Assembly: GCA_009929485.1 (NCBI GenBank)
Contig: SAAJ01000001.1
Span: 62,001 to 126,000 of the forward strand
Length of the DNA stretch: 64,000 nucleotides
DNA from: Negativicutes bacterium
GTDB taxonomy: Bacteria; Bacillota; Negativicutes; Anaeromusales; Anaeromusaceae
Direction: 5' to 3'
Below are positions 1 to 64,000 of this stretch, piece after piece; position 1 is the stretch's first letter, and every line of letters begins with the position of its first letter. The translations under genes and the position numbers were made by a program. The notes beneath the pieces were generated by a model. The model saw nothing but the letters and a program-made list of their open reading frames with translations. It had not been told where the DNA came from and ran no database searches.

Positions 1-39
1 ATTAGTTGTTATGATAAAGTAGGGACGTTCTTACTGCAT

Positions 40-126
40 GCGGTCGTGGCGGAATTGGCAGACGCGCTAGACTCAGGATCTAGTGAAGGCAACTTCATGG
101 AGGTTCAAGTCCTCTCGACCGCACCA
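40..126 (+). tRNA. tRNA-Leu(CAG), copy 1
   Basis: A class II tRNA with long variable arm. The seven-base acceptor strand GCGGTCG pairs with CGACCGC before an encoded ACCA end. The anticodon stem CTAGA/TCTAG encloses loop CTCAGGA, giving anticodon CAG. It is identical over 87 nt to the copies at 1317 and 1423. A TATGAT element at about 9-14 may be its -10 box; the -35 would fall outside the window. Confidence 0.97.
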
Positions 127-139
127 ATCAATACTCTAT

Positions 140-225
140 GCGGTAGTGGCGGAATGGCAGACGCACCAGCTTGAGGGGCTGGCGGGGGCAACCTCGTGAT
201 GGTTCAAATCCATTCTACCGCACCA
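140..225 (+). tRNA. tRNA-Leu(GAG), copy 1
   Basis: A class II tRNA with acceptor GCGGTAG/CTACCGC and encoded CCA. The anticodon stem CCAGC/GCTGG encloses loop TTGAGGG, giving anticodon GAG. It lies 13 nt after the CAG tRNA and is probably in the same transcript. It differs from the second GAG gene at about eleven positions, mostly in the variable and T arms, with compensatory T-stem changes. Confidence 0.97.
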
Positions 226-233
226 AAAAAATG

Positions 234-261
234 AAGCCTGCAAAATATTGCAGGCTTTTTT
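234..261 (+). terminator. Rho-independent terminator of tRNA cluster 1
   Basis: A ten-base-pair stem AAGCCTGCAA/TTGCAGGCTT with a four-base loop is followed directly by a T run. It closes the first tRNA-Leu pair. Confidence 0.9.
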
Positions 262-358
262 GTTTTTGCATTTTGCAACATTAAAAAAGAAGAATATTGC
301 GAAATATTGTGGTATACTGGCGATGTAAAAAACTATCTTATAGAAAAGAGGTGCGATT

Positions 359-1207
359 ATGACGCAAAATACTTTTTTTAAAACGAATGAGGAAATTCTT
401 CAGGCTTTCAAATTGGTATTGCCGTATATGAACCGAATTGTGCGGGAGGATATGGCAGTCGGTTTGACAGACTGCAAAGAATACTTATCGTATTATCGTG
501 CGAAAGAATTTGAACTGGATCTTCCTGCGGGGAAACCCATTAGCGGCATTGAAACGATTGAACGCTGTTTGTCAATGAAGCAAGACACCTTTGCCGATAT
601 TCCGCCAGCGGTTTATGGGCGTCCAATAAAAACTATTTTTACGCCGATTTATGGGATTCAGGGCGAAGTAATTGGCACCTTGAGTTCTGGTATTGATTTT
701 CAAAACAGTTTGCAGTTGATCAAGACGATCGAAGATCTTGCAGCAGATACTACGCAAGCTTCAGAGAGCATTGAACAAGTTGCTAAGAGCGTAGGCGAAT
801 TAGCGAAAGCAGGGCAGGCGACCATTGGGCAAGCGCAATCGTTAGGTGAAAAAAATAGGCATACCGCTAGTATTTTGGAATTTATTCGGACCATTGCCGC
901 GCAAACCAACTTATTGGGACTCAATGCGGCTATTGAAGCGGCTCGGGCGGGTGAACACGGCCGGGGCTTTGCGGTCGTGGCGGAAGAAGTGCGCAAGCTG
1001 GCGGATCAATCCAATGAGGCCGTAAAAAAGATTCAGGAGACGTTGCAACAAGTAAACGGGGCCATTGCAGAGATCAATCAATCGATTGAAACGACCGGAG
1101 CAATTAGTGAAGAACAAGCTGCGACAACCGAAGAGATTGCTGCTATTTTGCGGCAAGTGCATGAGAACATGAAAAATTTGGAGAACTTTGTTGAGCGATA
1201 TAAGTAA
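359..1207 (+). CDS. Soluble methyl-accepting chemotaxis-like signalling protein
   Basis: A 282-residue protein with no predicted membrane segment. The N-terminal 115 residues form a sensor region I do not recognise by name. From about residue 125 onward it is a long amphipathic helix typical of MCP cytoplasmic domains. The conserved hairpin tip (around residues 177-215) carries the motif [18 protein letters not shown] and then [15 protein letters not shown]. The family passes a sensory signal to CheA/CheW. As a cytoplasmic receptor it would sense an internal signal or bind another protein. The start is set by AGAGGTG seven bases upstream of ATG. It lies between two tRNA-Leu clusters and has no che neighbour here, so its ligand is unknown. 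Confidence 0.88.
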
Positions 1208-1244
1208 TTAGAAGGAATCGCTGTTTTCTTAGGCAAAGATTTTC

Positions 1245-1273
1245 TTGCATTGGCGCGAGGTCTCTGCTATAAT
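1245..1273 (+). promoter_or_regulatory. Sigma-A type promoter of tRNA cluster 2
   Basis: TTGCAT at 1245-1250 and a perfect TATAAT at 1268-1273 are separated by 17 bp. Transcription would begin around 1280, about 37 nt before the first tRNA. Confidence 0.8.
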
Positions 1274-1316
1274 AGCCAACGTGGGTAAGCTGCTATTTGT
1301 GATGGCAGTTGGCTTT

Positions 1317-1403
1317 GCGGTCGTGGCGGAATTGGCAGACGCGCTAGACTCAGGATCTAGTGAAGGCAACTTCATGGAGGTTCAAGTCCTCTCGACCGCA
1401 CCA
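1317..1403 (+). tRNA. tRNA-Leu(CAG), copy 2
   Basis: Identical over all 87 nt to the copy at 40-126, including encoded CCA; anticodon CAG in loop CTCAGGA. Confidence 0.97.
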
Positions 1404-1422
1404 AACTCAATAAAGCCCTCTT

Positions 1423-1509
1423 GCGGTCGTGGCGGAATTGGCAGACGCGCTAGACTCAGGATCTAGTGAAGGCAACTTCATGGAGGTTCAAGTCCTCTCG
1501 ACCGCACCA
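1423..1509 (+). tRNA. tRNA-Leu(CAG), copy 3
   Basis: Third identical 87-nt tRNA-Leu(CAG), 19 nt after copy 2. The tandem arrangement suggests recent duplication. Confidence 0.97.
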
Positions 1510-1524
1510 ACTTTATAGTTTCAT

Positions 1525-1610
1525 GCGGTAGTGGCGGAATGGCAGACGCGCCAGCTTGAGGGGCTGGTAGGGGCAACCCTGTGGAGGTTCGAGTCCTCTC
1601 TACCGCACCA
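1525..1610 (+). tRNA. tRNA-Leu(GAG), copy 2
   Basis: Class II tRNA with anticodon GAG in loop TTGAGGG and encoded CCA. Its T arm (GAGG...CCTC) resembles that of the neighbouring CAG genes more than that of the first GAG gene, which could reflect gene conversion. Confidence 0.96.
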
Positions 1611-1623
1611 ATTTATCAGTAAT

Positions 1624-1653
1624 AAGCCTTCGGGAATTTCCCGAAGGCTTTTT
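1624..1653 (+). terminator. Terminator of tRNA cluster 2
   Basis: A twelve-base-pair stem AAGCCTTCGGGA/TCCCGAAGGCTT with a very short loop is followed by TTTTATTTTG. Confidence 0.9.
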
Positions 1654-1724
1654 ATTTTGCCTCCTAGCAAGGGTGGTTTGTTATATAATGAAAGAAATTG
1701 TTGATGATGCAAGGAGGCGGCGTA

Positions 1725-2498
1725 ATGACGCAACGGCGACTAGGATTGGCTTTAGGAGCGGGAGGCCTGCGCGGTTTGGCTCATGTGGGCGTGCTGCAGG
1801 TGCTGGAGGAGGAAGGGATTGCCGTTGATTGCATCGCTGGCTGTAGTATAGGGGCTTTGGTAGGGGCGATGTATTGCGCCGGACATAAGCCGCAGGACAT
1901 CTTAAAATTGGCTTGCCATTTACCCAAAGCGCATTGGTTGGATATGAATATGTCGAAGCTCGGCATGTTTTCAGGCAGACGAATATGGGGAACGATGGAT
2001 GTGCTGCTGCAAAAAAAGACATTTGCGCAGTTGAACATTCCCTTGCGTATCGTTGCTGCCGACTTAAAAAGCGGCAAAGAGGTCGTTTTTGCGGAAGGGC
2101 CCGTGGCGGCGGCAGTAAGAGCCAGTGTGTCTGTACCTGGTGTGTTCCTGCCTTTTGAGTGGGAGGACATGCTCTTGGTGGATGGCGCGGTTTTAAATCC
2201 GGTTCCCAGCGACTTGGCGCGGGAAATGGGGGTGGACGTAGTAGTTGCGGTGGACTTAACGAGCAAGGAAGAGGCGCCGGAAGTAAAAAGCTTTGTGGAT
2301 GTTATGCTGCGTTCTATTGATATTATGGAACGGGAGCTCCTGCGGCATAAGCACCGCGATTGGGATGTGCTGCTGCAGCCTAATGTAGGCTATGTATCGC
2401 CAAGTTCCTTTAACCATCTCAAGGAATGCGTGGCTTTAGGACGCGTGGCGGCTCAAGCGGCTTTGCCTGCTATTCAAGAACTGCTTTCCGGTACATAG
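1725..2498 (+). CDS. Patatin-like phospholipase/esterase (RssA/YchK type)
   Basis: A 257-residue alpha/beta hydrolase of the bacterial patatin family. It shows the glycine-rich oxyanion loop GAGGLRG near residue 12, the nucleophile elbow GCSIG near residue 40 and the catalytic aspartate in DGAVLNP near residue 155, so the Ser-Asp dyad is intact. Such proteins hydrolyse acyl lipids, but the substrate cannot be told from sequence. There is no signal peptide, so it is probably cytoplasmic or membrane-peripheral. The start is chosen at 1725 because AAGGAGG lies seven bases upstream; an in-frame ATG at 1698 lacks a ribosome site. The 3' end overlaps the convergent tmcAL gene by 25 nt. Confidence 0.9.
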   Translation: MTQRRLGLALGAGGLRGLAHVGVLQVLEEEGIAVDCIAGCSIGALVGAMYCAGHKPQDILKLACHLPKAHWLDMNMSKLGMFSGRRIWGTMDVLLQKKTFAQLNIPLRIVAADLKSGKEVVFAEGPVAAAVRASVSVPGVFLPFEWEDMLLVDGAVLNPVPSDLAREMGVDVVVAVDLTSKEEAPEVKSFVDVMLRSIDIMERELLRHKHRDWDVLLQPNVGYVSPSSFNHLKECVALGRVAAQAALPAIQELLSGT

Positions 2499-3709
2499 AC
2501 CGGGGAGCGGAGAAAATCCAGTCCGCTCGCCTGGCCGCTGGCGAAAGCGTGCAGATCCGTAGCCCGGACGTCCCATTGCCAAGAAGCAAGGGGGGAACTG
2601 CTTGGCAGAGGGGCCATTTGGAGCGCTTTGGAGCGGCTTAGGGCTGCGCCGCGAGTGATGACAGGCAAAGTGGCGGTCTTTTTCATTTGCTGCAGCAAGG
2701 TGCGGCCAGTTGCATTGAAAGCGAGGACGTGCAGGTAGGCGGGACCGTCAAGACTTGCTTGCTTGGCGATGGCGGCCGGAAATCGCAAAAGGCTATAGAT
2801 CAACAGACGCTGCAGCCGGGTGCGGGCGTAGCGTTTTGTTTTTAACTTTGTCAGCAGCTCTTCCACTGTTCGGGATGTGCGAGCGCACTGTAGAAGACGC
2901 CATTCCAGCCCGGGTTCCATATCAGGCAAAAGAGCCAGCTCATTTGCATAGCTGCTGCGCAACTGCTGCAGCAGCGGAAGTTCCAGGGAGCGAAGGGTTA
3001 CAGGCTGCGTTGGCAAAGAGAGAAGACGCTGCCAAACGGCAGGCGGAAAGAACGAAGATAGTTCTTGTGAGGCGATTGTAAGTAACTGCTGTCGTAAGGC
3101 TGTGGCGCTGGCATAGCCGGATGCAGGCAAATCGCCTTGATGATAGCCGGAACCTTGTCGCGGCAGCGCAAGCGATTGCAAAGCCGGGGCGTATTTGGCG
3201 AGGGCGCTCAGATACTCCAAGGCGAGAATGTTGTTGGGCAAGGCAAGGGCGCTTGCGGTAGTTGCATTTTGATCCAGGGCGGCTCCGAGGGCTGCCCCGT
3301 AGGATAATCCCTTCTGTAAGGCGTTTTGTAAGCGCTCTTGTGTTTGAGGCGTGTTTTTTTGTCGGGCTACTTGCTGCAGCCAGCTTAGGTCAGGCGTTTC
3401 AGCGCTGAATGCCAAGGTGGAAACTAGGCCGGTTGCGGCGAGAAGACGTACGCCTCCTTGGGCAAAGGTTTCTGCGCTGCGACAGGAAAAAGTGAAAGGA
3501 AGTTCCAAAACTAGATCGGCGCCTCCCAAAACAGCCAATTCGGCCCGGAGCCATTTATCAAAAATAGCTGGTTCCCCGCGCTGCACAAAAGAGCCGCTCA
3601 TGGCGACGATGACAGGGGTAGGGCCGCAGCGGCGGCGAGCTTCGGCAATTTGCCAGGCATGACCTGTATGAAAAGGATTATATTCTGCAATAATGCCAGT
3701 GACAGACAT
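2474..3709 (-). CDS. tmcAL: tRNA(Met) cytidine acetate ligase TmcAL (YlbM family)
   Basis: A 411-residue nucleotidyltransferase-fold protein. The N-terminus carries GIIAEYNPFHTGH with the HxGH nucleotide-binding motif, followed by MSGSFVQRGEPAIFDKWLRAE, characteristic of the YlbM family. Members activate acetate with ATP and place an acetyl group on N4 of the wobble cytidine of elongator tRNA-Met. ATG at 3709 is chosen because AGGAGGG precedes it; the reading frame extends 25 codons upstream without a ribosome site. It is divergent from acetate kinase, another acetate-using enzyme. In Bacillus ylbM likewise lies near the DUF177-rpmF pair. The C-terminus overlaps the convergent patatin gene. 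Confidence 0.92.
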   Translation of the reverse strand: MSVTGIIAEYNPFHTGHAWQIAEARRRCGPTPVIVAMSGSFVQRGEPAIFDKWLRAELAVLGGADLVLELPFTFSCRSAETFAQGGVRLLAATGLVSTLAFSAETPDLSWLQQVARQKNTPQTQERLQNALQKGLSYGAALGAALDQNATTASALALPNNILALEYLSALAKYAPALQSLALPRQGSGYHQGDLPASGYASATALRQQLLTIASQELSSFFPPAVWQRLLSLPTQPVTLRSLELPLLQQLRSSYANELALLPDMEPGLEWRLLQCARTSRTVEELLTKLKTKRYARTRLQRLLIYSLLRFPAAIAKQASLDGPAYLHVLAFNATGRTLLQQMKKTATLPVITRGAALSRSKALQMAPLPSSSPLASWQWDVRATDLHAFASGQASGLDFLRSPVYVPESSS

Positions 3710-3863
3710 AGAACCCTCCTGCTTTTGTGTTCTGATTATCTGGAGTTTAGCACTTTTCTTGCCGGATTTGGTGATTTTCTGCAAATAAATAATAAATTTT
3801 TCTATAGAAGAAGGGATGAGAAAAGTTTTGTCGAAGAATAAAAAATGAAAATCCGATAAAAAT

Positions 3864-3889
3864 GATGTTGTGGCTTTAAAGTCACAACA
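3864..3889 (+). promoter_or_regulatory. Inverted repeat with T-rich tail in the ackA leader
   Basis: ATGTTGTG and CACAACAT form a perfect eight-base inverted repeat around a ten-base, partly self-complementary centre, followed by a T-rich stretch. It lies 68 nt before the ackA start. It could be an attenuator-like hairpin or an operator. The TTGTG...CACAA half-sites recall CRP/Rex boxes, but the spacer is 10 rather than 8, so I do not assign a regulator. Confidence 0.45.
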
Positions 3890-3956
3890 TTTGTTTTATT
3901 TAGTAGGATTTCGTAAAAATTTAATTTATTCCATCAATTTAAGGGGGATTTCGAAG

Positions 3957-5153
3957 GTGAAAGTACTAGTTATCAATTGTGGCAGCTCCTCGTTGAAGTA
4001 TCAGCTCTTCAACATGGCGGACGAGTCGGTATTGGCTAAAGGTCTTGTGGAACGGATCGGCATTGAAGGCTCTGTGTTGAAGCATCAGCCTGGCGAAGCC
4101 GAAAAAGTGACTATTGAAACCGAGATTCCGGATCACAGCGTGGCAATCAAATTAGTTTTGAATGCTTTGGTTGATGCTAAACATGGCGTTATCAAGGACA
4201 TGAATGAAATTTCCGCCGTAGGTCATCGCGTAGTTCATGGCGCCGAGAAGTTTGCTACATCGGTACGTATCAATGATGCCGTTATGGATGCGCTGGAAGA
4301 GTGCATTGAAATGGCGCCGCTTCATAATCCTCCGAATATCTTAGGTATTAAAGCCTGTGAAAAATTAATGCCTGGCGTAGCTCAAGTGGGCGTGTTTGAT
4401 ACTGCGTTCCATCAGACCATGCCGAAGCATGCTTTCATTTACGGTCTGCCTTATGAAGTCTATAAGAAACACGGCATTCGTCGCTATGGTTTCCATGGTA
4501 CTTCTCATAAATTTGTTTCTCAGCAGTGCGCAGAGATGATGGGACAAAAACCGGAAGACATTAAAGTCATCACCTGTCATTTGGGAAATGGCTCCAGCGT
4601 TGCCGCTGTTAAAAACGGGGCAGTGGTGGATACCAGCATGGGCTTGACTCCGCTGGAAGGCCTTGTCATGGGAACTCGCTGCGGCGACATTGATCCGGCT
4701 ATTTTGCCGATGTTGATGAAAAAAGAAAATATGGATGCTGATGCAATTGACAGCTATATTAATAAAGAGTCCGGCGTGCTGGGTATTTCCGGCGTTTCCA
4801 GCGACTTCCGGGATATCGAAGGCGCTGCTGACGAAGGCAATGAAAGAGCGAAATTGGCGCTGGATGTATTCGCCTATCGTGTACAAAAATATGTGGGCGC
4901 TTATGCCGCTGCTATGAACGGCGTAGACGCGATTGTCTTCACCGCCGGTTTGGGGGAAAACTCCATCTCTATGCGTGAAAGCATTGCGGAAGCTTTTGGC
5001 TATTTAGGAGCAAAAATCGACAAAGAGCGCAATAATGTTCGCGGTAAAGCCTGCGAAATCAGCACGGCCGATTCCAAAGTGAAGCTGTTCGTTATTCCTA
5101 CAAACGAAGAGTTGATGATTGCTCGGGATACGAAATCAATCTGTCTTGGTTGA
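3957..5153 (+). CDS. ackA: Acetate kinase
   Basis: A 398-residue protein of the usual family length. It starts [16 protein letters not shown] and contains [32 protein letters not shown] and the acidic [12 protein letters not shown] region, all AckA signatures. It interconverts acetyl phosphate plus ADP with acetate plus ATP, giving fermentative energy or acetate activation. GTG at 3957 is chosen because the canonical N-terminus begins there and AAGGGGG lies upstream; the longer frame adds 29 untypical residues. No pta gene is adjacent. A GC-rich hairpin follows at 5177. It is divergent from tmcAL. Confidence 0.97.
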
Positions 5154-5176
5154 GTTTTTCTAACTTGCCTGAAGTG

Positions 5177-5211
5177 GAAGCCGGCAGCGGTTTTTATCCT
5201 GCCGGCTTCTG
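5177..5211 (+). terminator. Hairpin after ackA
   Basis: An eleven-base-pair stem GAAGCCGGCAG/CTGCCGGCTTC with a T-rich loop but only a weak T tail (TGTCATGGTCTTTTC). Probable terminator. Confidence 0.6.
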
Positions 5212-5224
5212 TCATGGTCTTTTC

Positions 5225-5253
5225 TTGACAAGGCTCGCCTCGGTGGATATAAT
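5225..5253 (+). promoter_or_regulatory. Consensus sigma-A promoter for DUF177-rpmF
   Basis: Perfect TTGACA at 5225-5230 and perfect TATAAT at 5248-5253 with exactly 17 bp between them. The start would be near 5260, about 18 nt before the first codon. Confidence 0.9.
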
Positions 5254-5277
5254 AGACGAAGGTTGAGGTGAGAAGTG

Positions 5278-5778
5278 ATGAAACTCAACGTTGTTTCACT
5301 CCGACATGCAACAGGCAAGCAATTTTCGTTTGCCTTCGAGGTGCCTGCGGCAGAAGAGTTTTTCTGGTTGCGGGGACCCGTTTCCGTTTCAGGGAAGGTT
5401 GCCAACAGTGGCGGTCATATGGTGGTTTCCGGCACGATACGTGCGTTAGCCTCCTTTGAATGCCAGCGTTGCTTGCGGGACTATGAAACCGAGCTTGTTG
5501 AAGAATTTCGACAGGAATATCGGGAAACATCGCAAGAAAGCCCATTGCCGGCAGACGCTGAATATGGCGTTTACGAAGGTGATGAGCTGGATGTAACTGA
5601 ACTGGTGCGGGATACATTGTTGCTGGCGGAACCCATGAAGAAAGTGTGCCAACTGGATTGTAAGGGCTTATGCCCGGTGTGCGGCCAGGATCGCAATCAA
5701 AGTGACTGTCATTGCGATCATGAAGCCATTGATCCCAGGCTGGCTGCTCTCAAACAGTTGCTTGATTCTAAACAGTAG
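5278..5778 (+). CDS. DUF177/YceD family protein
   Basis: A 166-residue YceD/DUF177 protein. It has the CQRCLRDYETEL segment in the middle and a cysteine-rich C-terminus (CQLDCKGLCPVCGQDRNQSDCHCD) that probably binds a metal. The family is almost always encoded just before rpmF and is linked in bacteria and plastids to 23S rRNA accumulation, but its exact role is not settled. ATG at 5278 follows GAGGTGAG; a GTG one codon upstream is less likely. A perfect consensus promoter lies just upstream, so the pair DUF177-rpmF should be strongly expressed. Confidence 0.9.
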   Translation: MKLNVVSLRHATGKQFSFAFEVPAAEEFFWLRGPVSVSGKVANSGGHMVVSGTIRALASFECQRCLRDYETELVEEFRQEYRETSQESPLPADAEYGVYEGDELDVTELVRDTLLLAEPMKKVCQLDCKGLCPVCGQDRNQSDCHCDHEAIDPRLAALKQLLDSKQ

Positions 5779-5807
5779 CCTACCATTGAAGGAGGTGGAA
5801 CCAGACC

Positions 5808-5984
5808 ATGGCAGTACCAAAGCGTAAAATGTCTAAAGCCCGTCGTGACAGACGGCGTGCAAACTGGAAACTGACGGCTCCGGGCTTCGTACCCTGCCCG
5901 CAGTGCCATGAGCCCAAAATGCCTCACCGCGTGTGCCCTGATTGCGGTCACTACAACGGAAAAGCGGTTGTCACCGTGGAATAA
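5808..5984 (+). CDS. rpmF: 50S ribosomal protein L32
   Basis: A 58-residue protein starting [20 protein letters not shown], the classic L32 N-terminus. Cys30, Cys33, Cys43 and Cys46 form the zinc-ribbon (CPQC and CPDC), so this is the zinc-binding C+ form. GAAGGAGGTGG lies 9 nt before the ATG. It follows DUF177 by 29 nt and is closed by a strong terminator at 5991. Confidence 0.97.
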
Positions 5985-5990
5985 TCCCGA

Positions 5991-6041
5991 ATGAAAGGAG
6001 CAAGCTTGCAGCCTGGCTGCAAGTTGCTCCTTTCATTTTTT
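5991..6041 (+). terminator. Terminator after rpmF
   Basis: A twenty-base-pair stem with a single bulged G (ATGAAAGGAGCAA...TTGCTCCTTTCAT outer part) is followed by TTTTT. Confidence 0.9.
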
Positions 6042-6043
6042 GC

Positions 6044-6073
6044 TTGCCAATTGCGTCATGTCTCCGCTATAAT
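6044..6073 (+). promoter_or_regulatory. Promoter of the fapR-fab cluster
   Basis: TTGCCA at 6044-6049, an 18-bp spacer and a perfect TATAAT at 6068-6073. The predicted start near 6080 is about 9 bp before the FapR-type operator. Confidence 0.85.
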
Positions 6074-6088
6074 GAGGACGATGTTATT

Positions 6089-6105
6089 TTAGTACCAGTT
6101 TCTAA
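6089..6105 (+). promoter_or_regulatory. FapR operator
   Basis: The 17-bp sequence TTAGTACCAGTTTCTAA matches the known FapR box (an imperfect palindrome beginning TTAGTACC and ending CTAA). It sits between the transcription start and the fapR ATG, so FapR would repress its own operon until malonyl-CoA releases it. Confidence 0.88.
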
Positions 6106-6119
6106 GATTAGGTGATGAT

Positions 6120-6689
6120 ATGGCGCGCATGAACAAACGTATACGACAGGAATTGTTGACAGAAAAGATTTCTACTCATCCGTTTTTGCGCGATGAGGAA
6201 TTAGCTGTGGAATTTGGGGTCAGCGTGCAAACCATTCGTCTGGATCGCATGGAGCTGGGGATTCCCGAGTTGAGAGAGCGGACCAAGCTTATGGCGCAGC
6301 GGGCTCAAAACAAATTGAGAGCGATTGCGGAAGACGATGTCGTAGGTGAATTGGTTGATTTGGAAGTAGGCCGAACGGCCATTTCCGTGTTGGCAGTTAC
6401 GGAAGACATGGTGCTGGCAAAGACGAAGATTGCCAGAGGACATTATATTTTTTCCCAGGCCAATTCGTTGGCGCTGGCGGTTATGGATGCGCCTGCGGCG
6501 GTAACCGGCGTGGCTAATATAAAATACAAAGTGCCGGTGCGGGCCGGTGAAAAACTAATGGCTAAGGCGGAAGTGATTCGCATCCGCGGGAACAAAGTTT
6601 TTATTTGGGTAAAAACCCGTAATGAGCAAGAAGAGGTGTTCCGGGCCAAATTCATTATGGTTGCAGTGAACTCGGAGGGCGAAAATTGA
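6120..6689 (+). CDS. fapR: FapR, malonyl-CoA-responsive repressor of lipid synthesis
   Basis: A 189-residue protein with an N-terminal DeoR-like helix-turn-helix (DEELAVEFGVSVQTIRLDRMELGIPELRERTK, about residues 24-56) and a C-terminal hot-dog domain that binds malonyl-CoA in characterised FapR proteins. RGHYIFSQANSLALAV near residue 105 corresponds to the ligand-binding tunnel segment. It heads the fatty-acid cluster, with a matching operator in its own leader. AGGTGATG precedes ATG 6120. The stop overlaps the plsX start by one base, so the two should be translationally coupled. Confidence 0.96.
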   Translation: MARMNKRIRQELLTEKISTHPFLRDEELAVEFGVSVQTIRLDRMELGIPELRERTKLMAQRAQNKLRAIAEDDVVGELVDLEVGRTAISVLAVTEDMVLAKTKIARGHYIFSQANSLALAVMDAPAAVTGVANIKYKVPVRAGEKLMAKAEVIRIRGNKVFIWVKTRNEQEEVFRAKFIMVAVNSEGEN

Positions 6690-7711
6690 TGAAAGTTGCG
6701 ATTGATGCCATGGGAGGCGATCATGCGCCGGAAGAAATTCTTTTAGGCGCCATGGCGGCTGTGAAAGACTATGGCTGTGATATTGTGCTGGTAGGCGATG
6801 AGACGTTGTTGCGAGAGGCCATGGGTAAGCATGGCGTGCGCGAAGGCGAGCACATTTTTGTACATCATGCGTCGGAAGTGATTGATATGCACGAATCTCC
6901 CGGCGCTGCGGTCCGCAAAAAGCGGGATGCTTCGGTGGTAGTTGCTACGCGCTTAGTGAAAGAAGGCGAGTGTGCGGCGGTGATTTCAGCCGGAAGCACG
7001 GGCGCTGCGGTGGCGGCCGCCTTGTTTGGCTTGGGACGACTGCCCAAGATTGAGCGTGCTACTATTGCAACGCCCATCCCCAATTTAACGGGAACGACGA
7101 TGTTGTTGGATTCGGGAGCTAATGTGGACAGCAAACCGAAACATTTAGTGCAAAGCGCTATTATGGGGTCCATTTACGCGAAATATGTACTGGGGGTTGA
7201 AAATCCTCGTGTTGGTTTGTTGAGCATTGGCGAAGAAGAGACCAAAGGAAACGAATTGACTTTGTCAACGTATCCGCTGCTGGCGCAAGTACAAAACATT
7301 AATTTTATTGGTAATATTGAAGGCCGAGATATCCCGCAAGGGACTGTTGATGTTGTGGTTTGCGATGGCTTTGTGGGGAACGTGGTTCTAAAGTTCGGCG
7401 AAGGCTTAGCCAGCGCAATCATGCGTTTATTGAAAGATGCCGTTCAACAAAGCGGTTTTTTAACGAAAATGGCATCGTTGATGTTGTTGCCGGTTTTGAA
7501 ACGTTTGCGAAAGAAATTAGATTATGCTGAGTATGGCGGGGCGCCTTTGCTGGGTGTAAATGGTTGTTGCATTATTTGTCACGGCAGTTCTAAAGCTAAA
7601 GCGATTAAAAACGCAGTTCGTGTAGCCAAGGAATTTACGGAACAGCAAGTGGCGACTCATATTAGCGAGATGATTGCAAAAGAGGAGGTGCTGACGCATG
7701 GCGGAAACTAA
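6689..7711 (+). CDS. plsX: Phosphate acyltransferase PlsX
   Basis: A 340-residue protein starting MKVAIDAMGGDHAPEEI, the PlsX signature. SAGSTGAAVA, PIPNLTG and CDGFVGNVVLK are further family motifs. It makes acyl-phosphate from acyl-ACP for phospholipid synthesis with PlsY (not in this window). ATG 6689 overlaps the fapR stop in TGATG and GGAGGG lies about ten bases upstream. Its end overlaps fabH by 14 nt. Confidence 0.97.
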   Translation: MKVAIDAMGGDHAPEEILLGAMAAVKDYGCDIVLVGDETLLREAMGKHGVREGEHIFVHHASEVIDMHESPGAAVRKKRDASVVVATRLVKEGECAAVISAGSTGAAVAAALFGLGRLPKIERATIATPIPNLTGTTMLLDSGANVDSKPKHLVQSAIMGSIYAKYVLGVENPRVGLLSIGEEETKGNELTLSTYPLLAQVQNINFIGNIEGRDIPQGTVDVVVCDGFVGNVVLKFGEGLASAIMRLLKDAVQQSGFLTKMASLMLLPVLKRLRKKLDYAEYGGAPLLGVNGCCIICHGSSKAKAIKNAVRVAKEFTEQQVATHISEMIAKEEVLTHGGN

Positions 7712-8717
7712 GCAGTCTGCTGGAATTTTAGGCTTAGGCAGTTATGTGCCGGAACGCATTTTGACCAATGCCGATCTTGAAAAGATAGTAGATACTTCTG
7801 ATGAATGGATTTTTTCTCGGACGGGAATCAAACAACGTCATGTGGCGGATGAGGCGACAGCTACTTCGGACATTGCTGTGGGGGCGGCTAAACGGGCTTT
7901 GGCTCATGCAGGAATTAAAGCAGAGGAGCTGGATCTGATTATTGTGGCCACAGCGACGCCGGATATGTTTTTTCCTTCGACGGCTTGCTTGGTACAAGAA
8001 AAGATTGGAGCGACTCATGCAGCAGCCTTTGATTTAGCGGCGGGCTGCTCCGGCTTTGTCTACGGGTTGACCGTGGCGACGCAATTTATACAAGCTGGCT
8101 TATATCAGCGGGTGCTTGTCATTGGCGCGGAGACGCTTTCTAAAATTTTAGACTGGACGGATCGCAATACCTGCGTGCTTTTCGGCGATGGCGCCGGTGC
8201 GGCGGTAATCGGACCGGTTCCTGCAGGATATGGCGTACTGGGTGTGGAATTAGGGGCAGACGGACATGGCGGAGAGCTTTTGAAAATGCCTGCTGGCGGT
8301 TCGAGGCGTCCGCCAAGCGCCGAAACAGTGGCTCAACGCTTGCATTATGTGCATATGAACGGCAACGAAGTGTTCAAGTTTGCGATTAAAGTTATGGGTG
8401 AAGCGGCGCAAAAAGCCTTACAAAAGGCTGGCATGACCGATGCGGATGTAGATTATTTAATTCCCCATCAAGCAAACATCCGGATTATTCAATCGGCTGC
8501 GAAGCGCTTGCAATTACCGATGGAGAAAGTGCATGTCAATGTGGATCGTTATGGAAATACGTCGGCTGCATCGATTCCTATCGCCTTGGAAGAAGCAGTG
8601 CTTGAAGGCAAGGTCAAAAACGGAGACAAGCTGGTGCTCGTAGGCTTCGGTGCAGGGTTGACCTGGGCTGCCTGCGTGCTTCGCTGGTACAAGGAGGATT
8701 CATCTGTTGGTGAGTAA
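7698..8717 (+). CDS. fabH: 3-oxoacyl-ACP synthase III
   Basis: A 339-residue thiolase-fold condensing enzyme that starts fatty-acid chains from acyl-CoA and malonyl-ACP. The catalytic triad is visible: Cys near residue 117 (AAGCSGF), His in PHQANIRII and Asn in GNTSAASIP. The start overlaps the end of plsX and the end overlaps fabK, so this part of the operon is tightly coupled. AGAGGAGGTG precedes the ATG. Confidence 0.97.
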   Translation: MAETKQSAGILGLGSYVPERILTNADLEKIVDTSDEWIFSRTGIKQRHVADEATATSDIAVGAAKRALAHAGIKAEELDLIIVATATPDMFFPSTACLVQEKIGATHAAAFDLAAGCSGFVYGLTVATQFIQAGLYQRVLVIGAETLSKILDWTDRNTCVLFGDGAGAAVIGPVPAGYGVLGVELGADGHGGELLKMPAGGSRRPPSAETVAQRLHYVHMNGNEVFKFAIKVMGEAAQKALQKAGMTDADVDYLIPHQANIRIIQSAAKRLQLPMEKVHVNVDRYGNTSAASIPIALEEAVLEGKVKNGDKLVLVGFGAGLTWAACVLRWYKEDSSVGE

Positions 8718-9660
8718 TCAGATTTGCGAATTATTGAACATTAAATATCCCATTATTCAAGGGGGCATGGCCTGGGTAGCTACGGCTGAGTTGGCGGCAG
8801 CAGTTTCTAATGCAGGCGGTTTGGGGCTGATTGGCGCCGGACATATGCCGCCGGATGCCTTGCGCAAGGAAATTCGTCGAGCTAAAGAATTGACAACAAA
8901 GGTGTTTGGCGTCAATGTTATGTTAATGTCTCCTTTCGTCAAAGAGGTTATGCAGGTTGTTGTTGATGAGAAAGTGCAAGTAGTGACGACTGGCGCTGGC
9001 AATCCGGGAGAATACATTCCTGCGCTCAAGGGCATTGGGGCTCGAATTATTCCGGTGGTAGCTTCGGTTGCCTTAGCGAAGCGTCTGGAACGTATCGGTG
9101 TTGATGCGTTGGTGGCTGAGGGACATGAGAGCGGCGGCCATGTGGGCGAAGTATCGACCATGGCATTGGTGCCGCAAGTTGTGGATGCGGTTTCTAATCC
9201 GGTTATTGCCGCTGGCGGTATTGCCGATTCTCGAGGCGTTGTGGCGGCTTTGGCTTTAGGAGCGCAAGGGGTGCAGATTGGCACTCGTTTTGTGGCTACT
9301 ACAGAATGCCTCGTGCATGAACGATACAAGCAGGCTTTAGTAAAAGCGAAAGAACGCTCGACCATTGTTACCGGCGTGAGTACAGGTCATCCTGTACGCG
9401 TCTTGCAGAACAAACTGACTAAAGAATATGTGGAGCGCGAACGAGCTGGTGCAACAACAGAAGAACTGGATCAAATGGGAGCTGGCAAACTGCGTTTGGC
9501 CGCTCAAGAAGGCGATGTGGACTACGGGTCTGTGATGGTGGGCCAAATTGCCGGTATGATTCGGGAAATTCAGTCGGTAGAAGCGGTCATGCAAGATCTG
9601 GTTTCCGGCATTCCCGGCGTAATGGAGCATTTGCAGCAGGCAACTCGCTTTAAGGCGTAA
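8707..9660 (+). CDS. fabK: Enoyl-ACP reductase II (FabK)
   Basis: A 317-residue FMN-dependent TIM-barrel enzyme of the FabK/nitronate monooxygenase family. IIQGGMAWVATAELAAAVSNAGGLGLIGAG binds FMN, and EGHESGGHVG carries the conserved histidine. Later IAAGGI and LGAQGVQIGTRF are phosphate-binding elements. Its place between fabH and fabD supports the FabK role: NADH-dependent reduction of enoyl-ACP. No fabI is seen, so this may be the main enoyl reductase. The start is TTG 8707 or GTG 8710, both served by AAGGAGG upstream and both inside the end of fabH. Confidence 0.93.
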   Translation: MVSNQICELLNIKYPIIQGGMAWVATAELAAAVSNAGGLGLIGAGHMPPDALRKEIRRAKELTTKVFGVNVMLMSPFVKEVMQVVVDEKVQVVTTGAGNPGEYIPALKGIGARIIPVVASVALAKRLERIGVDALVAEGHESGGHVGEVSTMALVPQVVDAVSNPVIAAGGIADSRGVVAALALGAQGVQIGTRFVATTECLVHERYKQALVKAKERSTIVTGVSTGHPVRVLQNKLTKEYVERERAGATTEELDQMGAGKLRLAAQEGDVDYGSVMVGQIAGMIREIQSVEAVMQDLVSGIPGVMEHLQQATRFKA

Positions 9661-9699
9661 GACTCGGAAAAACAACGAGACGGAATGGAGGGAAAATAG

Positions 9700-10647
9700 A
9701 TGAGCAAATTGGCATTCGTGTTCCCAGGACAAGGATCTCAAACCGTTGGTATGGGCAAAGATTTGTACGAGACCTTTCCGATTGTAAAAAAGATCTTTGC
9801 TGAGGCGGATGAAGCGCTGGGATTTTCTATTACCGACATGTGTTTTCAAGGTCCCGAAGAGGAACTGAAAAAAACATATAACACGCAACCGGCGATTTTG
9901 ACAGTAAGCGTGGCTTGTGCGGCTGTGCTCAAAGAAAAAGGAATTACGCCTGTTCTGGCAGCCGGGCATAGCTTGGGTGAATATTCGGCATTGGTTGCGG
10001 CGGGAGCGCTGGATTTTGCTGATGCGGTGCGTCTAGTGCGTAAACGGGGGCAATTGATGCAGGAAGCCGTTCCTTTGGGCGAAGGCGCGATGGCGGCTAT
10101 TTTGGGTCTTGATAGCGAGAGCATTGTCAAGACTTGCCAAGAGGTACAGGCCGAGTTGGGGCAAGCAGTCCAAGCTGTTAATTTCAATTGCCCGGGCCAA
10201 GTTGTTATTGCTGGTACGACGGCAGCTGTTGAGACCGCTGCAGCCAAGCTGAAGGAAGCGGGCGCCAAACGGGCAGTTATGCTGCCGGTGAGCGCTCCAT
10301 TCCACAGCACGCTGATGGAACCTGCGGCTAAAGGATTGGCGGCGGAGCTGGATAAAATCGCAGTTAAGGACGCCGTAATTCCGGTCATTTCCAACGTAAC
10401 CGGCAAACCGATGACCGGTGCTGCTGATATCAAGCGCCTTTTGGTGGCGCAAGCGGCAAGTCCGGTTATTTGGGAAGCCTGCGTGCAAACACTGCTGGCT
10501 GAAGGGGCGGAATGTCTGGTAGAGGTGGGGCCTGGCAAGGTATTAACAAGCTTTACGAAGAAAATTGCCAAAGAGACTGCCAGCGCCAATATTGAGGATT
10601 TGGCTTCTCTGGAAAAAAGCCTTGATTATTTCAAGGAGGTCCGCTAA
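9700..10647 (+). CDS. fabD: Malonyl-CoA:ACP transacylase
   Basis: A 315-residue protein with [14 protein letters not shown] at the N-terminus, the nucleophile serine in [10 protein letters not shown] (about residue 90) and the catalytic histidine in SAPFHSTLM. It loads malonate onto ACP for elongation. ATGGAGGG lies upstream of the ATG. The stop is one base from the fabG start. Confidence 0.97.
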
Positions 10648-10648
10648 A

Positions 10649-11395
10649 ATGCATGTAGACAATAAAGTGGCCTTGATTACAGGTGCTTCGCGCGGCATTG
10701 GCCGGGCAACGGCGCTGGAACTTGCCAAGGCCGGAGCTAAGATTGTCATTAACTACGCCGGTAATGCGGCGGCGGCGCAGGAAGTGCTGAAAGCCATTCA
10801 AGATATGGGCGGTCAGGCCATTGCAGTGCAGGCTAACATAGCGGTTGCTGCTGAAGTGGATGAATTGATCCAAAAGACGGTAACTGCATTTGGCTCGATT
10901 GACATTCTGGTCAACAATGCCGGAATTACGCGGGATGCGCTCTTGATGCGGATGAAAGAGGCCGATTGGGATGTGGTGCTGGATACCAACTTGAAAGGCG
11001 TCTTCTTGTGCACCAAGGCGGTGTCTAAGCTGATGCTGAAGCAGCGAAGCGGCAGAATCATCAATATGACTTCGGTTGTGGGACTGACTGGCAATGCTAG
11101 TCAAGCTAACTATGCTGCAGCGAAAGCTGGCGTAGTGGGCTTTACAAAGTCCATGGCAAAAGAGCTAGGCAGCCGTGGGATTACGGTCAATGCAGTAGCC
11201 CCGGGGTTTATTGCCACAGATATGACCGAAGTGCTGCCTGACAGTGTAAAAGAACAAATGACTAGTACTATCCCCCTTGGACGTCCAGGAACGCCGAGCG
11301 ATGTGGCGAAAGCCGTATTGTTCCTCTGTTCGGACGCTGCAGCTTATATTACAGGACAAACCCTTAACGTGGACGGCGGTATGGTCATGTACTGA
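10649..11395 (+). CDS. fabG: 3-oxoacyl-ACP reductase
   Basis: A 248-residue classical short-chain dehydrogenase. GASRGIG (NADPH binding) is near residue 14, NNAGIT near 88 and the catalytic Ser-Tyr-Lys set appears as MTSVVG and YAAAKAG. The C-terminus ends [15 protein letters not shown], typical of FabG. ATG 10649 is preceded by AAGGAGG located inside the fabD end. It reduces beta-ketoacyl-ACP. Confidence 0.97.
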
Positions 11396-11435
11396 TTTCC
11401 ACTTTCTACGTGGGCTTTGGAAGGAGGTGAACTTC

Positions 11436-11672
11436 ATGTCGACATTTGACAAAGTAAAAGAAATCGTAGTTGAGCAATTGGGTGTGGAAGCTGCTGATGT
11501 AGCTATTGACTCCACCTTCATCGATGATCTGGGTGCTGATTCCTTGGACATCGTGGAATTGATCATGGCTTTCGAAGAGGAATTTGGCATCGAAATTCCT
11601 GATGAGGTTGCAGAAAAGATCAAGACCGTAAAAGACGCTGTTACCTACATTGAACAGGAAAAACAAGGCTAA
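11436..11672 (+). CDS. acpP: Acyl carrier protein
   Basis: A 78-residue acidic protein of exactly ACP length. The phosphopantetheine attachment site is Ser36 in [15 protein letters not shown] 11436 follows AAGGAGGTG; the frame is open further upstream but has no start signal there. High expression is expected. A stem-loop follows the stop. Confidence 0.98.
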
Positions 11673-11698
11673 AGATCGCGAAGCGGTCTGTCAACTGA

Positions 11699-11732
11699 GA
11701 AAGTCCCGTGAACTTGTTCGCGGGACTTTCTT
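11699..11732 (+). terminator. Stem-loop after acpP (partial terminator or processing site)
   Basis: A ten-base-pair stem GAAAGTCCCG/CGGGACTTTC with a 12-base loop but only a two-base T tail. It may raise the level of acpP relative to downstream genes by partial termination or by protecting a processed 3' end. Confidence 0.45.
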
Positions 11733-11770
11733 AAAGATGATGACGCCCATGTGAATGGAGGAGTATTTTC

Positions 11771-12718
11771 TTGAAACTTCCAGAACTTCGCATTGGCCAG
11801 CTTGTGGCCAAAGTACCAGTTATGCAAGGCGGCATGGCCATCCGTCTTTCTACGGCCCGCCTGGCTGCCGCAGTAGCCTCGCAGGGAGGCATAGGCCTGA
11901 TTGCCGCATCTGGGATGACTTTTGATGAATTACGATATGAAATCCGTCTGGCTCGTTCCCTGACGAAGGGGATTATTGGCATTAACGCCATGGTGGCGGC
12001 TCGTGAATTTGCTGGTTTGGTAAAAACCGCAATTGAAGAAGGAATTGATCTTGTAGTTGCCGGAGCTGGCTTTTCCAGAGATATGTTTGGACTCGGACAC
12101 GAATCGGGCACTCCGATTGTGCCGATTGTTTCATCGGTAAAATTGGCCAAGATTTCGCAAAAACTAGGTGCGGCGGCCATTGTGGTTGAGGGCAAGGAAG
12201 CAGGCGGTCATTTGGGAACCGACCTATCCATGCGCGAGATCATTCCCGATATTTGCAAAGCTGTCAATATTCCGGTCATCGCCGCTGGCGGCGTCATGAA
12301 CGGTGCAGATATTGTAGACGTCTTGAAACTGGGGGCAAGCGGCGTGCAAATGGGTACGCGTTTTGCCGCAAGCGAAGAATCCAATGCGGCCCCGGCATTA
12401 AAAGAATTCTATCTGAAGGCTAAACCGGAAGATGTTGTGCTGATTGACAGCCCGGTAGGATTGCCGGGACGCGCTGTGCGCAATCCCTTTGCGGCTCGCC
12501 TTTTGGCAGGGGATGCTCCGGCGCCGACAACCTGTGATGCTTGTTTGAAGCATTGCAAACGTAATTTCTGCATTATCCGGGCGCTGATTCGAGCGCAGCA
12601 GGGAGATGTGGAGAGCGGCTTGGTCTTTACTGGCGAGTACATTCACAAGATTGAGGAAATTCTTCCTGTAAAGGAAATTTTTGAGCGGCTGCTTCGCGAA
12701 GCAGAAGCAGTTAACTAA
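11771..12718 (+). CDS. FabK-like/nitronate monooxygenase-family flavoprotein with C-terminal cysteine cluster
   Basis: A 315-residue paralogue of FabK with PVMQGGMAIRLSTARLAAAVASQGGIGLIAAS at the FMN end, VVEGKEAGGHLG with the conserved histidine, and LGASGVQMGTRF. Unlike the fabK at 8707 it has a C-terminal insert with four cysteines spaced C-x2-C-x3-C-x4-C (CDACLKHCKRNFC, about residues 255-267), suggesting a metal or Fe-S site. It may be a second enoyl reductase or an NADH-dependent flavin oxidoreductase; sequence alone does not decide. It starts at TTG 11771 after GGAGGAG and sits between acpP and fabF. Confidence 0.82.
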   Translation: MKLPELRIGQLVAKVPVMQGGMAIRLSTARLAAAVASQGGIGLIAASGMTFDELRYEIRLARSLTKGIIGINAMVAAREFAGLVKTAIEEGIDLVVAGAGFSRDMFGLGHESGTPIVPIVSSVKLAKISQKLGAAAIVVEGKEAGGHLGTDLSMREIIPDICKAVNIPVIAAGGVMNGADIVDVLKLGASGVQMGTRFAASEESNAAPALKEFYLKAKPEDVVLIDSPVGLPGRAVRNPFAARLLAGDAPAPTTCDACLKHCKRNFCIIRALIRAQQGDVESGLVFTGEYIHKIEEILPVKEIFERLLREAEAVN

Positions 12719-12733
12719 AGTGAGGTGTTTTAT

Positions 12734-13984
12734 TTGCATACTACTTCCAAACGCGTAGTAATCACGGGATTGGGGGCTATTACCCCTGTAGGTAATACGG
12801 CGGCTGAATTTTGGCAGTCCTTGACAAACGGTGTTTCCGGCATTGGTCCGATTACACGTTTTGACGCCAGTGACTTTACAACACGTATTGCCGGTGAAGT
12901 CAAAGGCTTTGAACCTACGCAGTTCATTGATAAAAAAGAAGCAAAGCGCATGGATCGAGTGACTCAGTTTGCTGTAGCCGCAACATCCATGGCGATTGAA
13001 GATGCGGCCTTGGATTTGGAAAAAGAAGACTTGGAGCGCATTGGTACGGTAATTGGCACCGGTATTGGCGGCATTGATACGCTGCATGATCAGTACAAAA
13101 CTTTGTTTGACAAAGGCCCTGGCCGTGTCAGCCCTTTCTTTGTACCGATGATGATCGCCAATATGCCTGCTGGTCAGACTTCTATCGCTTTTGGTCTGCG
13201 CGGACCTTCGAGCTGTGTAGTTACGGCTTGCGCCACCGGCACGAACGCCGTAGGCGATGCTTTTAAAATTATTCAGCGCGGTGATGCCGACGTAATGGTG
13301 GCTGGCGGGGTGGAAGCCTGCATTTCTCCCGCAGCGGTAGCTGGCTTTTGTTCTATGAAAGCCTTGTCGACACGCAATGACGAACCTACTAAAGCTTCTC
13401 GTCCGTTTGACAAAGACCGTGCAGGCTTTGTTATGGGCGAAGGCGCAGGTATTGTGATTTTGGAATCTCTGGAGCATGCCTTGCAGCGCGGCGCACGGAT
13501 TTATGCGGAAATCAGCGGTTATGGCTATAATGCGGATGCATATCATATTACGGCTCCGGCGCCGGAAGGCGCTATGGCCGCAAAATGTATGAACTTGGCT
13601 ATTAAAGACGCCGGTTTAAAACCGGAAGACGTCGACTATATTAACGCTCACGGCACCTCGACGCCGTTGAATGATCGCAATGAAACGCTGGCGGTTAAAG
13701 CTCTTTTCGGTGATCATGCCAAAGAACTTTCCATCAGCTCTATTAAATCTATGACAGGCCATCTGCTGGGAGCAGCTGGCGGTATTGAAGCCATTGCTAC
13801 AGCTTTGGCGATCTCTAATGACCTGGTTCCGCCGACAATTAACTATGAGAATGCCGAAGAAGGAATGGATCTCGACTATGTGCCGAAGGTGAAACGGCAG
13901 CGCACGGTCAATGTGGCCATTTCCAACTCCTTTGGTTTCGGCGGTCATAATGCTACCATTTTGCTCAAAAAGTACAAGGCGTAA
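12734..13984 (+). CDS. fabF: 3-oxoacyl-ACP synthase II
   Basis: A 416-residue condensing enzyme. The Cys-His-His set is visible: Cys in [15 protein letters not shown], His in [11 protein letters not shown] and His in [13 protein letters not shown]. It elongates acyl-ACP with malonyl-ACP. TTG 12734 is chosen because GAGGTG is six bases upstream; a GTG at 12725 overlaps that site. It is the last lipid gene, followed 6 nt later by rnc. Confidence 0.96.
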
Positions 13985-13990
13985 TCGCGC

Positions 13991-14740
13991 GTGAGCAAGA
14001 TAAGACAAATGGTGGATAAGGGTCGGCAGCAAGAACTTGCACTATTGTGCAAGCGTTTGGGAACCGTATTCCAGGATCTATCTTTGTTGCACCAGGCATT
14101 GGTGCATACTTCTTATGCCAATGAGACAAAGCATGAAACGCTGGTTCATAATGAACGGCTGGAGTTTCTTGGCGATGCTATCTTGGATTTGATTATCAGC
14201 GATTATCTGTTTCGCAAGTTTCCGCAACTGCCGGAAGGCGAGTTGACGAAAGCCAGAGCTGTCTTGGTTTGCGAGACTACCTTGGCCCGCAGGGCAGGGG
14301 AGATGCAAGTTGGTGAATTTCTCTATTTGGGCCGCGGCGAAGAATTGTCAGGAGGCCGCCAACGCATTTCCATTTTAGCGGATGCCTTTGAAGCGATTAT
14401 TGGCGCTATTTATTTGGACCACGGCATTCCTGGCGTAACAGACTTTGTCATGAAGCAGCTAGCGAAGGAAATTAAGCTGGTGGAGCGTGGTAATTACCTA
14501 AAGGACTACAAGACCTTGTTGCAGGAATTGGTGCAGCGTAAGGCTGACGCAAAGATTCAGTACCAACTGGCTGGTGAAGAGGGGCCTGATCACGGGAAGA
14601 TTTTTCACGTGGAAGTTTGGGTCAACGACCATCTAGCAGGGCACGGCAGCGGCCGCAGCAAAAAAGAAGCGGAGCAGCATGCTGCGCAAGAAGCCTTTGC
14701 GGCTTTGCAGCCCAAGGAAAGTGCGCACAAGTCATCTTGA
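13991..14740 (+). CDS. rnc: Ribonuclease III
   Basis: A 249-residue enzyme. The endonuclease domain has the signature NERLEFLGDAILDL near residue 52 with its metal-binding acidic residues, and DAFEAIIGAIYLD near 130. A double-stranded-RNA-binding domain follows (about 178-245, ending GSGRSKKEAEQHAAQEAF). It processes rRNA and structured mRNA. It starts at GTG 13991 with no clear ribosome site, so it probably relies on coupling to fabF. A strong terminator follows. Confidence 0.97.
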   Translation: MSKIRQMVDKGRQQELALLCKRLGTVFQDLSLLHQALVHTSYANETKHETLVHNERLEFLGDAILDLIISDYLFRKFPQLPEGELTKARAVLVCETTLARRAGEMQVGEFLYLGRGEELSGGRQRISILADAFEAIIGAIYLDHGIPGVTDFVMKQLAKEIKLVERGNYLKDYKTLLQELVQRKADAKIQYQLAGEEGPDHGKIFHVEVWVNDHLAGHGSGRSKKEAEQHAAQEAFAALQPKESAHKSS

Positions 14741-14746
14741 AATAGA

Positions 14747-14785
14747 AACGATGCCGTGACGGATGTAGTTACGGCATCGTTTTTT
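14747..14785 (+). terminator. Terminator closing the fapR-rnc cluster
   Basis: An eleven-base-pair stem AACGATGCCGT/ACGGCATCGTT followed by a T run. Confidence 0.92.
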
Positions 14786-14833
14786 GTCTTTTTAGAAATC
14801 GCTTAGCGATTTTGCTTAGAAGGAGGCCTGTAG

Positions 14834-15895
14834 ATGAAAGAGCCAAGAAAGCGAATTGTACCGTTATTCATTCCTTTTTTGGGCTGTAGAAGTCAATGCG
14901 TTTTTTGCGATCAGCGCATGCTGACGGGAACCGGAAATGCGGCGCCGACGGCGGAAGATATCCGGACGATTTTGGAAAAAGCGTTGGCATTGCAGCCGGC
15001 CGGACAGAAAGTGGAGGCCGCCTTTTACGGCGGCAGCTTTACAGCCTTGCCGCTGCGGCAGCAAAAGGAACTTTTAGCGCCGGCGCAGCATTTTTTGGCA
15101 ACAGGGAAGGTAACAGGCATTCGTTTATCCACCAGGCCGGACGCCATAGAAGAAGAGGCGGTCAGATGGCTGAAGACGCAAGGCGTTTCGTGCGTGGAGT
15201 TGGGGGCGCAATCGCTCTGCAACTCTGTTTTGAACGCAGCCAAGCGAGGGTATGGTTTTTCTTGTGTAGAAAAGGCTGTCGCTGTGTTGCGGCATGCCGG
15301 GCTGACCGTAGGCGTGCAGCTGATGCCGGGATTGCCCGGGGAAACTCGGCTGTTGTGGCAAAAAACATTGCAGCGCCTCTGGAAGCTGGCTCCGGATTTC
15401 ATCCGCTTGTATCCAACGGTGGTTTTAGCAGGTACGGAACTGGCTGGCTCTTACGCAAGCGGCGTGTATAAGCCGCTATCGCTGGCGGAAGCGGTCGAGC
15501 GTACGGCGTGGGCCTTGGCTGGCTGCCAGCAGCGAGAAATTGGCGTGATTCGCATGGGCTTGCAGGACAGTGAAGAACTGCATTCCGCCAAACTGCTGGC
15601 AGGACCCTATCATCCCGCTTTTGGCGAACTCGTATGGTCTTTCTTAATACGTCAGCAGGTGCTGTATGGCTTAGAACAGCTTTCTTCTTCAGCGTGTCGC
15701 CTCTTCTATCATCCTCAGGATGCATCCAAGGTGCGGGGCCAGAAAAATGAGAACTTGCGTCAATGGCAAGAGGCCGGTTTCGGAGAAGTATCCCTGCAAG
15801 CAAAGGCAAGCCTTTGTCCAGGCAGCCTGGAGCTAGAGACGGTGCAAGGCAGACGGAGAGTGAAGCTAGGAGCGCTTGGAGCCTTTTACTGTTAA
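14834..15895 (+). CDS. Radical SAM protein, Elp3 N-terminal-like
   Basis: A 353-residue radical SAM enzyme. Cys18, Cys22 and Cys25 in CRSQCVFC form the CxxxCxxC [4Fe-4S] site. FYGGSFTALP, IRLSTRPD and ELGAQSLCNSVL follow in the order seen in Elp3/COG1243 proteins. It lacks the acetyltransferase domain of true Elp3, so a tRNA wobble-modifying role is only possible by analogy. Related proteins often lie between rnc and smc in Clostridia and Negativicutes. GAAGGAGG precedes ATG 14834. Confidence 0.82.
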   Translation: MKEPRKRIVPLFIPFLGCRSQCVFCDQRMLTGTGNAAPTAEDIRTILEKALALQPAGQKVEAAFYGGSFTALPLRQQKELLAPAQHFLATGKVTGIRLSTRPDAIEEEAVRWLKTQGVSCVELGAQSLCNSVLNAAKRGYGFSCVEKAVAVLRHAGLTVGVQLMPGLPGETRLLWQKTLQRLWKLAPDFIRLYPTVVLAGTELAGSYASGVYKPLSLAEAVERTAWALAGCQQREIGVIRMGLQDSEELHSAKLLAGPYHPAFGELVWSFLIRQQVLYGLEQLSSSACRLFYHPQDASKVRGQKNENLRQWQEAGFGEVSLQAKASLCPGSLELETVQGRRRVKLGALGAFYC

Positions 15896-15937
15896 ACGAT
15901 CATAAGTAAAATCTTTCCGGTAAACATAGCTTTAGGA

Positions 15938-15964
15938 GAAGGAGTTTTTCATAGAGAACAGAAT
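15938..15964 (+). promoter_or_regulatory. Possible sigma-H promoter for spoVS
   Basis: GAAGGAGTT (-35-like) and ACAGAAT (-10-like) are separated by 11 bp, close to the Bacillus sigma-H pattern RnAGGAWWW/RnnGAAT, which usually has 12-14 bp. spoVS is sigma-H controlled in Bacillus subtilis. The match is imperfect. Confidence 0.4.
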
Positions 15965-16049
15965 AGAGGGGATAAAGGAAGACCTAATAGGAACAACAAA
16001 TGCTGGATGCCTTGCAGTTCAAAGCGACGTAGAAGGAGGTTCAGTAACT

Positions 16050-16310
16050 ATGGAAGTCCTCAAAGTGTCTGCTCGATCGAATCCTAAAGCGGTTGCCGGA
16101 GCATTGGCTGCGGTGTTGCGCGAAAACGGGGGCGCGGAAGTCCAGGCGGTGGGAGCCGGGGCGGTGAATCAAGCGATCAAGGCTATCGCTATCGCCAGAG
16201 GATTTGTGGCTCCTAACGGTATCAATCTCGTGACCATTCCGGCGTTTGCGGAAATCAATATTGATGGCGAAGAGAGGACGGCCATTCGCTTTATTGTGGA
16301 GCCTCGTTGA
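16050..16310 (+). CDS. spoVS: Stage V sporulation protein S
   Basis: An 86-residue protein starting MEVLKVSARSNPKAVAGALA and ending RTAIRFIVEPR, the SpoVS family from end to end. It is an Alba-like small protein involved in spore coat/cortex development and septation timing. Its presence supports a sporulating lineage. GAAGGAGG precedes the ATG and a terminator follows. Confidence 0.97.
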   Translation: MEVLKVSARSNPKAVAGALAAVLRENGGAEVQAVGAGAVNQAIKAIAIARGFVAPNGINLVTIPAFAEINIDGEERTAIRFIVEPR

Positions 16311-16325
16311 AGTGAGTTGTTTTAT

Positions 16326-16357
16326 AAGCCTGTTTGCTGCGGCAAGCGGGCTTTTTA
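16326..16357 (+). terminator. Terminator after spoVS
   Basis: A twelve-pair stem AAGCCTGTTTGC/GCAAGCGGGCTT including G-U pairs, with loop TGCG and tail TTTTATTTG. Confidence 0.85.
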
Positions 16358-16425
16358 TTTGTTATTAGGTGGTTGATGATGGTACAATAAGTAAGATATC
16401 TGCAAGAAATGTGGTGAATTAATTC

Positions 16426-19400
16426 GTGCTGTTACGAAAACTGGAAGCTCATGGCTTTAAATCGTTCGCAGACCGTACTGAATTGGAATTTGACGAAGGA
16501 ATTACAGCGATTGTCGGGCCTAACGGCAGCGGCAAGAGCAATATTTCCGACGCGATCTTGTGGGTGTTGGGCGAACAGAGCGCCAAAACTCTGCGCGGCG
16601 CCAAAATGGAGGATGTTATTTTTTCCGGCAGTGCAGGGAGGCGCCCTTTGGGCATGGCTGAAGTGTCATTGACCTTTGACAATACAGACGGTACCTTGCC
16701 TATTGAGTATAGTGAAGTCATTTTTACCCGCCGCGTCTATCGTTCCGGTGAAAGCGAATACTATTTAAATAAACGTTCTTGTCGTCTCAAGGACATTCAT
16801 GAGCTTTTGGCTCATACCGGCCTGGGCAAGGACTCTATGGTTGTTATTGGACAAAATCGCGTAGACGAAGTGCTGAACAGCAAACCGGAAGAACGACGCT
16901 TGTTGTTTGAGGATGCGGCAGGAATCAGTAAATATAAGCAGCGCAAACGGGACGCCATGCGCAAAATGGAGGAAACCGAGCTAAATCTGACGCGCGTAGC
17001 AGATATTCGCGGCGAAATTTCCGCGAGATTAGAACCTATGGCGGAGAGCGCCCGTAAAGCGAAAGAACATAAAGAACTGGCGCGACAGTTGCGCAGCCAG
17101 CAAGTATCTATGCTGTGTCAGCGGCTGGAGCAGGCGCAAAGCCAGCAAGAGCGTTGGCGCGGCGAAGCGGCGGCGCTGCAGCAGGATTATGAAGCAGGTC
17201 GCACGGCGTTATATGCGGCAGAGAGCGAGGCCGCCCGCTGCGGGGAGTTGCGCAGCCAGGCGGAAGCGTCTTGGACGGCAGCGCAGCAGCAACTTCGCAG
17301 CTGCCAGGAAGAAGGAGACGCGCTGCAACAGCAGCAGGCGGTTTTGGCGGAGCGGTCCTTGCAGGAAGAGGAGCGCAGCCGGCGCTTAGCCCAAGAGCAG
17401 GTGGAATATGCGCAGTTAGCGCAGCGCACCCGAGCGCAGGGAGAAAACGTGTCTGCCGAGTGGCAGCAGCAAGCGGGAGCGTTGTTGCAATGTACGAAAG
17501 AAGTTAAAGAACGAGAAACAACGCTGCAACAATTGCAGGAAGAATTGACGGCGCTAGAAACGCAGGTGGCTTCCGGCAAAGAAGCGGAAATGAGCCGGAT
17601 GCAGAAATTGCTGCAATTGCGTCACGAAGTCCAGCAGCACGAGCAGGAAGGAAGCCGGCTGGAAGAGGAACTGGTGCGCGTCGCCGGCGAAGAAACACAG
17701 CAGCAGCAGCAACTAGGTGTTGTAACGGGTCAAGAGAAAAAACTGCAGCAACAAGAAGACGAGCTGCAGCAGCGTATGCGAGCGGCGCGGCTGCAGGGGC
17801 AGCGCGAGCAAGAACAAAGTCAGCGTAAGCGCGAAGAGCGGCAGCAGCGGCAGCAGGAGCTGCAAAAGCTGCAACTACAGCAGCGGGAATGGACGACAAG
17901 ACGGCAAGTGTTGCAGCAGATGAAAGAGGCGCATGAAGGCTTTGGACGCGGCGTAAAGGCCTTGCTGCAGAGTAAGGCGGCTTGGCGCAGCGGCATTCAC
18001 GGACCGGTTGCAGAGCTTATTCGCGTTTCCTCCCGCTATGTAACAGCCGTGGAAACCGCTTTAGGCGGAGCTATGCAGCATGTGGTGGTAGAACGGGAGG
18101 AAGTGGCGCGTGACGCGATAGCCTTTTTGAAAGCGCAGCGCCTGGGGCGCGCGACGTTTTTACCCTTGAGCGCGTTGCGGCTCCAGACTCCGCGAGATGC
18201 GGAGCTGCGGGCGGTTAAGCTGCCTGGGGCTCTTGGGTTTGCCTCCGATATGATCGAGTGTGCGGCGGAACATGAAGCGGCGGTTAAATTTTTGCTGGGC
18301 CGTACGGTTATTGTAGAAACCTTGGATGAAGCCATTACGATTGCCCGCCAGACCGGTCATAGTGTAAAACTGGTGACCCTGGACGGCGAAGTGCTCAGTC
18401 CGGGCGGGGCTATGAGCGGCGGCAGCCAGCAACGGCGCGAAAGCGGCGTGCTGGGACGTGAAAGCGAGCTGGAAGAGCTGAGCCTTCGCATTGCTGAAGG
18501 AGCTGAAAAACTGCGGGAAACGGAAGCGCAGTTGGAACGATTGCAGCGGGAAGGACAAGAGCTGCAGTCTCAATTGGAGCAAATACGACAGCAGCTGCAA
18601 GCGCTGCAAGTAGAACATACGGCCTGGGAAGGGCGAAGCCAGGCTTGCGCTAAAGAGAGGCAGCGTTGGCAGGGCGTTGGCGAAAGTCTTAAGCAGCGGC
18701 GCAGAGATTTGGAATTGGCTTTGGCACGGGTCCGGCAGCGGCGGCAAGAGCTGTCCGAATCGCTGACGACGTTTGAAGCGGCTGACCATGTGCAACGCGA
18801 GGATGTGTCGTTGCAGCAGGAACAACAGGTTGCGCTTACGCGTCGAAGGGAAGAGGAGCAAAGCCGCCTTATGGCGGCTAAGGTGCGGCAGGCCGCTTTA
18901 GAGGAACAGCGAAGACAGATGGAAGAGCGGCTGCGCGGCATGGAAGCGGAACTGGAGCATGTAAAACGCAAACAAGAGCAGCTCCTGGCGGAACACGGCG
19001 TGTTGCAGGCGCAACAGCAAGAAACGCAGCAAGCCTTAGCTGCGATTACTGCGGTGCAGGAAGAGCTTGTCGCCAAACAAAAGGCGGCGGAAGACGCGGC
19101 GGCGAAAACGCAAAGCGAACGGGTGCAGCAAGAGACTGTTTGGCGTCAGTCGCTGGAGGCTCAGGAAGCTTGCCGACGTCAGAGTCAGGAACTAGAGCGC
19201 AAAGTTCATGCCATTGAACTGCAGACTGCTAAAGCGGACTATGAGGTAGAGGCGGCGCAGACCCAACTATGGGAGCAGTTTTCTTTGCGTTCTCAAGAGG
19301 CGCAGGAGTGGCGCGTAGAGGGAAACACCGCCTCTTTTAACTCGGCTATCGCCCGGCTGGAAAGAGATATCGAGGCCTTAGGACCGGTCAATCTCAACGC

Positions 19401-19998
19401 AGAAAAAGAATACGCGGCGTTGCTGGAGCGCCATGAGTTTCTAGAAGGGCAGTTCGAGGACTTAGCGTCCAGTCTGGAGCAATTACGGCAGGTTATCTCC
19501 GAAATGGACGCGACTATGTCCAGTCAGTTCAAAGAAGCTTTTCAGCGAATCAATGAATACTTTTCGGCATCTTTCCAAAGTTTGTTTGGCGGCGGCAAGG
19601 CGGAACTGCGCCTAACGGCGCCGGATAATTTATTGGAAACCGGTATTGAGATTTTTGTGCAGCCTCCTGGGAAAAAGACGCAGCATTTGGCGCTCTTGTC
19701 CGGTGGCGAACGGGCGTTGACGGTGATTGCGCTGCTGTTTTCCTTCTTGCGGCATAGGCCGGCGCCGTTTTGCATGGTCGATGAAATTGACGCGCCTCTG
19801 GACGAGGCTAATTTGCGTCGCTTTAGTCGTTTCTTGCGCGAATATGCGGCGCACACGCAGTTTCTGGTGGTGACGCACCGTAAGGGGACGATGGAGGCGG
19901 CAGACCGTCTGCACGGGGTAACGCTGCATGAAAACGGCGTCTCTCGCATTATTTCCGTAGAACTTAGTAATGAAGAAAAGCAGTCTTCCGCCAGCTAA
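16426..19998 (+). CDS. smc: Chromosome segregation protein SMC
   Basis: A 1190-residue SMC ATPase. Walker A GPNGSGKSNISD is near residue 32. A first coiled coil rich in Gln and Glu spans about 170-505. The hinge is about 520-665, ending GGAMSGG. A second coiled coil spans about 680-990. The signature motif LSGGERA is near 1090 and Walker B FCMVDEIDAPLD near 1115. It works with ScpA and ScpB (not here) to compact and segregate the chromosome. It starts at GTG 16426 without a strong ribosome site. It is followed by ftsY, as in many Firmicutes. Confidence 0.97.
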   Translation: MLLRKLEAHGFKSFADRTELEFDEGITAIVGPNGSGKSNISDAILWVLGEQSAKTLRGAKMEDVIFSGSAGRRPLGMAEVSLTFDNTDGTLPIEYSEVIFTRRVYRSGESEYYLNKRSCRLKDIHELLAHTGLGKDSMVVIGQNRVDEVLNSKPEERRLLFEDAAGISKYKQRKRDAMRKMEETELNLTRVADIRGEISARLEPMAESARKAKEHKELARQLRSQQVSMLCQRLEQAQSQQERWRGEAAALQQDYEAGRTALYAAESEAARCGELRSQAEASWTAAQQQLRSCQEEGDALQQQQAVLAERSLQEEERSRRLAQEQVEYAQLAQRTRAQGENVSAEWQQQAGALLQCTKEVKERETTLQQLQEELTALETQVASGKEAEMSRMQKLLQLRHEVQQHEQEGSRLEEELVRVAGEETQQQQQLGVVTGQEKKLQQQEDELQQRMRAARLQGQREQEQSQRKREERQQRQQELQKLQLQQREWTTRRQVLQQMKEAHEGFGRGVKALLQSKAAWRSGIHGPVAELIRVSSRYVTAVETALGGAMQHVVVEREEVARDAIAFLKAQRLGRATFLPLSALRLQTPRDAELRAVKLPGALGFASDMIECAAEHEAAVKFLLGRTVIVETLDEAITIARQTGHSVKLVTLDGEVLSPGGAMSGGSQQRRESGVLGRESELEELSLRIAEGAEKLRETEAQLERLQREGQELQSQLEQIRQQLQALQVEHTAWEGRSQACAKERQRWQGVGESLKQRRRDLELALARVRQRRQELSESLTTFEAADHVQREDVSLQQEQQVALTRRREEEQSRLMAAKVRQAALEEQRRQMEERLRGMEAELEHVKRKQEQLLAEHGVLQAQQQETQQALAAITAVQEELVAKQKAAEDAAAKTQSERVQQETVWRQSLEAQEACRRQSQELERKVHAIELQTAKADYEVEAAQTQLWEQFSLRSQEAQEWRVEGNTASFNSAIARLERDIEALGPVNLNAEKEYAALLERHEFLEGQFEDLASSLEQLRQVISEMDATMSSQFKEAFQRINEYFSASFQSLFGGGKAELRLTAPDNLLETGIEIFVQPPGKKTQHLALLSGGERALTVIALLFSFLRHRPAPFCMVDEIDAPLDEANLRRFSRFLREYAAHTQFLVVTHRKGTMEAADRLHGVTLHENGVSRIISVELSNEEKQSSAS

Positions 19999-20050
19999 GA
20001 AGCAATTTTAAGCCGGCGGTGTGAATTTTAGAGAAGAGGTGCGAAGAAGA

Positions 20051-20965
20051 ATGGGTTTTTTTGATCGGTTAAAATCGGGCTTGGAAAAGACGCGCAAGTC
20101 TTTTGCAGAGAAAATAGAACAGGTAATTAAGGGCTATGCCGATATTGATGAGGAATTTTTAGATGATATTGAAATGGCGTTGTTGACCTCGGATGTTGGC
20201 GTAACAGTTACGTCGCGGTTGATGCAGGACATCCGCACAGGCATAAAAGCTAAAGAAATCAACCAGCCTGACGATTTGCGGCCCTTTTTGGCGCAGCGCA
20301 TCAGTTCCATGCTCAATGAGGGAACGGCTGCTATGCAGTTGCCGGAAAAGAGCGTAGGCGTTATTTTGGTGGTTGGCGTCAATGGCGTAGGCAAGACGAC
20401 TACGATTGGAAAATTGGGGCATTTTTACGCAGCTCAAGGCAAAAAGGTGCTTCTAGCGGCGGCGGATACCTTTCGTGCGGCGGCGATTGACCAGCTGGAG
20501 ATTTGGGGTCAGCGCGCCGGCTGCGAAGTGATCAAGCATGCAGAAGGTTCGGATCCGGCGGCGGTGGCGTTTGACGCGCTGCAAGCAGCTAAAGCCAGGA
20601 ACTTTGACATAGTGATCATCGATACGGCCGGCAGGCTGCACAATAAGGGAAATCTTATGGAGGAGCTGCGGAAGATTTACCGGATTATTGGCCGGGAAGT
20701 GGAAGGAGCGCCGCATGAAACATTGTTAGTGCTGGATGCTACAACAGGGCAAAATGCCTTGAATCAGGCCCGGGTGTTCGGAGAAGTCAGCGATGTGACT
20801 GGCGTGGCTTTGACCAAGCTGGACGGGACGGCTAAGGGAGGCGTGATTGTGGCTGTTAAGAGTGAATTGGGCGTGCCTGTCAAGTGGATTGGCGTTGGCG
20901 AAGGCATGGACGATTTGCGGCCTTTTGATGCGGAGGAGTTTGCACAAGCTTTATTTGCCAACTAA
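20051..20965 (+). CDS. ftsY: Signal recognition particle receptor FtsY
   Basis: A 304-residue SRP GTPase. The short N domain begins MGFFDRLKSGLEKTRKSF. The G domain contains GVNGVGKTTTIGKL (G1), ADTFRAAAIDQL, DTAGR (G3) and TKLDGTAKGG (G4). It lacks the long acidic A domain of the E. coli protein, as usual in Firmicutes. ATG 20051 is chosen by fit to the family start and AGAGGTG upstream; a GTG at 20021 adds ten untypical residues. Confidence 0.95.
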   Translation: MGFFDRLKSGLEKTRKSFAEKIEQVIKGYADIDEEFLDDIEMALLTSDVGVTVTSRLMQDIRTGIKAKEINQPDDLRPFLAQRISSMLNEGTAAMQLPEKSVGVILVVGVNGVGKTTTIGKLGHFYAAQGKKVLLAAADTFRAAAIDQLEIWGQRAGCEVIKHAEGSDPAAVAFDALQAAKARNFDIVIIDTAGRLHNKGNLMEELRKIYRIIGREVEGAPHETLLVLDATTGQNALNQARVFGEVSDVTGVALTKLDGTAKGGVIVAVKSELGVPVKWIGVGEGMDDLRPFDAEEFAQALFAN

Positions 20966-20975
20966 CCAAGAATGC

Positions 20976-20991
20976 CAAGTAAAAGTACTTG
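20976..20991 (+). promoter_or_regulatory. Upstream 16-bp dyad of the ylxM promoter
   Basis: CAAGTAAAAGTACTTG has perfect six-base arms (CAAGTA/TACTTG). It overlaps the start of the -35 box. A near-identical dyad lies at 21029-21044, centred 53 bp away, about five helical turns. Confidence 0.6.
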
Positions 20992-21017
20992 ACGCCCATC
21001 CTTGAAGTGCGTATAAT
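20989..21017 (+). promoter_or_regulatory. Promoter of the ylxM-ffh-rpsP operon
   Basis: TTGACG at 20989-20994 and perfect TATAAT at 21012-21017 with a 17-bp spacer. It is flanked by two related dyads, one over the -35 and one just after the expected start. Confidence 0.88.
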
Positions 21018-21028
21018 AAAGCAGGTGT

Positions 21029-21044
21029 CAAGTATTAGAACTTG
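21029..21044 (+). promoter_or_regulatory. Downstream 16-bp dyad of the ylxM promoter
   Basis: CAAGTATTAGAACTTG has five-base perfect arms (CAAGT/ACTTG). It lies just after the predicted transcription start near 21024. With the upstream dyad it suggests a repressor that holds both sites on one DNA face. The regulator is unknown. Confidence 0.55.
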
Positions 21045-21064
21045 GCAAGAAGTTGGTGGTGAAC

Positions 21065-21424
21065 ATGTTGGAGAAAATCGTCCGCATTGGACGTCTCTTT
21101 GATTTGTATAGCGCGTTACTGACGGAAAAACAGCAGCGTTGCGTGGAATTACATTATTTGCAGGATTTTTCTCTTTCGGAGATTGCCGAAGAGCTGTGTG
21201 TTTCGCGACAAGCGGTGCATGATATGCTGCGCCGGGCGGAACATATTTTAGAAGAGTATGAAGGAAAATTGCGATTGCTGGAACGGCAGGAACAGGATCG
21301 GGAAATTTTGCGGCAGGTGCAACAGCTTTTAATGAGCCTGCCTGAGAATATGCAAAACATTCCCGCTCTTGGCGAGGCTAGGCGGCAATTGAGTATGCTG
21401 TTGGAGGTTGCTCATGATATTTGA
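21065..21424 (+). CDS. ylxM: YlxM family putative HTH DNA-binding protein (SRP-associated)
   Basis: A 119-residue protein with a sigma-70 region 4-like helix-turn-helix (LTEKQQRCVELHYLQDFSLSEIAEELCVSRQAVHDMLRRAE, about residues 18-60) and a charged helical C-terminus. YlxM genes precede ffh in most Firmicutes, and the protein is reported to influence the SRP pathway. ATG 21065 matches the family N-terminus; TTG and GTG codons just upstream (21053-21059) are possible, and the ribosome site is weak. The stop overlaps ffh by 11 nt. The HTH and the paired dyads at its own promoter make autoregulation conceivable. Confidence 0.9.
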   Translation: MLEKIVRIGRLFDLYSALLTEKQQRCVELHYLQDFSLSEIAEELCVSRQAVHDMLRRAEHILEEYEGKLRLLERQEQDREILRQVQQLLMSLPENMQNIPALGEARRQLSMLLEVAHDI

Positions 21425-22763
21425 GGGCTTAGCCGATAAGTTGCAATCGACATTTAAAAAACTTCGCGGCCGAGGAAAGATTACCGAAGCCGATGTTGCT
21501 GAAGCGCTTCGCGAAGTACGTATGGCCCTGTTGGAAGCCGATGTGCATTTTAAAGTGGTTAAGAATTTAATTGCACGCATTAAGGAACGGGCTGTAGGGC
21601 AAGAAGTGCTGGAAAGTCTGACGCCGGCGCAGCAGGTCGTAAAGATTGTTAACGATGAGCTGACCGAGTTGATGGGCGGCACCCAAAGTCGCATTACTAT
21701 CTCTCCTAAGCCGCCGACAGTGATCATGCTTGTGGGCCTTCAGGGCGCTGGTAAAACGACAACCGTAGGCAAGCTGGGGCAGTATTTGAAAAAACAAGGT
21801 AAAAACCCGCTGTTAGTTGCCGCCGACGTGTACCGGCCTGCGGCTATCAAACAGCTGCAGGTGCTTGGGGAACAGCTGAGCATTCCGGTTTTCACTATGG
21901 AAGAGCCCAAACCGGTGGAAATTGCCAAACAGGCTCTGGAACATGCCAAATTATACGCTCGCGATGTGGTGATCATTGACACTGCAGGACGACTGCATAT
22001 CAACGAAGAGTTGATGCAGGAGCTTAAGGACATTAAAAGTGCGGTCAAACCGCATGAAATTTTGCTTGTAGTCGATGCGATGACCGGTCAGGACGCTGTC
22101 AATGTAGCGGAAAGCTTTAATGGCGATCTGGGGCTGGACGGTATTATTCTTACCAAGCTGGACGGCGATGCCCGCGGCGGAGCGGCTCTTTCGGTAAAAG
22201 CCGTTACCGGTTGTCCGATAAAATTTGCCGGTATGGGCGAGAAACTGGATGCGCTGGAGCCTTTTCATCCAGACCGCATGGCTTCGCGTATTCTCGGCAT
22301 GGGCGATGTGTTGACTCTGATTGAAAAAGCCCAGGCCAGCATCGATTTGGAACAGGCTAAAGAGATGGAGCGCAAACTGCGCAAAGACGACTTTACGCTG
22401 GAGGATTTTCTGGATCAGCTGCAGCAGGTGAAAAAACTGGGACCGCTGGATAAAATTATGGAAATGCTTCCCGGTATGAACCAGCTGACAAAGAACCAGG
22501 ATATCCAGATTGATGAAAAAGAAATTGCCCATGTAGAGGCCATTATTCGCTCTATGACGAGGGCGGAGCGGCGCGATCCCAACCTAATTAACGGCAGCCG
22601 CCGTAAACGCATTGCTGCTGGCAGCGGTACGCGCGTGCAAGACGTCAATAAGCTGTTGAAGCAGTTTGTGGAGGCGCGGAAGATGATGAAGCGCTTCAAG
22701 GATATGCAGAAAATGGGTAAAAATAAACTAAGCAGCATGTTTAAAATGCCGTTTATGAAATAA
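21414..22763 (+). CDS. ffh: Signal recognition particle protein Ffh
   Basis: A 449-residue SRP54 GTPase. NG domain: [14 protein letters not shown] (G1), [27 protein letters not shown]. The methionine-rich M domain covers about residues 300-445 ([47 protein letters not shown]). It binds signal peptides and 4.5S/6S-like SRP RNA; no SRP RNA gene is in the window. ATG 21414 follows TTGGAGG by six bases, inside the ylxM end. Confidence 0.97.
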
Positions 22764-22788
22764 TGATTCTATAAAGGAGGTGATATCA

Positions 22789-23061
22789 ATGGCAGTAAAA
22801 ATTCGTTTGAATCGCATGGGGGCCAAGAAAAACCCCTTCTATCGCATCGTTGTGGCTGACTCTCGTTCGCCCCGCGATGGCCGTTTCATCGAAATCGTCG
22901 GTCACTATGACTCTACTCGCGAACCCGCAGTAGTAAAAGTGGACGAAGAAAAAGTCCTGGCCTGGTTGCAAAAAGGCGCTCAGCTTACCGATACGGCGAA
23001 AAACATTCTCCGTAAAGAAGGCATCATGAGCAAATGGGATGAAATGAAGCGTTCGAAGTGA
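22789..23061 (+). CDS. rpsP: 30S ribosomal protein S16
   Basis: A 90-residue protein starting [35 protein letters not shown], the S16 signature. ATG 22789 follows AAAGGAGG by eight bases. It is in the usual order ffh-rpsP-khpA. Confidence 0.98.
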
Positions 23062-23080
23062 GAAAGAGTGTGATAACGTC

Positions 23081-23311
23081 ATGAAAGAAATCGTTGAAGT
23101 TATCGCCAAAGCCCTGGTACGGCATCCGGAACAGGTACGAGTCGAAGCAGCGGATGACCGTAATGGCACCGTATACGCCTTGCGCGTATCTCCTGAAGAT
23201 ATGGGCAAGGTCATCGGCAAGCAGGGACGGATTGCTAAAGCCATCCGCACTGTCGTGAAAGCGGCGGCGACGCGGGAAAATAAAAAAGTCAACGTGGAAA
23301 TCAGCGAATAA
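23081..23311 (+). CDS. khpA: KH-domain RNA-binding protein KhpA
   Basis: A 76-residue single KH-domain protein (YlqC). GKVIGKQGRIAKAIRTVV contains the GxxG RNA-binding loop (GKQG). In other Firmicutes KhpA pairs with KhpB/EloR in RNA binding linked to cell elongation. It lies between rpsP and ylqD. Confidence 0.95.
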   Translation: MKEIVEVIAKALVRHPEQVRVEAADDRNGTVYALRVSPEDMGKVIGKQGRIAKAIRTVVKAAATRENKKVNVEISE

Positions 23312-23326
23312 AGGTGGATTACCGAC

Positions 23327-23734
23327 ATGGACAGCATGACTCTAAAATGCCCTGTGACCATCAAGGCCAAGGTGACGGAGGAACTCAAGCAGCGTTTGAT
23401 CGCAGAAACCGAAGAAGCCCTGCAAGGGGTGGAGTTGGAACTGCAGCAAATTGAGTTTCACGCTAAGCGTCTGTTGGCGGAACAAGCCAAGCAGGACGCC
23501 CAAGGCCTTGTGGCTCTGCGTCAACAAATTGAGGCAGAAAAGCAAAAGCGCCTGGAATTCAAGAATGAAATGCTGGCCAAGCTCAAGGCCACGCAGGAAC
23601 TCGAACTCGGCTCTGAGATTGTCAGAGGGCAGTTGGAGCGCGTCGTCGATGTGAAGGTAGGCGATGATCTGAACAAGATCATGGGCTCTGAGATCCTTCT
23701 GGAAGACGGCAAAGTTCTGGCTTTCCGCAGCTGA
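23327..23734 (+). CDS. YlqD family protein
   Basis: A 135-residue YlqD-like protein with a central charged coiled coil (about residues 15-85, Glu/Gln/Lys rich). It ends with a beta-rich segment (RVVDVKVGDDLNKIMGSEILLEDGKVLAF) typical of the family. Function unknown. Its constant position before rimM suggests a link to ribosome maturation. Confidence 0.85.
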   Translation: MDSMTLKCPVTIKAKVTEELKQRLIAETEEALQGVELELQQIEFHAKRLLAEQAKQDAQGLVALRQQIEAEKQKRLEFKNEMLAKLKATQELELGSEIVRGQLERVVDVKVGDDLNKIMGSEILLEDGKVLAFRS

Positions 23735-23741
23735 GACCAAG

Positions 23742-24257
23742 ATGACCATGAAAGAGACTAACCGTATATTGGTCGGTCAGATTATTGCCCCGCACGGCGT
23801 GCGGGGTGATGTTCGTGTTAGCCCCCTGACCGATCGGGCGGACCGCTTTGCTGCCTTGAAGTGCGTATTTATGCATAGCGGCGCTGTTTTGACCTTGGAG
23901 CGCGCTAGTGTGCATAAAGGCTTAGCTTTGTTGCATTTTCAAGGCGTAGACACGATTGAAGCCGCTGAGAAGCTGCGGGGGCAGCAACTGTATATTGACC
24001 GTAAAAATGCGGTTCCTTTAGCGGCAGGGCAATACTATACGGCTGATATCCTGGGACTTCGGGTGGTTGATGAGCGAACCGGCGAAGAATTGGGAGAAAT
24101 CGTGCAGATCTTGGAGACGGGCAGCAACGATGTGTATGTGGTGCGTCAAGCTGGACGCAGCCAAGACGTGTTGGTGCCGGCTCTTAAAAGCGTAGTTTCC
24201 GAGATTTCTTTGCAAGAAGGTCTAATGCGTGTACGCTTGCAGGAGGTATGGGAATGA
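23742..24257 (+). CDS. rimM: Ribosome maturation factor RimM
   Basis: A 171-residue protein with the N-terminal RimM barrel ([22 protein letters not shown]) and the C-terminal PRC-like domain ([37 protein letters not shown]). It helps assemble the 30S head around S19. It starts at ATG 23742 or 23748. It overlaps trmD in ATGA. Confidence 0.95.
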
Positions 24258-24991
24258 ATTCGCTGCATTTTTCCTTTGTGTCTCTCTTTCCAGAGATGTT
24301 TGCGCCTCTGGAGCATAGCATTTTGAAACGGGCCCGCGACGCGGGCCTGCTTTCCTTTTCCCACATTAATCCCCGGGACTTTGCCTTAGATAAGCATCGT
24401 ATTGTAGATGATACGCCCTTTGGCGGCGGCGCGGGGATGGTGATGAAGCCAGATCCCATTTATCGGGCTGTGCAGTCTGCCAAGGAAAGTGGCGAAGGGC
24501 GCGTCTTGCTCATGTGTCCAGGTGGGACGCCTTTTTCTCAGGCCAAGGCGTTGGAACTGGCCAAGGAGGAGCATCTTATTTTGGTATGCGGCCATTATGA
24601 AGGTATTGACGAACGCGTTCGCCAACATGTGGTGGATGAAGTCATTTCGATCGGCGATTATGTGCTCACAGGGGGCGAACTGCCGGCAATGGTTGTGGCG
24701 GATGCTGTGGCGCGCTTAGTGCCCGGTGTGCTGGGTTCCTGCGATTCTGCGCCGCATGATTCCTTTTATGATGGTCTTTTGGAGTACCCGCAGTATACAC
24801 GGCCGCGCAGTTTTAACGGCTGGGAGGTACCAGAGGTGCTTGTCAGCGGTGATCATGCGAAAATCCAGCGGTGGCGGCGCAAAGAAGCGCTGCGCAATAC
24901 CTGGAAGCGGCGGCCTGATCTGTTAGCAGGGCGCGAACTGGAAAAGGCGGACGCGAAACTGCTGGCGGAAGTCGAGGAGGAAGAGTCATGA
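24254..24991 (+). CDS. trmD: tRNA (guanine-37-N1)-methyltransferase
   Basis: A 245-residue SPOUT methyltransferase. [26 protein letters not shown] and [16 protein letters not shown] form the trefoil-knot SAM site. It methylates G37 of tRNAs to prevent frameshifts. ATG 24254 is preferred over 24248 because AGGAGG is then seven bases away. It couples to rimM and to the next gene through ATGA overlaps. Confidence 0.97.
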
Positions 24992-25587
24992 AGGAAAAAG
25001 CAAAGGTTTATGTAGGTCTGGTGCATTATCCGATTTACAACCGGAATATGGATGTAGTAGCTACGGCGGTAACCAATTTTGACGTCCATGATTTGGCCAG
25101 GACCTGCCGGACCTATGATGTAGCGCGTTATTTTGTCATTCATCCTCACGAGAGCCAAGCTCGCCTTGTACAAGACATTATTGGCTATTGGCGGGATGGT
25201 TACGGCAGTGAATACAACCCGGACCGCAAGGAAGCCTTTCAAGTTCTAGAGCTGGCTGCTTCGATTGAAGAGGCGTGCAAGCGCATTGAGGAAGCCGAAG
25301 GACAGCGGCCGTTGATTGTTACTACCGACGCGCGGGTATATCCCAACAGCATTTCCTATCGAACGATGCGCAGCAAGCTTCAGCAGGAGGCGCAACCATG
25401 GCTGATTTTATTTGGTACCGGCTGGGGTATTGAGGCGGAAACGATGAGCCGTTTTGACGCAATCTTAGAGCCAATTTACGGGCCAGGCGAATACAATCAT
25501 CTGCCGGTGCGTTCGGCGGTGGCTATCATTTTGGACCGCTTGCTGGGCGAAGCTTGGTATGAAGCTGAAAGTGCGCGTGAGGATTAA
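24988..25587 (+). CDS. SPOUT-type RNA methyltransferase (TM1570/PF09936-like)
   Basis: A 199-residue protein starting [20 protein letters not shown], with [18 protein letters not shown] and [11 protein letters not shown]. It belongs to a SPOUT-fold family always found next to trmD in Clostridia, Negativicutes and Thermotoga. The RNA target is not established. It overlaps trmD by four bases (ATGA). Confidence 0.85.
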
Positions 25588-25595
25588 TTTTTTTC

Positions 25596-25624
25596 TTGAG
25601 TTAACTCGGGGAAGATGATATAAT
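25596..25624 (+). promoter_or_regulatory. Promoter of rplS
   Basis: TTGAGT at 25596-25601, a 17-bp spacer and perfect TATAAT at 25619-25624. It lets rplS be transcribed apart from trmD. Confidence 0.85.
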
Positions 25625-25631
25625 TTTAATG

Positions 25632-25680
25632 TTTATAAGGCGGTCCTCTATACCTAAAGCAGGATACGAACGTCTTAATG
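25632..25680 (+). ncRNA. L19 ribosomal protein leader (autoregulatory mRNA element)
   Basis: The leader starts GGCGGTCCTC and ends AGGATACGAACGTC, the conserved halves I recall for the Firmicute L19 leader. AAG-CG/CG-CTT and TCCT/AGGA pair to form a short helix with internal loops. It lies between the rplS promoter and its ribosome site, where it could let L19 repress its own translation. Confidence 0.72.
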
Positions 25681-25694
25681 AAGGAGGAAAACCC

Positions 25695-26036
25695 ATGAAT
25701 CTCATTGAAGCTTTGGAAAAAGAACAACTCCGTACCGACATCCCTGATTTTAAACCAGGCGACACTGTCCGTGCCCACGTAAAAGTTGTCGAGGGTACTC
25801 GTGAACGTGTCCAGGTTTTTGAAGGCGTTGTCATTCATCGTAAAGGTACTGGCGTGCGTGAGACTTTCACCGTTCGCCGCATTTCCTACAATGTAGGTGT
25901 GGAACGTACTTTCCCGGTGCATTCGCCCCGTTTGGAGCGGATCGAAGTAGTGCGCCGCGGTATTGTCCGTCGCGCCAAACTGTACTACCTGCGCAATCTG
26001 CGCGGTAAAGCAGCGCGTATCAGAGAAAGACGCTAA
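25695..26036 (+). CDS. rplS: 50S ribosomal protein L19
   Basis: A 113-residue protein with [66 protein letters not shown] and [17 protein letters not shown], full L19. AAGGAGG precedes ATG 25695. It has its own promoter and RNA leader and ends at a terminator. Confidence 0.98.
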
Positions 26037-26041
26037 GCGAC

Positions 26042-26073
26042 GAAAAGGGGACTGGCAGCAGTCCCCTTTTTTC
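26042..26073 (+). terminator. Terminator after rplS
   Basis: AAAAGGGGACT/AGTCCCCTTTT stem with a short loop and T tail. Confidence 0.9.
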
Positions 26074-26129
26074 ATCGTAAATATTAACTAGGTATACGGT
26101 CAGAGGCTTCGAATGGGGGTTTGTGGAAA

Positions 26130-26657
26130 ATGAGCCAAAGCAAACTAGGACAAGAAATCAAAGACTGGGTTGTATCAATCGCTATTGCGTTGATACTTGC
26201 TTTTTTTATTCGTTATTTTATCGTTGAACTGTATTTAGTCGAAGGACCGTCTATGCGTCCTACGTTGATTAATAGCGAACGCCTGGTGGTCAATAAATTC
26301 ATTTATCGTTTTCAACAACCCGCCAAAGGCGAGGTTATTGTTTTCCGTTATCCGCGGGACCCCAGTCGTGATTTCATCAAGCGCGTTATTGCCGTTGCAG
26401 GCGATACGATTGAAATTAAGGATGGCCGGGTGTTTGTCAACGGTCAGTTGCAAAATGAAGAGTACATTTTAGAGAAGACGCGTGGTTCTTATCCTTTGTC
26501 TACCGTGCCGGAAGGCCATATCTTTGTGATGGGCGACAACCGGAACAATTCGGAGGACAGCCGTTTCCGCGATGTAGGCTTTGTTTCCTTGGATATGGTA
26601 AAAGGCAAGGCGATTATGGTGTTTTGGCCTTTGGATCAGTTGAAACAACTGCCTTAA
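26130..26657 (+). CDS. lepB: Signal peptidase I
   Basis: A 175-residue type I signal peptidase with one N-terminal membrane segment (about residues 13-32). The catalytic Ser41 is in EGPSMRPTL and Lys84 in DFIKRVIAVAGD. VFVMGDNRNNSEDSR is the box E signature. It cleaves signal peptides on the outer face of the membrane. ATG 26130 is used; a TTG nine bases upstream is less likely. Ribosome site GGGGGT is somewhat far. Confidence 0.95.
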   Translation: MSQSKLGQEIKDWVVSIAIALILAFFIRYFIVELYLVEGPSMRPTLINSERLVVNKFIYRFQQPAKGEVIVFRYPRDPSRDFIKRVIAVAGDTIEIKDGRVFVNGQLQNEEYILEKTRGSYPLSTVPEGHIFVMGDNRNNSEDSRFRDVGFVSLDMVKGKAIMVFWPLDQLKQLP

Positions 26658-26682
26658 GAGCGTTAAAAACGCGGAGGATTTC

Positions 26683-27573
26683 ATGAAACAAAGACATATT
26701 CATTGGTTCCCGGGGCATATGGCCAAGGCGCACAGGGTCATCCGAGAGCAGTTGAAACTAGTGGACGTAGTGGTAGAATTGCTGGACGCCCGTATTCCAA
26801 GAGGCAGCGCTAATCCGTTGCTGACGGAATGGACTGTAGGGAAACAACGCCTTATCGTTTTGAACAAGGCGGACTTGGCGGACCCGGCGTTAACGGAAGA
26901 GTGGCTGCGGTATTTCAAGACGCAAGGATTTACGGCGATTGCCTTGGATTCTTCCGGCAAGAAGAATATTAAGCCCTTTATCCATCGCATTGAAGAGGCT
27001 GGCGCAGCCAAAGTGCAAAAGCTGGCGGCTAAAGGCATACGGAACCATCCGGTGCGGGCGATGATTTTGGGAGTGCCCAATGTAGGGAAATCTTCCTTGA
27101 TTAATCGTCTTTTGGGAGTGGCTACCGTTCGGACCGGGGACAAAGCGGGTGTTACCCGAGGACAGCAATGGCTGAAAATCGGCAAGTCCGTGGAACTCTT
27201 GGATATGCCTGGAGTGCTGTGGCCGCGTATGGATGATCAGGATATTGCTATCTTGCTGGCTTTGACCGGAGCTTTGAACGACTATGTCTATGATATGGAA
27301 CTGGTAATCGATCATTTCCTGGGTTGGATGCGGGAGCATCAGCCGCAGTTTCTGGCGGAACGTTATAAACTAGAATTGCCTTTACCTCCCGACACCGAAG
27401 AACTTCTGCGTCAAATTGCTGTGCGGCGGGGCTGTCTGCGAGCCGGCGGCGTAGTGGATTTGGAAAAAACGAGGCGCATTGTTTTGGGCGAACTGCGGGA
27501 TGGTAAGCTAGGCAGATTGACCCTGGAGTATCCGCCTTTACAAGAGCAGCCAACGGAATTACCAGCAGAATAA
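26683..27573 (+). CDS. rbgA: Ribosome biogenesis GTPase RbgA (YlqF)
   Basis: A 296-residue circularly permuted GTPase. It begins IHWFPGHMAKA, then NKADLAD (G4), GVPNVGKSSLINRL (G1) and DMPGVLWPR (G3), the order G4-G5-G1-G3 that marks the YlqF/YawG family. It drives late 50S assembly. GCGGAGGA precedes the ATG. A terminator follows. Confidence 0.97.
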   Translation: MKQRHIHWFPGHMAKAHRVIREQLKLVDVVVELLDARIPRGSANPLLTEWTVGKQRLIVLNKADLADPALTEEWLRYFKTQGFTAIALDSSGKKNIKPFIHRIEEAGAAKVQKLAAKGIRNHPVRAMILGVPNVGKSSLINRLLGVATVRTGDKAGVTRGQQWLKIGKSVELLDMPGVLWPRMDDQDIAILLALTGALNDYVYDMELVIDHFLGWMREHQPQFLAERYKLELPLPPDTEELLRQIAVRRGCLRAGGVVDLEKTRRIVLGELRDGKLGRLTLEYPPLQEQPTELPAE

Positions 27574-27577
27574 TAGG

Positions 27578-27609
27578 AGAAAAACCGCTTTTGCGGTTTT
27601 TCTTTTTTT
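27578..27609 (+). terminator. Terminator after rbgA
   Basis: AGAAAAACCGC/GCGGTTTTTCT with loop TTTT, followed by a seven-T run. Confidence 0.92.
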
Positions 27610-27698
27610 CTTAGGTCTAGGCAAAAAGGAATTACCCGAAGAAAATAGAAATGATACATAAAACAGCGCGAAGGCGGCGCGGCAGGAAGGAATGGCAG

Positions 27699-28487
27699 AT
27701 GACGCAGAAAAAAACGATTACGGAAATTCGCGAATTGTTGCAGGCGGAGGAAATTAATGCGCAGTTATTTGCAGAACTGCAAGCCGATCCTCGTAAAGGC
27801 GTCCAGCAGCTTTTAACCGCGCGGGAGCGTCGTATGCAACGTCAGCAGGAAGAACAAGACAGGCTTTATGAAATGGGCCGTTACGAGCGCCTTTGGCGTC
27901 AAAAAGGCATAGAGCGTATCTGCGGCGTTGATGAAGCAGGCCGGGGACCGCTAGCTGGCCCGGTGGCGGTTGCTGCTGTTATTTTGCCTTCAGACTGCTT
28001 AATAATAGGCATTAATGATTCCAAAAAGCTGTCCCCTTTGCAGCGGGACAGGCTGTATGAGGAAGTCCAGCGACAGGCTCTGGCAATTTCGCTGGTATGG
28101 GTGAAACCGGAGGAAATTGATCAGTATAATATTTATCAGGCTACGGTACGGGGGATGGAACGGGCGGTGCGCCAGTTGCAGCCGGCGCCGCAGGCGATCC
28201 TGGCTGATGCGGTGGACTTAAAGCGTTTAGACATTCCTTGTCAGGCGCTGATTCATGGGGACGCCTTGAGCGCTTCCATCGCAGCGGCTTCTATTGTGGC
28301 TAAAGTGGAGCGAGATCGGCTGATGGCGAAACTGGATGAACAATATCCGGGATATTCCTTGAGGGAACACAAGGGATACGGTACGGCGGAGCATATGGCG
28401 GCGCTGCAAAAATTGGGGCCGTCGCCGATTCACCGGAAAACCTTTGAGCCCATTCGCTCGATGCTGGCGGGGAGGGATGCGCGATGA
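27699..28487 (+). CDS. rnhB: Ribonuclease HII
   Basis: A 262-residue RNase H2-type enzyme. CGVDEAGRGPLAGPVAVAAVIL contains the DE catalytic pair, DSKKLSP the next element, LADAVDLK the third aspartate and HGDALSASIAAASIVAKVERD the fourth. The N-terminal 75 residues are the helical extension seen in Firmicute RnhB. ATG 27699 is seven bases after GGAAGGA. It overlaps the next gene by ATGA. Confidence 0.96.
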   Translation: MTQKKTITEIRELLQAEEINAQLFAELQADPRKGVQQLLTARERRMQRQQEEQDRLYEMGRYERLWRQKGIERICGVDEAGRGPLAGPVAVAAVILPSDCLIIGINDSKKLSPLQRDRLYEEVQRQALAISLVWVKPEEIDQYNIYQATVRGMERAVRQLQPAPQAILADAVDLKRLDIPCQALIHGDALSASIAAASIVAKVERDRLMAKLDEQYPGYSLREHKGYGTAEHMAALQKLGPSPIHRKTFEPIRSMLAGRDAR

Positions 28488-28798
28488 ACGGCAAGAAAGG
28501 CGAAGACGATCTAAAAAAAGAGGAGATCCAACGGCGTCAAGCTATTGCCATGCGCTATGAAGCCGGCGTTACGACGGCACCGAAAGTGGTTGCTAAAGGA
28601 GCCGGCTATTTGGCCGAGCAAATCTTAGATACAGCCCGCCGTCATGGCGTGCCGGTTTATCAGAACAAAACACTTACGGCGATGTTGATGGCAGTGCATT
28701 TGGACCGGGAAATTCCTGCGGAACTATATCAGGCTGTGGCTGAAGTATTAGCTTACGTTTACCGCGTAGACCAGCGCCTTGGCCGGCGGAGGGCGTGA
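28484..28798 (+). CDS. FlhB C-terminal-like protein (YlqH family)
   Basis: A 104-residue soluble protein matching only the cytoplasmic tail of FlhB (YEAGVTTAPKVVAKGAGYLAEQILDTARRHGVPVYQNKTLTAMLMAVHLDREIPAELYQAVAEVLAYVY). The autocleavage motif NPTH of true FlhB is replaced by TTAP, so no self-cleavage is expected. It has no membrane domain, and its function is unknown. It lies between rnhB and yraN with overlapping or touching ends, as in many Firmicutes. Confidence 0.9.
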   Translation: MNGKKGEDDLKKEEIQRRQAIAMRYEAGVTTAPKVVAKGAGYLAEQILDTARRHGVPVYQNKTLTAMLMAVHLDREIPAELYQAVAEVLAYVYRVDQRLGRRRA

Positions 28799-28799
28799 G

Positions 28800-29159
28800 A
28801 TGGCCCGGCATCTGGCCTTTGGTTTATCCGGCGAAGAATGTGCGGCTGACTGGCTGGCCAAGGAAGGCTATGTTATTTTAGAGCGACGCTTTCGTTGTCC
28901 GATGGGGGAAATAGATATTATTGCCCGCCAGGGACGCATCATCGTTTTTGTAGAAGTAAAAGCAAGACACAGCGCTGGATATGGCAGTCCGGCGGAGGCT
29001 GTTACTTGGGGCAAACAGCGGAAATTGCTGCGCACGGCGCAGCTGTGGCTGCTGCAAAAGGGTTTGACCGAAGCGGCCTGCCGCATGGATGTAATTGAAG
29101 TGCTGCAGCAAGAAGAAGCTCCGGTGATTCATCATATACCCAATGCTTTTGGCATGTAG
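28800..29159 (+). CDS. YraN family (UPF0102) nuclease-fold protein
   Basis: A 119-residue protein with GLSGEECAADWLAKEGYVILERRFRCPMGEIDIIARQGRIIVFVEVKAR. The E-ID-EVK pattern is the Holliday-junction-resolvase-like core of UPF0102. The role is unproven. ATG 28800 follows GGAGGGCG; a TTG at 28779 inside the previous gene is less likely. Confidence 0.92.
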   Translation: MARHLAFGLSGEECAADWLAKEGYVILERRFRCPMGEIDIIARQGRIIVFVEVKARHSAGYGSPAEAVTWGKQRKLLRTAQLWLLQKGLTEAACRMDVIEVLQQEEAPVIHHIPNAFGM

Positions 29160-29174
29160 GGGCAAATACAGCAA

Positions 29175-29209
29175 GGCCGGCTCTACGTCAACAGACGGAG
29201 AGCCGGCTT
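29175..29209 (+). terminator. GC-rich hairpin after yraN
   Basis: Perfect GCCGGCTCT/AGAGCCGGC stem with a 14-base loop and only a weak T tail. It could be a terminator or mRNA stabiliser. Confidence 0.45.
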
Positions 29210-29230
29210 CTCGCATGGGGGGGATGTGTT

Positions 29231-30766
29231 TTGTACGCGCAAACTTTTGGTTGCGCCACCTGCGGTATTGAGGGCGTGCCTATTACCGTCGAGGTGGATT
29301 TATCAAATGGGCTGCCTGCCTTTGAAATTGTCGGCTTGGCGGACACGGCGGTACGAGAGGCTAGGGAGAGAGTGAGGGCGGCGGTGCGGAACGCTGGTTT
29401 TGAATTTCCGGCGCGGCGCATTACGGCCAATTTGGCGCCTGCGGATATGCGTAAAGAAGGGGCTGCTTTGGATTTGCCGCTAGCCTTAGGGCTTTTAGCG
29501 GGAACCGGGCAGCTGCAGCCGGACGATATTCGCGGCATTGTTTCGATGGGCGAGCTGTCTCTTGAGGGCTTGGTGCGCCCTGTGCCGGGTGTTTTAGCAA
29601 TGGTAGACGCCTGCCGCAAGGCGGGAATCCAGACGGTATATGTGCCGCAGGAGAATTTGCAGGAGGCGGCGCTGGTAACTGGCGTACAGGCTTTTGGCGT
29701 AGCTTCCTTACAGGCATTGATGGAGCATCTGCAAAAGAAAAAGCTGTTGCTGCCGGCGGATGCGGCAGAGATGGCTCAAAGCATGTCTCCTGTGTTGGCT
29801 GGAGGGGATTTTGCCGAAGTACAAGGGCAGCAAGGCGCGAAACGAGCTTTAGAGATTGCGGCGGCCGGTAAACACAATGTTTTATTAAGCGGCCCGCCAG
29901 GGACCGGAAAAACGATGCTGGCGCGGCGGCTTCCTTCCATTTTGCCGACGCTTACGCCAGAGGAAGCGCTGGAAGTAACTCGCATTTATAGTATTGCAGG
30001 GTTACTGCCGCGAGAAGCCGGTCTTGTTCAACAACGCCCCTTCAGGCAGCCCCATCATACGATCTCGATGGCTGGCTTGGTAGGCGGCGGTTCGGTGCCG
30101 CGTCCGGGAGAAATTACCCTAAGTCATCGCGGCGTACTATTTCTTGACGAACTGCCTGAGTTCTCGCGTCAGGTCCTGGAGGTATTGCGTCAACCTTTGG
30201 AAGAGGGGCGCGTTTCCATCGCCAGAGCCCAGGGGAATTATACGTTTCCGGCCTCGTTTTTGCTGATAGCAGCCAGAAATCCCTGTCCGTGCGGCTGGTT
30301 TGGCTCCCAAGGGCCGCATATTTGCAAGTGCAGCGACGGAGAAATCCGGCGGTATCAAAAGCGTCTTTCCGGTCCCTTGCTGGATCGTATTGATCTGCGA
30401 GTTGAGGTGGCGCCGCTTTCGTATGGTGAAATGAAGAGCAGCGTAAAAACGGAAAGCTCGGCTTGCATACGCCAGCGAGTGGAACGGGCCAGAGCGCTTC
30501 AAAAAGAACGTTTTGGAGCTGGCGGGACGTTAGTAAACGCAGCGATGACACACAGCCAAATTTTGCAGTATTGTCATTTGAGTACGGAAGCGGAGCGGCT
30601 GTTGGCTCAGGCTTTTCAAAAACTGGGCATGAGCGCGCGCTCCCACGATCGCCTGCTGAAAGTAGCTAGAACTATTGCCGATTTAGACTCTAGCGAAGGC
30701 ATTGAGATACAGCACATCGCCGAAGCGGTGCAATTGCGCGGCGGCGAAGAACTGGAAGGCTTGTAA
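29231..30766 (+). CDS. comM: ComM/YifB family Mg-chelatase-like AAA ATPase
   Basis: A 511-residue protein. The N-terminal domain (about 1-165) starts YAQTFGCATCGIEGVPITVEVDLSNGLPAFEIVGLAD. Walker A GPPGTGKTMLARRLPSILP is near residue 220 and GVLFLDELPEF is Walker B near 305. A zinc-like CPCGWFGSQGPHICKC follows near 355. In competent bacteria ComM is a branch-migration helicase that extends integration of transforming DNA, which fits the pilus genes at 39324. It starts at TTG 29231 after a G-rich ribosome site. Confidence 0.93.
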   Translation: MYAQTFGCATCGIEGVPITVEVDLSNGLPAFEIVGLADTAVREARERVRAAVRNAGFEFPARRITANLAPADMRKEGAALDLPLALGLLAGTGQLQPDDIRGIVSMGELSLEGLVRPVPGVLAMVDACRKAGIQTVYVPQENLQEAALVTGVQAFGVASLQALMEHLQKKKLLLPADAAEMAQSMSPVLAGGDFAEVQGQQGAKRALEIAAAGKHNVLLSGPPGTGKTMLARRLPSILPTLTPEEALEVTRIYSIAGLLPREAGLVQQRPFRQPHHTISMAGLVGGGSVPRPGEITLSHRGVLFLDELPEFSRQVLEVLRQPLEEGRVSIARAQGNYTFPASFLLIAARNPCPCGWFGSQGPHICKCSDGEIRRYQKRLSGPLLDRIDLRVEVAPLSYGEMKSSVKTESSACIRQRVERARALQKERFGAGGTLVNAAMTHSQILQYCHLSTEAERLLAQAFQKLGMSARSHDRLLKVARTIADLDSSEGIEIQHIAEAVQLRGGEELEGL

Positions 30767-30796
30767 GTTGATAAAACGCAAGGCGTGCGGGAGTTA

Positions 30797-31192
30797 TCAG
30801 CTGAGAGACTTAACACAGTTTTTTCCGCTTGCTTTGGCCAAGTATAAACTTTGATCAGCTCGCAGAATTAGCGTCGTGACAGTATCTCCAGCTTTTAGAT
30901 GACTAAGACCTAAACTTGCGGTTATGCTAAGGTGAGCGTCGGCATGGTCTTGCTTGACATGAAATGAATTATTAGCGATAGAGGTACGGATTCGCTCTGA
31001 AATATCCCAGGCAATATGGGGTGCTACATCCGCTAAAGCAACAATAAATTCCTCGCCTCCATAACGACCAACTGTATCTTGCGAGCGGGTTGAAGCAGTT
31101 AGGATTGCCGCAACTTGCTGCAGGACCATGTCGCCCGCTTGATGGCCAAGATGATCGTTGACCGCCTTGAAATTGTCCAGATCAATCATCAA
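30797..31192 (-). pseudogene. Truncated GGDEF (diguanylate cyclase) domain remnant
   Basis: About 132 codons that encode only the middle and end of a GGDEF domain: MIDLDNFKAVNDHLGHQAGDMVL, the inhibitory-site motif RSQD five residues before GGEEF, and a normal C-terminus (ADQSLYLAKASGKN). A TAA lies five codons upstream of the first visible GGDEF residues. The N-terminal part of the domain, any sensor and a ribosome site are missing. The GGEEF active site itself is intact, so the decay looks recent. It is convergent with comM. Confidence 0.8.
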
Positions 31193-31477
31193 TATTGAAT
31201 GAGTTTATACTGTTGATAATCAAGGGGAGAATACTTCACTTGTAATCATCCTTTCGTAAAGAAGAAAAAGGAAATAGATGCTATTCTTGTTGATTAGTGG
31301 AAAAATACGACAGGATGTAAAAAAAACCTTTAAGTATGGGGAAATGAGAGCTAATTAATTACTATCATAAGGGAAACTGAACCGACTTCTTGCGCGGCGA
31401 AGAAGTTGAAAGCTAGAAAAAAGATAATTTATTTAGGCGTAAAATGAAAAATAGATTACCCTTTGGTAACTATAAAA
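31193..31477. other. AT-rich intergenic region
   Basis: About 285 bases much richer in A and T than the neighbourhood. It lies between the broken GGDEF gene and the promoter of the sensor-GGDEF fusion. I see no gene, no further GGDEF or sensor remnant, and no clear inverted repeats of an insertion sequence. Confidence 0.6.
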
Positions 31478-31486
31478 TGTTATAAT
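31478..31486 (+). promoter_or_regulatory. Extended -10 promoter for the sensor-GGDEF gene
   Basis: TGTTATAAT is a TGnTATAAT extended -10 with no good -35. It lies 62 bases before the start codon. Confidence 0.6.
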
Positions 31487-31548
31487 ATCCACTGTCCAGA
31501 TTGTGAAAAAGCATTCGCGAGCGTGCAGCTGCGTGCAAAGAGGGTTAT

Positions 31549-33321
31549 ATGAGATATTGGCTAGGGAGCTTATGCAAAAGGATTTTGGTAGTATTGGTTT
31601 GGGGCAATTTGCTGTTTGGAGGCCAAGTTTTTGCCAATCCTGAGGAAAGACATATTCTGATTTTAAATGGATTTTCTCCTGGTTTTGCTGCGGTGGAAGG
31701 GTTTAACAGCGGTTTAAAAAGAGAATTTCAACGGCAGCCGGACTATATTGCCTCGTATTCTTATGAATATCTTGATATAGCGCGCTTTAATCAAGAAGGA
31801 TATTTAGAAGAATGCGCCAGGCATTTTCAAGTAAAATATGAAAAACAAAAGCCGGATCTGATTGTCGCTGGAGATACAGTAACACAATTCTTGGGGGACT
31901 ATTCGCAGCAAGTATTTCCTGACGTGCCTATTGTCGCCTTGCAACCGCTTGAAACCAAAGAGATAGCAGCCAATATAACCTGGGTAGGTAATTTCCGAGA
32001 CGACCTGAGTAAAAACATCGAACTCATTTTAAAAATAAAGCCTTCTGCGAAAAAGATCGTAATTATTGCTGGCGATTCGATCTTGGAACGTGAGGTTATT
32101 GAAGCGTTTTTGCCCTTGGCAAGTCAATATGAAGATCAGGCGGAGCTAGTATTTACCAACAATCTCTCTCGAGAGGCCATGGTAGCTGAAGTAGAAGAGG
32201 GCGGCGAAGATAGTGCGGTATTATTTTTGAGCTGTCTTGTGGATATAACGGGGCAACGCTACGCTTCGGATCAGGTTTTAAAAGAACTATCTCAAGTGGC
32301 TAAGGGTCCGATCTATACAACGGATGCATCATTTCTTGGTCAAGGGACTGTAGGCGGATATCAGCGAAACTGGAGTGCCGCAGGGGAAGAAGCAGCCCGA
32401 GCAGGCATAGCTGTTCTTAAAGGCGAAGAATATCTTAAAGAGGATCCTTCGTTGAATACGTATGCCTTTGATGGGCGGGAATTAAAAAAATGGCATATTG
32501 ATAAAGCTCTTTTACCGGCAGATAGTGTGGTACAATATAAAGAGCCATCGTTTTGGGAGCGTTATGAAGGGTGGCTCTTTAGCGGTGGAGCAATTCTTTT
32601 CGCAAGTGTTTTTATTTTATACCTGCTGCTTAACCGTTCACGAAGAAACGCGGCGGAAGAAAAAATAAAACAGATTAACCGAATGCTGGAGAAAAAACTT
32701 CAAGAGAGAACTGTGGAACTGCAAAAGATGGAAGCCGAATTATCGCGTTTCAAAATAGAGCAGGAAGCGGTCAAGGAAAATAGCGCCGAAGTTAACTATG
32801 AACTGGATTTTGCCGCGAAGCCGGACCAACTTACGGGAATTTATAACCGGCGCTATATTCTAAAGCGAATTGAAGAAGAGTTAGCGCAGTTTTCACAAGA
32901 AGCCTGCACTTTTTCCTTAGCCCTTGCAGATGTTGACTTCTTTAAAAAAGTCAACGACGAATATGGCCATGAGGTAGGAGATAAGGTTCTTTTAATGGTT
33001 GCCGGTATGTTAAAAAGCTCTCTTAGAAAGCAGGATGTTGTTGCTAGATGGGGCGGGGAAAAATTCTTGGTATTGCTGCCTGAAACTACTAGCGAGCAGG
33101 CGCAGCAGCTGCTAGAGGGTGTACGTGAACAAATCGCTCAAACTGGATTGTGGGATGAAGAGCGCAATATACAGGTTACAGTGACGTTAGGGATTGCAGC
33201 GATGCAGAAAGGAGAAACGATTGATGCGGTCATGAATTACGCGGATATTGCGTTGTATAGAGGAAAGAAAAACGGTCGAAATTGTGTAATTGTAAACAAT
33301 GGAACAATGAAAGATTTTTAA
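31549..33321 (+). CDS. Periplasmic ABC_sub_bind-type sensor fused to a degenerate GGDEF domain
   Basis: A 590-residue membrane protein. Residues 1-29 form a signal peptide (ending GQVFA). Residues 33-330 resemble the ABC_sub_bind/COG2984 periplasmic binding fold (HILILNGFSPGFAAVEGFNSGLKREF, LIVAGDTVTQFL). One membrane segment is near 341-362, followed by a coiled coil (365-415) and a GGDEF domain (about 425-585). The active loop reads GGEKF instead of GGDEF/GGEEF, replacing the metal- or catalysis-linked acidic residue with Lys. The c-di-GMP inhibitory site RKQD is kept five residues before it. It may therefore bind c-di-GMP rather than make it, or be a weak cyclase. It is probably cotranscribed with the next gene. 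Confidence 0.87.
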   Translation: MRYWLGSLCKRILVVLVWGNLLFGGQVFANPEERHILILNGFSPGFAAVEGFNSGLKREFQRQPDYIASYSYEYLDIARFNQEGYLEECARHFQVKYEKQKPDLIVAGDTVTQFLGDYSQQVFPDVPIVALQPLETKEIAANITWVGNFRDDLSKNIELILKIKPSAKKIVIIAGDSILEREVIEAFLPLASQYEDQAELVFTNNLSREAMVAEVEEGGEDSAVLFLSCLVDITGQRYASDQVLKELSQVAKGPIYTTDASFLGQGTVGGYQRNWSAAGEEAARAGIAVLKGEEYLKEDPSLNTYAFDGRELKKWHIDKALLPADSVVQYKEPSFWERYEGWLFSGGAILFASVFILYLLLNRSRRNAAEEKIKQINRMLEKKLQERTVELQKMEAELSRFKIEQEAVKENSAEVNYELDFAAKPDQLTGIYNRRYILKRIEEELAQFSQEACTFSLALADVDFFKKVNDEYGHEVGDKVLLMVAGMLKSSLRKQDVVARWGGEKFLVLLPETTSEQAQQLLEGVREQIAQTGLWDEERNIQVTVTLGIAAMQKGETIDAVMNYADIALYRGKKNGRNCVIVNNGTMKDF

Positions 33322-33335
33322 AAAGGAGAGTCAAT

Positions 33336-33686
33336 ATGCAGTTTCCGAGACAACAAGAAAGACAAATGCAGCTTACGGCAAAAACATTAGTTAAGGGGGA
33401 CAATCGAATCTATCGGGTGCAAAATCCGTTTCGGACCGAATTTTCGTTGTCCATTTATTTCTTTCTTAAATGGCACCTGTCTAAATCCATAAAAACGGTA
33501 TCCACGGCGAACCCTAAAGCCAATATTCTTTTTGGCAGGATTGGCGGTTCTTGGTGGAAGCCGCAGTTCCATGTTATTATTGGCGGCAGGACCAAGAAAG
33601 CGGTATTGGCTGCTGCCGAGATGCTGCAAAATGAAATGAACGGAAAAAAGAATAAAAAAGAGGATAAAAAAGAAAACGCAAAATAA
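33336..33686 (+). CDS. Hypothetical basic protein downstream of the GGDEF sensor
   Basis: A 116-residue protein I do not recognise. It has a mixed hydrophobic central region (SLSIYFFLKWHLSK; NILFGRIGGSWWKPQFHVIIGG) and a very Lys-rich tail (KKNKKEDKKENAK). No confident membrane helix or signal peptide. ATG 33336 follows AAAAGGAGAG and lies 14 bases after the GGDEF stop, so the two are probably one operon ending at the terminator at 33688. It could be a partner of the sensor protein; there is no direct evidence. Confidence 0.7.
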   Translation: MQFPRQQERQMQLTAKTLVKGDNRIYRVQNPFRTEFSLSIYFFLKWHLSKSIKTVSTANPKANILFGRIGGSWWKPQFHVIIGGRTKKAVLAAAEMLQNEMNGKKNKKEDKKENAK

Positions 33687-33687
33687 A

Positions 33688-33728
33688 AAGTAAGCCGGCA
33701 GTGAACATACTGTCGGCTTACTTTTCTT
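33688..33728 (+). terminator. Terminator after the GGDEF operon
   Basis: AAGTAAGCCG...CGGCTTACTT stem with CAGT/ACTG inside and tail TTCTT. Confidence 0.85.
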
Positions 33729-34173
33729 ATCCTGATTGCAGCCGTTTGGGAAGCACCGCAAGCATTTGCTTGTTGGATCTTTTCCTGCAAGAGTCGTACT
33801 TGCAACGGCTCATACCATTGTGACTCGCCTTCTCTGCTGGTATGACGGCCTTAGCTGCCGCTCAGGATGCAGAGCTGCCAGACGAGAGTGCTGGAAGTGG
33901 ACGATTTGATCTTCCATCCCAGTTGCTGGAACCAAATGGTCCTCTTCTTAGTTAAAGAATATCATCAAAAAGACAAAAGTCAATCAGGGAAAAACGATAT
34001 TAAGCAAAAAAATAAAAACCAACAAGGAGATATGAGAAAAACGAACACAAGTGGCTTCTCATACTAAATAGATAATTATTTTCTTGCAATTTTTTGTGTT
34101 CTATGATATTCTTAACAAGATCATTAGCAGGAATTTCCAAAAAACGTGAAGCAGATGCTGTAACTCTTCTCGT
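33729..34173. other. Intergenic region without an assured gene
   Basis: About 445 bases. On the minus strand an open stretch (about 33850 to 33722) reads like protein (SREGESQWYEPLQVRLLQEK and on), but it has no ribosome site and runs into a terminator. It may be the decayed end of a gene. The rest shows no convincing coding signal. Confidence 0.4.
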
Positions 34174-34245
34174 CGTGACTGGTAGCAATGTGAGATGGTC
34201 TCGGTAAAGGAAATGGTTTAGCCCGACCATGTTACCAGAAGCACG
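34174..34245 (+). ncRNA. Candidate structured leader RNA upstream of a 56-residue protein
   Basis: Four nested helices can form: CGTG/CACG, CTGGTA/TACCAG, ATGGTC/GACCAT and GGTAAA/TTTA(g)CC, closed by a short purine-rich loop. An asymmetric internal loop of ten versus two bases interrupts them. The element ends six bases before the AGGAGGAG ribosome site. It looks like a folded 5' leader; I cannot match it to a known class. Confidence 0.5.
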
Positions 34246-34263
34246 CATAAAGGAGGAGAGAAA

Positions 34264-34434
34264 ATGGATCATCGCATTCAACAAATGCAACAGAAGTTAG
34301 CATTTTTGGGATATCGGCGTTATCAGATTCAAAGAATCATGGAAGAAAGTAACGGCTCGCATGAGCAGTTGCTTTTGGATTTGCAAAAATATGAAGTTCT
34401 TGGCGCGGATTACGTACAAGGATATAGTAAATAA
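34264..34434 (+). CDS. Small 56-residue protein of unknown function
   Basis: Short gene starting MDHRIQQMQQKLAFLGYRRY and ending DLQKYEVLGADYVQGYSK. Predicted mostly helical, polar and without membrane segment. A strong AAAGGAGGAGAG precedes the ATG and a terminator follows 19 bases after the stop, so it looks like a genuine single-gene unit. Its long leader can fold. I do not recognise the family. Confidence 0.75.
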   Translation: MDHRIQQMQQKLAFLGYRRYQIQRIMEESNGSHEQLLLDLQKYEVLGADYVQGYSK

Positions 34435-34452
34435 CTATCCCTGTGTAAGGGA

Positions 34453-34484
34453 AAAAGAGTTAGCGAAAGCTGACTCTTTTTTTA
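34453..34484 (+). terminator. Terminator of the 56-residue gene
   Basis: AAAAGAGTTAGC/GCTGACTCTTTT stem (one mismatch) with GAAA loop and T run. Confidence 0.88.
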
Positions 34485-34590
34485 TAGACAATTATGTCTG
34501 GAGAGGAGAAATTTGAAAATAGTGTGACACAGTTCTGATGAAAAGGTATAATAAAATTAAATTGACTTGAAAAGACAAGGGGGCAAGGAC

Positions 34591-35550
34591 ATGCTCAAAA
34601 AGATTGCAGTAATGACTAGCGGTGGCGATTCGCCGGGAATGAACGCAGCCATTCGCTCTGTGGTGCGTGTAGCGCTTCATGAAGGAGCGGAAGTCTGGGG
34701 GATTTATAATGGCTATGCTGGGATGCTGGCGGGCGAAATGGACCTGCTGACCTCCCGTTCTGTAGGGGATATTATTCAGAGGGGCGGTACGTTTTTGGGT
34801 ACGGCTCGCTGTGAGGAGTTTCATACTGAAGCAGGGCAGCGGAAAGCGATAGAAAATGTACGTCAAAAAGGGATTGAAGGCTTGGTGGTTATCGGCGGCA
34901 ACGGCTCTTTGACTGGAGCGATGAAGTTGGCGGAAATGGGGCTGCCTGTAGTTGGCCTTCCCGGCAGTATTGATAACGATATTTGGGGTACTGATTATTC
35001 TATAGGCTTTGATACCGCTATTAATACGGTGGTGGATGCGATTAACAAACTGCGAGATACGGCTTCGGCGCATCGCCGCGTCATTGTTGTGGAGGTAATG
35101 GGGCGTAAATCCGGTTGGATTGCGATGACTACCGGTTTGGCCGGCGGGGCGGAACATATCTTAATTCCAGAAATGGAGTATGATCTCCAGGACATATGCA
35201 AGCAGCTTGTCGCCTCGCGGGATTGCGGCAAAAAGTACAGCATTATCGTTGTTGCAGAAGGCGCTGGGAGTGCTATAGAAATCGGCAAGGTCATTGCCGA
35301 GGAGACAAATTTTGAGACCAGGGTGTCCATTTTGGGACATATTCAGCGCGGCGGTTCGCCTACGGCCATGGATCGGCTGTTGGCTAGCGCTTTGGCGGAA
35401 AAGGCTGTGTTGGCGCTTTTACAGGGACTGTCTAATATTATGTTTGGCTATCGTACAGGAACCATTTGTTCCGTATCGCTGAAAGATGCGGTAACGTGCC
35501 AAAAAACAATTGAACCTTCGTTGTTTCGTCTTTCAACCGTGCTTTCTTAA
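34591..35550 (+). CDS. pfkA: 6-phosphofructokinase
   Basis: A 319-residue PfkA-type enzyme phosphorylating fructose 6-phosphate. IAVMTSGGDSPGMNAAIR is the ATP-binding start. PGSIDNDIWGTDYSIGFDTA carries the catalytic aspartates, then VEVMGRKSGWIA and ILGHIQRGGSPTAMDR. In the nucleotide loop the usual GGDGS reads GGNGS, replacing the Mg-ATP-linked aspartate with Asn while keeping the Gly that marks ATP (not PPi) users. Thr of the TIDND motif is Ser. ATG 34591 follows CAAGGGGGCAAGG. It is a single-gene unit with a terminator. Confidence 0.92.
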   Translation: MLKKIAVMTSGGDSPGMNAAIRSVVRVALHEGAEVWGIYNGYAGMLAGEMDLLTSRSVGDIIQRGGTFLGTARCEEFHTEAGQRKAIENVRQKGIEGLVVIGGNGSLTGAMKLAEMGLPVVGLPGSIDNDIWGTDYSIGFDTAINTVVDAINKLRDTASAHRRVIVVEVMGRKSGWIAMTTGLAGGAEHILIPEMEYDLQDICKQLVASRDCGKKYSIIVVAEGAGSAIEIGKVIAEETNFETRVSILGHIQRGGSPTAMDRLLASALAEKAVLALLQGLSNIMFGYRTGTICSVSLKDAVTCQKTIEPSLFRLSTVLS

Positions 35551-35572
35551 AGGAATGCTCTTACTGGGAAGG

Positions 35573-35610
35573 AAGGAGGGCTGTGGAAAATTCCACAGCC
35601 CTCCTTTATT
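35573..35610 (+). terminator. Terminator after pfkA
   Basis: A sixteen-base-pair stem beginning AAGGAGGGCTGTGG and mirrored by CCACAGCCCTCCTT, followed by TATTTTC. Confidence 0.88.
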
Positions 35611-35630
35611 TTCTTATGAGTTTTCAATTT

Positions 35631-36350
35631 TTAGTCCAATTCGACCACTAAGTGGACGGTGGCGTTCAGTTTTAGCAGGCCCGCGGAGATCGGCGTAGAC
35701 GGCGCTGCATCGCCCAGGGCTTTAAGGCTGTACATCCGGTTGGAGGATTCTGGGCTTTGAACGCTGATGCCGCTTTCCGTGACAGTTTTAACTCGGACAA
35801 CGCGTTTGTTCAAGGCGTCAGCAATGGCATTGGCCTTATTGAGACCATTGCGTACGGCTTGCGCTAGAGCGGCGTTTTTAACAGCGTCATCATCTTTTTT
35901 GCCAAATTGCAGATGATTTACCTGGTTACAGCCGGCAGTAAGGGCGGTGTCGATCACTTCGCCCGCTTTGTCCGGCGTGGTGGTTACCGTGATGCTGTTC
36001 GTGGCCTGGTATCCTTTAATTACATAGTTGCGACGACTGTCATCATTTTTGTAGAGCGGGGTTACTGTGTATTGGGTGGTCTTTATATGTTCCGTCTTGA
36101 TGCCGATGCGTTCTAACTGTTGTTGGACGTTGGAGGATATTTCCGCATTTTTGCTTTGGGCTGCGCCTACGGTGTCGGCTTCGGTCAGCGTACCCAAGTT
36201 GATGTAGACGACATCCGGCGCAATTTCCTCCTGGTAAACGCCGCTTACCTGAACTTCTGTGGCTGAAGAGACTTCTGCAGCCAATGCGGTGGGACCAAGC
36301 AATGCGACAAACAAAGCGAGGGAACAGAACGTTTTGATTATTTTTGACAT
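35631..36350 (-). CDS. Secreted SIMPL-domain (DUF541) protein
   Basis: A 239-residue protein with a signal peptide (SKIIKTFCSLALFVALLGPTALA, cleavage about residue 25) and a full SIMPL/DUF541 domain: VSGVYQEEIAPDVVYINLGTLTEADTVGAAQSKNAEIS and IKGYQATNSITVTTTPDKAGEVIDTALTAGCNQVNHLQFG. The family is periplasmic or cell-surface, and its role is not well defined. ATG 36350 follows AAAGGAG by nine bases. Confidence 0.9.
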   Translation of the reverse strand: MSKIIKTFCSLALFVALLGPTALAAEVSSATEVQVSGVYQEEIAPDVVYINLGTLTEADTVGAAQSKNAEISSNVQQQLERIGIKTEHIKTTQYTVTPLYKNDDSRRNYVIKGYQATNSITVTTTPDKAGEVIDTALTAGCNQVNHLQFGKKDDDAVKNAALAQAVRNGLNKANAIADALNKRVVRVKTVTESGISVQSPESSNRMYSLKALGDAAPSTPISAGLLKLNATVHLVVELD

Positions 36351-36401
36351 GTATATCAACTCCTTTGCTTATATAAACGCTTCTAAGAGAAAAAGGTAAC
36401 G

Positions 36402-36470
36402 GAGAAAAATAAAAAAATCTGGAGCTCTAAGGAACCCAAGGATCGAGGGGTTCTTGCGTCTCCAGATTTA
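36402..36470 (-). terminator. Terminator of the nagA-crr operon
   Basis: On the minus strand AAATCTGGAG/CTCCAGATTT encloses an inner AAGAACCCC/GGGTTCCTT helix, followed by TTTTATTTTTC. Long two-part stem-loop. Confidence 0.88.
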
Positions 36471-36496
36471 ATGGGACTAAGAGCAGGTCTACTCTT

Positions 36497-36976
36497 TTAT
36501 TTTAATGTCAGGCAGCAAGGGGCTTTCGCGTCGGCGTTGGTGGAAAAAACGGCTTTTTGTACTTTGCTGGCGCTGTTGGTAACTACAACCGGTGTAATAG
36601 AAGATTTATTATGCGCCGTCAGTACGCGAGGATCGAAGGAGAGCAGTAGTTCTCCTTTATTAACTTTTTGAGCGACTTGCACATGAATTTCAAAGCCTTC
36701 GCCGTTAAGTTCCACTGTATCTAAGCCGACATGGACGAGGATTTCCAGGCCGTTCTCCGTTATGAGCGCGATAGCGTGCTTGGTTGGGGCAATCAAGGCG
36801 ATAGTGCCGTCGCAAGGCGAGAAAATTTGATGTCCCTCTGGTTCGACGGCGAAACCTTCACCGAGGAGATTTCCGGCAAAAGCGGCATCAGGAACATTGG
36901 CTAAGGGAAGCACGTTGCCCGGAGCCGGGGCATGCAGTTGAAACGATTTGGCATTGCGTTGCAAGAAAGAAAACAT
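36497..36976 (-). CDS. crr: PTS glucose-type EIIA component
   Basis: A 159-residue EIIA-Glc domain protein. The phosphorylated histidine is in EILVHVGLDTVELNGEGF, and a second conserved His occurs in FSPCDGTIALIAPTKHAIAL. It accepts phosphate from HPr and passes it to an EIIB domain of a sugar transporter not in the window. ATG 36976 follows AAAGGAG. It is cotranscribed with nagA, suggesting a role in N-acetylglucosamine uptake. Confidence 0.92.
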   Translation of the reverse strand: MFSFLQRNAKSFQLHAPAPGNVLPLANVPDAAFAGNLLGEGFAVEPEGHQIFSPCDGTIALIAPTKHAIALITENGLEILVHVGLDTVELNGEGFEIHVQVAQKVNKGELLLSFDPRVLTAHNKSSITPVVVTNSASKVQKAVFSTNADAKAPCCLTLK

Positions 36977-36993
36977 GCAGACAACTCCTTTGT

Positions 36994-38166
36994 TTATGTA
37001 TAGTTTAGTGGATGCTGAGATGCGCAACAGTCAGCGTTTCGGTGGAATACGCTGCGGCCGGCTACATAAGTTGCTTCAACCGTAAAATCATCATGGAAAA
37101 GAACAAAATCGGCATCTTTGCCAGGGGTTAAGCTGCCTTTTGTTGCGAATGCGCCGACGCTTTGGGCGGCGGTGCTTGTTACGGTGCGCAGTAACTCTGG
37201 CAAAGAGAGGGCGGTTGTCACTTGGAAATTTCGCAGTTCTTGGGGCAAAGAAGTAATGCTGCCAGCAAGAGCGCCATTTTCTAAACGAGCGGCGCCGTCG
37301 CTTACGTTGACTGTTTGTCCGCCCAAATCATAGCGACCTTCGCCAAGCAAGGCGGCTCGCATGGAGTCGCTTACAAGCAGCAGGCGGTCTACGCCTTTTT
37401 GGCGCAGGAGAAGACGTTGCATAGCTGGATGAACATGGAGATTATCAGTTATGATTTCGCAATATACATGCTCAAGATCTAACGCAGCTCCTATGACGCC
37501 TGGCTGACGATGATGCAGGGGCGGCAAAGCATTGAAAGTATGAGTGAGATGGGAGGCGCCGGCAGCAAAGGCTTGGCAGGCTTCTTCGTAGGTTGCGTTA
37601 CTATGGCCGATAGAGACAATGAGGCCGGCGTCGCAGCAGCGGGAAATGAAATCCAAACCACCGGGCTCTTCAGGGGCTATCGTAAGCAAACGCAGCTGTC
37701 TTAGATAAGGCTTGAGAAGGGAAAAATCAAAAGAACGCAGATGCTGCGGCGCTTGCGCACCTTGCCGCATAGCACTGAGAAACGGTCCTTCCAGGTGGCA
37801 GCCTAACGAGCAGGCCCCTGGCCAGGAAGCTTGACTCAAATTTTGCAAGGCGGCTTCAATTCGCTGCCAGTCCATGGTCATGGTTGTAGGTAAAAAGGAA
37901 GTAACTCCCTGAGAAGCCAGCAGAAGGCTGATCGTATCTACGGACTTCGGCAGAGCATCCATCACATCGCAACCGCCGCAGCCATGAAGATGAGCATCAA
38001 TCCAGCCGGAGGAAACATAAAGTCCGGCAGCATCAATGCAAGGCATATCGGAGGGCAGGTTCTGCTGCGGCAGGAGAGCTACAATGCGGGAATGATGGAA
38101 TACTAAGGCCCATTGAGAGAGTATGGAATCGGTGGTGACCAGGCGGCCATTAACGATGGCTTGCAT
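36994..38166 (-). CDS. nagA: N-acetylglucosamine-6-phosphate deacetylase
   Basis: A 390-residue amidohydrolase. GWIDAHLHGCGGCDVMD carries the first metal site in modified form. HLEGPFLS, IGHSNATYEEA, HTFNALPPLHHRQPG and LVSDSMRAA with the catalytic Asp are the remaining signatures. It removes acetate from GlcNAc-6-P to give GlcN-6-P, and nagB is not adjacent. ATG 38166 follows AAAGGAG. It is the first gene of the nagA-crr operon. Confidence 0.95.
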   Translation of the reverse strand: MQAIVNGRLVTTDSILSQWALVFHHSRIVALLPQQNLPSDMPCIDAAGLYVSSGWIDAHLHGCGGCDVMDALPKSVDTISLLLASQGVTSFLPTTMTMDWQRIEAALQNLSQASWPGACSLGCHLEGPFLSAMRQGAQAPQHLRSFDFSLLKPYLRQLRLLTIAPEEPGGLDFISRCCDAGLIVSIGHSNATYEEACQAFAAGASHLTHTFNALPPLHHRQPGVIGAALDLEHVYCEIITDNLHVHPAMQRLLLRQKGVDRLLLVSDSMRAALLGEGRYDLGGQTVNVSDGAARLENGALAGSITSLPQELRNFQVTTALSLPELLRTVTSTAAQSVGAFATKGSLTPGKDADFVLFHDDFTVEATYVAGRSVFHRNADCCASQHPLNYT

Positions 38167-38328
38167 GACTGGCTCCTTTCGAGGGACTTGATAGGTACGG
38201 CCTGAGAGTACCACATTTGTCCAAATATCTCAAGATGAAAAGAGTCCTTTCTTTTGCTGACAGGGGCAGGAAATGTGAAATCATTGCAGAAGAAAACATA
38301 AAAAGACATAGAAAGGCTGGAGCAGAGC

Positions 38329-39198
38329 ATGACAACGATAACTGGTCATACGAAATTGTACGGGCTTCTTGGCTGGCCAGTGGGGCATACGGCTTCCCCG
38401 GCTATGCAAAACGCTGCTTTTGCAGCGTTGCAAATTGATGCCGCCTATGTGCCGTTGGCTGTGGAGCCGGCTAAGATTGGCAATGCCATCAACTCTTTAA
38501 TTACCTTGGGGTTTGCCGGGGCTAACGTTACGGTGCCTCACAAGGTGGAGATCATGTCCTTTGTGGATGAACTAGATGAAATGGCTCGGCGCATTGGCGC
38601 TGTGAATACCCTTGTATTTCAGGAAGGACGCGCGAAAGGGTACAATACCGACGCTCCTGGTTTTGCGGCGTCCTTGGCCAGAAGGCAGGCGGCAGTGCAG
38701 GGACGGCGCGTGGTGCTTCTCGGAGCAGGCGGCGCGGCGCGGGCGGTTGCGGCAGGACTGGCGGAGGCTGGTGCAGCAAGTATAGCTGTGGCGGCTCGGC
38801 GGCCGGAGCAGGCGGATTGGCTGGAAGCGGCAACCGGTAAGCAAGGGCGTGTGGTTTTTCTTGGGGCAGCGGCTGAAGCAGGAGCTCTGCTGGAAGAATG
38901 CGATTTGCTTGTGCAATGCACTTCTTTGGGTATGGCTGGCAAGTCGCTGGGGCAGTGTCCGGATATTTCTTGGGAGCGCCTGAAGAACGACGCTGTTTGC
39001 TGTGATATTGTCTATCGGCCTTTGCAGACGGCTTTCTTACAGGAGGCGGCCAGACGTGGACACAGGACCGTGACCGGCGAGGGTATGCTGGCAGAGCAGG
39101 GAGCGCTGGCCTTCGAGCTGTGGACAGGCCAAACGGCGCCGCGCGAGGTGTTTTACGCCAAGCTGCATGACTTTTTGCAGGAGTCCGGGCCGGGTTAG
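38329..39198 (+). CDS. aroE: Shikimate dehydrogenase
   Basis: A 289-residue enzyme. GLLGWPVGHTASPAMQNAAF binds shikimate, GANVTVPHKVEIM has the catalytic Lys, YNTDAPGF the Asp, and VVLLGAGGAARAVAAGL binds NADP. It makes shikimate for aromatic amino acids. GGAG lies nine bases before the ATG. In this lineage aroE sits before the pilus operon. A terminator follows at 39261. Confidence 0.96.
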   Translation: MTTITGHTKLYGLLGWPVGHTASPAMQNAAFAALQIDAAYVPLAVEPAKIGNAINSLITLGFAGANVTVPHKVEIMSFVDELDEMARRIGAVNTLVFQEGRAKGYNTDAPGFAASLARRQAAVQGRRVVLLGAGGAARAVAAGLAEAGAASIAVAARRPEQADWLEAATGKQGRVVFLGAAAEAGALLEECDLLVQCTSLGMAGKSLGQCPDISWERLKNDAVCCDIVYRPLQTAFLQEAARRGHRTVTGEGMLAEQGALAFELWTGQTAPREVFYAKLHDFLQESGPG

Positions 39199-39260
39199 AA
39201 CGAGATCGCTTTTTAAAGCGCTTTTAATTAGAGAACCGCTATTTTAGAGAACGATTCGCT

Positions 39261-39286
39261 AACGGCGCTGCAAAGCGCCGTTTTTC
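39261..39286 (+). terminator. Terminator after aroE
   Basis: AACGGCGCT/AGCGCCGTT stem with a four-base loop and T run. Confidence 0.88.
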
Positions 39287-39323
39287 TATGTTTGCGAATT
39301 TCTAAATAAAGGAGGCGGTGGCG

Positions 39324-40550
39324 GTGCGAGAGGGCGCGTTGGCATCAAGGCAGTTTCGCGCTGAGAAACCGAAAGAGCTGGCTAGGCTGCCGGTGCCTCA
39401 ACTGGTAGATGCGTTATTGGAGCAGGCTCTGCAGGAAAGAGCTAGTGATATTCATATTGAACCTGCGACGCAGGGGCTGCGGGTGCGGTTCCGAATCGAC
39501 GGCATGCTCCGCGAAAAAGAGCTGTTACCGTTAGAAATGCAGGCTGCGGTTTTATCGCGCATCAAGTTGTTGAGCGCACTGGATATTGCCGAAAAGCGCT
39601 TGCCTCAAGACGGACGCTGGCGGGTACAGAAAGAGAATCAGGACGTGGATGTGCGCGTATCTACCTTGCCTGTGCAGGGCGGGGAAAAGGCGGTGCTGCG
39701 CATTTTGCCCTTTCGGGGCATGCGACAGAATATAGAAACCTTGGGTTTCAGCAAAGATGCTTTGCAACGTTACCGGTTGCTCTATCAAAAACCCCAAGGA
39801 ATCATATTAATCTGCGGTCCGACCGGGAGCGGCAAGACAACCACCTTATATGCGACCTTGGCGGAATTGAATCGGCCGGAGAGCAACTTAGTGAGCATTG
39901 AGGACCCGGTGGAACTGCAGCTGGCAGGCATGAATCAGGTGCAGGTCAATGCGAAAGCAGGACTTACTTTTGCCACGGCTTTGCGCGCGATTTTGCGGCA
40001 AGATCCCAATATTATTATGGTAGGAGAAATTCGTGACGCCGAGACGGCGGACGCGGCTGTGCGGGCTGCCATGACCGGACATTTGGTCTTCAGTACCCTG
40101 CACACTAACGATGCGGCCGGGGCGGTTGCGCGGCTTTTGGATTTGGGCGTTCCGCCGTTTTTAGTGGCAACTTCGCTATTGGGAGTGGTGGCGCAGCGCT
40201 TAGTCCGCCTGGTTTGCCAGGAGTGCCGGCAATCTTATCAGCCGGCGGAACATACGGCGGAAGAGATGCTGCTTAAAGACGTGCCTGAGGGCAAGCGGTC
40301 CTTTGTAAAGGGTTGCGGCTGCGCTGCCTGCGGTCAAACCGGCTATCGGGGGCGGCAGGCGATTTACGAGGTTATGCCGGTGACGTCACGACTGCGCCAA
40401 CTGATTCAAGAAAAGGCGGCTGCCTACGAAATCGCCGCGGCGGCGCGGGAAGAAGGCATGCATACCATGAGTGAGGATGGCGTTGCCAAAGCCGCAGCCG
40501 GCCTGACGTCCTTGTCCGAAGTGGTGCGCGTGGCCGCTGGCATGGCGTGA
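39324..40550 (+). CDS. pilB: Type IV pilus/competence assembly ATPase (PilB/GspE/ComGA)
   Basis: A 408-residue secretion ATPase without the long N-terminal N1 domain. ASDIHIEPATQGLRVRFRIDG starts the N2 domain. Walker A GPTGSGKTTTLYATL is near residue 165, the Asp box EDPVELQL follows, Walker B is in IIMVGEIRDAETA, and the His box in GHLVFSTLHTNDAAGAV. The C-terminal CQEC...CGCAAC zinc site is typical of GspE/PilB. It drives pilus or pseudopilus polymerisation. GTG 39324 is preferred (AAAGGAGG eight bases away); GTG 39318 is possible. Confidence 0.94.
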   Translation: MREGALASRQFRAEKPKELARLPVPQLVDALLEQALQERASDIHIEPATQGLRVRFRIDGMLREKELLPLEMQAAVLSRIKLLSALDIAEKRLPQDGRWRVQKENQDVDVRVSTLPVQGGEKAVLRILPFRGMRQNIETLGFSKDALQRYRLLYQKPQGIILICGPTGSGKTTTLYATLAELNRPESNLVSIEDPVELQLAGMNQVQVNAKAGLTFATALRAILRQDPNIIMVGEIRDAETADAAVRAAMTGHLVFSTLHTNDAAGAVARLLDLGVPPFLVATSLLGVVAQRLVRLVCQECRQSYQPAEHTAEEMLLKDVPEGKRSFVKGCGCAACGQTGYRGRQAIYEVMPVTSRLRQLIQEKAAAYEIAAAAREEGMHTMSEDGVAKAAAGLTSLSEVVRVAAGMA

Positions 40551-40565
40551 AGGAGGTGAAGAGGC

Positions 40566-41609
40566 ATGGTTGAGTTTTGGAACCGATTGTTACAAGAAGC
40601 ACGGACCGTACAAGCTTCCGACTTGCATCTTACAATCGGTGCGCCTCCTCTTGTGCGTTTACAGGGTCTCCTAAGTCCTTTGGCAAAGCAGGCTGCTTTG
40701 ACGGCCGAGATGACGGCAAGCTTGCTGCGGTCTTTTATTAATGAAGAACAGTGGCAACAGTTTTGCCAGCTCGGAGAGCTGGACTTAATCTATGAGGTGG
40801 AAAAGAAACGGTATCGGATTCATGCGTTCCAACAGCATGAAGGGACGGCGGTAGCGGTGCGGCTGATACCGGAGATGTTGCCAACGCTGGCGCAACTGGG
40901 GCATCCGGAAGTGCTGCGTCAATTGGCCTGCAAGCGCCGCGGCCTGGTTATCATCTGCGGTCCCACAGGCTGCGGCAAATCGACCACGTTGGCGGCCATG
41001 GTGCATCAAATTAACTGCGAGCGGTGCTGTCATGTGATTACCTTGGAAGAGCCAATTGAGTATTTACATACGCATCGGCGCAGCATTGTCAATCAAAGAG
41101 AGATTCCGCAAGATACGCCGTCTTTTTCCCAGGGACTGCGGGCTGCTTTACGCGAAGACCCGGATGTAATTTTGGTAGGGGAGATGCGGGATGCCGAAAC
41201 GATGCAAACGGTTTTGACCGCAGCGGAAACAGGCCATTTAGTGTTGGCAACACTCCACACCAACGAAGCAGCTCAGGCCTTGGATCGGATTATTGACGGG
41301 TTTCCGCCTTATCAGCAACAGCAGGTACGGCAACAGCTGTCCATGGTGCTGGAAGCGGTGGTGGCGCAGCAACTGCTTCCTCTGAGCGAGGGGCCGGGGA
41401 GGGTGGCTGCCTTGGAAATTTTGTTGGCCACACCGGCGGTGCGCGCCTTAATTCGCGAGGGCAAGACGCATCAATTACTCTCGATCATGCAGACAAACGG
41501 GAAAATGGGCATGCAGACCATGGATATGGCGGTAGCGATCTTGTGGCGGAGGGGCTTGATTTCGCGCGAGACGGCCTGTACTGGAGCAAAGGACTTGGAC
41601 TTGCTTTAA
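40566..41609 (+). CDS. pilT: Pilus retraction ATPase PilT
   Basis: A 347-residue PilT-type ATPase. ASDLHLTIGAPPLVRLQG at the N-terminus, Walker A GPTGCGKSTTLAAMV near residue 131, LREDPDVILVGEMRDAETM (Walker B) and ETGHLVLATLHTNEAAQALDRIID (His box) are PilT-like. It would depolymerise pili, powering DNA uptake or twitching. It follows pilB by 15 bases with AAGGAGGTG before its ATG. Confidence 0.94.
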   Translation: MVEFWNRLLQEARTVQASDLHLTIGAPPLVRLQGLLSPLAKQAALTAEMTASLLRSFINEEQWQQFCQLGELDLIYEVEKKRYRIHAFQQHEGTAVAVRLIPEMLPTLAQLGHPEVLRQLACKRRGLVIICGPTGCGKSTTLAAMVHQINCERCCHVITLEEPIEYLHTHRRSIVNQREIPQDTPSFSQGLRAALREDPDVILVGEMRDAETMQTVLTAAETGHLVLATLHTNEAAQALDRIIDGFPPYQQQQVRQQLSMVLEAVVAQQLLPLSEGPGRVAALEILLATPAVRALIREGKTHQLLSIMQTNGKMGMQTMDMAVAILWRRGLISRETACTGAKDLDLL

Positions 41610-41630
41610 AGCTGGAAGTAGGCGAAAGTG

Positions 41631-42848
41631 ATGCGGGAAATGAGTGAATACGCCTATCGCGCTCGCGGACGCGACGGGCGGGAACGATGCGGAGTTTTAC
41701 AGGCGACTAGCGAAGCGGAGGTGGCCGCCTATATTCGGGCACGCCAGTGTTATGTGACATCGGTAGTTCGATGTGCGCCGCGCAAAGAAAAACACTGGGA
41801 ACGACGTCCGGCTGCCAAGGAACTGGCTGTTTTTTGCCGCCAGTTTTCTTTTCTAATAGATGCAGGGGTGTCCTTTTCGTCTTCCTTGCAAGTGCTGCGC
41901 CATCAGGCCGGAAGTCGTCGCTGGAAAACGGTTTTAGAAGAAGTGGAGCGACAAATCCAGGCGGGAACTTCTCTGGCAGGAGCGTTAAGCAGGCAGTCTG
42001 CTTTTTTTCCGCCCTTGCTTTTAGGCATGGTGGAGGCGGCGGAAGCTTCCGGGGCCATGGAGGCGATTTTGGGTCGCTTGGCGATGTATTTCGAGAAAGA
42101 GCATTCTTTGAAGCAAAAAATGTTCTCGTCGTTGTTATATCCCGCCTTGGTATTGCTGATGGCGTTAGCCTTGACTTTTTACATGCTTTTGTATGTACTG
42201 CCGGTTTTTGCGGATCTGTTTTCCCAGATGAATCTGGAGCTTCCTTGGTTAACTCGGTGGTTGCTGCAAGGAAGTTCCTGGCTGAGGCAGGAAGGGATCA
42301 AGCTGGCGGGATTCGTAGCGGCGGGGTTGCTTGGCTTGCGCTTTTGGCAAGGTAAGAACTCTTGGCTGCGCTGGCGGGATAGAATAGTCTTGACGCTTCC
42401 GGTTTGGGGCGAATTTTGGCGTAAAGCCGTGATTGCCCGGTATTGTCGTACCTTAGGGACTCTGTTAGGCAGCGGCCTTGCTTTGCTGCCGGCGCTGGAT
42501 TTAGCGCAACGGACGACAAGCAATCGGTGGTTTTTAGAACGTCTGCAGATGGTGCGACGCCGCGTGAGCGAAGGAGAAACCCTAACGGCTTCTTTTGGCG
42601 CCAGCGAGTTGTTTCCGCCTCTTGTGGTGCAGTTGGTAGCGGTAGCCGAGGAAACGGGCAAGCTAGAGGCCATGCTGGCAAAGGTTGCCGATTTTTATGA
42701 GGCTGATGTAGAGGAAGCAGCTGTACGGCTGGGGGTATTGCTGGAACCTTTCGTGATTGTTTTTCTAGGACTGTTGGTCGGGACCTTGGTTTTGGCGGTT
42801 ATGCTGCCTGTGTTTGAATCCGTAGGAGCTATTGGGTCCTTCAAGTAA
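41631..42848 (+). CDS. pilC: Pilus assembly platform protein PilC (GspF/ComGB)
   Basis: A 405-residue inner-membrane protein with two GspF domains. YAYRARGRDGRERCGVL starts it; FCRQFSFLIDAGVSFSSSLQVL begins the first domain. Membrane segments are near 170-200, 220-235 and 375-400. It is the platform for pilin assembly. The start is uncertain: ATG 41631 is used, GTG 41628 and ATG 41640 are alternatives, and no strong ribosome site is visible. Confidence 0.93.
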   Translation: MREMSEYAYRARGRDGRERCGVLQATSEAEVAAYIRARQCYVTSVVRCAPRKEKHWERRPAAKELAVFCRQFSFLIDAGVSFSSSLQVLRHQAGSRRWKTVLEEVERQIQAGTSLAGALSRQSAFFPPLLLGMVEAAEASGAMEAILGRLAMYFEKEHSLKQKMFSSLLYPALVLLMALALTFYMLLYVLPVFADLFSQMNLELPWLTRWLLQGSSWLRQEGIKLAGFVAAGLLGLRFWQGKNSWLRWRDRIVLTLPVWGEFWRKAVIARYCRTLGTLLGSGLALLPALDLAQRTTSNRWFLERLQMVRRRVSEGETLTASFGASELFPPLVVQLVAVAEETGKLEAMLAKVADFYEADVEEAAVRLGVLLEPFVIVFLGLLVGTLVLAVMLPVFESVGAIGSFK

Positions 42849-42879
42849 TACGGTGTATGACGGAAGGAGTGACGTACTG

Positions 42880-43317
42880 ATGAGACGGTACTGCCAATGG
42901 GGAAAATGCTGGCGTCAAGAAGGCGGGTTTACTTTAATTGAATTGATGGTGGTTATCGCCATTATCGTGACCTTAGCGGGGATTGGGCTTTTAAAGTATG
43001 AAGATTCGCAGGCTATGGCGCGGGGCGCTAAATTGGTGGCCGATATGCGGAATATGGATACGGCGTTGGTGATGGTTAAAGCGGAAGGAACAGCTGCGCC
43101 AACTTTGGCTTTGATTCAGGAGCGGCTGACGCCGGACCCGGTGCTTTCGCTGCAAAAGATGCAGGCGACGAAAATCCGCGTAGGCGGTGCGGCGTATACG
43201 AGTGAACAAACCGGGGCGTTGGCGTACGGCATCAATGCGGCTAAAGGGCAAGTGACTGTTAAAATAGACAGCCGAGATTTGACAGTGGACCAACTGCTGG
43301 GCTTGACGGCGCAGTAA
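42880..43317 (+). CDS. Type IV prepilin-like protein (ComGC/PilA type)
   Basis: A 145-residue prepilin. A 16-residue leader ending GG precedes FTLIELMVVIAIIVTLAGIGLL, with cleavage after Gly16 and Glu at mature position 5. The rest is a small globular domain. It would be a main or minor pilin of the pilus built by the upstream proteins. It is the only pilin gene here, and no prepilin peptidase is nearby. GGAAGGAG precedes ATG 42880. Confidence 0.93.
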   Translation: MRRYCQWGKCWRQEGGFTLIELMVVIAIIVTLAGIGLLKYEDSQAMARGAKLVADMRNMDTALVMVKAEGTAAPTLALIQERLTPDPVLSLQKMQATKIRVGGAAYTSEQTGALAYGINAAKGQVTVKIDSRDLTVDQLLGLTAQ

Positions 43318-43333
43318 GTTAAGCATAGGGCCT

Positions 43334-43375
43334 AAACAAGAGAACCGGAGTGATCGGAGGGTACGGCTGAGGAAA
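43334..43375 (+). repeat. Purine-rich intergenic repeat, copy 1
   Basis: AACAAGAGAACCGGAGTGAT followed by CGGAGGGTACGGCTGAGG. It matches, with a few changes, the reverse complement of the copies at 52167 and 60857. Confidence 0.65.
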
Positions 43376-43391
43376 CGAGGTTAGGGCAAAG

Positions 43392-43440
43392 AAAAAATCA
43401 GGCAACCACCTATTGCTTTAGGAAGTTGCCTGATTTTTAG
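43392..43440. terminator. Bidirectional terminator between pilin and hydG
   Basis: AAAAATCAGGCAAC/GTTGCCTGATTTTT with A run on one side and T run on the other, so it can end both the pilus operon and the opposing hydG transcript. Confidence 0.85.
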
Positions 43441-43550
43441 GGAGTGTTTCCATACTGTGTCCGACTTAGTCCGGTTTTTCGTCCTGTGGACCGTCTTGTT
43501 CCAATAAAAGTCTTAAATGCAATCAATACCGCCGTCGCAGCCCTCTTGCA

Positions 43551-43573
43551 TACCCTCTCGTGACTCTTGTTCA
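43551..43573 (-). repeat. Purine-rich intergenic repeat, short copy 2
   Basis: On the minus strand it reads AACAAGAGTCACGAGAGGG, the two ends of the repeat consensus with the middle GGGAGTAATCGGAGGG part missing. The surrounding 43441-43592 holds no gene I can support. Confidence 0.5.
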
Positions 43574-43592
43574 GTTCTTCTTCTCGATAATG

Positions 43593-45032
43593 TTAGAAGT
43601 ATAGATCCCGCGTGCCGCTTTGGATTTTTGCCAGCTCGCGGCGGGTTGCGTCGCGGACGTCGTTCTGGGGAATTGATGCCAGCTGTTCGGCGATTACTTT
43701 TTCTCCCACACTGCGAGTTTCTTCATCCGCATAATCAAGAAGATATTCCTGGAGCGTCAACAGAGCGTTGGGGAGACAGACATTTTGAATTTCTCCGGTT
43801 TTTGCCAGCGCCATGAAGCGGTCGCCAGTGCGTCCTTGGCGATAGCAGGCAGTGCAATAGGAAGGTACATAACCTTGGGCGCAGAGCATGCGGATGATCT
43901 CGTTGGGCGAGCGGCCGTCGCTAGGCTCGAATTGCATGCCGCTGCTTTCAGGATCCAGGTGCTCGCCAGGGTGTGCCTGCAGTTGCGCGTAACCGCCGAC
44001 ACCGGTACAGGAACCGGCGCTGATTTGAGAGATGCCGTAGCGGATAAGGCGGTCTCTTGTACCTGGTTCTTCACGGGTTGACAGGATCATACCTGTATAA
44101 GGAACTGCTAAGCGGATGATGGCGATGATTTTAGCGAACGCTTCGTCGTCGACTAGATAAGGGAAGGTTTCCAGATTGATGCCGCTGGCCGGGCGCATGC
44201 GCGGTACGGAAATAGTATGCGGGCCGACGCCGAAAGTGCGCTCCAAATGTTCGGCATGCAGGAAGATGGCCACGGTTTCGTATTTATAGTCGTAGAGGCC
44301 GTAGAGAACGCCTAACCCTACGTCATCGATACCGGCTGTCATAGCGCGGTCCATAGCAGTGGTGTGCCAGTTGTAGTCTTGTTTCGGTCCGCCTGGATGA
44401 AGGGCCGCATAAGTAGGTCTGTGATAGGTTTCCTGGAAAAGAATATAAGTGCCAATGCCGGCTTCTTTTAGTTGCTTGTATTCGTCAATAGTCGTGGCGG
44501 CAATGTTGACATTGGCCCGGCGTATACTGCCGTTACCGCTTTTGCTGGCGTAAATTTCCTTGAGCATGTCGGTAACATAGCTGATAGGACAGTTGACCGG
44601 ATCTTCGCCAGCCTCGACGGCCAGACGTTTATGGCCCATGTCTTCGAGGATTTCCGCTTCGCGGCGGACTTCTTCGGCGGTGAGGCGGCGGCGCAATTGT
44701 TTTTCGTTACTGCAACGGTAGCCGCAGTAAGTGCAATTGTTGACACAGTGGCTGGACAGATACAGCGGTGCAAAAATGACGATACGCTGACCGTAAATGT
44801 CTTTTTTTATTTGCTCAGCCGTTTGAAATAGTTCTTCTTGCAGGTTCGAGTCTTCAACTTGGAGCAAGACCGCCACCTCTGCTGCAGTCAATCCTTGGTG
44901 TTTGGCGGCTTTGGTGATGATCGCGCGGACTTGAGCGGTATCGCGGGCTGCTTTTTTTCCTGCGGCCAGCAGCTCTTCTATACGGGCCTGATCGATAAAG
45001 GCGTCGCTGGTACGTTCTACATTGCTAATCAT
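43593..45032 (-). CDS. hydG: FeFe-hydrogenase maturase HydG
   Basis: A 479-residue radical SAM tyrosine lyase. SSHCVNNCTYCGYRC holds the CxxxCxxC site. The C-terminal CTAC...C motif (YCTACYRQGRTGDRFMALAKTGEIQNVCLPNA) binds the auxiliary cluster. It splits tyrosine to supply CO and CN ligands for the H-cluster. hydE and hydF are not in the window. ATG 45032 follows AAAGGAGG by nine bases and overlaps the upstream TM1266-like gene by eight. A folded leader precedes the pair. Confidence 0.96.
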   Translation of the reverse strand: MISNVERTSDAFIDQARIEELLAAGKKAARDTAQVRAIITKAAKHQGLTAAEVAVLLQVEDSNLQEELFQTAEQIKKDIYGQRIVIFAPLYLSSHCVNNCTYCGYRCSNEKQLRRRLTAEEVRREAEILEDMGHKRLAVEAGEDPVNCPISYVTDMLKEIYASKSGNGSIRRANVNIAATTIDEYKQLKEAGIGTYILFQETYHRPTYAALHPGGPKQDYNWHTTAMDRAMTAGIDDVGLGVLYGLYDYKYETVAIFLHAEHLERTFGVGPHTISVPRMRPASGINLETFPYLVDDEAFAKIIAIIRLAVPYTGMILSTREEPGTRDRLIRYGISQISAGSCTGVGGYAQLQAHPGEHLDPESSGMQFEPSDGRSPNEIIRMLCAQGYVPSYCTACYRQGRTGDRFMALAKTGEIQNVCLPNALLTLQEYLLDYADEETRSVGEKVIAEQLASIPQNDVRDATRRELAKIQSGTRDLYF

Positions 45033-45294
45033 GAACAGGTGCCTCCTTTTTCGCTGTAAGTGCTGATTTGACAATTACGCCGGGCAGATTTCCCAAACGA
45101 CCGGTGAAGGCGCCCACGTCGTCGGTAGAGCCTTCCACAATCAAGGCGATGACGCCTGAATCTGTGCCGTGATGAGGGATGCCCATGCGGCCAACAATGA
45201 GATGACGGTACTGGCTGATTAATTGGTTGACCTTGCCGGCGATGGTTTCGGGAGATTCTACGACAATGCCGACGACGCCAATACGTTTTTCCAC
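45025..45294 (-). CDS. TM1266-like iron-only hydrogenase system regulator
   Basis: An 89-residue protein starting MEKRIGVVGIVVESPETIAGKVNQLISQYRHLIVGRMGIPHHGTDSGVIALIVEGSTDDV. It is a small ACT/NikR-C-like fold that is nearly always next to hyd maturase genes and is called hydrogenase system regulator. No DNA-binding domain is present. It overlaps hydG by eight bases; GAAGGAGGG precedes its ATG. Confidence 0.9.
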   Translation of the reverse strand: MEKRIGVVGIVVESPETIAGKVNQLISQYRHLIVGRMGIPHHGTDSGVIALIVEGSTDDVGAFTGRLGNLPGVIVKSALTAKKEAPVHD

Positions 45295-45309
45295 ATAAAC
45301 CCTCCTTCG

Positions 45310-45428
45310 CAGTCCTGGCTGAAAAATGCAAAAGCCTCCCTACAGACGCAAGCTGAGAGAGGCGCAGAAAAACAAAAAAGCCTCTCCGACCGCGCAGGTA
45401 AAACCCCCTTGCGTTCACAGCAGGACCG
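45310..45428 (-). promoter_or_regulatory. Candidate transcription attenuator/riboswitch before hydG
   Basis: On the minus strand three nested helices can form: CGGTCCTG/CAGGACTG (45428-45421 with 45317-45310), ACGCAAG/CTTGCGT (45414-45408 with 45352-45346) and GAGAGGC/GCCTCTC (45386-45380 with 45363-45357). The strand GCCTCTCT can instead pair with AGGGAGGC (45341-45334), a terminator stem followed by TTTTGCATTTTT. The two folds exclude each other. I do not recognise the class. Confidence 0.6.
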
Positions 45429-45496
45429 AAATGTATGTTCCTTGGCAGCTTGCTTAAAAACATTTAAACATTCTGTCTCAGAATTACTTTTTTCTT

Positions 45497-45502
45497 ATTA
45501 TA
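45497..45502 (-). promoter_or_regulatory. -10 box of the hydG leader transcript
   Basis: A perfect TATAAT on the minus strand about 200 nt before the TM1266-like start; no good -35. A small hairpin ATTCTG/CAGAAT follows directly (45485-45471). Confidence 0.5.
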
Positions 45503-45550
45503 CACCGAATAGATTGAATTCGTAAAGAACGTACCCAGCGGTTCGTCTTG

Positions 45551-45559
45551 TGCTATAAT
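45551..45559 (+). promoter_or_regulatory. Extended -10 promoter for trmL
   Basis: TGCTATAAT, a TGn-extended -10, lies 79 bases before the start and is divergent from the hydG promoter. Confidence 0.65.
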
Positions 45560-45637
45560 ATATAAGTTATGGATTGAGGCTGGCTGCCAGCGCAGAAAAA
45601 ATAGTTGGCAGTTTGTTGACGGAGAGGAGTCTTTTCC

Positions 45638-46096
45638 GTGCATATTGTTTTGTATCAACCGGAAATCCCTGGGAATACAGGGAATATAGCGCGCCTTTGC
45701 GCAGCTACGGGCTGTACGCTTCATCTGGTGCATCCTCTCGGTTTTTCCGTGGATGATCGTCATTTAAAACGGGCCGGCCTGGACTACTGGCACTTGCTTT
45801 CCATTCATCACCACGAAGATTTTGCATCGGTAGAGCGAATGCTGCAGCCGAGGCGATTCTTCTTTAATACGACTAAGGCGCATAAGGCGCACAGCTCGAT
45901 TCAATATGAGGCGGAGGATGTGTTGGTATTCGGCAGGGAAACTGCTGGTTTGCCGCCGGAAGTGGTGGCAGGCAAGGAAGAGCAGTGCCTGCGCATTCCT
46001 ATGATTCCGGACGCTCGCTCCTTGAATCTGTCCAATGCAGTAGCGGTAGTCGTGTATGAAGCATTGCGCCAAATTGGCTACCCGGAGATGAAGTAA
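45638..46096 (+). CDS. trmL: tRNA (cytidine/uridine-34-2'-O)-methyltransferase TrmL
   Basis: A 152-residue SPOUT methyltransferase. MHIVLYQPEIPGNTGNIARLCAATG at the start, LVFGRETAGLP in the centre and CLRIPMIPDARSLNLSNAVAVVVYEALRQ at the end are the three TrmH/TrmL motifs. It methylates the wobble nucleotide of tRNA-Leu isoacceptors in E. coli. It starts at GTG 45638 after GGAGAGGAG. Confidence 0.95.
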   Translation: MHIVLYQPEIPGNTGNIARLCAATGCTLHLVHPLGFSVDDRHLKRAGLDYWHLLSIHHHEDFASVERMLQPRRFFFNTTKAHKAHSSIQYEAEDVLVFGRETAGLPPEVVAGKEEQCLRIPMIPDARSLNLSNAVAVVVYEALRQIGYPEMK

Positions 46097-46124
46097 AGCT
46101 GCAAGAAGAAAAATGAGGTGCTAC

Positions 46125-47000
46125 ATGACGGCAAGAAGACAGCCTTGGTTTGGTTCAGCCGGTAATCCCGACGCTTTTTATGAAGCAGGAGGCAAAGCAA
46201 GTGCGGCCATGCCTGCGTGGCTGGCGGCGCAGGGTCTAAATGCCTATGAGTATCAGTGCAGCCGGGGCGCTTCGGTCAAAGAAGAAACAGCGCGCAAAAT
46301 CGGTGAAGCCGCTAAAGAACATCAGGTAGCGCTGAGTGTTCATGCGCCTTACTATATTAGCCTGGCGGCGGAAGATGAGACTGTAGTGCATAATACACGG
46401 GAACATTTTCGCAAGTCATTGCGCGTAGCCCATTGGTTAGGGGCGGATCGGGTGGTCTTTCACATCGGCGGCGCTGGCAAGAAAGAGCGCGCTGTCGCGT
46501 TGGAGAGAGCGCAAAAGGCTTTTTTGCGCGTGTTGAAGCAATGCGGCGAAGAAGGCTTGCTGGAGGGTGTCTGGCTGTGTCCGGAAACGATGGGCAAGAA
46601 AAATCAACTGGGTACGCTGGCGGAAGTTCTTGATTTTTGCCTCTTAGCGCCGCAGTGGCTGCGGCCAGCTGTAGATTTTGGCCATTTGCATGCGGTGGCG
46701 GGAGGCGCTTTCTATACCAGGCAGGAATATGAAGCGGTTTTTGCGGCTGTGGAAAAAGCCTTGGGAGCGGAGGCTTCCCGACAATTGCATATTCATTTCA
46801 GCAAGATTGAGTTTACTGGCGCTGGAGAAAAACGGCATTGGACATTTGCAGATTCCTTTGGGCCTCCTCACGAACCTTTGTTGGAATGTTGTGTGCGAGG
46901 CGGCTACACGCCGCGGATTATCTGTGAATCTGCGGGTACGCAGGCGTTGGATGCGTTGCAGATGCGAGACGAATATCAGCGCTTAGCAAATTGTTTTTAG
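46125..47000 (+). CDS. Endonuclease IV-like TIM-barrel protein
   Basis: A 291-residue protein of the AP endonuclease 2/xylose isomerase-like fold. VHAPYYISLAAEDETVVHNTREHFRKSLRVAHWLGADRVVFHIGG, CPETMGKKNQLGTLAE, VDFGHLHAV and HIHFSKIEF supply the His/Glu/Asp metal ligands of Nfo. The match is distant from E. coli Nfo but the metal residues appear kept, so repair of abasic sites is plausible. ATG 46125 follows TGAGGTG closely; ATG 46113 is an alternative. Confidence 0.82.
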   Translation: MTARRQPWFGSAGNPDAFYEAGGKASAAMPAWLAAQGLNAYEYQCSRGASVKEETARKIGEAAKEHQVALSVHAPYYISLAAEDETVVHNTREHFRKSLRVAHWLGADRVVFHIGGAGKKERAVALERAQKAFLRVLKQCGEEGLLEGVWLCPETMGKKNQLGTLAEVLDFCLLAPQWLRPAVDFGHLHAVAGGAFYTRQEYEAVFAAVEKALGAEASRQLHIHFSKIEFTGAGEKRHWTFADSFGPPHEPLLECCVRGGYTPRIICESAGTQALDALQMRDEYQRLANCF

Positions 47001-47061
47001 TGGACGCGCAAGGCGGGGTTATACGATCCTGGCCTGATGCTTTCCGAAAAATACTCAGCCG

Positions 47062-47070
47062 TGCTATAAT
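47062..47070 (+). promoter_or_regulatory. Extended -10 promoter for murB
   Basis: TGCTATAAT about 37 bases before the start; no clear -35. Confidence 0.6.
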
Positions 47071-47106
47071 AAGGGAGAATTTTGAAGGGAGTAGGCTAAA
47101 AGGTTT

Positions 47107-48030
47107 ATGATAGAGCAGATGCAAAGCGTATTTCAGAAACTGCAGCGTGTGATTCATGTGGGGCGTTTATTGGCGGAAGAACCGTTGTCGCAGCATACAA
47201 CCTTTGCTATCGGCGGCCCGGCGGATATTTTCATACAGCCTGGCAGCATGGGAGAACTGGCGGCGGCGATGCAGGTGCTGCATGCGCATCAGGACGTGCC
47301 TGTTACCATTTTGGGCAATGGCTCTAATGTGCTGGTATTGGACCGGGGCATACGCGGCGCGGTGATTAAATTAGGCGATTTTTTAAGCTCCTTGCGCCGG
47401 GAAGACAATCGTATCTTTGCCGGGGCAGGCTCGCTTTTGAGTGAAGTATCGGGATTTGCGGCCGCCCAGGGCTTGGGCGGCATGGAATTTGCCGTAGGTA
47501 TTCCGGGCAGCATTGGCGGTGCCGTCTTTATGAATGCCGGAGCGTACCAAGGAGAGATGAGTTGTGTGGTTGACGCGGTTACCGCCGTTTCTCCTACAGG
47601 GATAGTGCGCCGGTTTTCTCGTGAAGAATTAGAGTTTTCGTATCGGCACAGTATTTTTCAAGACAATGGACATATTGTGTGCGAAGTGGAACTGCTGTTG
47701 GAAGTAGGCGAGAGCAGCGAGATTGAGGCTCGTATGCAGGAGCTGACTCAACGGCGGGAAAGCAAGCAGCCGTTGGAACTGCCGAGCGCCGGCAGTACGT
47801 TTAAGCGTCCGCCGGGACATTTTGCCGGCACGTTGATTGAACAAAGCGGTCTGAAAGGATTGCGTGTGGGCGGAGCCGAAGTGTCGCAAAAACATGCCGG
47901 TTTTATTGTCAATGCCGGCGGCGCTACGGCGCAGGATGTCTTAGCGTTGATCTCCGAGGTGCAGCGGCAGGTGCAGCAGCAGTTTGGCGTATCGTTGCAG
48001 CCGGAAGTGCGCATTCTTGGGGAATCTTGA
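47107..48030 (+). CDS. murB: UDP-N-acetylenolpyruvoylglucosamine reductase
   Basis: A 307-residue FAD enzyme of the type IIb MurB group. HTTFAIGGPADIFIQP, LGNGSNVLVLDRGIRGAVIKL, VGIPGSIGGAVFMNAGAYQGEM, then SAGSTFKRPPGHFAGTLIEQSGLKG (Ser as proton donor) and QPEVRILGES (Glu). It makes UDP-MurNAc for peptidoglycan. Ribosome site AAAGG is modest. Confidence 0.96.
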   Translation: MIEQMQSVFQKLQRVIHVGRLLAEEPLSQHTTFAIGGPADIFIQPGSMGELAAAMQVLHAHQDVPVTILGNGSNVLVLDRGIRGAVIKLGDFLSSLRREDNRIFAGAGSLLSEVSGFAAAQGLGGMEFAVGIPGSIGGAVFMNAGAYQGEMSCVVDAVTAVSPTGIVRRFSREELEFSYRHSIFQDNGHIVCEVELLLEVGESSEIEARMQELTQRRESKQPLELPSAGSTFKRPPGHFAGTLIEQSGLKGLRVGGAEVSQKHAGFIVNAGGATAQDVLALISEVQRQVQQQFGVSLQPEVRILGES

Positions 48031-48052
48031 AAGCGGCAGGGAATAAAGCATG

Positions 48053-48123
48053 ACACAGAGCAGGCGGGGACTTACGAAGCCGGCGCAAAAATGTCGGTTT
48101 TCGAAACCTACGTGGCTCTGTGT
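48053..48123 (+). ncRNA. Candidate structured leader of the beta-CASP nuclease gene
   Basis: A perfect nine-base-pair outer stem ACACAGAGC/GCTCTGTGT encloses an inner helix CGAAGCCG/CGGTTTTCG (one bulge, one G-U) with a 12-base A-rich loop. It lies between murB and the nuclease gene and has no T run, so it is not a simple terminator. Confidence 0.45.
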
Positions 48124-48177
48124 TCGACGTTTTAGTACTGGGAGAATGAAACTCAGGTCGAGAGGAGACGTGCTTAT

Positions 48178-49779
48178 ATGCGTTTGACGTTTCTGGGAGC
48201 CGCCAGAATGGTAACTGGCTCCAGCTATCTTTTGGAAATTGGCAATAGCCGTGTTTTGGTGGATTGCGGCATGTTCCAGGGGGGCAAGGCGATTGCGGCA
48301 TTGAACCGCAGGCCTTTTGCCGTAGAACCAGGCAGCATTGATTGCGTGCTGCTGACTCATGCGCACATTGACCACAGCGGATTATTGCCGAAATTGTGCA
48401 AAGAAGGCTTTAAAGGTCCTATTTACAGCACAAAAGTGACGAACGAGTTATGTCGGATCATGCTTCCTGACAGCGCTCATATTCAGGAATCAGATGCGGA
48501 GCTGACGACGAGAAAAGGAAAACGTTCGGGTATGGCGGAAATCCAGCCGCTTTATACAGTGGACGATGCTTTTCAATGTCTGCAGCAATTTCGCTCTGTG
48601 CCTTACGCTGAGGATTTGCTTCCGGTTCCTGGTCTGCGGGTGCGTTTTCAAGAAGCCGGACATATCTTGGGGTCGTCGGTGCTGGAGATTTGGGGCGAAG
48701 AGAACGGGAAGACGGAAAAGCTTCTCTTTACGGGTGACCTAGGACAGCCGGAGCAGCCGATTATTCGCGATCCGGCGATTATTGAGACTGCGGATTACAT
48801 CATCAGCGAGTCTACCTATGGCAACCGCAATCACGAACAGTACGACAAGGAAAGCCGTCTGGCAGAGATAGTCAATGAAACGGTAGAACGCGGCGGCAAT
48901 ATCATTATCCCGGCCTTTGCCGTCGGCCGCACCCAGACGCTGCTGTATCACTTCTACAAACTTTGGAAGGCGGGGCGCATTCCAGAGATTCCTGTGGTCA
49001 TCGATAGTCCATTGGCCATTTCAGCAACGAATATTTTCTTTAACAATATCCAGGATTTTGATGAAGAGACAAAATCTCTTATGCGCGGCGGCAAGCTGCT
49101 AGAACTGCCGCAGCTGCGTTTTGTGCATACTGCGGACGAGTCCAAGGCTTTAAACGAGGATTTGCAGCCGAAAATCATTATTTCCGCCAGCGGCATGGCT
49201 GACGCCGGACGCATTTTGCACCATCTCAAGCACAATTTGTGGCGGCCAGAGTCCAGCGTGCTTTTTGTGGGCTATCAGGCCCAGGGCAGCGTGGGGCGTC
49301 GGTTAGTAGATGGCGCTAAACGGGTGCGCATGATGGGCGAGGAAATTACCGTCAAGGCGCAAATTCATAATTTAGAAGGCTTTTCAGCCCATGCGGACCA
49401 AGAACAGATGATGACTTGGCTGAGCGCTTTTAAAGAGAAGCCTGCCTGTATCTTTCTGGTCCACGGAGAAATTGAAATGTCCGAGCCCTTCAGCGAGCGG
49501 ATTCAGTCTCAGTTGGGGTGGCCTGTATATATTCCCCGTTTTGCCGATGCGGCTCTTTTAAAGGGACGCGAATGGGAAATCGTCGAGTCCGACGTGGTGG
49601 TGCTGGATCCGGCCATGCGCCAACTGGACGAGTATTTAGATCAAATGGAGGGGGACTACCGGGCGATGCGTCGCCGCATTGCCAAAGTGGTGGCTACCCA
49701 ACCAAGCAAAGCCAACGAAATGCTGCGGCGGCTTAGCAAAATTTCTGCTTACTTCAAAAAAATGTTTAATGACGTCTGA
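48178..49779 (+). CDS. MBL-fold beta-CASP ribonuclease (CPSF-like, COG1236)
   Basis: A 533-residue metallo-beta-lactamase/beta-CASP protein. HAHIDHSG near residue 60 binds two zincs. GHILGSSVLEI, FTGDLGQPEQPI, ESTYGNR and IPAFAVGRTQTLLY follow, then ISASGMADAGRILHHL, FSAHADQEQMM and FLVHGE. It is like archaeal/eukaryal CPSF-type nucleases rather than RNase J, with no KH domains. Likely an RNA endo- or exonuclease. GAGAGGAG precedes its ATG. Confidence 0.92.
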   Translation: MRLTFLGAARMVTGSSYLLEIGNSRVLVDCGMFQGGKAIAALNRRPFAVEPGSIDCVLLTHAHIDHSGLLPKLCKEGFKGPIYSTKVTNELCRIMLPDSAHIQESDAELTTRKGKRSGMAEIQPLYTVDDAFQCLQQFRSVPYAEDLLPVPGLRVRFQEAGHILGSSVLEIWGEENGKTEKLLFTGDLGQPEQPIIRDPAIIETADYIISESTYGNRNHEQYDKESRLAEIVNETVERGGNIIIPAFAVGRTQTLLYHFYKLWKAGRIPEIPVVIDSPLAISATNIFFNNIQDFDEETKSLMRGGKLLELPQLRFVHTADESKALNEDLQPKIIISASGMADAGRILHHLKHNLWRPESSVLFVGYQAQGSVGRRLVDGAKRVRMMGEEITVKAQIHNLEGFSAHADQEQMMTWLSAFKEKPACIFLVHGEIEMSEPFSERIQSQLGWPVYIPRFADAALLKGREWEIVESDVVVLDPAMRQLDEYLDQMEGDYRAMRRRIAKVVATQPSKANEMLRRLSKISAYFKKMFNDV

Positions 49780-49801
49780 GAACGTCCTATGAGGAGGAAC
49801 T

Positions 49802-51607
49802 ATGGAAAGAACAGATATTCGCAACGTGGCTATTATTGCTCACGTTGACCACGGTAAAACTACATTGGTGGATGCTATGCTGCGGCAGAGCGGTGTTTTT
49901 CGCACTAACGAGCAGGTAGCGGAGCGGGTCATGGACTCCAATGATCTGGAGCGGGAACGCGGCATTACCATTTTGTCTAAAAATACAGCTGTGCTGCATA
50001 GCGGCGTAAAAATCAACATTGTAGACACTCCTGGCCATGCCGATTTCGGCGGCGAAGTAGAACGCGTACTGAACATGGTGGACGGTGTGCTGCTTTTGGT
50101 AGACGCTTTTGAAGGCCCTATGCCGCAGACCAAATATGTTTTGCGCAAGGCCTTGGAACAGAAGCTGAAGCCCATTGTGGTCATTAACAAAATTGACCGT
50201 CCTGACCAGCGCGTTGATGACGTAGAAGATGAAGTTTTGGAATTGTTCATGGAACTAGATGCCGACGATGATCAGCTTGATTTCCCGGTTGTCTATGCTA
50301 CGGCTCGGGATGGCATCGCCAAATTGAACATGGCGGACGAGAGTTCCAATTTGGAGCCCTTGTTCAAGCTGCTTATTGAAAACATTCCGGCGCCTAAAGG
50401 CGAGATTGACGGCCCCTTGCAGGTTATGGTAACGACTCTGGATTATGATGAATATGTAGGACGTATTGCGATCGGGCGCGTTGTACGCGGACGTATCAAG
50501 AACGGCCAGAACGTAACGGTTTTGGATGGCGAAAACCAGCGCAAAGGGCGCATTGGTCGTCTATACGGCTATGAAGGCCTCAAACGCCGGGAAGTGGAAG
50601 AGGCGGCTATGGGCGATATTATTGCCGTTACCGGTTTGGATGACGTCAATATTGGCGATACCATCGCCGATACGGAAAATCCGGAAGCATTGCCGACTAT
50701 TGCCATTGACGAGCCCACTCTTTCCATGCTCTTCAGCGTCAATACCAGTCCTTTTGCCGGACGTGAAGGCGATTTTGTTACCTCGCGTCATTTGCGTGAC
50801 CGTCTTTTCCGGGAAGTGGAGACCAACGTCAGCTTGCGTGTAGATGAGACTGATAGTGCAGACAGCTTCAAGGTATCGGGACGCGGCGAATTGCATTTGT
50901 CTATTCTCATTGAGACTATGCGTCGGGAAGGTTTTGAGTTTCACGTAGGCAAGCCAGAAGTTATTTATAAGACCATCCAGGGACAGCGTTGCGAGCCGAT
51001 GGAGCTTTTAACAGTAGATGTGCCGCAGGACTTTATGGGCGCGGTTATGGAAAAACTGGGCACCCGTAAAGCCGAACTCATCAATATGGGCGAGATTTCC
51101 GGTTATCTGCGCATGGAATTTGTTATTCCCGCGCGCGGCTTGATTGGCTTCCGTAATGAACTGCTGACAAGCACGAAGGGCAACGGTATCATGAACCATG
51201 TATTCCATGGCTACGCCCCCTACAAAGGAGATATCCAGGGCCGTACGCGCGGCGCTCTGGTGGCGTTTGAACCTGGCGAAACCACCGGCTACGGCATTTA
51301 CAGCGTGCAGGATCGCGGCGTCATGTTCATCGTTCCTGGACAAGAAGTCTATACGGGTCAGATTGTCGGCGAGAATGCCCGGGAGCAGGATATGGATGTG
51401 AATCCCTGCAAGAAAAAGCATGTAACCAATATGCGTTCCAGCTCGGCGGATGAAGCTATTCGTCTGACTTCGCCCCGCATTCACAGCTTGGAGCAGGCGC
51501 TGGAGTATATTAACGATGACGAGTTAGTAGAAGTTACGCCTAAAAGCATTCGTTTGCGTAAGTCTATCTTGGATCGCTCGGCGCGGGCGCGGTCGAAAAA
51601 AGGATAA
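49802..51607 (+). CDS. typA: Ribosome-associated GTPase TypA/BipA
   Basis: A 601-residue translational GTPase. [15 protein letters not shown] (G1), [12 protein letters not shown] (G2), [16 protein letters not shown] (G3), NKIDRPDQR (G4), then EF-G-like domains and the TypA-specific C-terminus ([40 protein letters not shown]). It helps 50S assembly, notably in cold or stress. GAGGAGG precedes the ATG. Confidence 0.97.
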
Positions 51608-51693
51608 AAATTTTCTGACGCCTGCAGGAATTGCGGAATTTGGCTCGAATTAGCATAAAGAAGTGACAGTATCTGCAAAAGGAGGAATGCCCC

Positions 51694-52113
51694 ATGGCGG
51701 CAAGCTTAATGGAAAAGCTGACCAATTTTTTAATGCCTTTGGAGGAAGAGGAAGAAATTGCTGCAGCACCTGTGCGACAAAGCAAAAATCCACCTCAACT
51801 GACTGTGCATGAAGGCGCTGCCAGACGGGGGGAGGAGTTTTCCATTACCGTCGTAGTCCCGAGGGCCTATGAAAATGTCTGCTCCTATGCAGATCTCTTG
51901 TTGCAGGGTAAAGGATTAATTGTTAATTTTTCATGCTTAACCGCTGAGGAACAGCGTTCTATGGCTGATTTTCTAGAAGGCGTTTGTGCTGTGTGCGAGT
52001 CGGGATCGCTTGTGGTAGAAGAGCGACTCATTATTTATGCACCGCGACAAGTAGAGATTGAAAAGCAGCTTTTTGGCGGATATTCCGTTCCTGCTTATGG
52101 CAAGCACGCTTAA
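51694..52113 (+). CDS. sepF: Cell division protein SepF
   Basis: A 139-residue SepF-like protein. The N-terminus MAASLMEKLTNFLMPLEEEEE is an amphipathic membrane anchor with an acidic linker. Residues 55-130 form the SepF core (ITVVVPRAYENVCSYADLLLQGKGLIVNFSCLTAEEQRSMADFLEGVCAVCESGSLVVEERLIIYAP). It tethers FtsZ to the membrane at the division site. It lies apart from the usual ylm cluster. AAAGGAGG precedes the ATG, and a terminator follows. Confidence 0.9.
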   Translation: MAASLMEKLTNFLMPLEEEEEIAAAPVRQSKNPPQLTVHEGAARRGEEFSITVVVPRAYENVCSYADLLLQGKGLIVNFSCLTAEEQRSMADFLEGVCAVCESGSLVVEERLIIYAPRQVEIEKQLFGGYSVPAYGKHA

Positions 52114-52125
52114 AAAACGGGTACG

Positions 52126-52154
52126 AAACCTCCCCAATAGGGGAGGTTTTTTTA
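52126..52154 (+). terminator. Terminator after sepF
   Basis: AAACCTCCCC/GGGGAGGTTT with AATA loop and T run. Confidence 0.92.
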
Positions 52155-52166
52155 CTAGTTTGCCGT

Positions 52167-52211
52167 AACCCTCATTCGAGCCCTCCCTCTACTCCCCTTA
52201 CTCTTGTTCAA
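52167..52211 (-). repeat. Purine-rich intergenic repeat, copy 3
   Basis: A 45-base element that on the plus strand begins AACCCTCATTCG and ends TTACTCTTGTTCAA. It matches the copy at 60857-60901 at 39 of 45 positions. It lies between sepF and ridA. Confidence 0.75.
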
Positions 52212-52250
52212 TCTCATTCTCTAAAATAGTGCATGAAAGGCGGTTTTCTT

Positions 52251-52634
52251 ATGAAACAAGTTGTATTTACCTCACAAGCGCCCGCGGCGATTGGACCCTA
52301 TTCTCAGGCAATTCGCGCCGGAGAGTGGCTGTTTTTGTCTGGACAGATTCCGGTGGACCCGGCAACAGGAGAAGTTGCGGGAACCGATGTGCGCACACAG
52401 GCCCGCCAAGTTTTGAAGAATATACAGGCTGTTTTAGCGGAAGCGGGTACTACGGTGCAAGCGGTTGTTAAGACGACGGTGTTTTTAAAGGATCTTCAGG
52501 ATTTTCAAGCTTTTAATGAAGAGTATGCTAAAGTATTTGCCAGCGAAGCTCCAGCTCGTTCCTGCGTGGAAATAGCGCGGCTGCCGAAAGATGTGCTGGT
52601 AGAAATTGAAGCGATTGCTCTTGTGAAGCCATGA
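52251..52634 (+). CDS. ridA: Reactive intermediate deaminase RidA
   Basis: A 127-residue YjgF/RidA protein. SQAPAAIGPYSQAIRAGEWLFLSGQIPVDPATGEV and FNEEYAKVFASEAPARSCVEIARLPKDVLVEIEAIA contain the catalytic Arg. It hydrolyses 2-aminoacrylate and related enamines released by PLP dehydratases. ATG 52251 follows AAAGGCGG; a start at 52233 would cover that site. It overlaps ilvA by ATGA, so the two are coupled. Confidence 0.96.
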   Translation: MKQVVFTSQAPAAIGPYSQAIRAGEWLFLSGQIPVDPATGEVAGTDVRTQARQVLKNIQAVLAEAGTTVQAVVKTTVFLKDLQDFQAFNEEYAKVFASEAPARSCVEIARLPKDVLVEIEAIALVKP

Positions 52635-53863
52635 GCCGAAGCCTTGAAGAAAGAAAAGCGGTGTTGACGCTGCCGGAAGTCTATACGGCTGCTAGACGTC
52701 TTAAAGGCGTCATTCACCGGACGTTGCTGGACCATAGTCATACTTTCAGTTCCATTACAGGCTGCGAAACGTATTTGAAACTGGAAAACCTCCAGAAAAC
52801 AGGCTCTTTTAAAATTCGCGGCGCTTATAATAAAATTCAGACTCTCACTCCAGAGGAACGCGCTTGCGGCGTGATTGCGGCTTCCGCCGGCAATCATGCG
52901 CAAGGGGTAGCCTATGCGGCGGCTCAGGCCGGTATTCCATCGGTCATTGTCATGCCGGAGCATGCGCCATTAGCAAAAGTGGTAGCGACTAAAGGCTATG
53001 GCGCGGAAGTCGTATTGGCTGGAGCCACCTATGACGAATCCTATGAGCATGCTTGCCGCCTGCAGCGAGAGCGCGGGCTGGTATTTGTGCATGCGTTCAA
53101 TGATCCTTGCGTGATGGCTGGGCAGGGCACGATCGGTCTGGAAATTCTGGAGGATTTGCAGGACTTGGAGGCTATTGTGGTGCCTGTGGGCGGCGGCGGG
53201 CTTATTTCCGGTATCGCCCTGGCCGTGAAGCAGGTGGCGCCTCATGTCAAGGTGTATGGCGTCCAGGCCGCTGGCGCGCCGGCTATGCATTTGTCGAAAA
53301 GGGCCGGCTGCTATCAGACCACCGATTGTGCTGTAACTATTGCTGACGGTATTGCCGTGAAGCAGCCAGGCGATTTAACCTATGATATTGTTCAAAAGTA
53401 TGTAGACGACGTGGTTATCGTAGAAGACGAAGAGATTGCGGAAACAATTTTACTGTTGCTGGAGCGCTCCAAGTTGATGGTGGAAGGCGCCGGGGCCACT
53501 TCGTTAGCCGCGCTGCTGTTTCAGAAGCTGTCCTGCAAAGGAAAGGTTGCTGCTGTCCTTTCCGGCGGCAATATTGATGTGAATTTTATTTCTCAGATTA
53601 TTGAGCATGGTCTCGTTAAGTCGGGAAGGCGAGTGAAAATTTTGACTCGTATTGCTGATCGGCCAGGAGAGCTGAGCCGTTTGCTGGATCGCATTGCGCA
53701 GCTGCATGGTAATGTCATGCAAGTATTTCATGATCGTGCCGAGCGCTGTCTGCCTTTAGGACAAGCGGTGGTGGAGATCAGCTTGGAAACAAGAGATGAA
53801 GCGCACTGCCAAAGTATTTTGGAAGATTTAACCGCACGGGGTTATGAAGTAGAGCGGGATTGA
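52631..53863 (+). CDS. ilvA: Threonine ammonia-lyase
   Basis: A 410-residue PLP enzyme. Lys61 in TGSFKIRGAYNK is the cofactor lysine; SAGNHAQGVAYAA and PVGGGGLISG are the phosphate-binding elements. A single C-terminal ACT domain (about 330-408, VKILTRIADRPGELSRLLDRIAQ) suggests regulation, as in the catabolic/short TdcB-IlvA type. It turns threonine into 2-oxobutyrate and ammonia through an enamine that RidA clears. Start ATG overlaps the ridA stop. Confidence 0.95.
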   Translation: MSRSLEERKAVLTLPEVYTAARRLKGVIHRTLLDHSHTFSSITGCETYLKLENLQKTGSFKIRGAYNKIQTLTPEERACGVIAASAGNHAQGVAYAAAQAGIPSVIVMPEHAPLAKVVATKGYGAEVVLAGATYDESYEHACRLQRERGLVFVHAFNDPCVMAGQGTIGLEILEDLQDLEAIVVPVGGGGLISGIALAVKQVAPHVKVYGVQAAGAPAMHLSKRAGCYQTTDCAVTIADGIAVKQPGDLTYDIVQKYVDDVVIVEDEEIAETILLLLERSKLMVEGAGATSLAALLFQKLSCKGKVAAVLSGGNIDVNFISQIIEHGLVKSGRRVKILTRIADRPGELSRLLDRIAQLHGNVMQVFHDRAERCLPLGQAVVEISLETRDEAHCQSILEDLTARGYEVERD

Positions 53864-53909
53864 AAAAAGCCGGCAAGTACTCGTCAAAAGAGAACATGCC
53901 GGCTTTTTA
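53864..53909 (+). terminator. Terminator after ilvA
   Basis: AAAAAGCCGGCA/TGCCGGCTTTTT stem with a long loop and T tail. Confidence 0.88.
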
Positions 53910-53923
53910 AGGAGGATATAAAA

Positions 53924-55012
53924 TTGAAAATTCAACACATTCGTTTAGGAAAAGTGCGTATTCCTTTAAAAAAGCCTTTTAAAACCGCTTTGCGAGAAGT
54001 GTTTTTTGCCGAGGATATTATCGTGCAGGTTGTAGCGGATACTGGCGAAGTTGGCTTTGGCAATGCGCCGCCGACGCTGGTAATCACCGGAGACGGCCAA
54101 CAGTCGGTTGCGGCGGCAATTCAGGAAGTATTAGCTCCTAAATTGCTGGGTATGGATGTAGAGAATCTCGAAGGAATTATGACGACAATTCAAGGCGCGC
54201 TGCATCATAACTATTCGGCGAAAGCCGCTATGGACATCGCTGTGCATGATTTGTTCTGCAAACGTTATGGCATGCCGCTGCAGCGCTTTCTAGGAGGATA
54301 TCGTCAAAGCCTGCAGACGGATCTGACAATCAGCGTTAATGCGCCGGAAGAGATGGTGGAAGACTCTCTGGCTGCCGTTGCCGCAGGATATCGAGAACTG
54401 AAAATCAAGGTAGGTACCGATGCGGCGCTGGATTTGAAGCGAGTCCAAGCCATTCGTCAGGCTGTGGGGAGCGATATTCGTCTGCGCCTGGATGCAAACC
54501 AAGGTTGGAAAGCCAAAGAAGCGGTGAGGACCATTCGCTGCTTTGAGGATAAGGGCTTGGATATTGAACTTGTTGAGCAGCCAGTGGCGGCGTACGATTT
54601 TGCGGGGCTTAAATATGTTACTGAAAATGTAGAAACCAACATTATGGCGGACGAAGCGGCTTTTGGCCCGGTCGAGGTGTTTCAGCTATTGTCTATGCGG
54701 GCTTGCGATCTGATCAGCATTAAGCTGATGAAAGCCGGCGGCATTTATAATGCCGTAAAAATTCTTAATTTGGCCGAAACCATGGGCGTAGAGTGCATGA
54801 TGAGCTGCATGCTGGAAAGCAATGTAGGCATTACTGCTGCGGCCAGCTTGGCTGCCGCGAGAAAGAACATTACCAGGGCCGATTTGGATGCGGCGGTGCT
54901 GCTGGCGGAAGAGCCGGTAGTGGGCGGCGTCTCCTACGCTGGCAATCAAATTCTGCTCTCAGAGGCCTCTGGACTAGGAATTACGGAAGTTCTTGGCTGG
55001 GAAGAAATCTAA
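53924..55012 (+). CDS. Dipeptide epimerase, enolase superfamily (L-Ala-D/L-Glu epimerase type)
   Basis: A 362-residue muconate-lactonizing subgroup member. ELKIKVG near residue 165 has the first catalytic Lys. RLDANQGW, LVEQPV and MADEA give the Asp-Glu-Asp metal ligands. DLISIKLMKAGGI has the second Lys. These features and the length fit dipeptide epimerases used in murein peptide recycling; the exact dipeptide is not certain. It starts at TTG 53924 after AAGGAGG. Confidence 0.88.
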   Translation: MKIQHIRLGKVRIPLKKPFKTALREVFFAEDIIVQVVADTGEVGFGNAPPTLVITGDGQQSVAAAIQEVLAPKLLGMDVENLEGIMTTIQGALHHNYSAKAAMDIAVHDLFCKRYGMPLQRFLGGYRQSLQTDLTISVNAPEEMVEDSLAAVAAGYRELKIKVGTDAALDLKRVQAIRQAVGSDIRLRLDANQGWKAKEAVRTIRCFEDKGLDIELVEQPVAAYDFAGLKYVTENVETNIMADEAAFGPVEVFQLLSMRACDLISIKLMKAGGIYNAVKILNLAETMGVECMMSCMLESNVGITAAASLAAARKNITRADLDAAVLLAEEPVVGGVSYAGNQILLSEASGLGITEVLGWEEI

Positions 55013-55016
55013 AACA

Positions 55017-55709
55017 TTAATTGTCCAAGGCCAGTTCGGGAACCAAGATGTCCTTGAGGGCGTCGAAGGGGACGACAAAACGCAGGATGCCATCGCTGGC
55101 AGGACTGATTTCACAAGGTTCGTAGTAAAGCACAAGCCCTTCGGGGGTCAAGTAGAAAGACTTTTGATTGGTTATTCCCCGGAAGTCCCAGTGCGAGCCG
55201 CTGCGTCGGTTAATGTCGTCCCGAATCCATTGTTCGAGACGGTCACGATAGGCGGCTTGGGGAATAAATAAATCTTTTAATTCTAAAACCTGCCCGTTTT
55301 GATAGCGCAAGGTCATGGTATGAAACTTAACCAGGTCAGGAGAAGCGTCAAAAATTGCGTAGCTTTTTTGGGTAAGGCTAAGTAAATCGGCGCCATTATA
55401 GGCTACATAGTATTCCGAGAAAAAATGGCTGCGTTGGTTGTATTCCAAAGGAAGCTGGCCGTCGGCGGTCATGCGGTGGATTTCCAACTGATACTCTTCC
55501 CAGTCTTTTTGTACTTCCAGCAGCAGCAATTGGTTGATTTGAAATTCCAGCTTAGGCCGCTGGGTTCGCTGCAGCTGAGGGATGAAAGCGCTGCCTTTTG
55601 GGGTTTCGGCGAAAGCTTGAGGAACGACTTGAAAGAAAGCGTCGGCCTTCGTTGCAGGGAATACGCTCAGACAGGCAAGCAGTAAAAAAGCAAAGCAGGC
55701 TTGTTTCAT
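55017..55709 (-). CDS. Secreted DUF3298-like protein
   Basis: A 230-residue protein with a signal peptide (MKQACFAFLLLACLSVFPATKADA). Residues 50-220 resemble DUF4163/DUF3298 (NQRSHFFSEYYVAYNGADLLSLTQKSYAIFD, LRYQNGQVLELKDLF, FYLTPEGLVLYYEPCEISPASDGILRFVVPFDALKDIL), a fold also found in RsiV-like and peptidoglycan-linked proteins. Function unknown. ATG 55709 follows AAAGGAGG. It is convergent with the epimerase and divergent from nadA. Confidence 0.85.
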   Translation of the reverse strand: MKQACFAFLLLACLSVFPATKADAFFQVVPQAFAETPKGSAFIPQLQRTQRPKLEFQINQLLLLEVQKDWEEYQLEIHRMTADGQLPLEYNQRSHFFSEYYVAYNGADLLSLTQKSYAIFDASPDLVKFHTMTLRYQNGQVLELKDLFIPQAAYRDRLEQWIRDDINRRSGSHWDFRGITNQKSFYLTPEGLVLYYEPCEISPASDGILRFVVPFDALKDILVPELALDN

Positions 55710-55835
55710 CAGGGGACCTCCTTTGTAGTCAGTTCTTGTTGGAGTAATTCGCTGTTTGTATCTTAAAACCTGCTGATATAGGAAAAGAGGACGAACAAGA
55801 AAACTGGCGTAACAGAACACAGAGAAAACCAATAA

Positions 55836-55875
55836 ATTATAAAAGCTTGCTTCTTGGAAAGCAAGCTTTTATAAT
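55836..55875. promoter_or_regulatory. Symmetric bidirectional promoter between the DUF3298 gene and nadA
   Basis: A perfect 16-base-pair inverted repeat (55837-55852 with 55859-55874, loop of six). The plus strand has TTGCTT at 55847 and TATAAT at 55870 with 17 bp between. The minus strand has the same boxes, TATAAT at 55841-55836 and TTGCTT at 55864-55859, also with 17 bp. The arms thus form two identical overlapping promoters that fire in opposite directions. Confidence 0.65.
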
Positions 55876-55885
55876 AAGAAACAAT

Positions 55886-55909
55886 GACAAGACAAGTGAC
55901 AAGACATAA
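55886..55909 (+). promoter_or_regulatory. Tandem GACAAGACA repeats in the nadA leader
   Basis: GACAAGACAAGT followed at once by GACAAGACATAA, a 12-base period repeated twice, between the promoter and the nadA ribosome site. It may be a binding site for a NAD-synthesis regulator, but I cannot name one. Confidence 0.35.
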
Positions 55910-55933
55910 AGGAAATGAAGGAAGGGCAAAAAA

Positions 55934-56839
55934 ATGGAGGCTATAGTTCAAGAAATCCAGGACCTGAAAAAACAGAGGCAGGCAATCATTTTAGCGCACT
56001 ATTATCAATGGCCGGAAGTGCAGGATGTAGCTGATATAGTTGGCGACTCACTGGAATTGGCCAAGGCTGCCGCTAGGACCGAGGCGGAGGTTATTGTCCT
56101 TTGTGGTGTGCATTTTATGGCGGAGAGCGCCGCCTTATTAGCACCGGAGAAAACGGTGCTTTTGCCTGAATCGAGCGCAGGCTGCCCGATGGCGGACATG
56201 GTTGGAGAGGAACAACTGGTTCAATGGAAAGAAGCGCATCCGCAGGCGAAGGTGGTTGCCTATGTCAATACTTCGGCTGTGGTGAAGGCGCTGAGCGATG
56301 TGTGCTGTACTTCGGCTAATGCGGTGCAGGTAGTTGCTTCTTTGCCCAAAGAAGAGAAAGTTTTGTTTTTACCAGATCGTAACTTGGGTGCATATGTCGC
56401 GGCGCAGACAGGACGCGAACTTGAATTGTGGCCAGGCTGGTGCAACACCCATGCAAAAGTGCGCATGGGCGATCTGCAGGCGGCGAAAAAGGCATATCCC
56501 CAGGCATTGGTGTTGGCACATCCGGAATGCCGCCCAGAGGTGCTGGCGGCAGCTGACCAGATAACAAGTACGGCAGGCATGATTCGTTTTGCAGAAAACA
56601 GCACGGCGGAAGAATTTTTGATTGTGACCGAAGAAGGGGTGCTGCACCGCCTGCAGCAAGCGTGCCCAGAAAAAAAGTTTTATTTAGCTACGTCTAAGCT
56701 TTTTTGCCCTAATATGAAAAAGACCTCGCTGCGTTCTGTGCGGGCGGCTTTGAAAAATATGAAGCCCGCGGTAGCGGTAACTCCTGCAGTGCGTCAGCTG
56801 GCGCTGCAGAGCTTGCAGCGTATGTTGGAGTTGAGCTGA
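55934..56839 (+). CDS. nadA: Quinolinate synthase
   Basis: A 301-residue NadA. AIILAHYYQWPEVQDVADIVGDSLELA is the N-terminal signature. Cys in VVLCGVHFMAESAA, DVCCTSANAV, HPECRPEV and LFCPNMKKTSL include the three [4Fe-4S] ligands. It condenses iminoaspartate with dihydroxyacetone phosphate. It is first in nadA-nadB-nadC and ends one base before nadB. Confidence 0.97.
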   Translation: MEAIVQEIQDLKKQRQAIILAHYYQWPEVQDVADIVGDSLELAKAAARTEAEVIVLCGVHFMAESAALLAPEKTVLLPESSAGCPMADMVGEEQLVQWKEAHPQAKVVAYVNTSAVVKALSDVCCTSANAVQVVASLPKEEKVLFLPDRNLGAYVAAQTGRELELWPGWCNTHAKVRMGDLQAAKKAYPQALVLAHPECRPEVLAAADQITSTAGMIRFAENSTAEEFLIVTEEGVLHRLQQACPEKKFYLATSKLFCPNMKKTSLRSVRAALKNMKPAVAVTPAVRQLALQSLQRMLELS

Positions 56840-56840
56840 G

Positions 56841-58442
56841 ATGAACAGACGTTATTTGCGGAATTTTGACACGACACAGCTTGACTGTCTGAAAACTCCT
56901 TGCCTGATCGTAGGGGCTGGCGTAGCAGGACTTTGGACGGCATTGAAGCTGGCCCGCAGCGGTTGTCGGGTCATGCTTATGGCTAAAGGGGAAGTAACTG
57001 ACAGCAACAGTCATCATGCACAGGGAGGCATTGCGGCTGCTGTGGGGGCAGACGATTTTCCGGAACTGCATAATCAAGACACCTTGGCGGCTGGCGGCGA
57101 TTTGTGCAATAAAACAGTGGCCCAGTTAGTGACGGACCAGGGGCCGGAAGCGATTGCGGCGTTAGCTGCGGCCGGGGTTGCTTTTGATGCCAACCAGAAT
57201 GGCTGGCGTCTGGGGCGGGAAGGCGGGCATCGGCGTCACCGGATTATGCACATTGATGGAGATGCTACAGGGGCTGGCATTGTGCGAGCTTTGTGGCAGC
57301 GTGTGCAGAAAGAGCCGCTCATTCAGGTACGCACACAGTGCATGGCTCTTGATTTATTGGTGACTGACGGGCGTTGCCGCGGTGTTTTAGCACAAGCAGG
57401 CCCAATGGGCGAAATGCTGACGGTGGCCGCAGGAGTGACTATTTTAGCAACCGGCGGCGCAGGGCAGCTTTACCGGTATACTACCAATCCTGAAGGAGCT
57501 ACCGGAGACGGCGTGGCGATGGCCTATCGAGCAGGTGTGTGTTTGAAGGATTTGGAGTTCATGCAGTTTCATCCCACGGCGCTTGCGGTTCCGGGGCTGC
57601 CGTCCTTTCTCATCTCAGAAGCGGTACGTGGTGAAGGGGCGCCGCTCCTTGATGGCAAAAGGGACCGGTTTATGCTGCAAGAGCATGCTTTGGGCGAGCT
57701 GGCCCCGCGGGATATTGTGGCGCGAGCCATTTATCGCCGTTGCAAGAAAAAGCAGGATGTAGTTTTGGACACGACGCAAGTAAGTGGTTTTTCGGTTCGA
57801 TTTCCTGGTATTTATGCGGCTTGTCGTCGCTTAGGATTGGATCCTTGCCAAGAGTCCTTGCCGGTTGCACCGGCGGCGCATTACTGGATGGGTGGGATTC
57901 GCATTGATTTGCAGGGCAAGACGAGCCTGCCTGGACTATATGCCTGCGGCGAAGCAGCTTGCAGCGGGTTGCACGGCGCCAATCGCTTAGCCAGTAATTC
58001 GCTGCTGGAAGGGATCGTCTTGGGCGGCCGCGTGGCGGCCGCGGCCGCCTGGGAAGCACGGCGTCCTATCGTTAGGGCCGCTCTTGCGTATCGGCAGGAG
58101 CGGCCTGCACTGGCAGACTCCCTGGTCTGGAGAGAGCAAATCAGCGCGTGTATGGAAAGCCATGCCGGCGTGGAACGAGAAAAAAGCTCACTTTCTTCAG
58201 GCTTGCAGTGGTTTATGAGCAATGCCGTTAGTTTGGATGCAGCAGAGCCGTTAACTGTGGAAGATGCAGAAACTTGCAATCTCTTTACCCTTGGCCGCCT
58301 AGTGGTGCAAGCCGCCCTGTGGCGTAAGGAAAGCCGAGGCTGTCATTATCGCTTGGATTTTGAGGAGAAAAAAGCTGTAGGAAAGCACCAGGTTGTGAAG
58401 TGGCGTCGCAAAGGAGGGAAAATATGCAAAAATTGCAATTGA
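56841..58442 (+). CDS. nadB: L-aspartate oxidase
   Basis: A 533-residue flavoprotein. The FAD-binding CLIVGAGVAGLWTALKLARSG, SHHAQGGIAAA, and HRIMHIDGDATGAGIV and EFMQFHPTAL motifs match NadB. The catalytic Arg of this family lies in RGEGAPLLD. It oxidises aspartate to iminoaspartate, handed to NadA. In anaerobes fumarate probably serves as electron acceptor. The end overlaps nadC by 19 bases. Confidence 0.96.
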   Translation: MNRRYLRNFDTTQLDCLKTPCLIVGAGVAGLWTALKLARSGCRVMLMAKGEVTDSNSHHAQGGIAAAVGADDFPELHNQDTLAAGGDLCNKTVAQLVTDQGPEAIAALAAAGVAFDANQNGWRLGREGGHRRHRIMHIDGDATGAGIVRALWQRVQKEPLIQVRTQCMALDLLVTDGRCRGVLAQAGPMGEMLTVAAGVTILATGGAGQLYRYTTNPEGATGDGVAMAYRAGVCLKDLEFMQFHPTALAVPGLPSFLISEAVRGEGAPLLDGKRDRFMLQEHALGELAPRDIVARAIYRRCKKKQDVVLDTTQVSGFSVRFPGIYAACRRLGLDPCQESLPVAPAAHYWMGGIRIDLQGKTSLPGLYACGEAACSGLHGANRLASNSLLEGIVLGGRVAAAAAWEARRPIVRAALAYRQERPALADSLVWREQISACMESHAGVEREKSSLSSGLQWFMSNAVSLDAAEPLTVEDAETCNLFTLGRLVVQAALWRKESRGCHYRLDFEEKKAVGKHQVVKWRRKGGKICKNCN

Positions 58443-59266
58443 GAAGTATGCTGCAGGTGTGGCTGGAAGAAGATTTGGGCAGTGGTGATATAACTTCGGA
58501 ACTCTTGGTTGCCGGACAGCAGGTAACCGCCATTATTCATGCGAAAGAGTCGGGGGTAATTGCCGGTTTGGAAGCGGCAGCAGAAGTTTTTCGTTTGCTG
58601 GATCCGGAAGTGCAGTTCCGGTGTTTAGTGTCCGATGGCGAGGAGGTGCAGGCAGGTGCGTTGTTGGCGGAAATTTCAGGGAGCGCTCGGGCTTTACTGA
58701 GCGGTGAGAGGCTGGCGCTTAACCTGTTGCAGCATTTGAGCGGCATTGCGACAAAAACAGCGCGGTGGCAGAAACTTCTGCATGGGACAAAGGCGCGCTT
58801 GACGGATACGAGAAAAACGCTGCCAGGATTGCGCCAACTGCAAAAACAGGCGGTGCGTCTTGGTGGTGGGGCCAATCACCGAATGGGGTTATTTGACGGG
58901 GTGCTGATTAAAGACAATCATATCAAAATCGCCGGTGGTGTTGCCAAAGCAGTGCGTTTGGCTAAGGCGGGAGCTCCACATACCTTGAAAGTGGAGGTGG
59001 AAGTGGAAGATCTGGCAGGCCTGGACGAGGCTTTGAGCGCCGGTGCGGACATTATTATGCTCGATAATATGGGAGATGCAATGATGATTGAAGCGGTGCG
59101 TCTGGCTAAGGGCAGGGCGATCTTAGAAGCCTCTGGCGGTTTGAGTGAAGAGCGCTTGGCGGCAGTAGCGGCAACCGGGGTGGATTTTATCTCAGCAGGA
59201 GCTTTGACGCACAGTGTGCAGGCCTTGGATATCAGCATGGACATTGGTACTCCTAAAAGTAAATAG
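58424..59266 (+). CDS. nadC: Nicotinate-nucleotide pyrophosphorylase (carboxylating)
   Basis: A 280-residue quinolinate phosphoribosyltransferase. EEDLGSGDITSELL, LSGERLALNLLQHLSGIATKTA, TRKTLPGLR and RLGGGANHRMGLFDGVLIKDNH contain the quinolinate- and PRPP-binding Arg, Lys and His residues. ATG 58424 follows AAAGGAGG. It completes de novo synthesis of nicotinate mononucleotide. A terminator follows. Confidence 0.97.
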   Translation: MQKLQLRSMLQVWLEEDLGSGDITSELLVAGQQVTAIIHAKESGVIAGLEAAAEVFRLLDPEVQFRCLVSDGEEVQAGALLAEISGSARALLSGERLALNLLQHLSGIATKTARWQKLLHGTKARLTDTRKTLPGLRQLQKQAVRLGGGANHRMGLFDGVLIKDNHIKIAGGVAKAVRLAKAGAPHTLKVEVEVEDLAGLDEALSAGADIIMLDNMGDAMMIEAVRLAKGRAILEASGGLSEERLAAVAATGVDFISAGALTHSVQALDISMDIGTPKSK

Positions 59267-59267
59267 T

Positions 59268-59316
59268 AAAAGCCCGCCTGGACGCTGCGTTGCGCATGGT
59301 CCAAGCGGGCTTTTTA
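59268..59316 (+). terminator. Terminator of the nadABC operon
   Basis: AAAAGCCCGC/GCGGGCTTTT stem with a long loop and T tail. Confidence 0.88.
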
Positions 59317-59356
59317 CATAGAAATCTTTTATATACCAGAAATTATATTATATTTC

Positions 59357-59414
59357 ATGTCTTTCTCTGGTTTACTCTGGCTTCTCTCAGTTACTCTGCG
59401 TCCCGTTCCTGTCC
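59357..59414. repeat. GAGTAA-rich low-complexity element after nadC
   Basis: On the minus strand CAGAGTAACTGAGAGAAGCC then AGAGTAAACCAGAGAAAG, an imperfect internal repeat of CAGAGTAA. It resembles the purine-rich repeats elsewhere in style but does not align with them well. Confidence 0.4.
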
Positions 59415-60707
59415 TCAGCGGCAGATTTTCCCTAGCGAGTCGTCCAGGGCGTCGAGAAGTCGGGCGAGGTCGCTTTCTTCGATAACCAGAGGGGGCTGGA
59501 AGGCCAGTACATTGCGGCCCGGGCCGTTTTTGCCAACCAAGAAGCCTTTGTTTTTGAGGTCCTCTAAAATAGCGTCCACCCAGTCGCTGGCGGCAGAGCC
59601 GTCAGGCAGGATGATTTCTGCGCCCAGCATCAAGCCCAAGCCGCGTACATCGCCGATGGCGGGATGGCGCTGCTGCAGCTCTTGGAGTCCTTTTTTTAGG
59701 TAAGTGCCAAGCTTGGCGGCGCGTTCAGGAAGGTTGTGCTCCTTGAGATAGCGCAAGGTAGCCAACGAAGCCGTGGCAGTCACGGGATTGCCTCCTAGCG
59801 TGGAGGCGCCGGGGCGGGTATAGCTGTCGGCGACAGCGGCGGTAGCAGTGAAGGCTCCCACAGGAGTGCCGTTGCCCAGCGCTTTCGCCATGGTCATAAT
59901 ATCCGGATTAATGCCATAGTGCTCGCAGGCAAACCATTTGCCAGTGCGGCCAAAACCGGTTTGCACTTCATCCATGACAAGAAGAATGCCGTAATGGTCC
60001 AGAATTTCCTTAACGCGCTGGAAATATCCGGCAGGCGGCGTGATGATGCCGCCGTTGCCCTGGATGGGTTCGGCGAAGAAGGCGGCGACTTGTCCGGACG
60101 TGGAAAACTTGATGACATTTTCTATCTCGTCAGCGCAGGCCAGATTGCATTCGGGATGGCGCTTGCCTAAAGGACAGCGGTAGCAATAGGCGTTAGGCGC
60201 AAAATGGATGCCCCCCACAGGGGAAGGATCAGTACGCCACATGCCGATGCCGGTAAGACTCATGGTCAGCTTTGTGCGGCCGTGAAGGCCTTGCCGCAGG
60301 GCGATGAATTCATGGTGTTTTGTATGTAGGGTTGCCAACAGAGCGGCGCCTTCATTGGCTTCCGTGCCGGAGGAACAAAAGAAAGTCTTTTGCAATTCCC
60401 CAGGCGTTACTTGCGCCAAGGACTCCGCTAAATTGACAATAGGCTCGGTAAGATAAATGGTACAGGTATGCTGGAGCGTTTCCACCTGCTTGCAGATTTC
60501 TTTGGTGATGTCCGGATTGCAGTGGCCGCAGTTAACAACAGAGACTCCGGCAAAACAATCCAAGTATTCTTTACCGTTTTGGTCATAAAGATGCTGCATG
60601 CTGCCACGTACCAGCTGCATGGGCTCCTGGAAAAAATGGTAGACACAGGGAATCATATATTCTTTCTTCTTGCGAAGAATCTCCTCAGGACCGATGAACT
60701 GACTCAT
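59415..60707 (-). CDS. Class III PLP-dependent aminotransferase
   Basis: A 430-residue aminotransferase. FFCSSGTEANEGAALLA binds PLP phosphate, LVMDEVQTGFGRTGK has the Asp for the pyridine nitrogen, and MTMAKALGNGTPVGAF has the Schiff-base Lys. A cysteine-rich stretch (CYRCPLGKRHPECNLACADEIE) matches the AGXT2/alanine-glyoxylate-like branch. Substrates may be beta-alanine, 4-aminobutyrate or alanine-glyoxylate; sequence does not decide. AAAGGTGG precedes its ATG. Confidence 0.88.
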   Translation of the reverse strand: MSQFIGPEEILRKKKEYMIPCVYHFFQEPMQLVRGSMQHLYDQNGKEYLDCFAGVSVVNCGHCNPDITKEICKQVETLQHTCTIYLTEPIVNLAESLAQVTPGELQKTFFCSSGTEANEGAALLATLHTKHHEFIALRQGLHGRTKLTMSLTGIGMWRTDPSPVGGIHFAPNAYCYRCPLGKRHPECNLACADEIENVIKFSTSGQVAAFFAEPIQGNGGIITPPAGYFQRVKEILDHYGILLVMDEVQTGFGRTGKWFACEHYGINPDIMTMAKALGNGTPVGAFTATAAVADSYTRPGASTLGGNPVTATASLATLRYLKEHNLPERAAKLGTYLKKGLQELQQRHPAIGDVRGLGLMLGAEIILPDGSAASDWVDAILEDLKNKGFLVGKNGPGRNVLAFQPPLVIEESDLARLLDALDDSLGKICR

Positions 60708-60810
60708 AAAATAACCACCTTTCTTTTAAGGAACCACTACTTTATTCGCAGCTCACGCTAAAACGGCCTTGATTCGGCGCTCTCATGAAAGCCGTGGGTT
60801 TATGTACGGC

Positions 60811-60839
60811 AGCCGACCCGTAAACGGGCCGGCTTCTTT
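60811..60839. other. GC-rich nested hairpin downstream of the U32 gene
   Basis: GCCG-a-CCCGT/ACGGG-c-CGGC, preceded by a second short hairpin (GCCGT/ACGGC). It lies between the U32 stop and the aminotransferase start and could end or protect the U32 transcript. There is no T run on the minus strand. Confidence 0.35.
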
Positions 60840-60856
60840 GGTTATATATCTTTCAC

Positions 60857-60901
60857 AACCCTCATTCGTGCCCTCCGATTACTCCCTTTACTCTTGTTTA
60901 A
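60857..60901 (-). repeat. Purine-rich intergenic repeat, copy 4
   Basis: A 45-base element starting AACCCTCATTCG on the plus strand and ending TTACTCTTGTTTAA, 39 of 45 bases identical to the copy at 52167. It sits directly after the end of the U32 peptidase gene. Confidence 0.75.
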
Positions 60902-60919
60902 AGACTCGTTCCTCTGACT

Positions 60920-62851
60920 TTACCGGGAAATGCGGTAACGGAAAGCGCCAATGCCCAAGGGTCGGGGGCTGGCTTCGCTCAGAGCGGTTAAAGCGTCAGC
61001 GGAGAAGGCGTAAGCGTCTTTTTTAGCGGCTAGTTCGTCGAGTTCTTTGCGGTACGCTTTGGTGATTTGTCCCACTAAAGCTGGGGCGTAATGCTGGCCT
61101 TCAATACGATAGCTGCCGACGGAGGTCAGAGCAGGCAGGAAGGAGAGCAGGCAAAGATCTTTAGCGAAGAGAACATGATTGCGCTCATACTGATCGATGG
61201 CAATGGGGTGAATCTGGCCGGCGGTGTCCAGCAGTCCGTAGGAGCGGTCAACGTCTGCTTTTTCCAGGCCAAGAATGGCTTCCGGCAAATGGTGGTCCAT
61301 GACCATAGCTTCCAAAGGTCCGTGGATAATCATTTCCAGCGGCAAGGGGGTGTGCTGGCAAAGATCCCAAATCTGTTCACAAGTGGCTTCCGCGGAGACG
61401 GTTCCTTGGCGTAGGCCGTTGTCTTGCAGCCACTTGGCGGTAACGCCGTTAAACAGATTCAAAGAAAGATCGCCATAGATCGGCAAGGAAGCGTGCTCGT
61501 TCGCCAAACGAAGCATGCCGATGCTGCTGACCATCAGGCCGTCAAGGCCTAACTCCGCGGCCTGTTTGAACAAATGAGACCATTCACTGCACTCTCGTTC
61601 CAAGGTAATACGGGGGGCTGCAACAACCACTTTAGCGTTTGCCGCATGCGCTTCTTGGGCCAGGGCTTTTAAATTTTCTTTCGTCCAAGGACGGTGTGGC
61701 AGGAAGCTTTCACCGCCTACATACAAGGTGTTGGCGCCGTTTTCCAAAGCTTCTGACGCAGCGGCGCGGTCGGCTACGCGCACGGACAGCGTAGGTTGAT
61801 GAGGAAAATCAGCGGCCATTTGCTGTTTTGGCAAAGCTACCGGCGTATCAAGGCCTGGTTCCACAACGGCTTGACTGAAAAAACGCGGCTCCCGTTCGCC
61901 TGTGTAGCCGATGGCGGCGGCGCCGGGGTTGCCGAAGGAATAGCAGGTGGAAAGGTCGCGGGAACGGTTTTCCTGCATTTCCTGCCACTCTTTTTCGGTT
62001 AAGTAATAGCCTGTGGGATCGTCAAAATAACGATCAATTGCGCTGCTGTAGAGATGGACGATGTTGCTCACAAAGTCGGCGGTACGCATGCGCCCTTCAA
62101 TTTTAAAGGAGCAAACGCCGGCTTGGATGAGTTCCGGCAGGTGATTATATAGGCACATATCTTTTAAGGCTAGCTTGTAAGGTCCCTGTTCGCCGGACTC
62201 CAATACGTCCCCGCTTTGGGCGTCGACTAGCTGATAAGGCCAGCGGCAGGGCTTGAGGCAGCGGCCGCGGTTGGAACTTTGCCCGAAGAGTACGCCGGAG
62301 TGAATGCATTGACCGCTTTGGGCGATGCACATGTCCCCGTGAATGAAGTACTCAATTTCAATGCCTGTGCGTTCTTTAAGAAGACGCAGCTGATCCAGCG
62401 TCATTTCCCGGTTGGTAACCACGCGGGTGAGGCCGTAAGCTTGCAATTGTCGTACGGCATGCTCGTTATGGGTATTCATCATGACAGAGGCGTGCAAGGG
62501 AACCGTAAAACCGGTTTCCTTGGCCAACTGCAGAATGGAGAGGTCTTGTACAATCAGGGCGTCAGGCTGCAGTTTTTGCAATAGTTCCAGGTATTGGCGC
62601 ATGCCCGGCATTTCCCGGTCGCTGATTAAATTGTTTACAGTTACGTATAGTTTGACCTTTCGTTCATGGGCGTAGGCAATGGCCCGGGCCAGCTTTTCAT
62701 CATCGAAATTGGTGTCGGTGCGATGCATACGCATATTGAAGCGCTTGCCTCCGAGATATACGGCATCCGCTCCGGCGCCGATGGCGGCCTCCAGTACGTC
62801 CCAGTTGCCGACGGGGGCAAGAATTTCCACGCTTTGACGAGTCAGTTCCAT
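60920..62851 (-). CDS. U32 family peptidase
   Basis: A 643-residue U32 protein with a duplicated barrel-like core. VEILAPVGNWDVLEAAIGAGADAVYLGGKRFNMR starts the first half, EYFIHGDMCIAQSGQCIHSG...NRGRCLKPCRWPY carries four conserved Cys (probable Fe-S ligands, as in RlhA/UbiU/UbiV) and SFKIEGRMRTADFV follows. The second half (about 340-643) again contains an EMIIHGP segment. Relatives act in rRNA or ubiquinone hydroxylation, and true protease activity is doubtful. ATG 62851 is nine bases after GGAGAG; ATG 62860 touches it and is less likely. Confidence 0.9.
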   Translation of the reverse strand: MELTRQSVEILAPVGNWDVLEAAIGAGADAVYLGGKRFNMRMHRTDTNFDDEKLARAIAYAHERKVKLYVTVNNLISDREMPGMRQYLELLQKLQPDALIVQDLSILQLAKETGFTVPLHASVMMNTHNEHAVRQLQAYGLTRVVTNREMTLDQLRLLKERTGIEIEYFIHGDMCIAQSGQCIHSGVLFGQSSNRGRCLKPCRWPYQLVDAQSGDVLESGEQGPYKLALKDMCLYNHLPELIQAGVCSFKIEGRMRTADFVSNIVHLYSSAIDRYFDDPTGYYLTEKEWQEMQENRSRDLSTCYSFGNPGAAAIGYTGEREPRFFSQAVVEPGLDTPVALPKQQMAADFPHQPTLSVRVADRAAASEALENGANTLYVGGESFLPHRPWTKENLKALAQEAHAANAKVVVAAPRITLERECSEWSHLFKQAAELGLDGLMVSSIGMLRLANEHASLPIYGDLSLNLFNGVTAKWLQDNGLRQGTVSAEATCEQIWDLCQHTPLPLEMIIHGPLEAMVMDHHLPEAILGLEKADVDRSYGLLDTAGQIHPIAIDQYERNHVLFAKDLCLLSFLPALTSVGSYRIEGQHYAPALVGQITKAYRKELDELAAKKDAYAFSADALTALSEASPRPLGIGAFRYRISR

Positions 62852-62902
62852 CTTTTTCATCTCTCCATATCTTTCAACAATCTCACCCCAAGGAGGTTGA
62901 GT

Positions 62903-63775
62903 TTATTCGAAAATTTCCCGCGCTTCCGCCTGTAGGTCGGCTGCGAGATCCACGCCAAGATTTAGGGCGGCAAAGGAATTTAACAAAACATGAGGTTCTT
63001 TCACGATATCTACAGGAATGCTGCCAGCCGGAGTTCCGGCGAGAATGGCAGCGGCTTTGGCAGCGCAGGCTTTTCCTAGTTGGCGGTGGTCCGCAACAAG
63101 AGCGCCTAAAGCGCCGGCAGGAACGTTGGGGGCATGGGAAGCGACAATAGGCAAAGCTAACGTATCGGTGTAGTAGACAATGGAGGCGAAATTATCCTCA
63201 AGGGCCTTGCCGATGGGTAAAAAGATCGCGTCCAAATCTTCCGGCAGCAGCTGCGGCAAGGAAGAGATATCTTCGGCTTTTTCCAGAGGAATTTCTACGC
63301 AGCACAGGTCTGCAGCGGATGCTGCCTGGCGGAAATGCTTCATTTCCAACTGCGCGTTAGCATCGTGAGCGTGGAATAAAATGCCCAGACGAGCTAGGTT
63401 GGGCAGCAAACGACGCATAAAAGTGATTTTCTCAGCGGCTGAAACCATGCCGGAAACACCGGTAGCGTTACCGCCAGGCTTCTCGAGAGAGGCGGCCAGA
63501 CCGGCGCTGACGGGATCAAATACAGGCGTGTAGACGACAGGGATATCCTCGGGCAGCGCAATCGCCGCCAAGGCGGACGGAGTGGTGCAGGCGAAGATCA
63601 AGCTTACGTCGGCTGCCGCCAGCTCTGCTGCTAACTGAGGCAGCCGGGAAGGCTGGCCGTCAGCGTTGCGATAAATAAACTCCGCCTTTACGTTCAAGGC
63701 CTGGAGTCCTTCTTGGAAGCCTTCGACGGCATCATCCAACATTTGGGTTAGTTGTAAAATTCCAATACGGATCAT
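62903..63775 (-). CDS. ABC_sub_bind (COG2984)-type binding protein without a signal peptide
   Basis: A 290-residue protein of the TrpX-like periplasmic-binding fold: IGILQLTQMLDDAVEGFQEGL, ADVSLIFACTTPSALAAIA, PVVYTPVFDPVSAGLAASLEKPGGNATGVSG. Normal family members are lipoproteins or secreted partners of an ABC importer. This one begins MIRIGILQL with no leader, after GAGGTG. No permease or ATPase gene is adjacent. Either the leader was lost or it is a cytoplasmic ligand sensor. It lies upstream of the U32 gene, 51 bases away, so the two are likely cotranscribed. Confidence 0.83.
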   Translation of the reverse strand: MIRIGILQLTQMLDDAVEGFQEGLQALNVKAEFIYRNADGQPSRLPQLAAELAAADVSLIFACTTPSALAAIALPEDIPVVYTPVFDPVSAGLAASLEKPGGNATGVSGMVSAAEKITFMRRLLPNLARLGILFHAHDANAQLEMKHFRQAASAADLCCVEIPLEKAEDISSLPQLLPEDLDAIFLPIGKALEDNFASIVYYTDTLALPIVASHAPNVPAGALGALVADHRQLGKACAAKAAAILAGTPAGSIPVDIVKEPHVLLNSFAALNLGVDLAADLQAEAREIFE

Positions 63776-63794
63776 AGTACACCTCGTATTCATA

Positions 63795-63826
63795 GAAAAA
63801 TAAGCGGCCTCCCTTTTGGGCAGGCT
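63795..63826 (-). terminator. Terminator of the copA-like gene
   Basis: On the minus strand GCCTGCCC/GGGAGGC (one bulge) with AAAA loop is followed by CGCTTATTTTTC. Confidence 0.7.
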
Positions 63827-63887
63827 TTCTCTTTATAATTATGCTGCAGCCGGGATAAAAAAACAAGAGATGAATGAGGCAGGTGGT

Positions 63888-64000
63888 TTACCACTTGCTT
63901 TTTTTAAGGCGCAGCGCGTTCAATACTACGGAAATAGAGCTAAAAGACATAGCGGCCCCAGCCATAATGGGAGATAAAAAGCCGGCGGCGGCAGCGGGAA
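63888..64000 (-). CDS. copA: Heavy-metal P-type ATPase, C-terminal end only (CopA-like)
   Basis: The last 37 codons of a gene running off the window, with stop at 63888-63890. GFLSPIMAGAAMSFSSISVVLNALRLKK is the final membrane helix and tail of Cu+/heavy-metal P1B-ATPases. MAGAAMSFSSISVVLNALRL is highly typical of CopA, whose last helix holds Met and Ser metal ligands. The rest is outside the window. Confidence 0.85.
   Translation of the reverse strand, partial: PAAAAGFLSPIMAGAAMSFSSISVVLNALRLKKSKW

Follow-up and report, generated by a model that had tools for sequence, protein, structure and literature searches.

In the window, the whole stretch of 64,000 nucleotides analyzed here, the minus strand carries a TM1266-family gene with a GTG start (45025..45294; TIGR03959, 99.1 bits against a cut-off of 60.8; PF21699, 92.9 bits), followed by hydG (43593..45032, its start set at the ATG at 45032; TIGR03955, 662.6 bits against a cut-off of 312.15), in agreement with an initial annotation of this DNA that had named both genes. 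The TM1266 protein has a relative of solved structure, 2nzc. Its gene is preceded by a Shine-Dalgarno sequence, AAGGAGGG (45300..45307), and by a leader whose promoter combines a TATAAT -10 box at 45497..45502, present where the annotation had reported it, with a possible -35 element, TTTACG (45526-45521), across an 18-nt spacer. The annotation had proposed for this leader an attenuator or riboswitch-like device of three nested helices, in which one strand of the inner helix can pair elsewhere to form a terminator. The segments on which that proposal was built, GCCTCTCT (45363-45356), AGGGAGGC (45341-45334) and TTTTGCATTTTT (45333-45322), are all found at these places on the minus strand, and correspond to the terminator 5' arm, GCCUCUCU (45356..45363), its 3' arm, and the U tract, UUUUGCAUUUUU. 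Inspection and folding show the terminator as a GC-rich hairpin with a U tract directly behind it; a simple terminator scan admitting only loops of 3-8 did not list it. Its 5' arm is also the partner of an antiterminator strand, GGAGAGGC (45380..45387), which formed the inner helix of the annotation. The pairings of GGAGAGGC with GCCTCTCT and of GCCTCTCT with AGGGAGGC, of 8 pairs each, one of them G-U, are mutually exclusive, as had been claimed. The middle helix joins ACGCAAG (45414-45408) to CTTGCGT (45352-45346), the latter lying in the terminator loop. Folding gives the terminator form as the minimum (-49.0 kcal/mol), with the antiterminator form less stable at -44.7 kcal/mol.

Taken alone, the leader is a mildly unusual sequence, with a fold z-score of -1.74 (12 of 200 shuffles equally good), and the window contains 3 promoter-like sites against 2.9 expected. 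This single-window evidence being weak, we judge the leader to be real from the comparison across its relatives. Relatives of TM1266 were gathered from 60 genomes (38 of them with a match) and from a species collection (64 loci). The first set comprised 17 of the loci L001-L033 showing the core pattern CAAGGG...CCTG, which were cut by this pattern and an upstream UCUG or UCUA and aligned with MAFFT (alignment A1); this selection accounts for part of the CAAGGG and CCUG invariance in A1, but not for the pairing changes. Two structures, P1 and P2, were first drawn by eye on A1, and RNAalifold, applied unaided to the MAFFT alignment, returned P1 and the core of P2 with 17 pairs, 9 of them with compensatory changes. 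Over the 21 pairs of A1, 89.8% of cells are paired, against 77.3 +/- 1.3% in shuffled and at most 52.6% in slid controls, and the covariation score is 0.375 against 0.177 +/- 0.018; nearly all of this covariation stems from P1, with only one of the nine P2 pairs changed on both sides. A covariance model built from A1 (R1) and run over the window and 93 loci yielded 37 matches at E values up to 1, including Clostridia outside its training set. Models R2 and R3 were built from 37 and 63 sequences, respectively; L034, L045:4818, L080 and L146:916 were too weak for the 63-sequence alignment (A5) and were excluded. The 37-sequence alignment (A3; 90.7% paired, covariation score 0.463 against 0.187) and A5 (90.4% paired, 0.510 against 0.199) are fitted to the structure and hence biased towards it. 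In both of them P2 covaries as well. Changes on both sides were seen at 18 of the 21 pairs in A5, including 6 of the 9 P2 pairs, and in the P1 helix at 9, 9 and 12 of 12 pairs in A1, A3 and A5, respectively. Judged by this comparison, the leader belongs to a cis-regulatory RNA that is conserved and structured, its helices covarying within the 5' UTR. Strong covariation, rather than the lack of it, was found among the relatives, and the reading of the leader as attenuator or riboswitch-like stands.

In the window the whole conserved element spans 105 nt (45378..45482, minus strand), and it is matched by R1 at 60.8 bits and by R2 at 56.2 bits, the identical L001 being in both training sets. P1 (45439..45482) consists of UCUGA, a covarying hairpin and AAGGA, here UCUGA at 45482-45478 and AAGGA at 45443-45439, enclosing a stem of GACAG (45477-45473) with CUGCC (45448-45444) whose single A-C mismatch is replaced by a pair at the same position in L002. 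A spacer that differs among relatives (45421..45438) separates it from P2 (45385..45420), where CGCAAGG (45413-45407) pairs with CCUGCG (45398-45393) and an outer CUG (45420-45418) with GGA (45387-45385); the outer strand in the genus of the window is off consensus and atypical. P2 is pseudo-symmetric, each strand approximating CCUGA, a helix of 2-4 pairs, and AAGG. As read from the sequences by eye, its central helix varies as a unit by lineage, being CGC/GCG in L137 and L147, UUGC/GCAA in L042, CC/GG in L036 and CAGA/UCUG in L211. One possible reading of the CUGA/AAGG steps is that purine mismatches flank a G-U or C-G pair. P1 is missing from some leaders, and P2 therefore appears to be the core of the element. 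The sensing part would comprise P1 and P2 (45482-45385), which the initial annotation had not seen as such. Of 23 Negativicutes leaders, 20 show a -10-like box with at most one mismatch within 22 nt upstream of the UCU of the element, whereas 57 of 368 control windows do; hence, the RNA probably begins at P1. The strongest conservation, accompanied by compensatory stems, lies upstream of the terminator (A120 in 62, G122 in 63, C134 in 63, U135 in 61 and G149 in 62 of the 63 sequences, with C111 in 60). This argues against a plain terminator and antiterminator devoid of a specific sensor, or leader-peptide attenuation, in which the speed of transcription or translation would set the outcome; the terminator and antiterminator that such an account needs both exist, and yet we consider it scarcely probable.

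The distribution of the element links it to a coherent set of genes. Among 250 Negativicutes genomes, 28 have a match (E up to 0.1), and 27 of the 28 matches precede a TM1266-family gene, an association to be expected in part, as the training sequences of the models were TM1266 leaders. Twenty-six of these precede TM1266, and nine matches that R1 was not trained on, including one from the same species as the window, are followed by TM1266 and then a hyd gene. The 27th, L121, has the element before a TM1266-family gene (TIGR03959, 113.8 bits) and then a NifH-like gene that falls below the nifH and CfbC cut-offs, and L122 has neither gene. By eye, L029 has, as in L121, a P2-like leader and a TM1266-family gene, followed by a NifH-like and a NifD-like-looking gene. 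In the phylum sample, R2 recovered 26 matches in 24 of 398 genomes, 21 of which, the window included, precede TM1266, hydG, hydE, hydF, aspA or the gene for an ECF-type S component. In the class of genome G469, R3 found 34 matches in 25 of 26 genomes, and all 34, six of which were already in the R3 training set, precede hydG, hydE(-hydF), TM1266(-S component), hydF-aspA or the S component. A set of 22 named genomes gave 17 matches in 14 genomes, 12 being training loci and five new; of the latter, two precede hydG (C. bowmanii and C. tyrobutyricum), two an operon for an SsuC-like permease (C. carboxidivorans and C. muellerianum), and the last has no related gene behind it. Tindallia has the element ahead of aspA-hydF-hydG, and in L094 the S component follows the element and TM1266. 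The RNA extends past TM1266-hydG operons and past the Negativicutes. Reference proteins scored over their cut-offs for HydF (459.3 and 571 bits), HydE (384.5 and 331.2) and HydG (514.5), and those for AspA over NF008909 (569.5 and 653.7) and below TIGR00839. As judged from these gene neighborhoods, the RNA is associated with the genes of the H-cluster maturation pathway and with importers.

The element is not universal among the relatives searched. Matches without related genes, namely L122, L127, L140, L142, L143, L145 and L215, were set aside. A search at E 0.05 gave no match in 8 of the 22 named genomes, all with TM1266 (C. magnum, C. drakei, C. thailandense, C. ljungdahlii, C. ragsdalei, A. 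pronyensis, Clostridium sp. CF012 and Rectinema), two of these failures reflecting lost sensitivity, as smaller searches do recover L052 and L080. Of the genomes in the phylum sample, 213 exceed the HydG cut-off and 200 have TM1266; at least 26 of the 213 carry the known element, a lower bound as most genomes were searched with R2 and strict filters. No element was seen by eye before the S-component genes L175, L178 and L180-L183.

The terminator of the window recurs with the element. A simple finder placed a terminator-like hairpin within 220 nt of the element in 57 of 63 cases, and a good terminator hairpin lies within 130 nt in 53 of the 63. Over these 53, the duplex of the P2 3' strand and its flank with the 5' arm and loop of its own terminator has a mean of -12.1 kcal/mol, against -10.0 +/- 0.31 after random exchange of terminators between organisms (0 of 20,000 as low; as these tests use related sequences, this and the permutation figures below are not strict probabilities). 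Against shuffled arms the mean z is -1.38, with 17 of 53 elements singly below p 0.05, and a spacer control gives z -0.01; L001 alone gives z -1.99 (p 0.047). The antiterminator pairing is thus matched within species, and the exclusive folds first noticed in the window are backed across relatives. The P2 5' strand behaves comparably: in the window ACGCAAG (45408..45414) has CUUGCGU (45346..45352) in the terminator loop as its alternative partner, and the L001 duplex of the two regions has -10.6 kcal/mol. In 16 Negativicutes the P2 5' strand pairs with the loop region of its own terminator at -8.34 kcal/mol, against -7.40 +/- 0.28 on permutation (8 of 5,000 as low); with a wider target, tested in 14 Negativicutes, 4 of 5,000 are as low. 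The same strand set against the outer halves of the terminator arms gives no signal in the 16 Negativicutes leaders. The 31 non-Negativicutes give a weak loop signal (220 of 5,000 permutations as low), and the outer-3'-arm control there was spoilt by some duplexes that did not form. Both P2 strands find a second partner in the 5' half of the terminator, and this accounts for the inner and middle helices of the initial annotation, which are both borne out by species permutation, together with its idea of a middle-helix strand trapped in the terminator loop, for which the Negativicutes provide comparative support. Its outer helix, of the spacer with the stretch before the Shine-Dalgarno sequence, pairs in L001 and L002 but finds no support beyond the genus (own -11.8 against permuted -12.3; 4074 of 5000 as low, with 14 of the 16 leaders long enough to enter the test). 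In leaders of S-component genes that have P2 only, the Shine-Dalgarno sequence, located a few bases upstream of the start codon, is formed by the P2 3' strand. Going by both platforms, the terminator and the Shine-Dalgarno sequence, closure of P2 should turn the genes off. The predicted pairings indicate that the expression platform is exclusive with the fold of the sensing domain.

We propose, with somewhat better than even confidence, that this leader works in cis as an OFF switch for H-cluster assembly of the [FeFe] hydrogenase, and that it represents a riboswitch-like class not yet catalogued. Transcription would start just upstream of P1, as the -10 box implies, and P1 and P2 would together form the sensing domain. 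With effector bound, P2 would be held closed and neither of its strands would be free for the antiterminator; the terminator before TM1266-hydG would form and transcription would stop. Without effector, P2 would open, its 3' strand would pair with the 5' arm of the terminator, and the operon would be read, the P2 5' strand in the Negativicutes pairing in addition with the terminator loop. In the forms with P2 only, closure would hide the Shine-Dalgarno sequence and block translation. The fold, the alternative pairings and the gene set find support in the comparison; the OFF direction and ligand binding we infer.

Control by terminator or Shine-Dalgarno sequence has precedents. THF-II/folE and HMP-PP riboswitches are terminating or Shine-Dalgarno-hiding OFF switches with simple hairpin aptamers. 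The present RNA resembles such simple-hairpin types in its conserved 5' leader with small covarying hairpins, in its use of a terminator or Shine-Dalgarno sequence, and in preceding the genes of one cofactor pathway together with transporters, but unlike them it matches no Rfam family in the loci scanned. At the gathering level of Rfam 15, the window yielded only five tRNAs far from the leader, and 36 other loci a single tRNA; at E values up to 10, the window leader gave two matches of 11.4 and 8.3 bits (gathering 35 and 105), and at E up to 0.5, 15 loci gave four matches, none overlapping an element. The idea of a known Rfam class was accordingly dropped at these thresholds and loci, in keeping with the annotation, which had recognized no class. 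In the titles and abstract starts among the matches listed by a search of the open literature, in which the spelling [FeFe] may be missed, the RNA is not described. Main-text passages of PMC8457756, PMC11109978, PMC8632094, PMC3543383 and PMC10418091 mention no such leader, and riboswitches appear in those of PMC3543383 in connection with other genes. Within the literature and Rfam as searched, the kind of leader is known, whereas its class and regulon appear new. The Moco RNA motif (PMC2408646) lies upstream of genes for uptake and synthesis of a metal cofactor. The present RNA likewise precedes synthesis genes of a metal cofactor along with putative uptake genes, but it belongs to a different pathway and is without an Rfam match.

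The genes beside the maturases bear on what the switch might sense. PMC11736057 links AspA to H-cluster synthesis, places aspA near hyd operons and reports that ammonia-lyases supply the nitrogen of the dithiomethylamine ligand, and in PMC3543383 aspA sits between hydG and hydF. The S component resembles PF12822 (E 5.1e-9 in one sequence and, below the Pfam cut-off, 8.5e-7 in another; a third sequence had no hit); it fits no equivalog in NCBIfam, and a solved-structure search with its alignment found no relative (best E 0.23). The second importer is an ABC system whose binding protein is SsuA-type (TIGR01728, 190.8 bits), its nearest PDB entry being the aliphatic-sulphonate-binding protein 2x26 (E 3e-17). 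In the two Clostridium genomes with this SsuABC-like importer, the P2 helix is changed and yet paired, as CAGA/UCUG. The importer link consists of one S-component family and two ABC loci (element E 0.001 and 0.008), and these neighborhoods suggest that the importers may serve the H-cluster pathway. Several further loci were noted. By eye, the apparent end of a tryptophanyl-tRNA synthetase gene stands ahead of the P2-only leader and its S-component gene in L170-L174. In L044, L060 and L087, TM1266-like genes stand ahead of genes for the binding protein and permease of an SsuA/SaoP-like importer (the family scan covering L060 only), and L060 and its relatives have a further type of leader. In L021 and L022, TM1266 is followed by an aspA-like gene, as judged by eye, and the leaders have a P2-like symmetric stretch, CCUGCGGAA..AGG...CCUGACGCCAAGGG, with no R3 match at E 10.

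The initial annotation had put forward tyrosine, SAM, iron or redox state as possible signals. Genes for synthesis and import under one RNA are the usual mark of a metabolite riboswitch. As one RNA precedes the maturation genes and two unrelated importers, we favor as the most likely effector a small molecule that H-cluster assembly produces, consumes or takes up, and regard this as reasonably probable. The purine-rich internal loops might instead bind a metal ion, iron being the obvious candidate, as the loops are small and the pathway under the RNA assembles an iron centre. Against this, no iron importer or storage gene was recognized among the first downstream genes inspected, and to our knowledge neither PF12822-type S components nor SsuA-type binding proteins are iron systems; we deem a metal-ion riboswitch improbable. 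As for the small molecule itself, an H-cluster intermediate or building block, such as the iron-carbonyl-cyanide synthon of HydG or a precursor of dithiomethylamine, made through HydE/F/G and AspA and imported by the ECF S component and the SsuABC-like system, is a conjecture to which we give little credence. Were it correct, the precursor would be salvageable, vitamin-like and shared between microbes, and TM1266 would belong to the same sensing system.

The position of TM1266 calls for weighing a different effector. Ribosomal protein leaders and attenuation of the TRAP/PyrR type exemplify protein-binding leaders with short repeated conserved stems before the regulator's own gene. With its short repeated stems upstream of the gene for a candidate regulator, the present RNA resembles such autogenous leaders, and TM1266, perhaps as a dimer, could bind the pseudo-symmetric P2 and repress its own operon and other hyd genes in a protein-dependent attenuator. 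TM1266 is often the first gene after the RNA; the approximate CCUGA-N3/4-AAGG on both P2 strands and the repeated small internal loops could be a protein site; and relatives of TM1266 carry other conserved leaders. In the phylum sample, TM1266 is present in all 26 element-carrying genomes with HydG against 153 of the 187 others (Fisher p 0.018, kinship not corrected), and in a second, overlapping set of 38 genomes searched, 34 of the 36 with the element have TM1266 over its cut-off; the two that fall short are genomes of 82% and 68% completeness. This co-occurrence is suggestive only as a sign of an effector role, for it is partly a consequence of models derived from TM1266 leaders. Unlike autogenous leaders, moreover, the RNA also precedes operons that start not with TM1266 but with hydG, hydE-hydF, the S component or an ABC importer; L004, L010 and L012 have TM1266 and no element match even at E 10; and importers of two unrelated kinds suit a metabolite better than TM1266 as effector. 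We take TM1266 to have an ACT-like fold, it has a weak likeness to NikR_C (E 0.074), and we know of no DNA-binding domain in this small protein. On balance, we hold the TM1266-dependent attenuator, the main rival, to be rather unlikely, and prefer the metabolite-sensing switch.

The control of [FeFe]-hydrogenase cofactor assembly in anaerobes is poorly known, and TM1266 figures in databases as just a putative regulator. An RNA standing before hydG, hydE, hydF, aspA, TM1266 and two kinds of importer offers a direct handle on H-cluster regulation: knowledge of its effector would reveal which quantity the cell monitors in building the H-cluster, and the importers hint at a compound possibly acquired from outside for this purpose. 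The RNA is also a possible control part for hydrogen-producing Clostridia.

Other leaders were seen at loci of this kind. In Spirochaetes and a Brevinematales genome (L061, L063, L069, L072, L077, L079 and L084), P1 is recognizable by eye before TM1266, and R3 matched L061 at E 2.2e-5, L079 at 0.0057, L084 and L072 weakly, and the others not at all. A stretch near UCUGAUCCrrAGG in these loci could pair with the first codons and cover the Shine-Dalgarno sequence and start, a pairing left uncertain as these codons are also fixed by the protein. A different and highly conserved leader type was found in L024, L025, L027, L028 (1280-1500, plus strand) and L030 (1735-1955, minus strand), before TM1266-like genes beside an apparent HydG gene. 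It consists of the block CAUGAGGGUUyGUCCCAAAUGAGAAGGCG...AGAAUAG and a terminator, with 74% mean column identity over the five sequences; four of the five loci were scanned against Rfam and gave no match. The five tRNA genes of the window, of near-equal score and three of them identical, lie on its plus strand at 40-123, 140-222, 1317-1400, 1423-1506 and 1525-1607.
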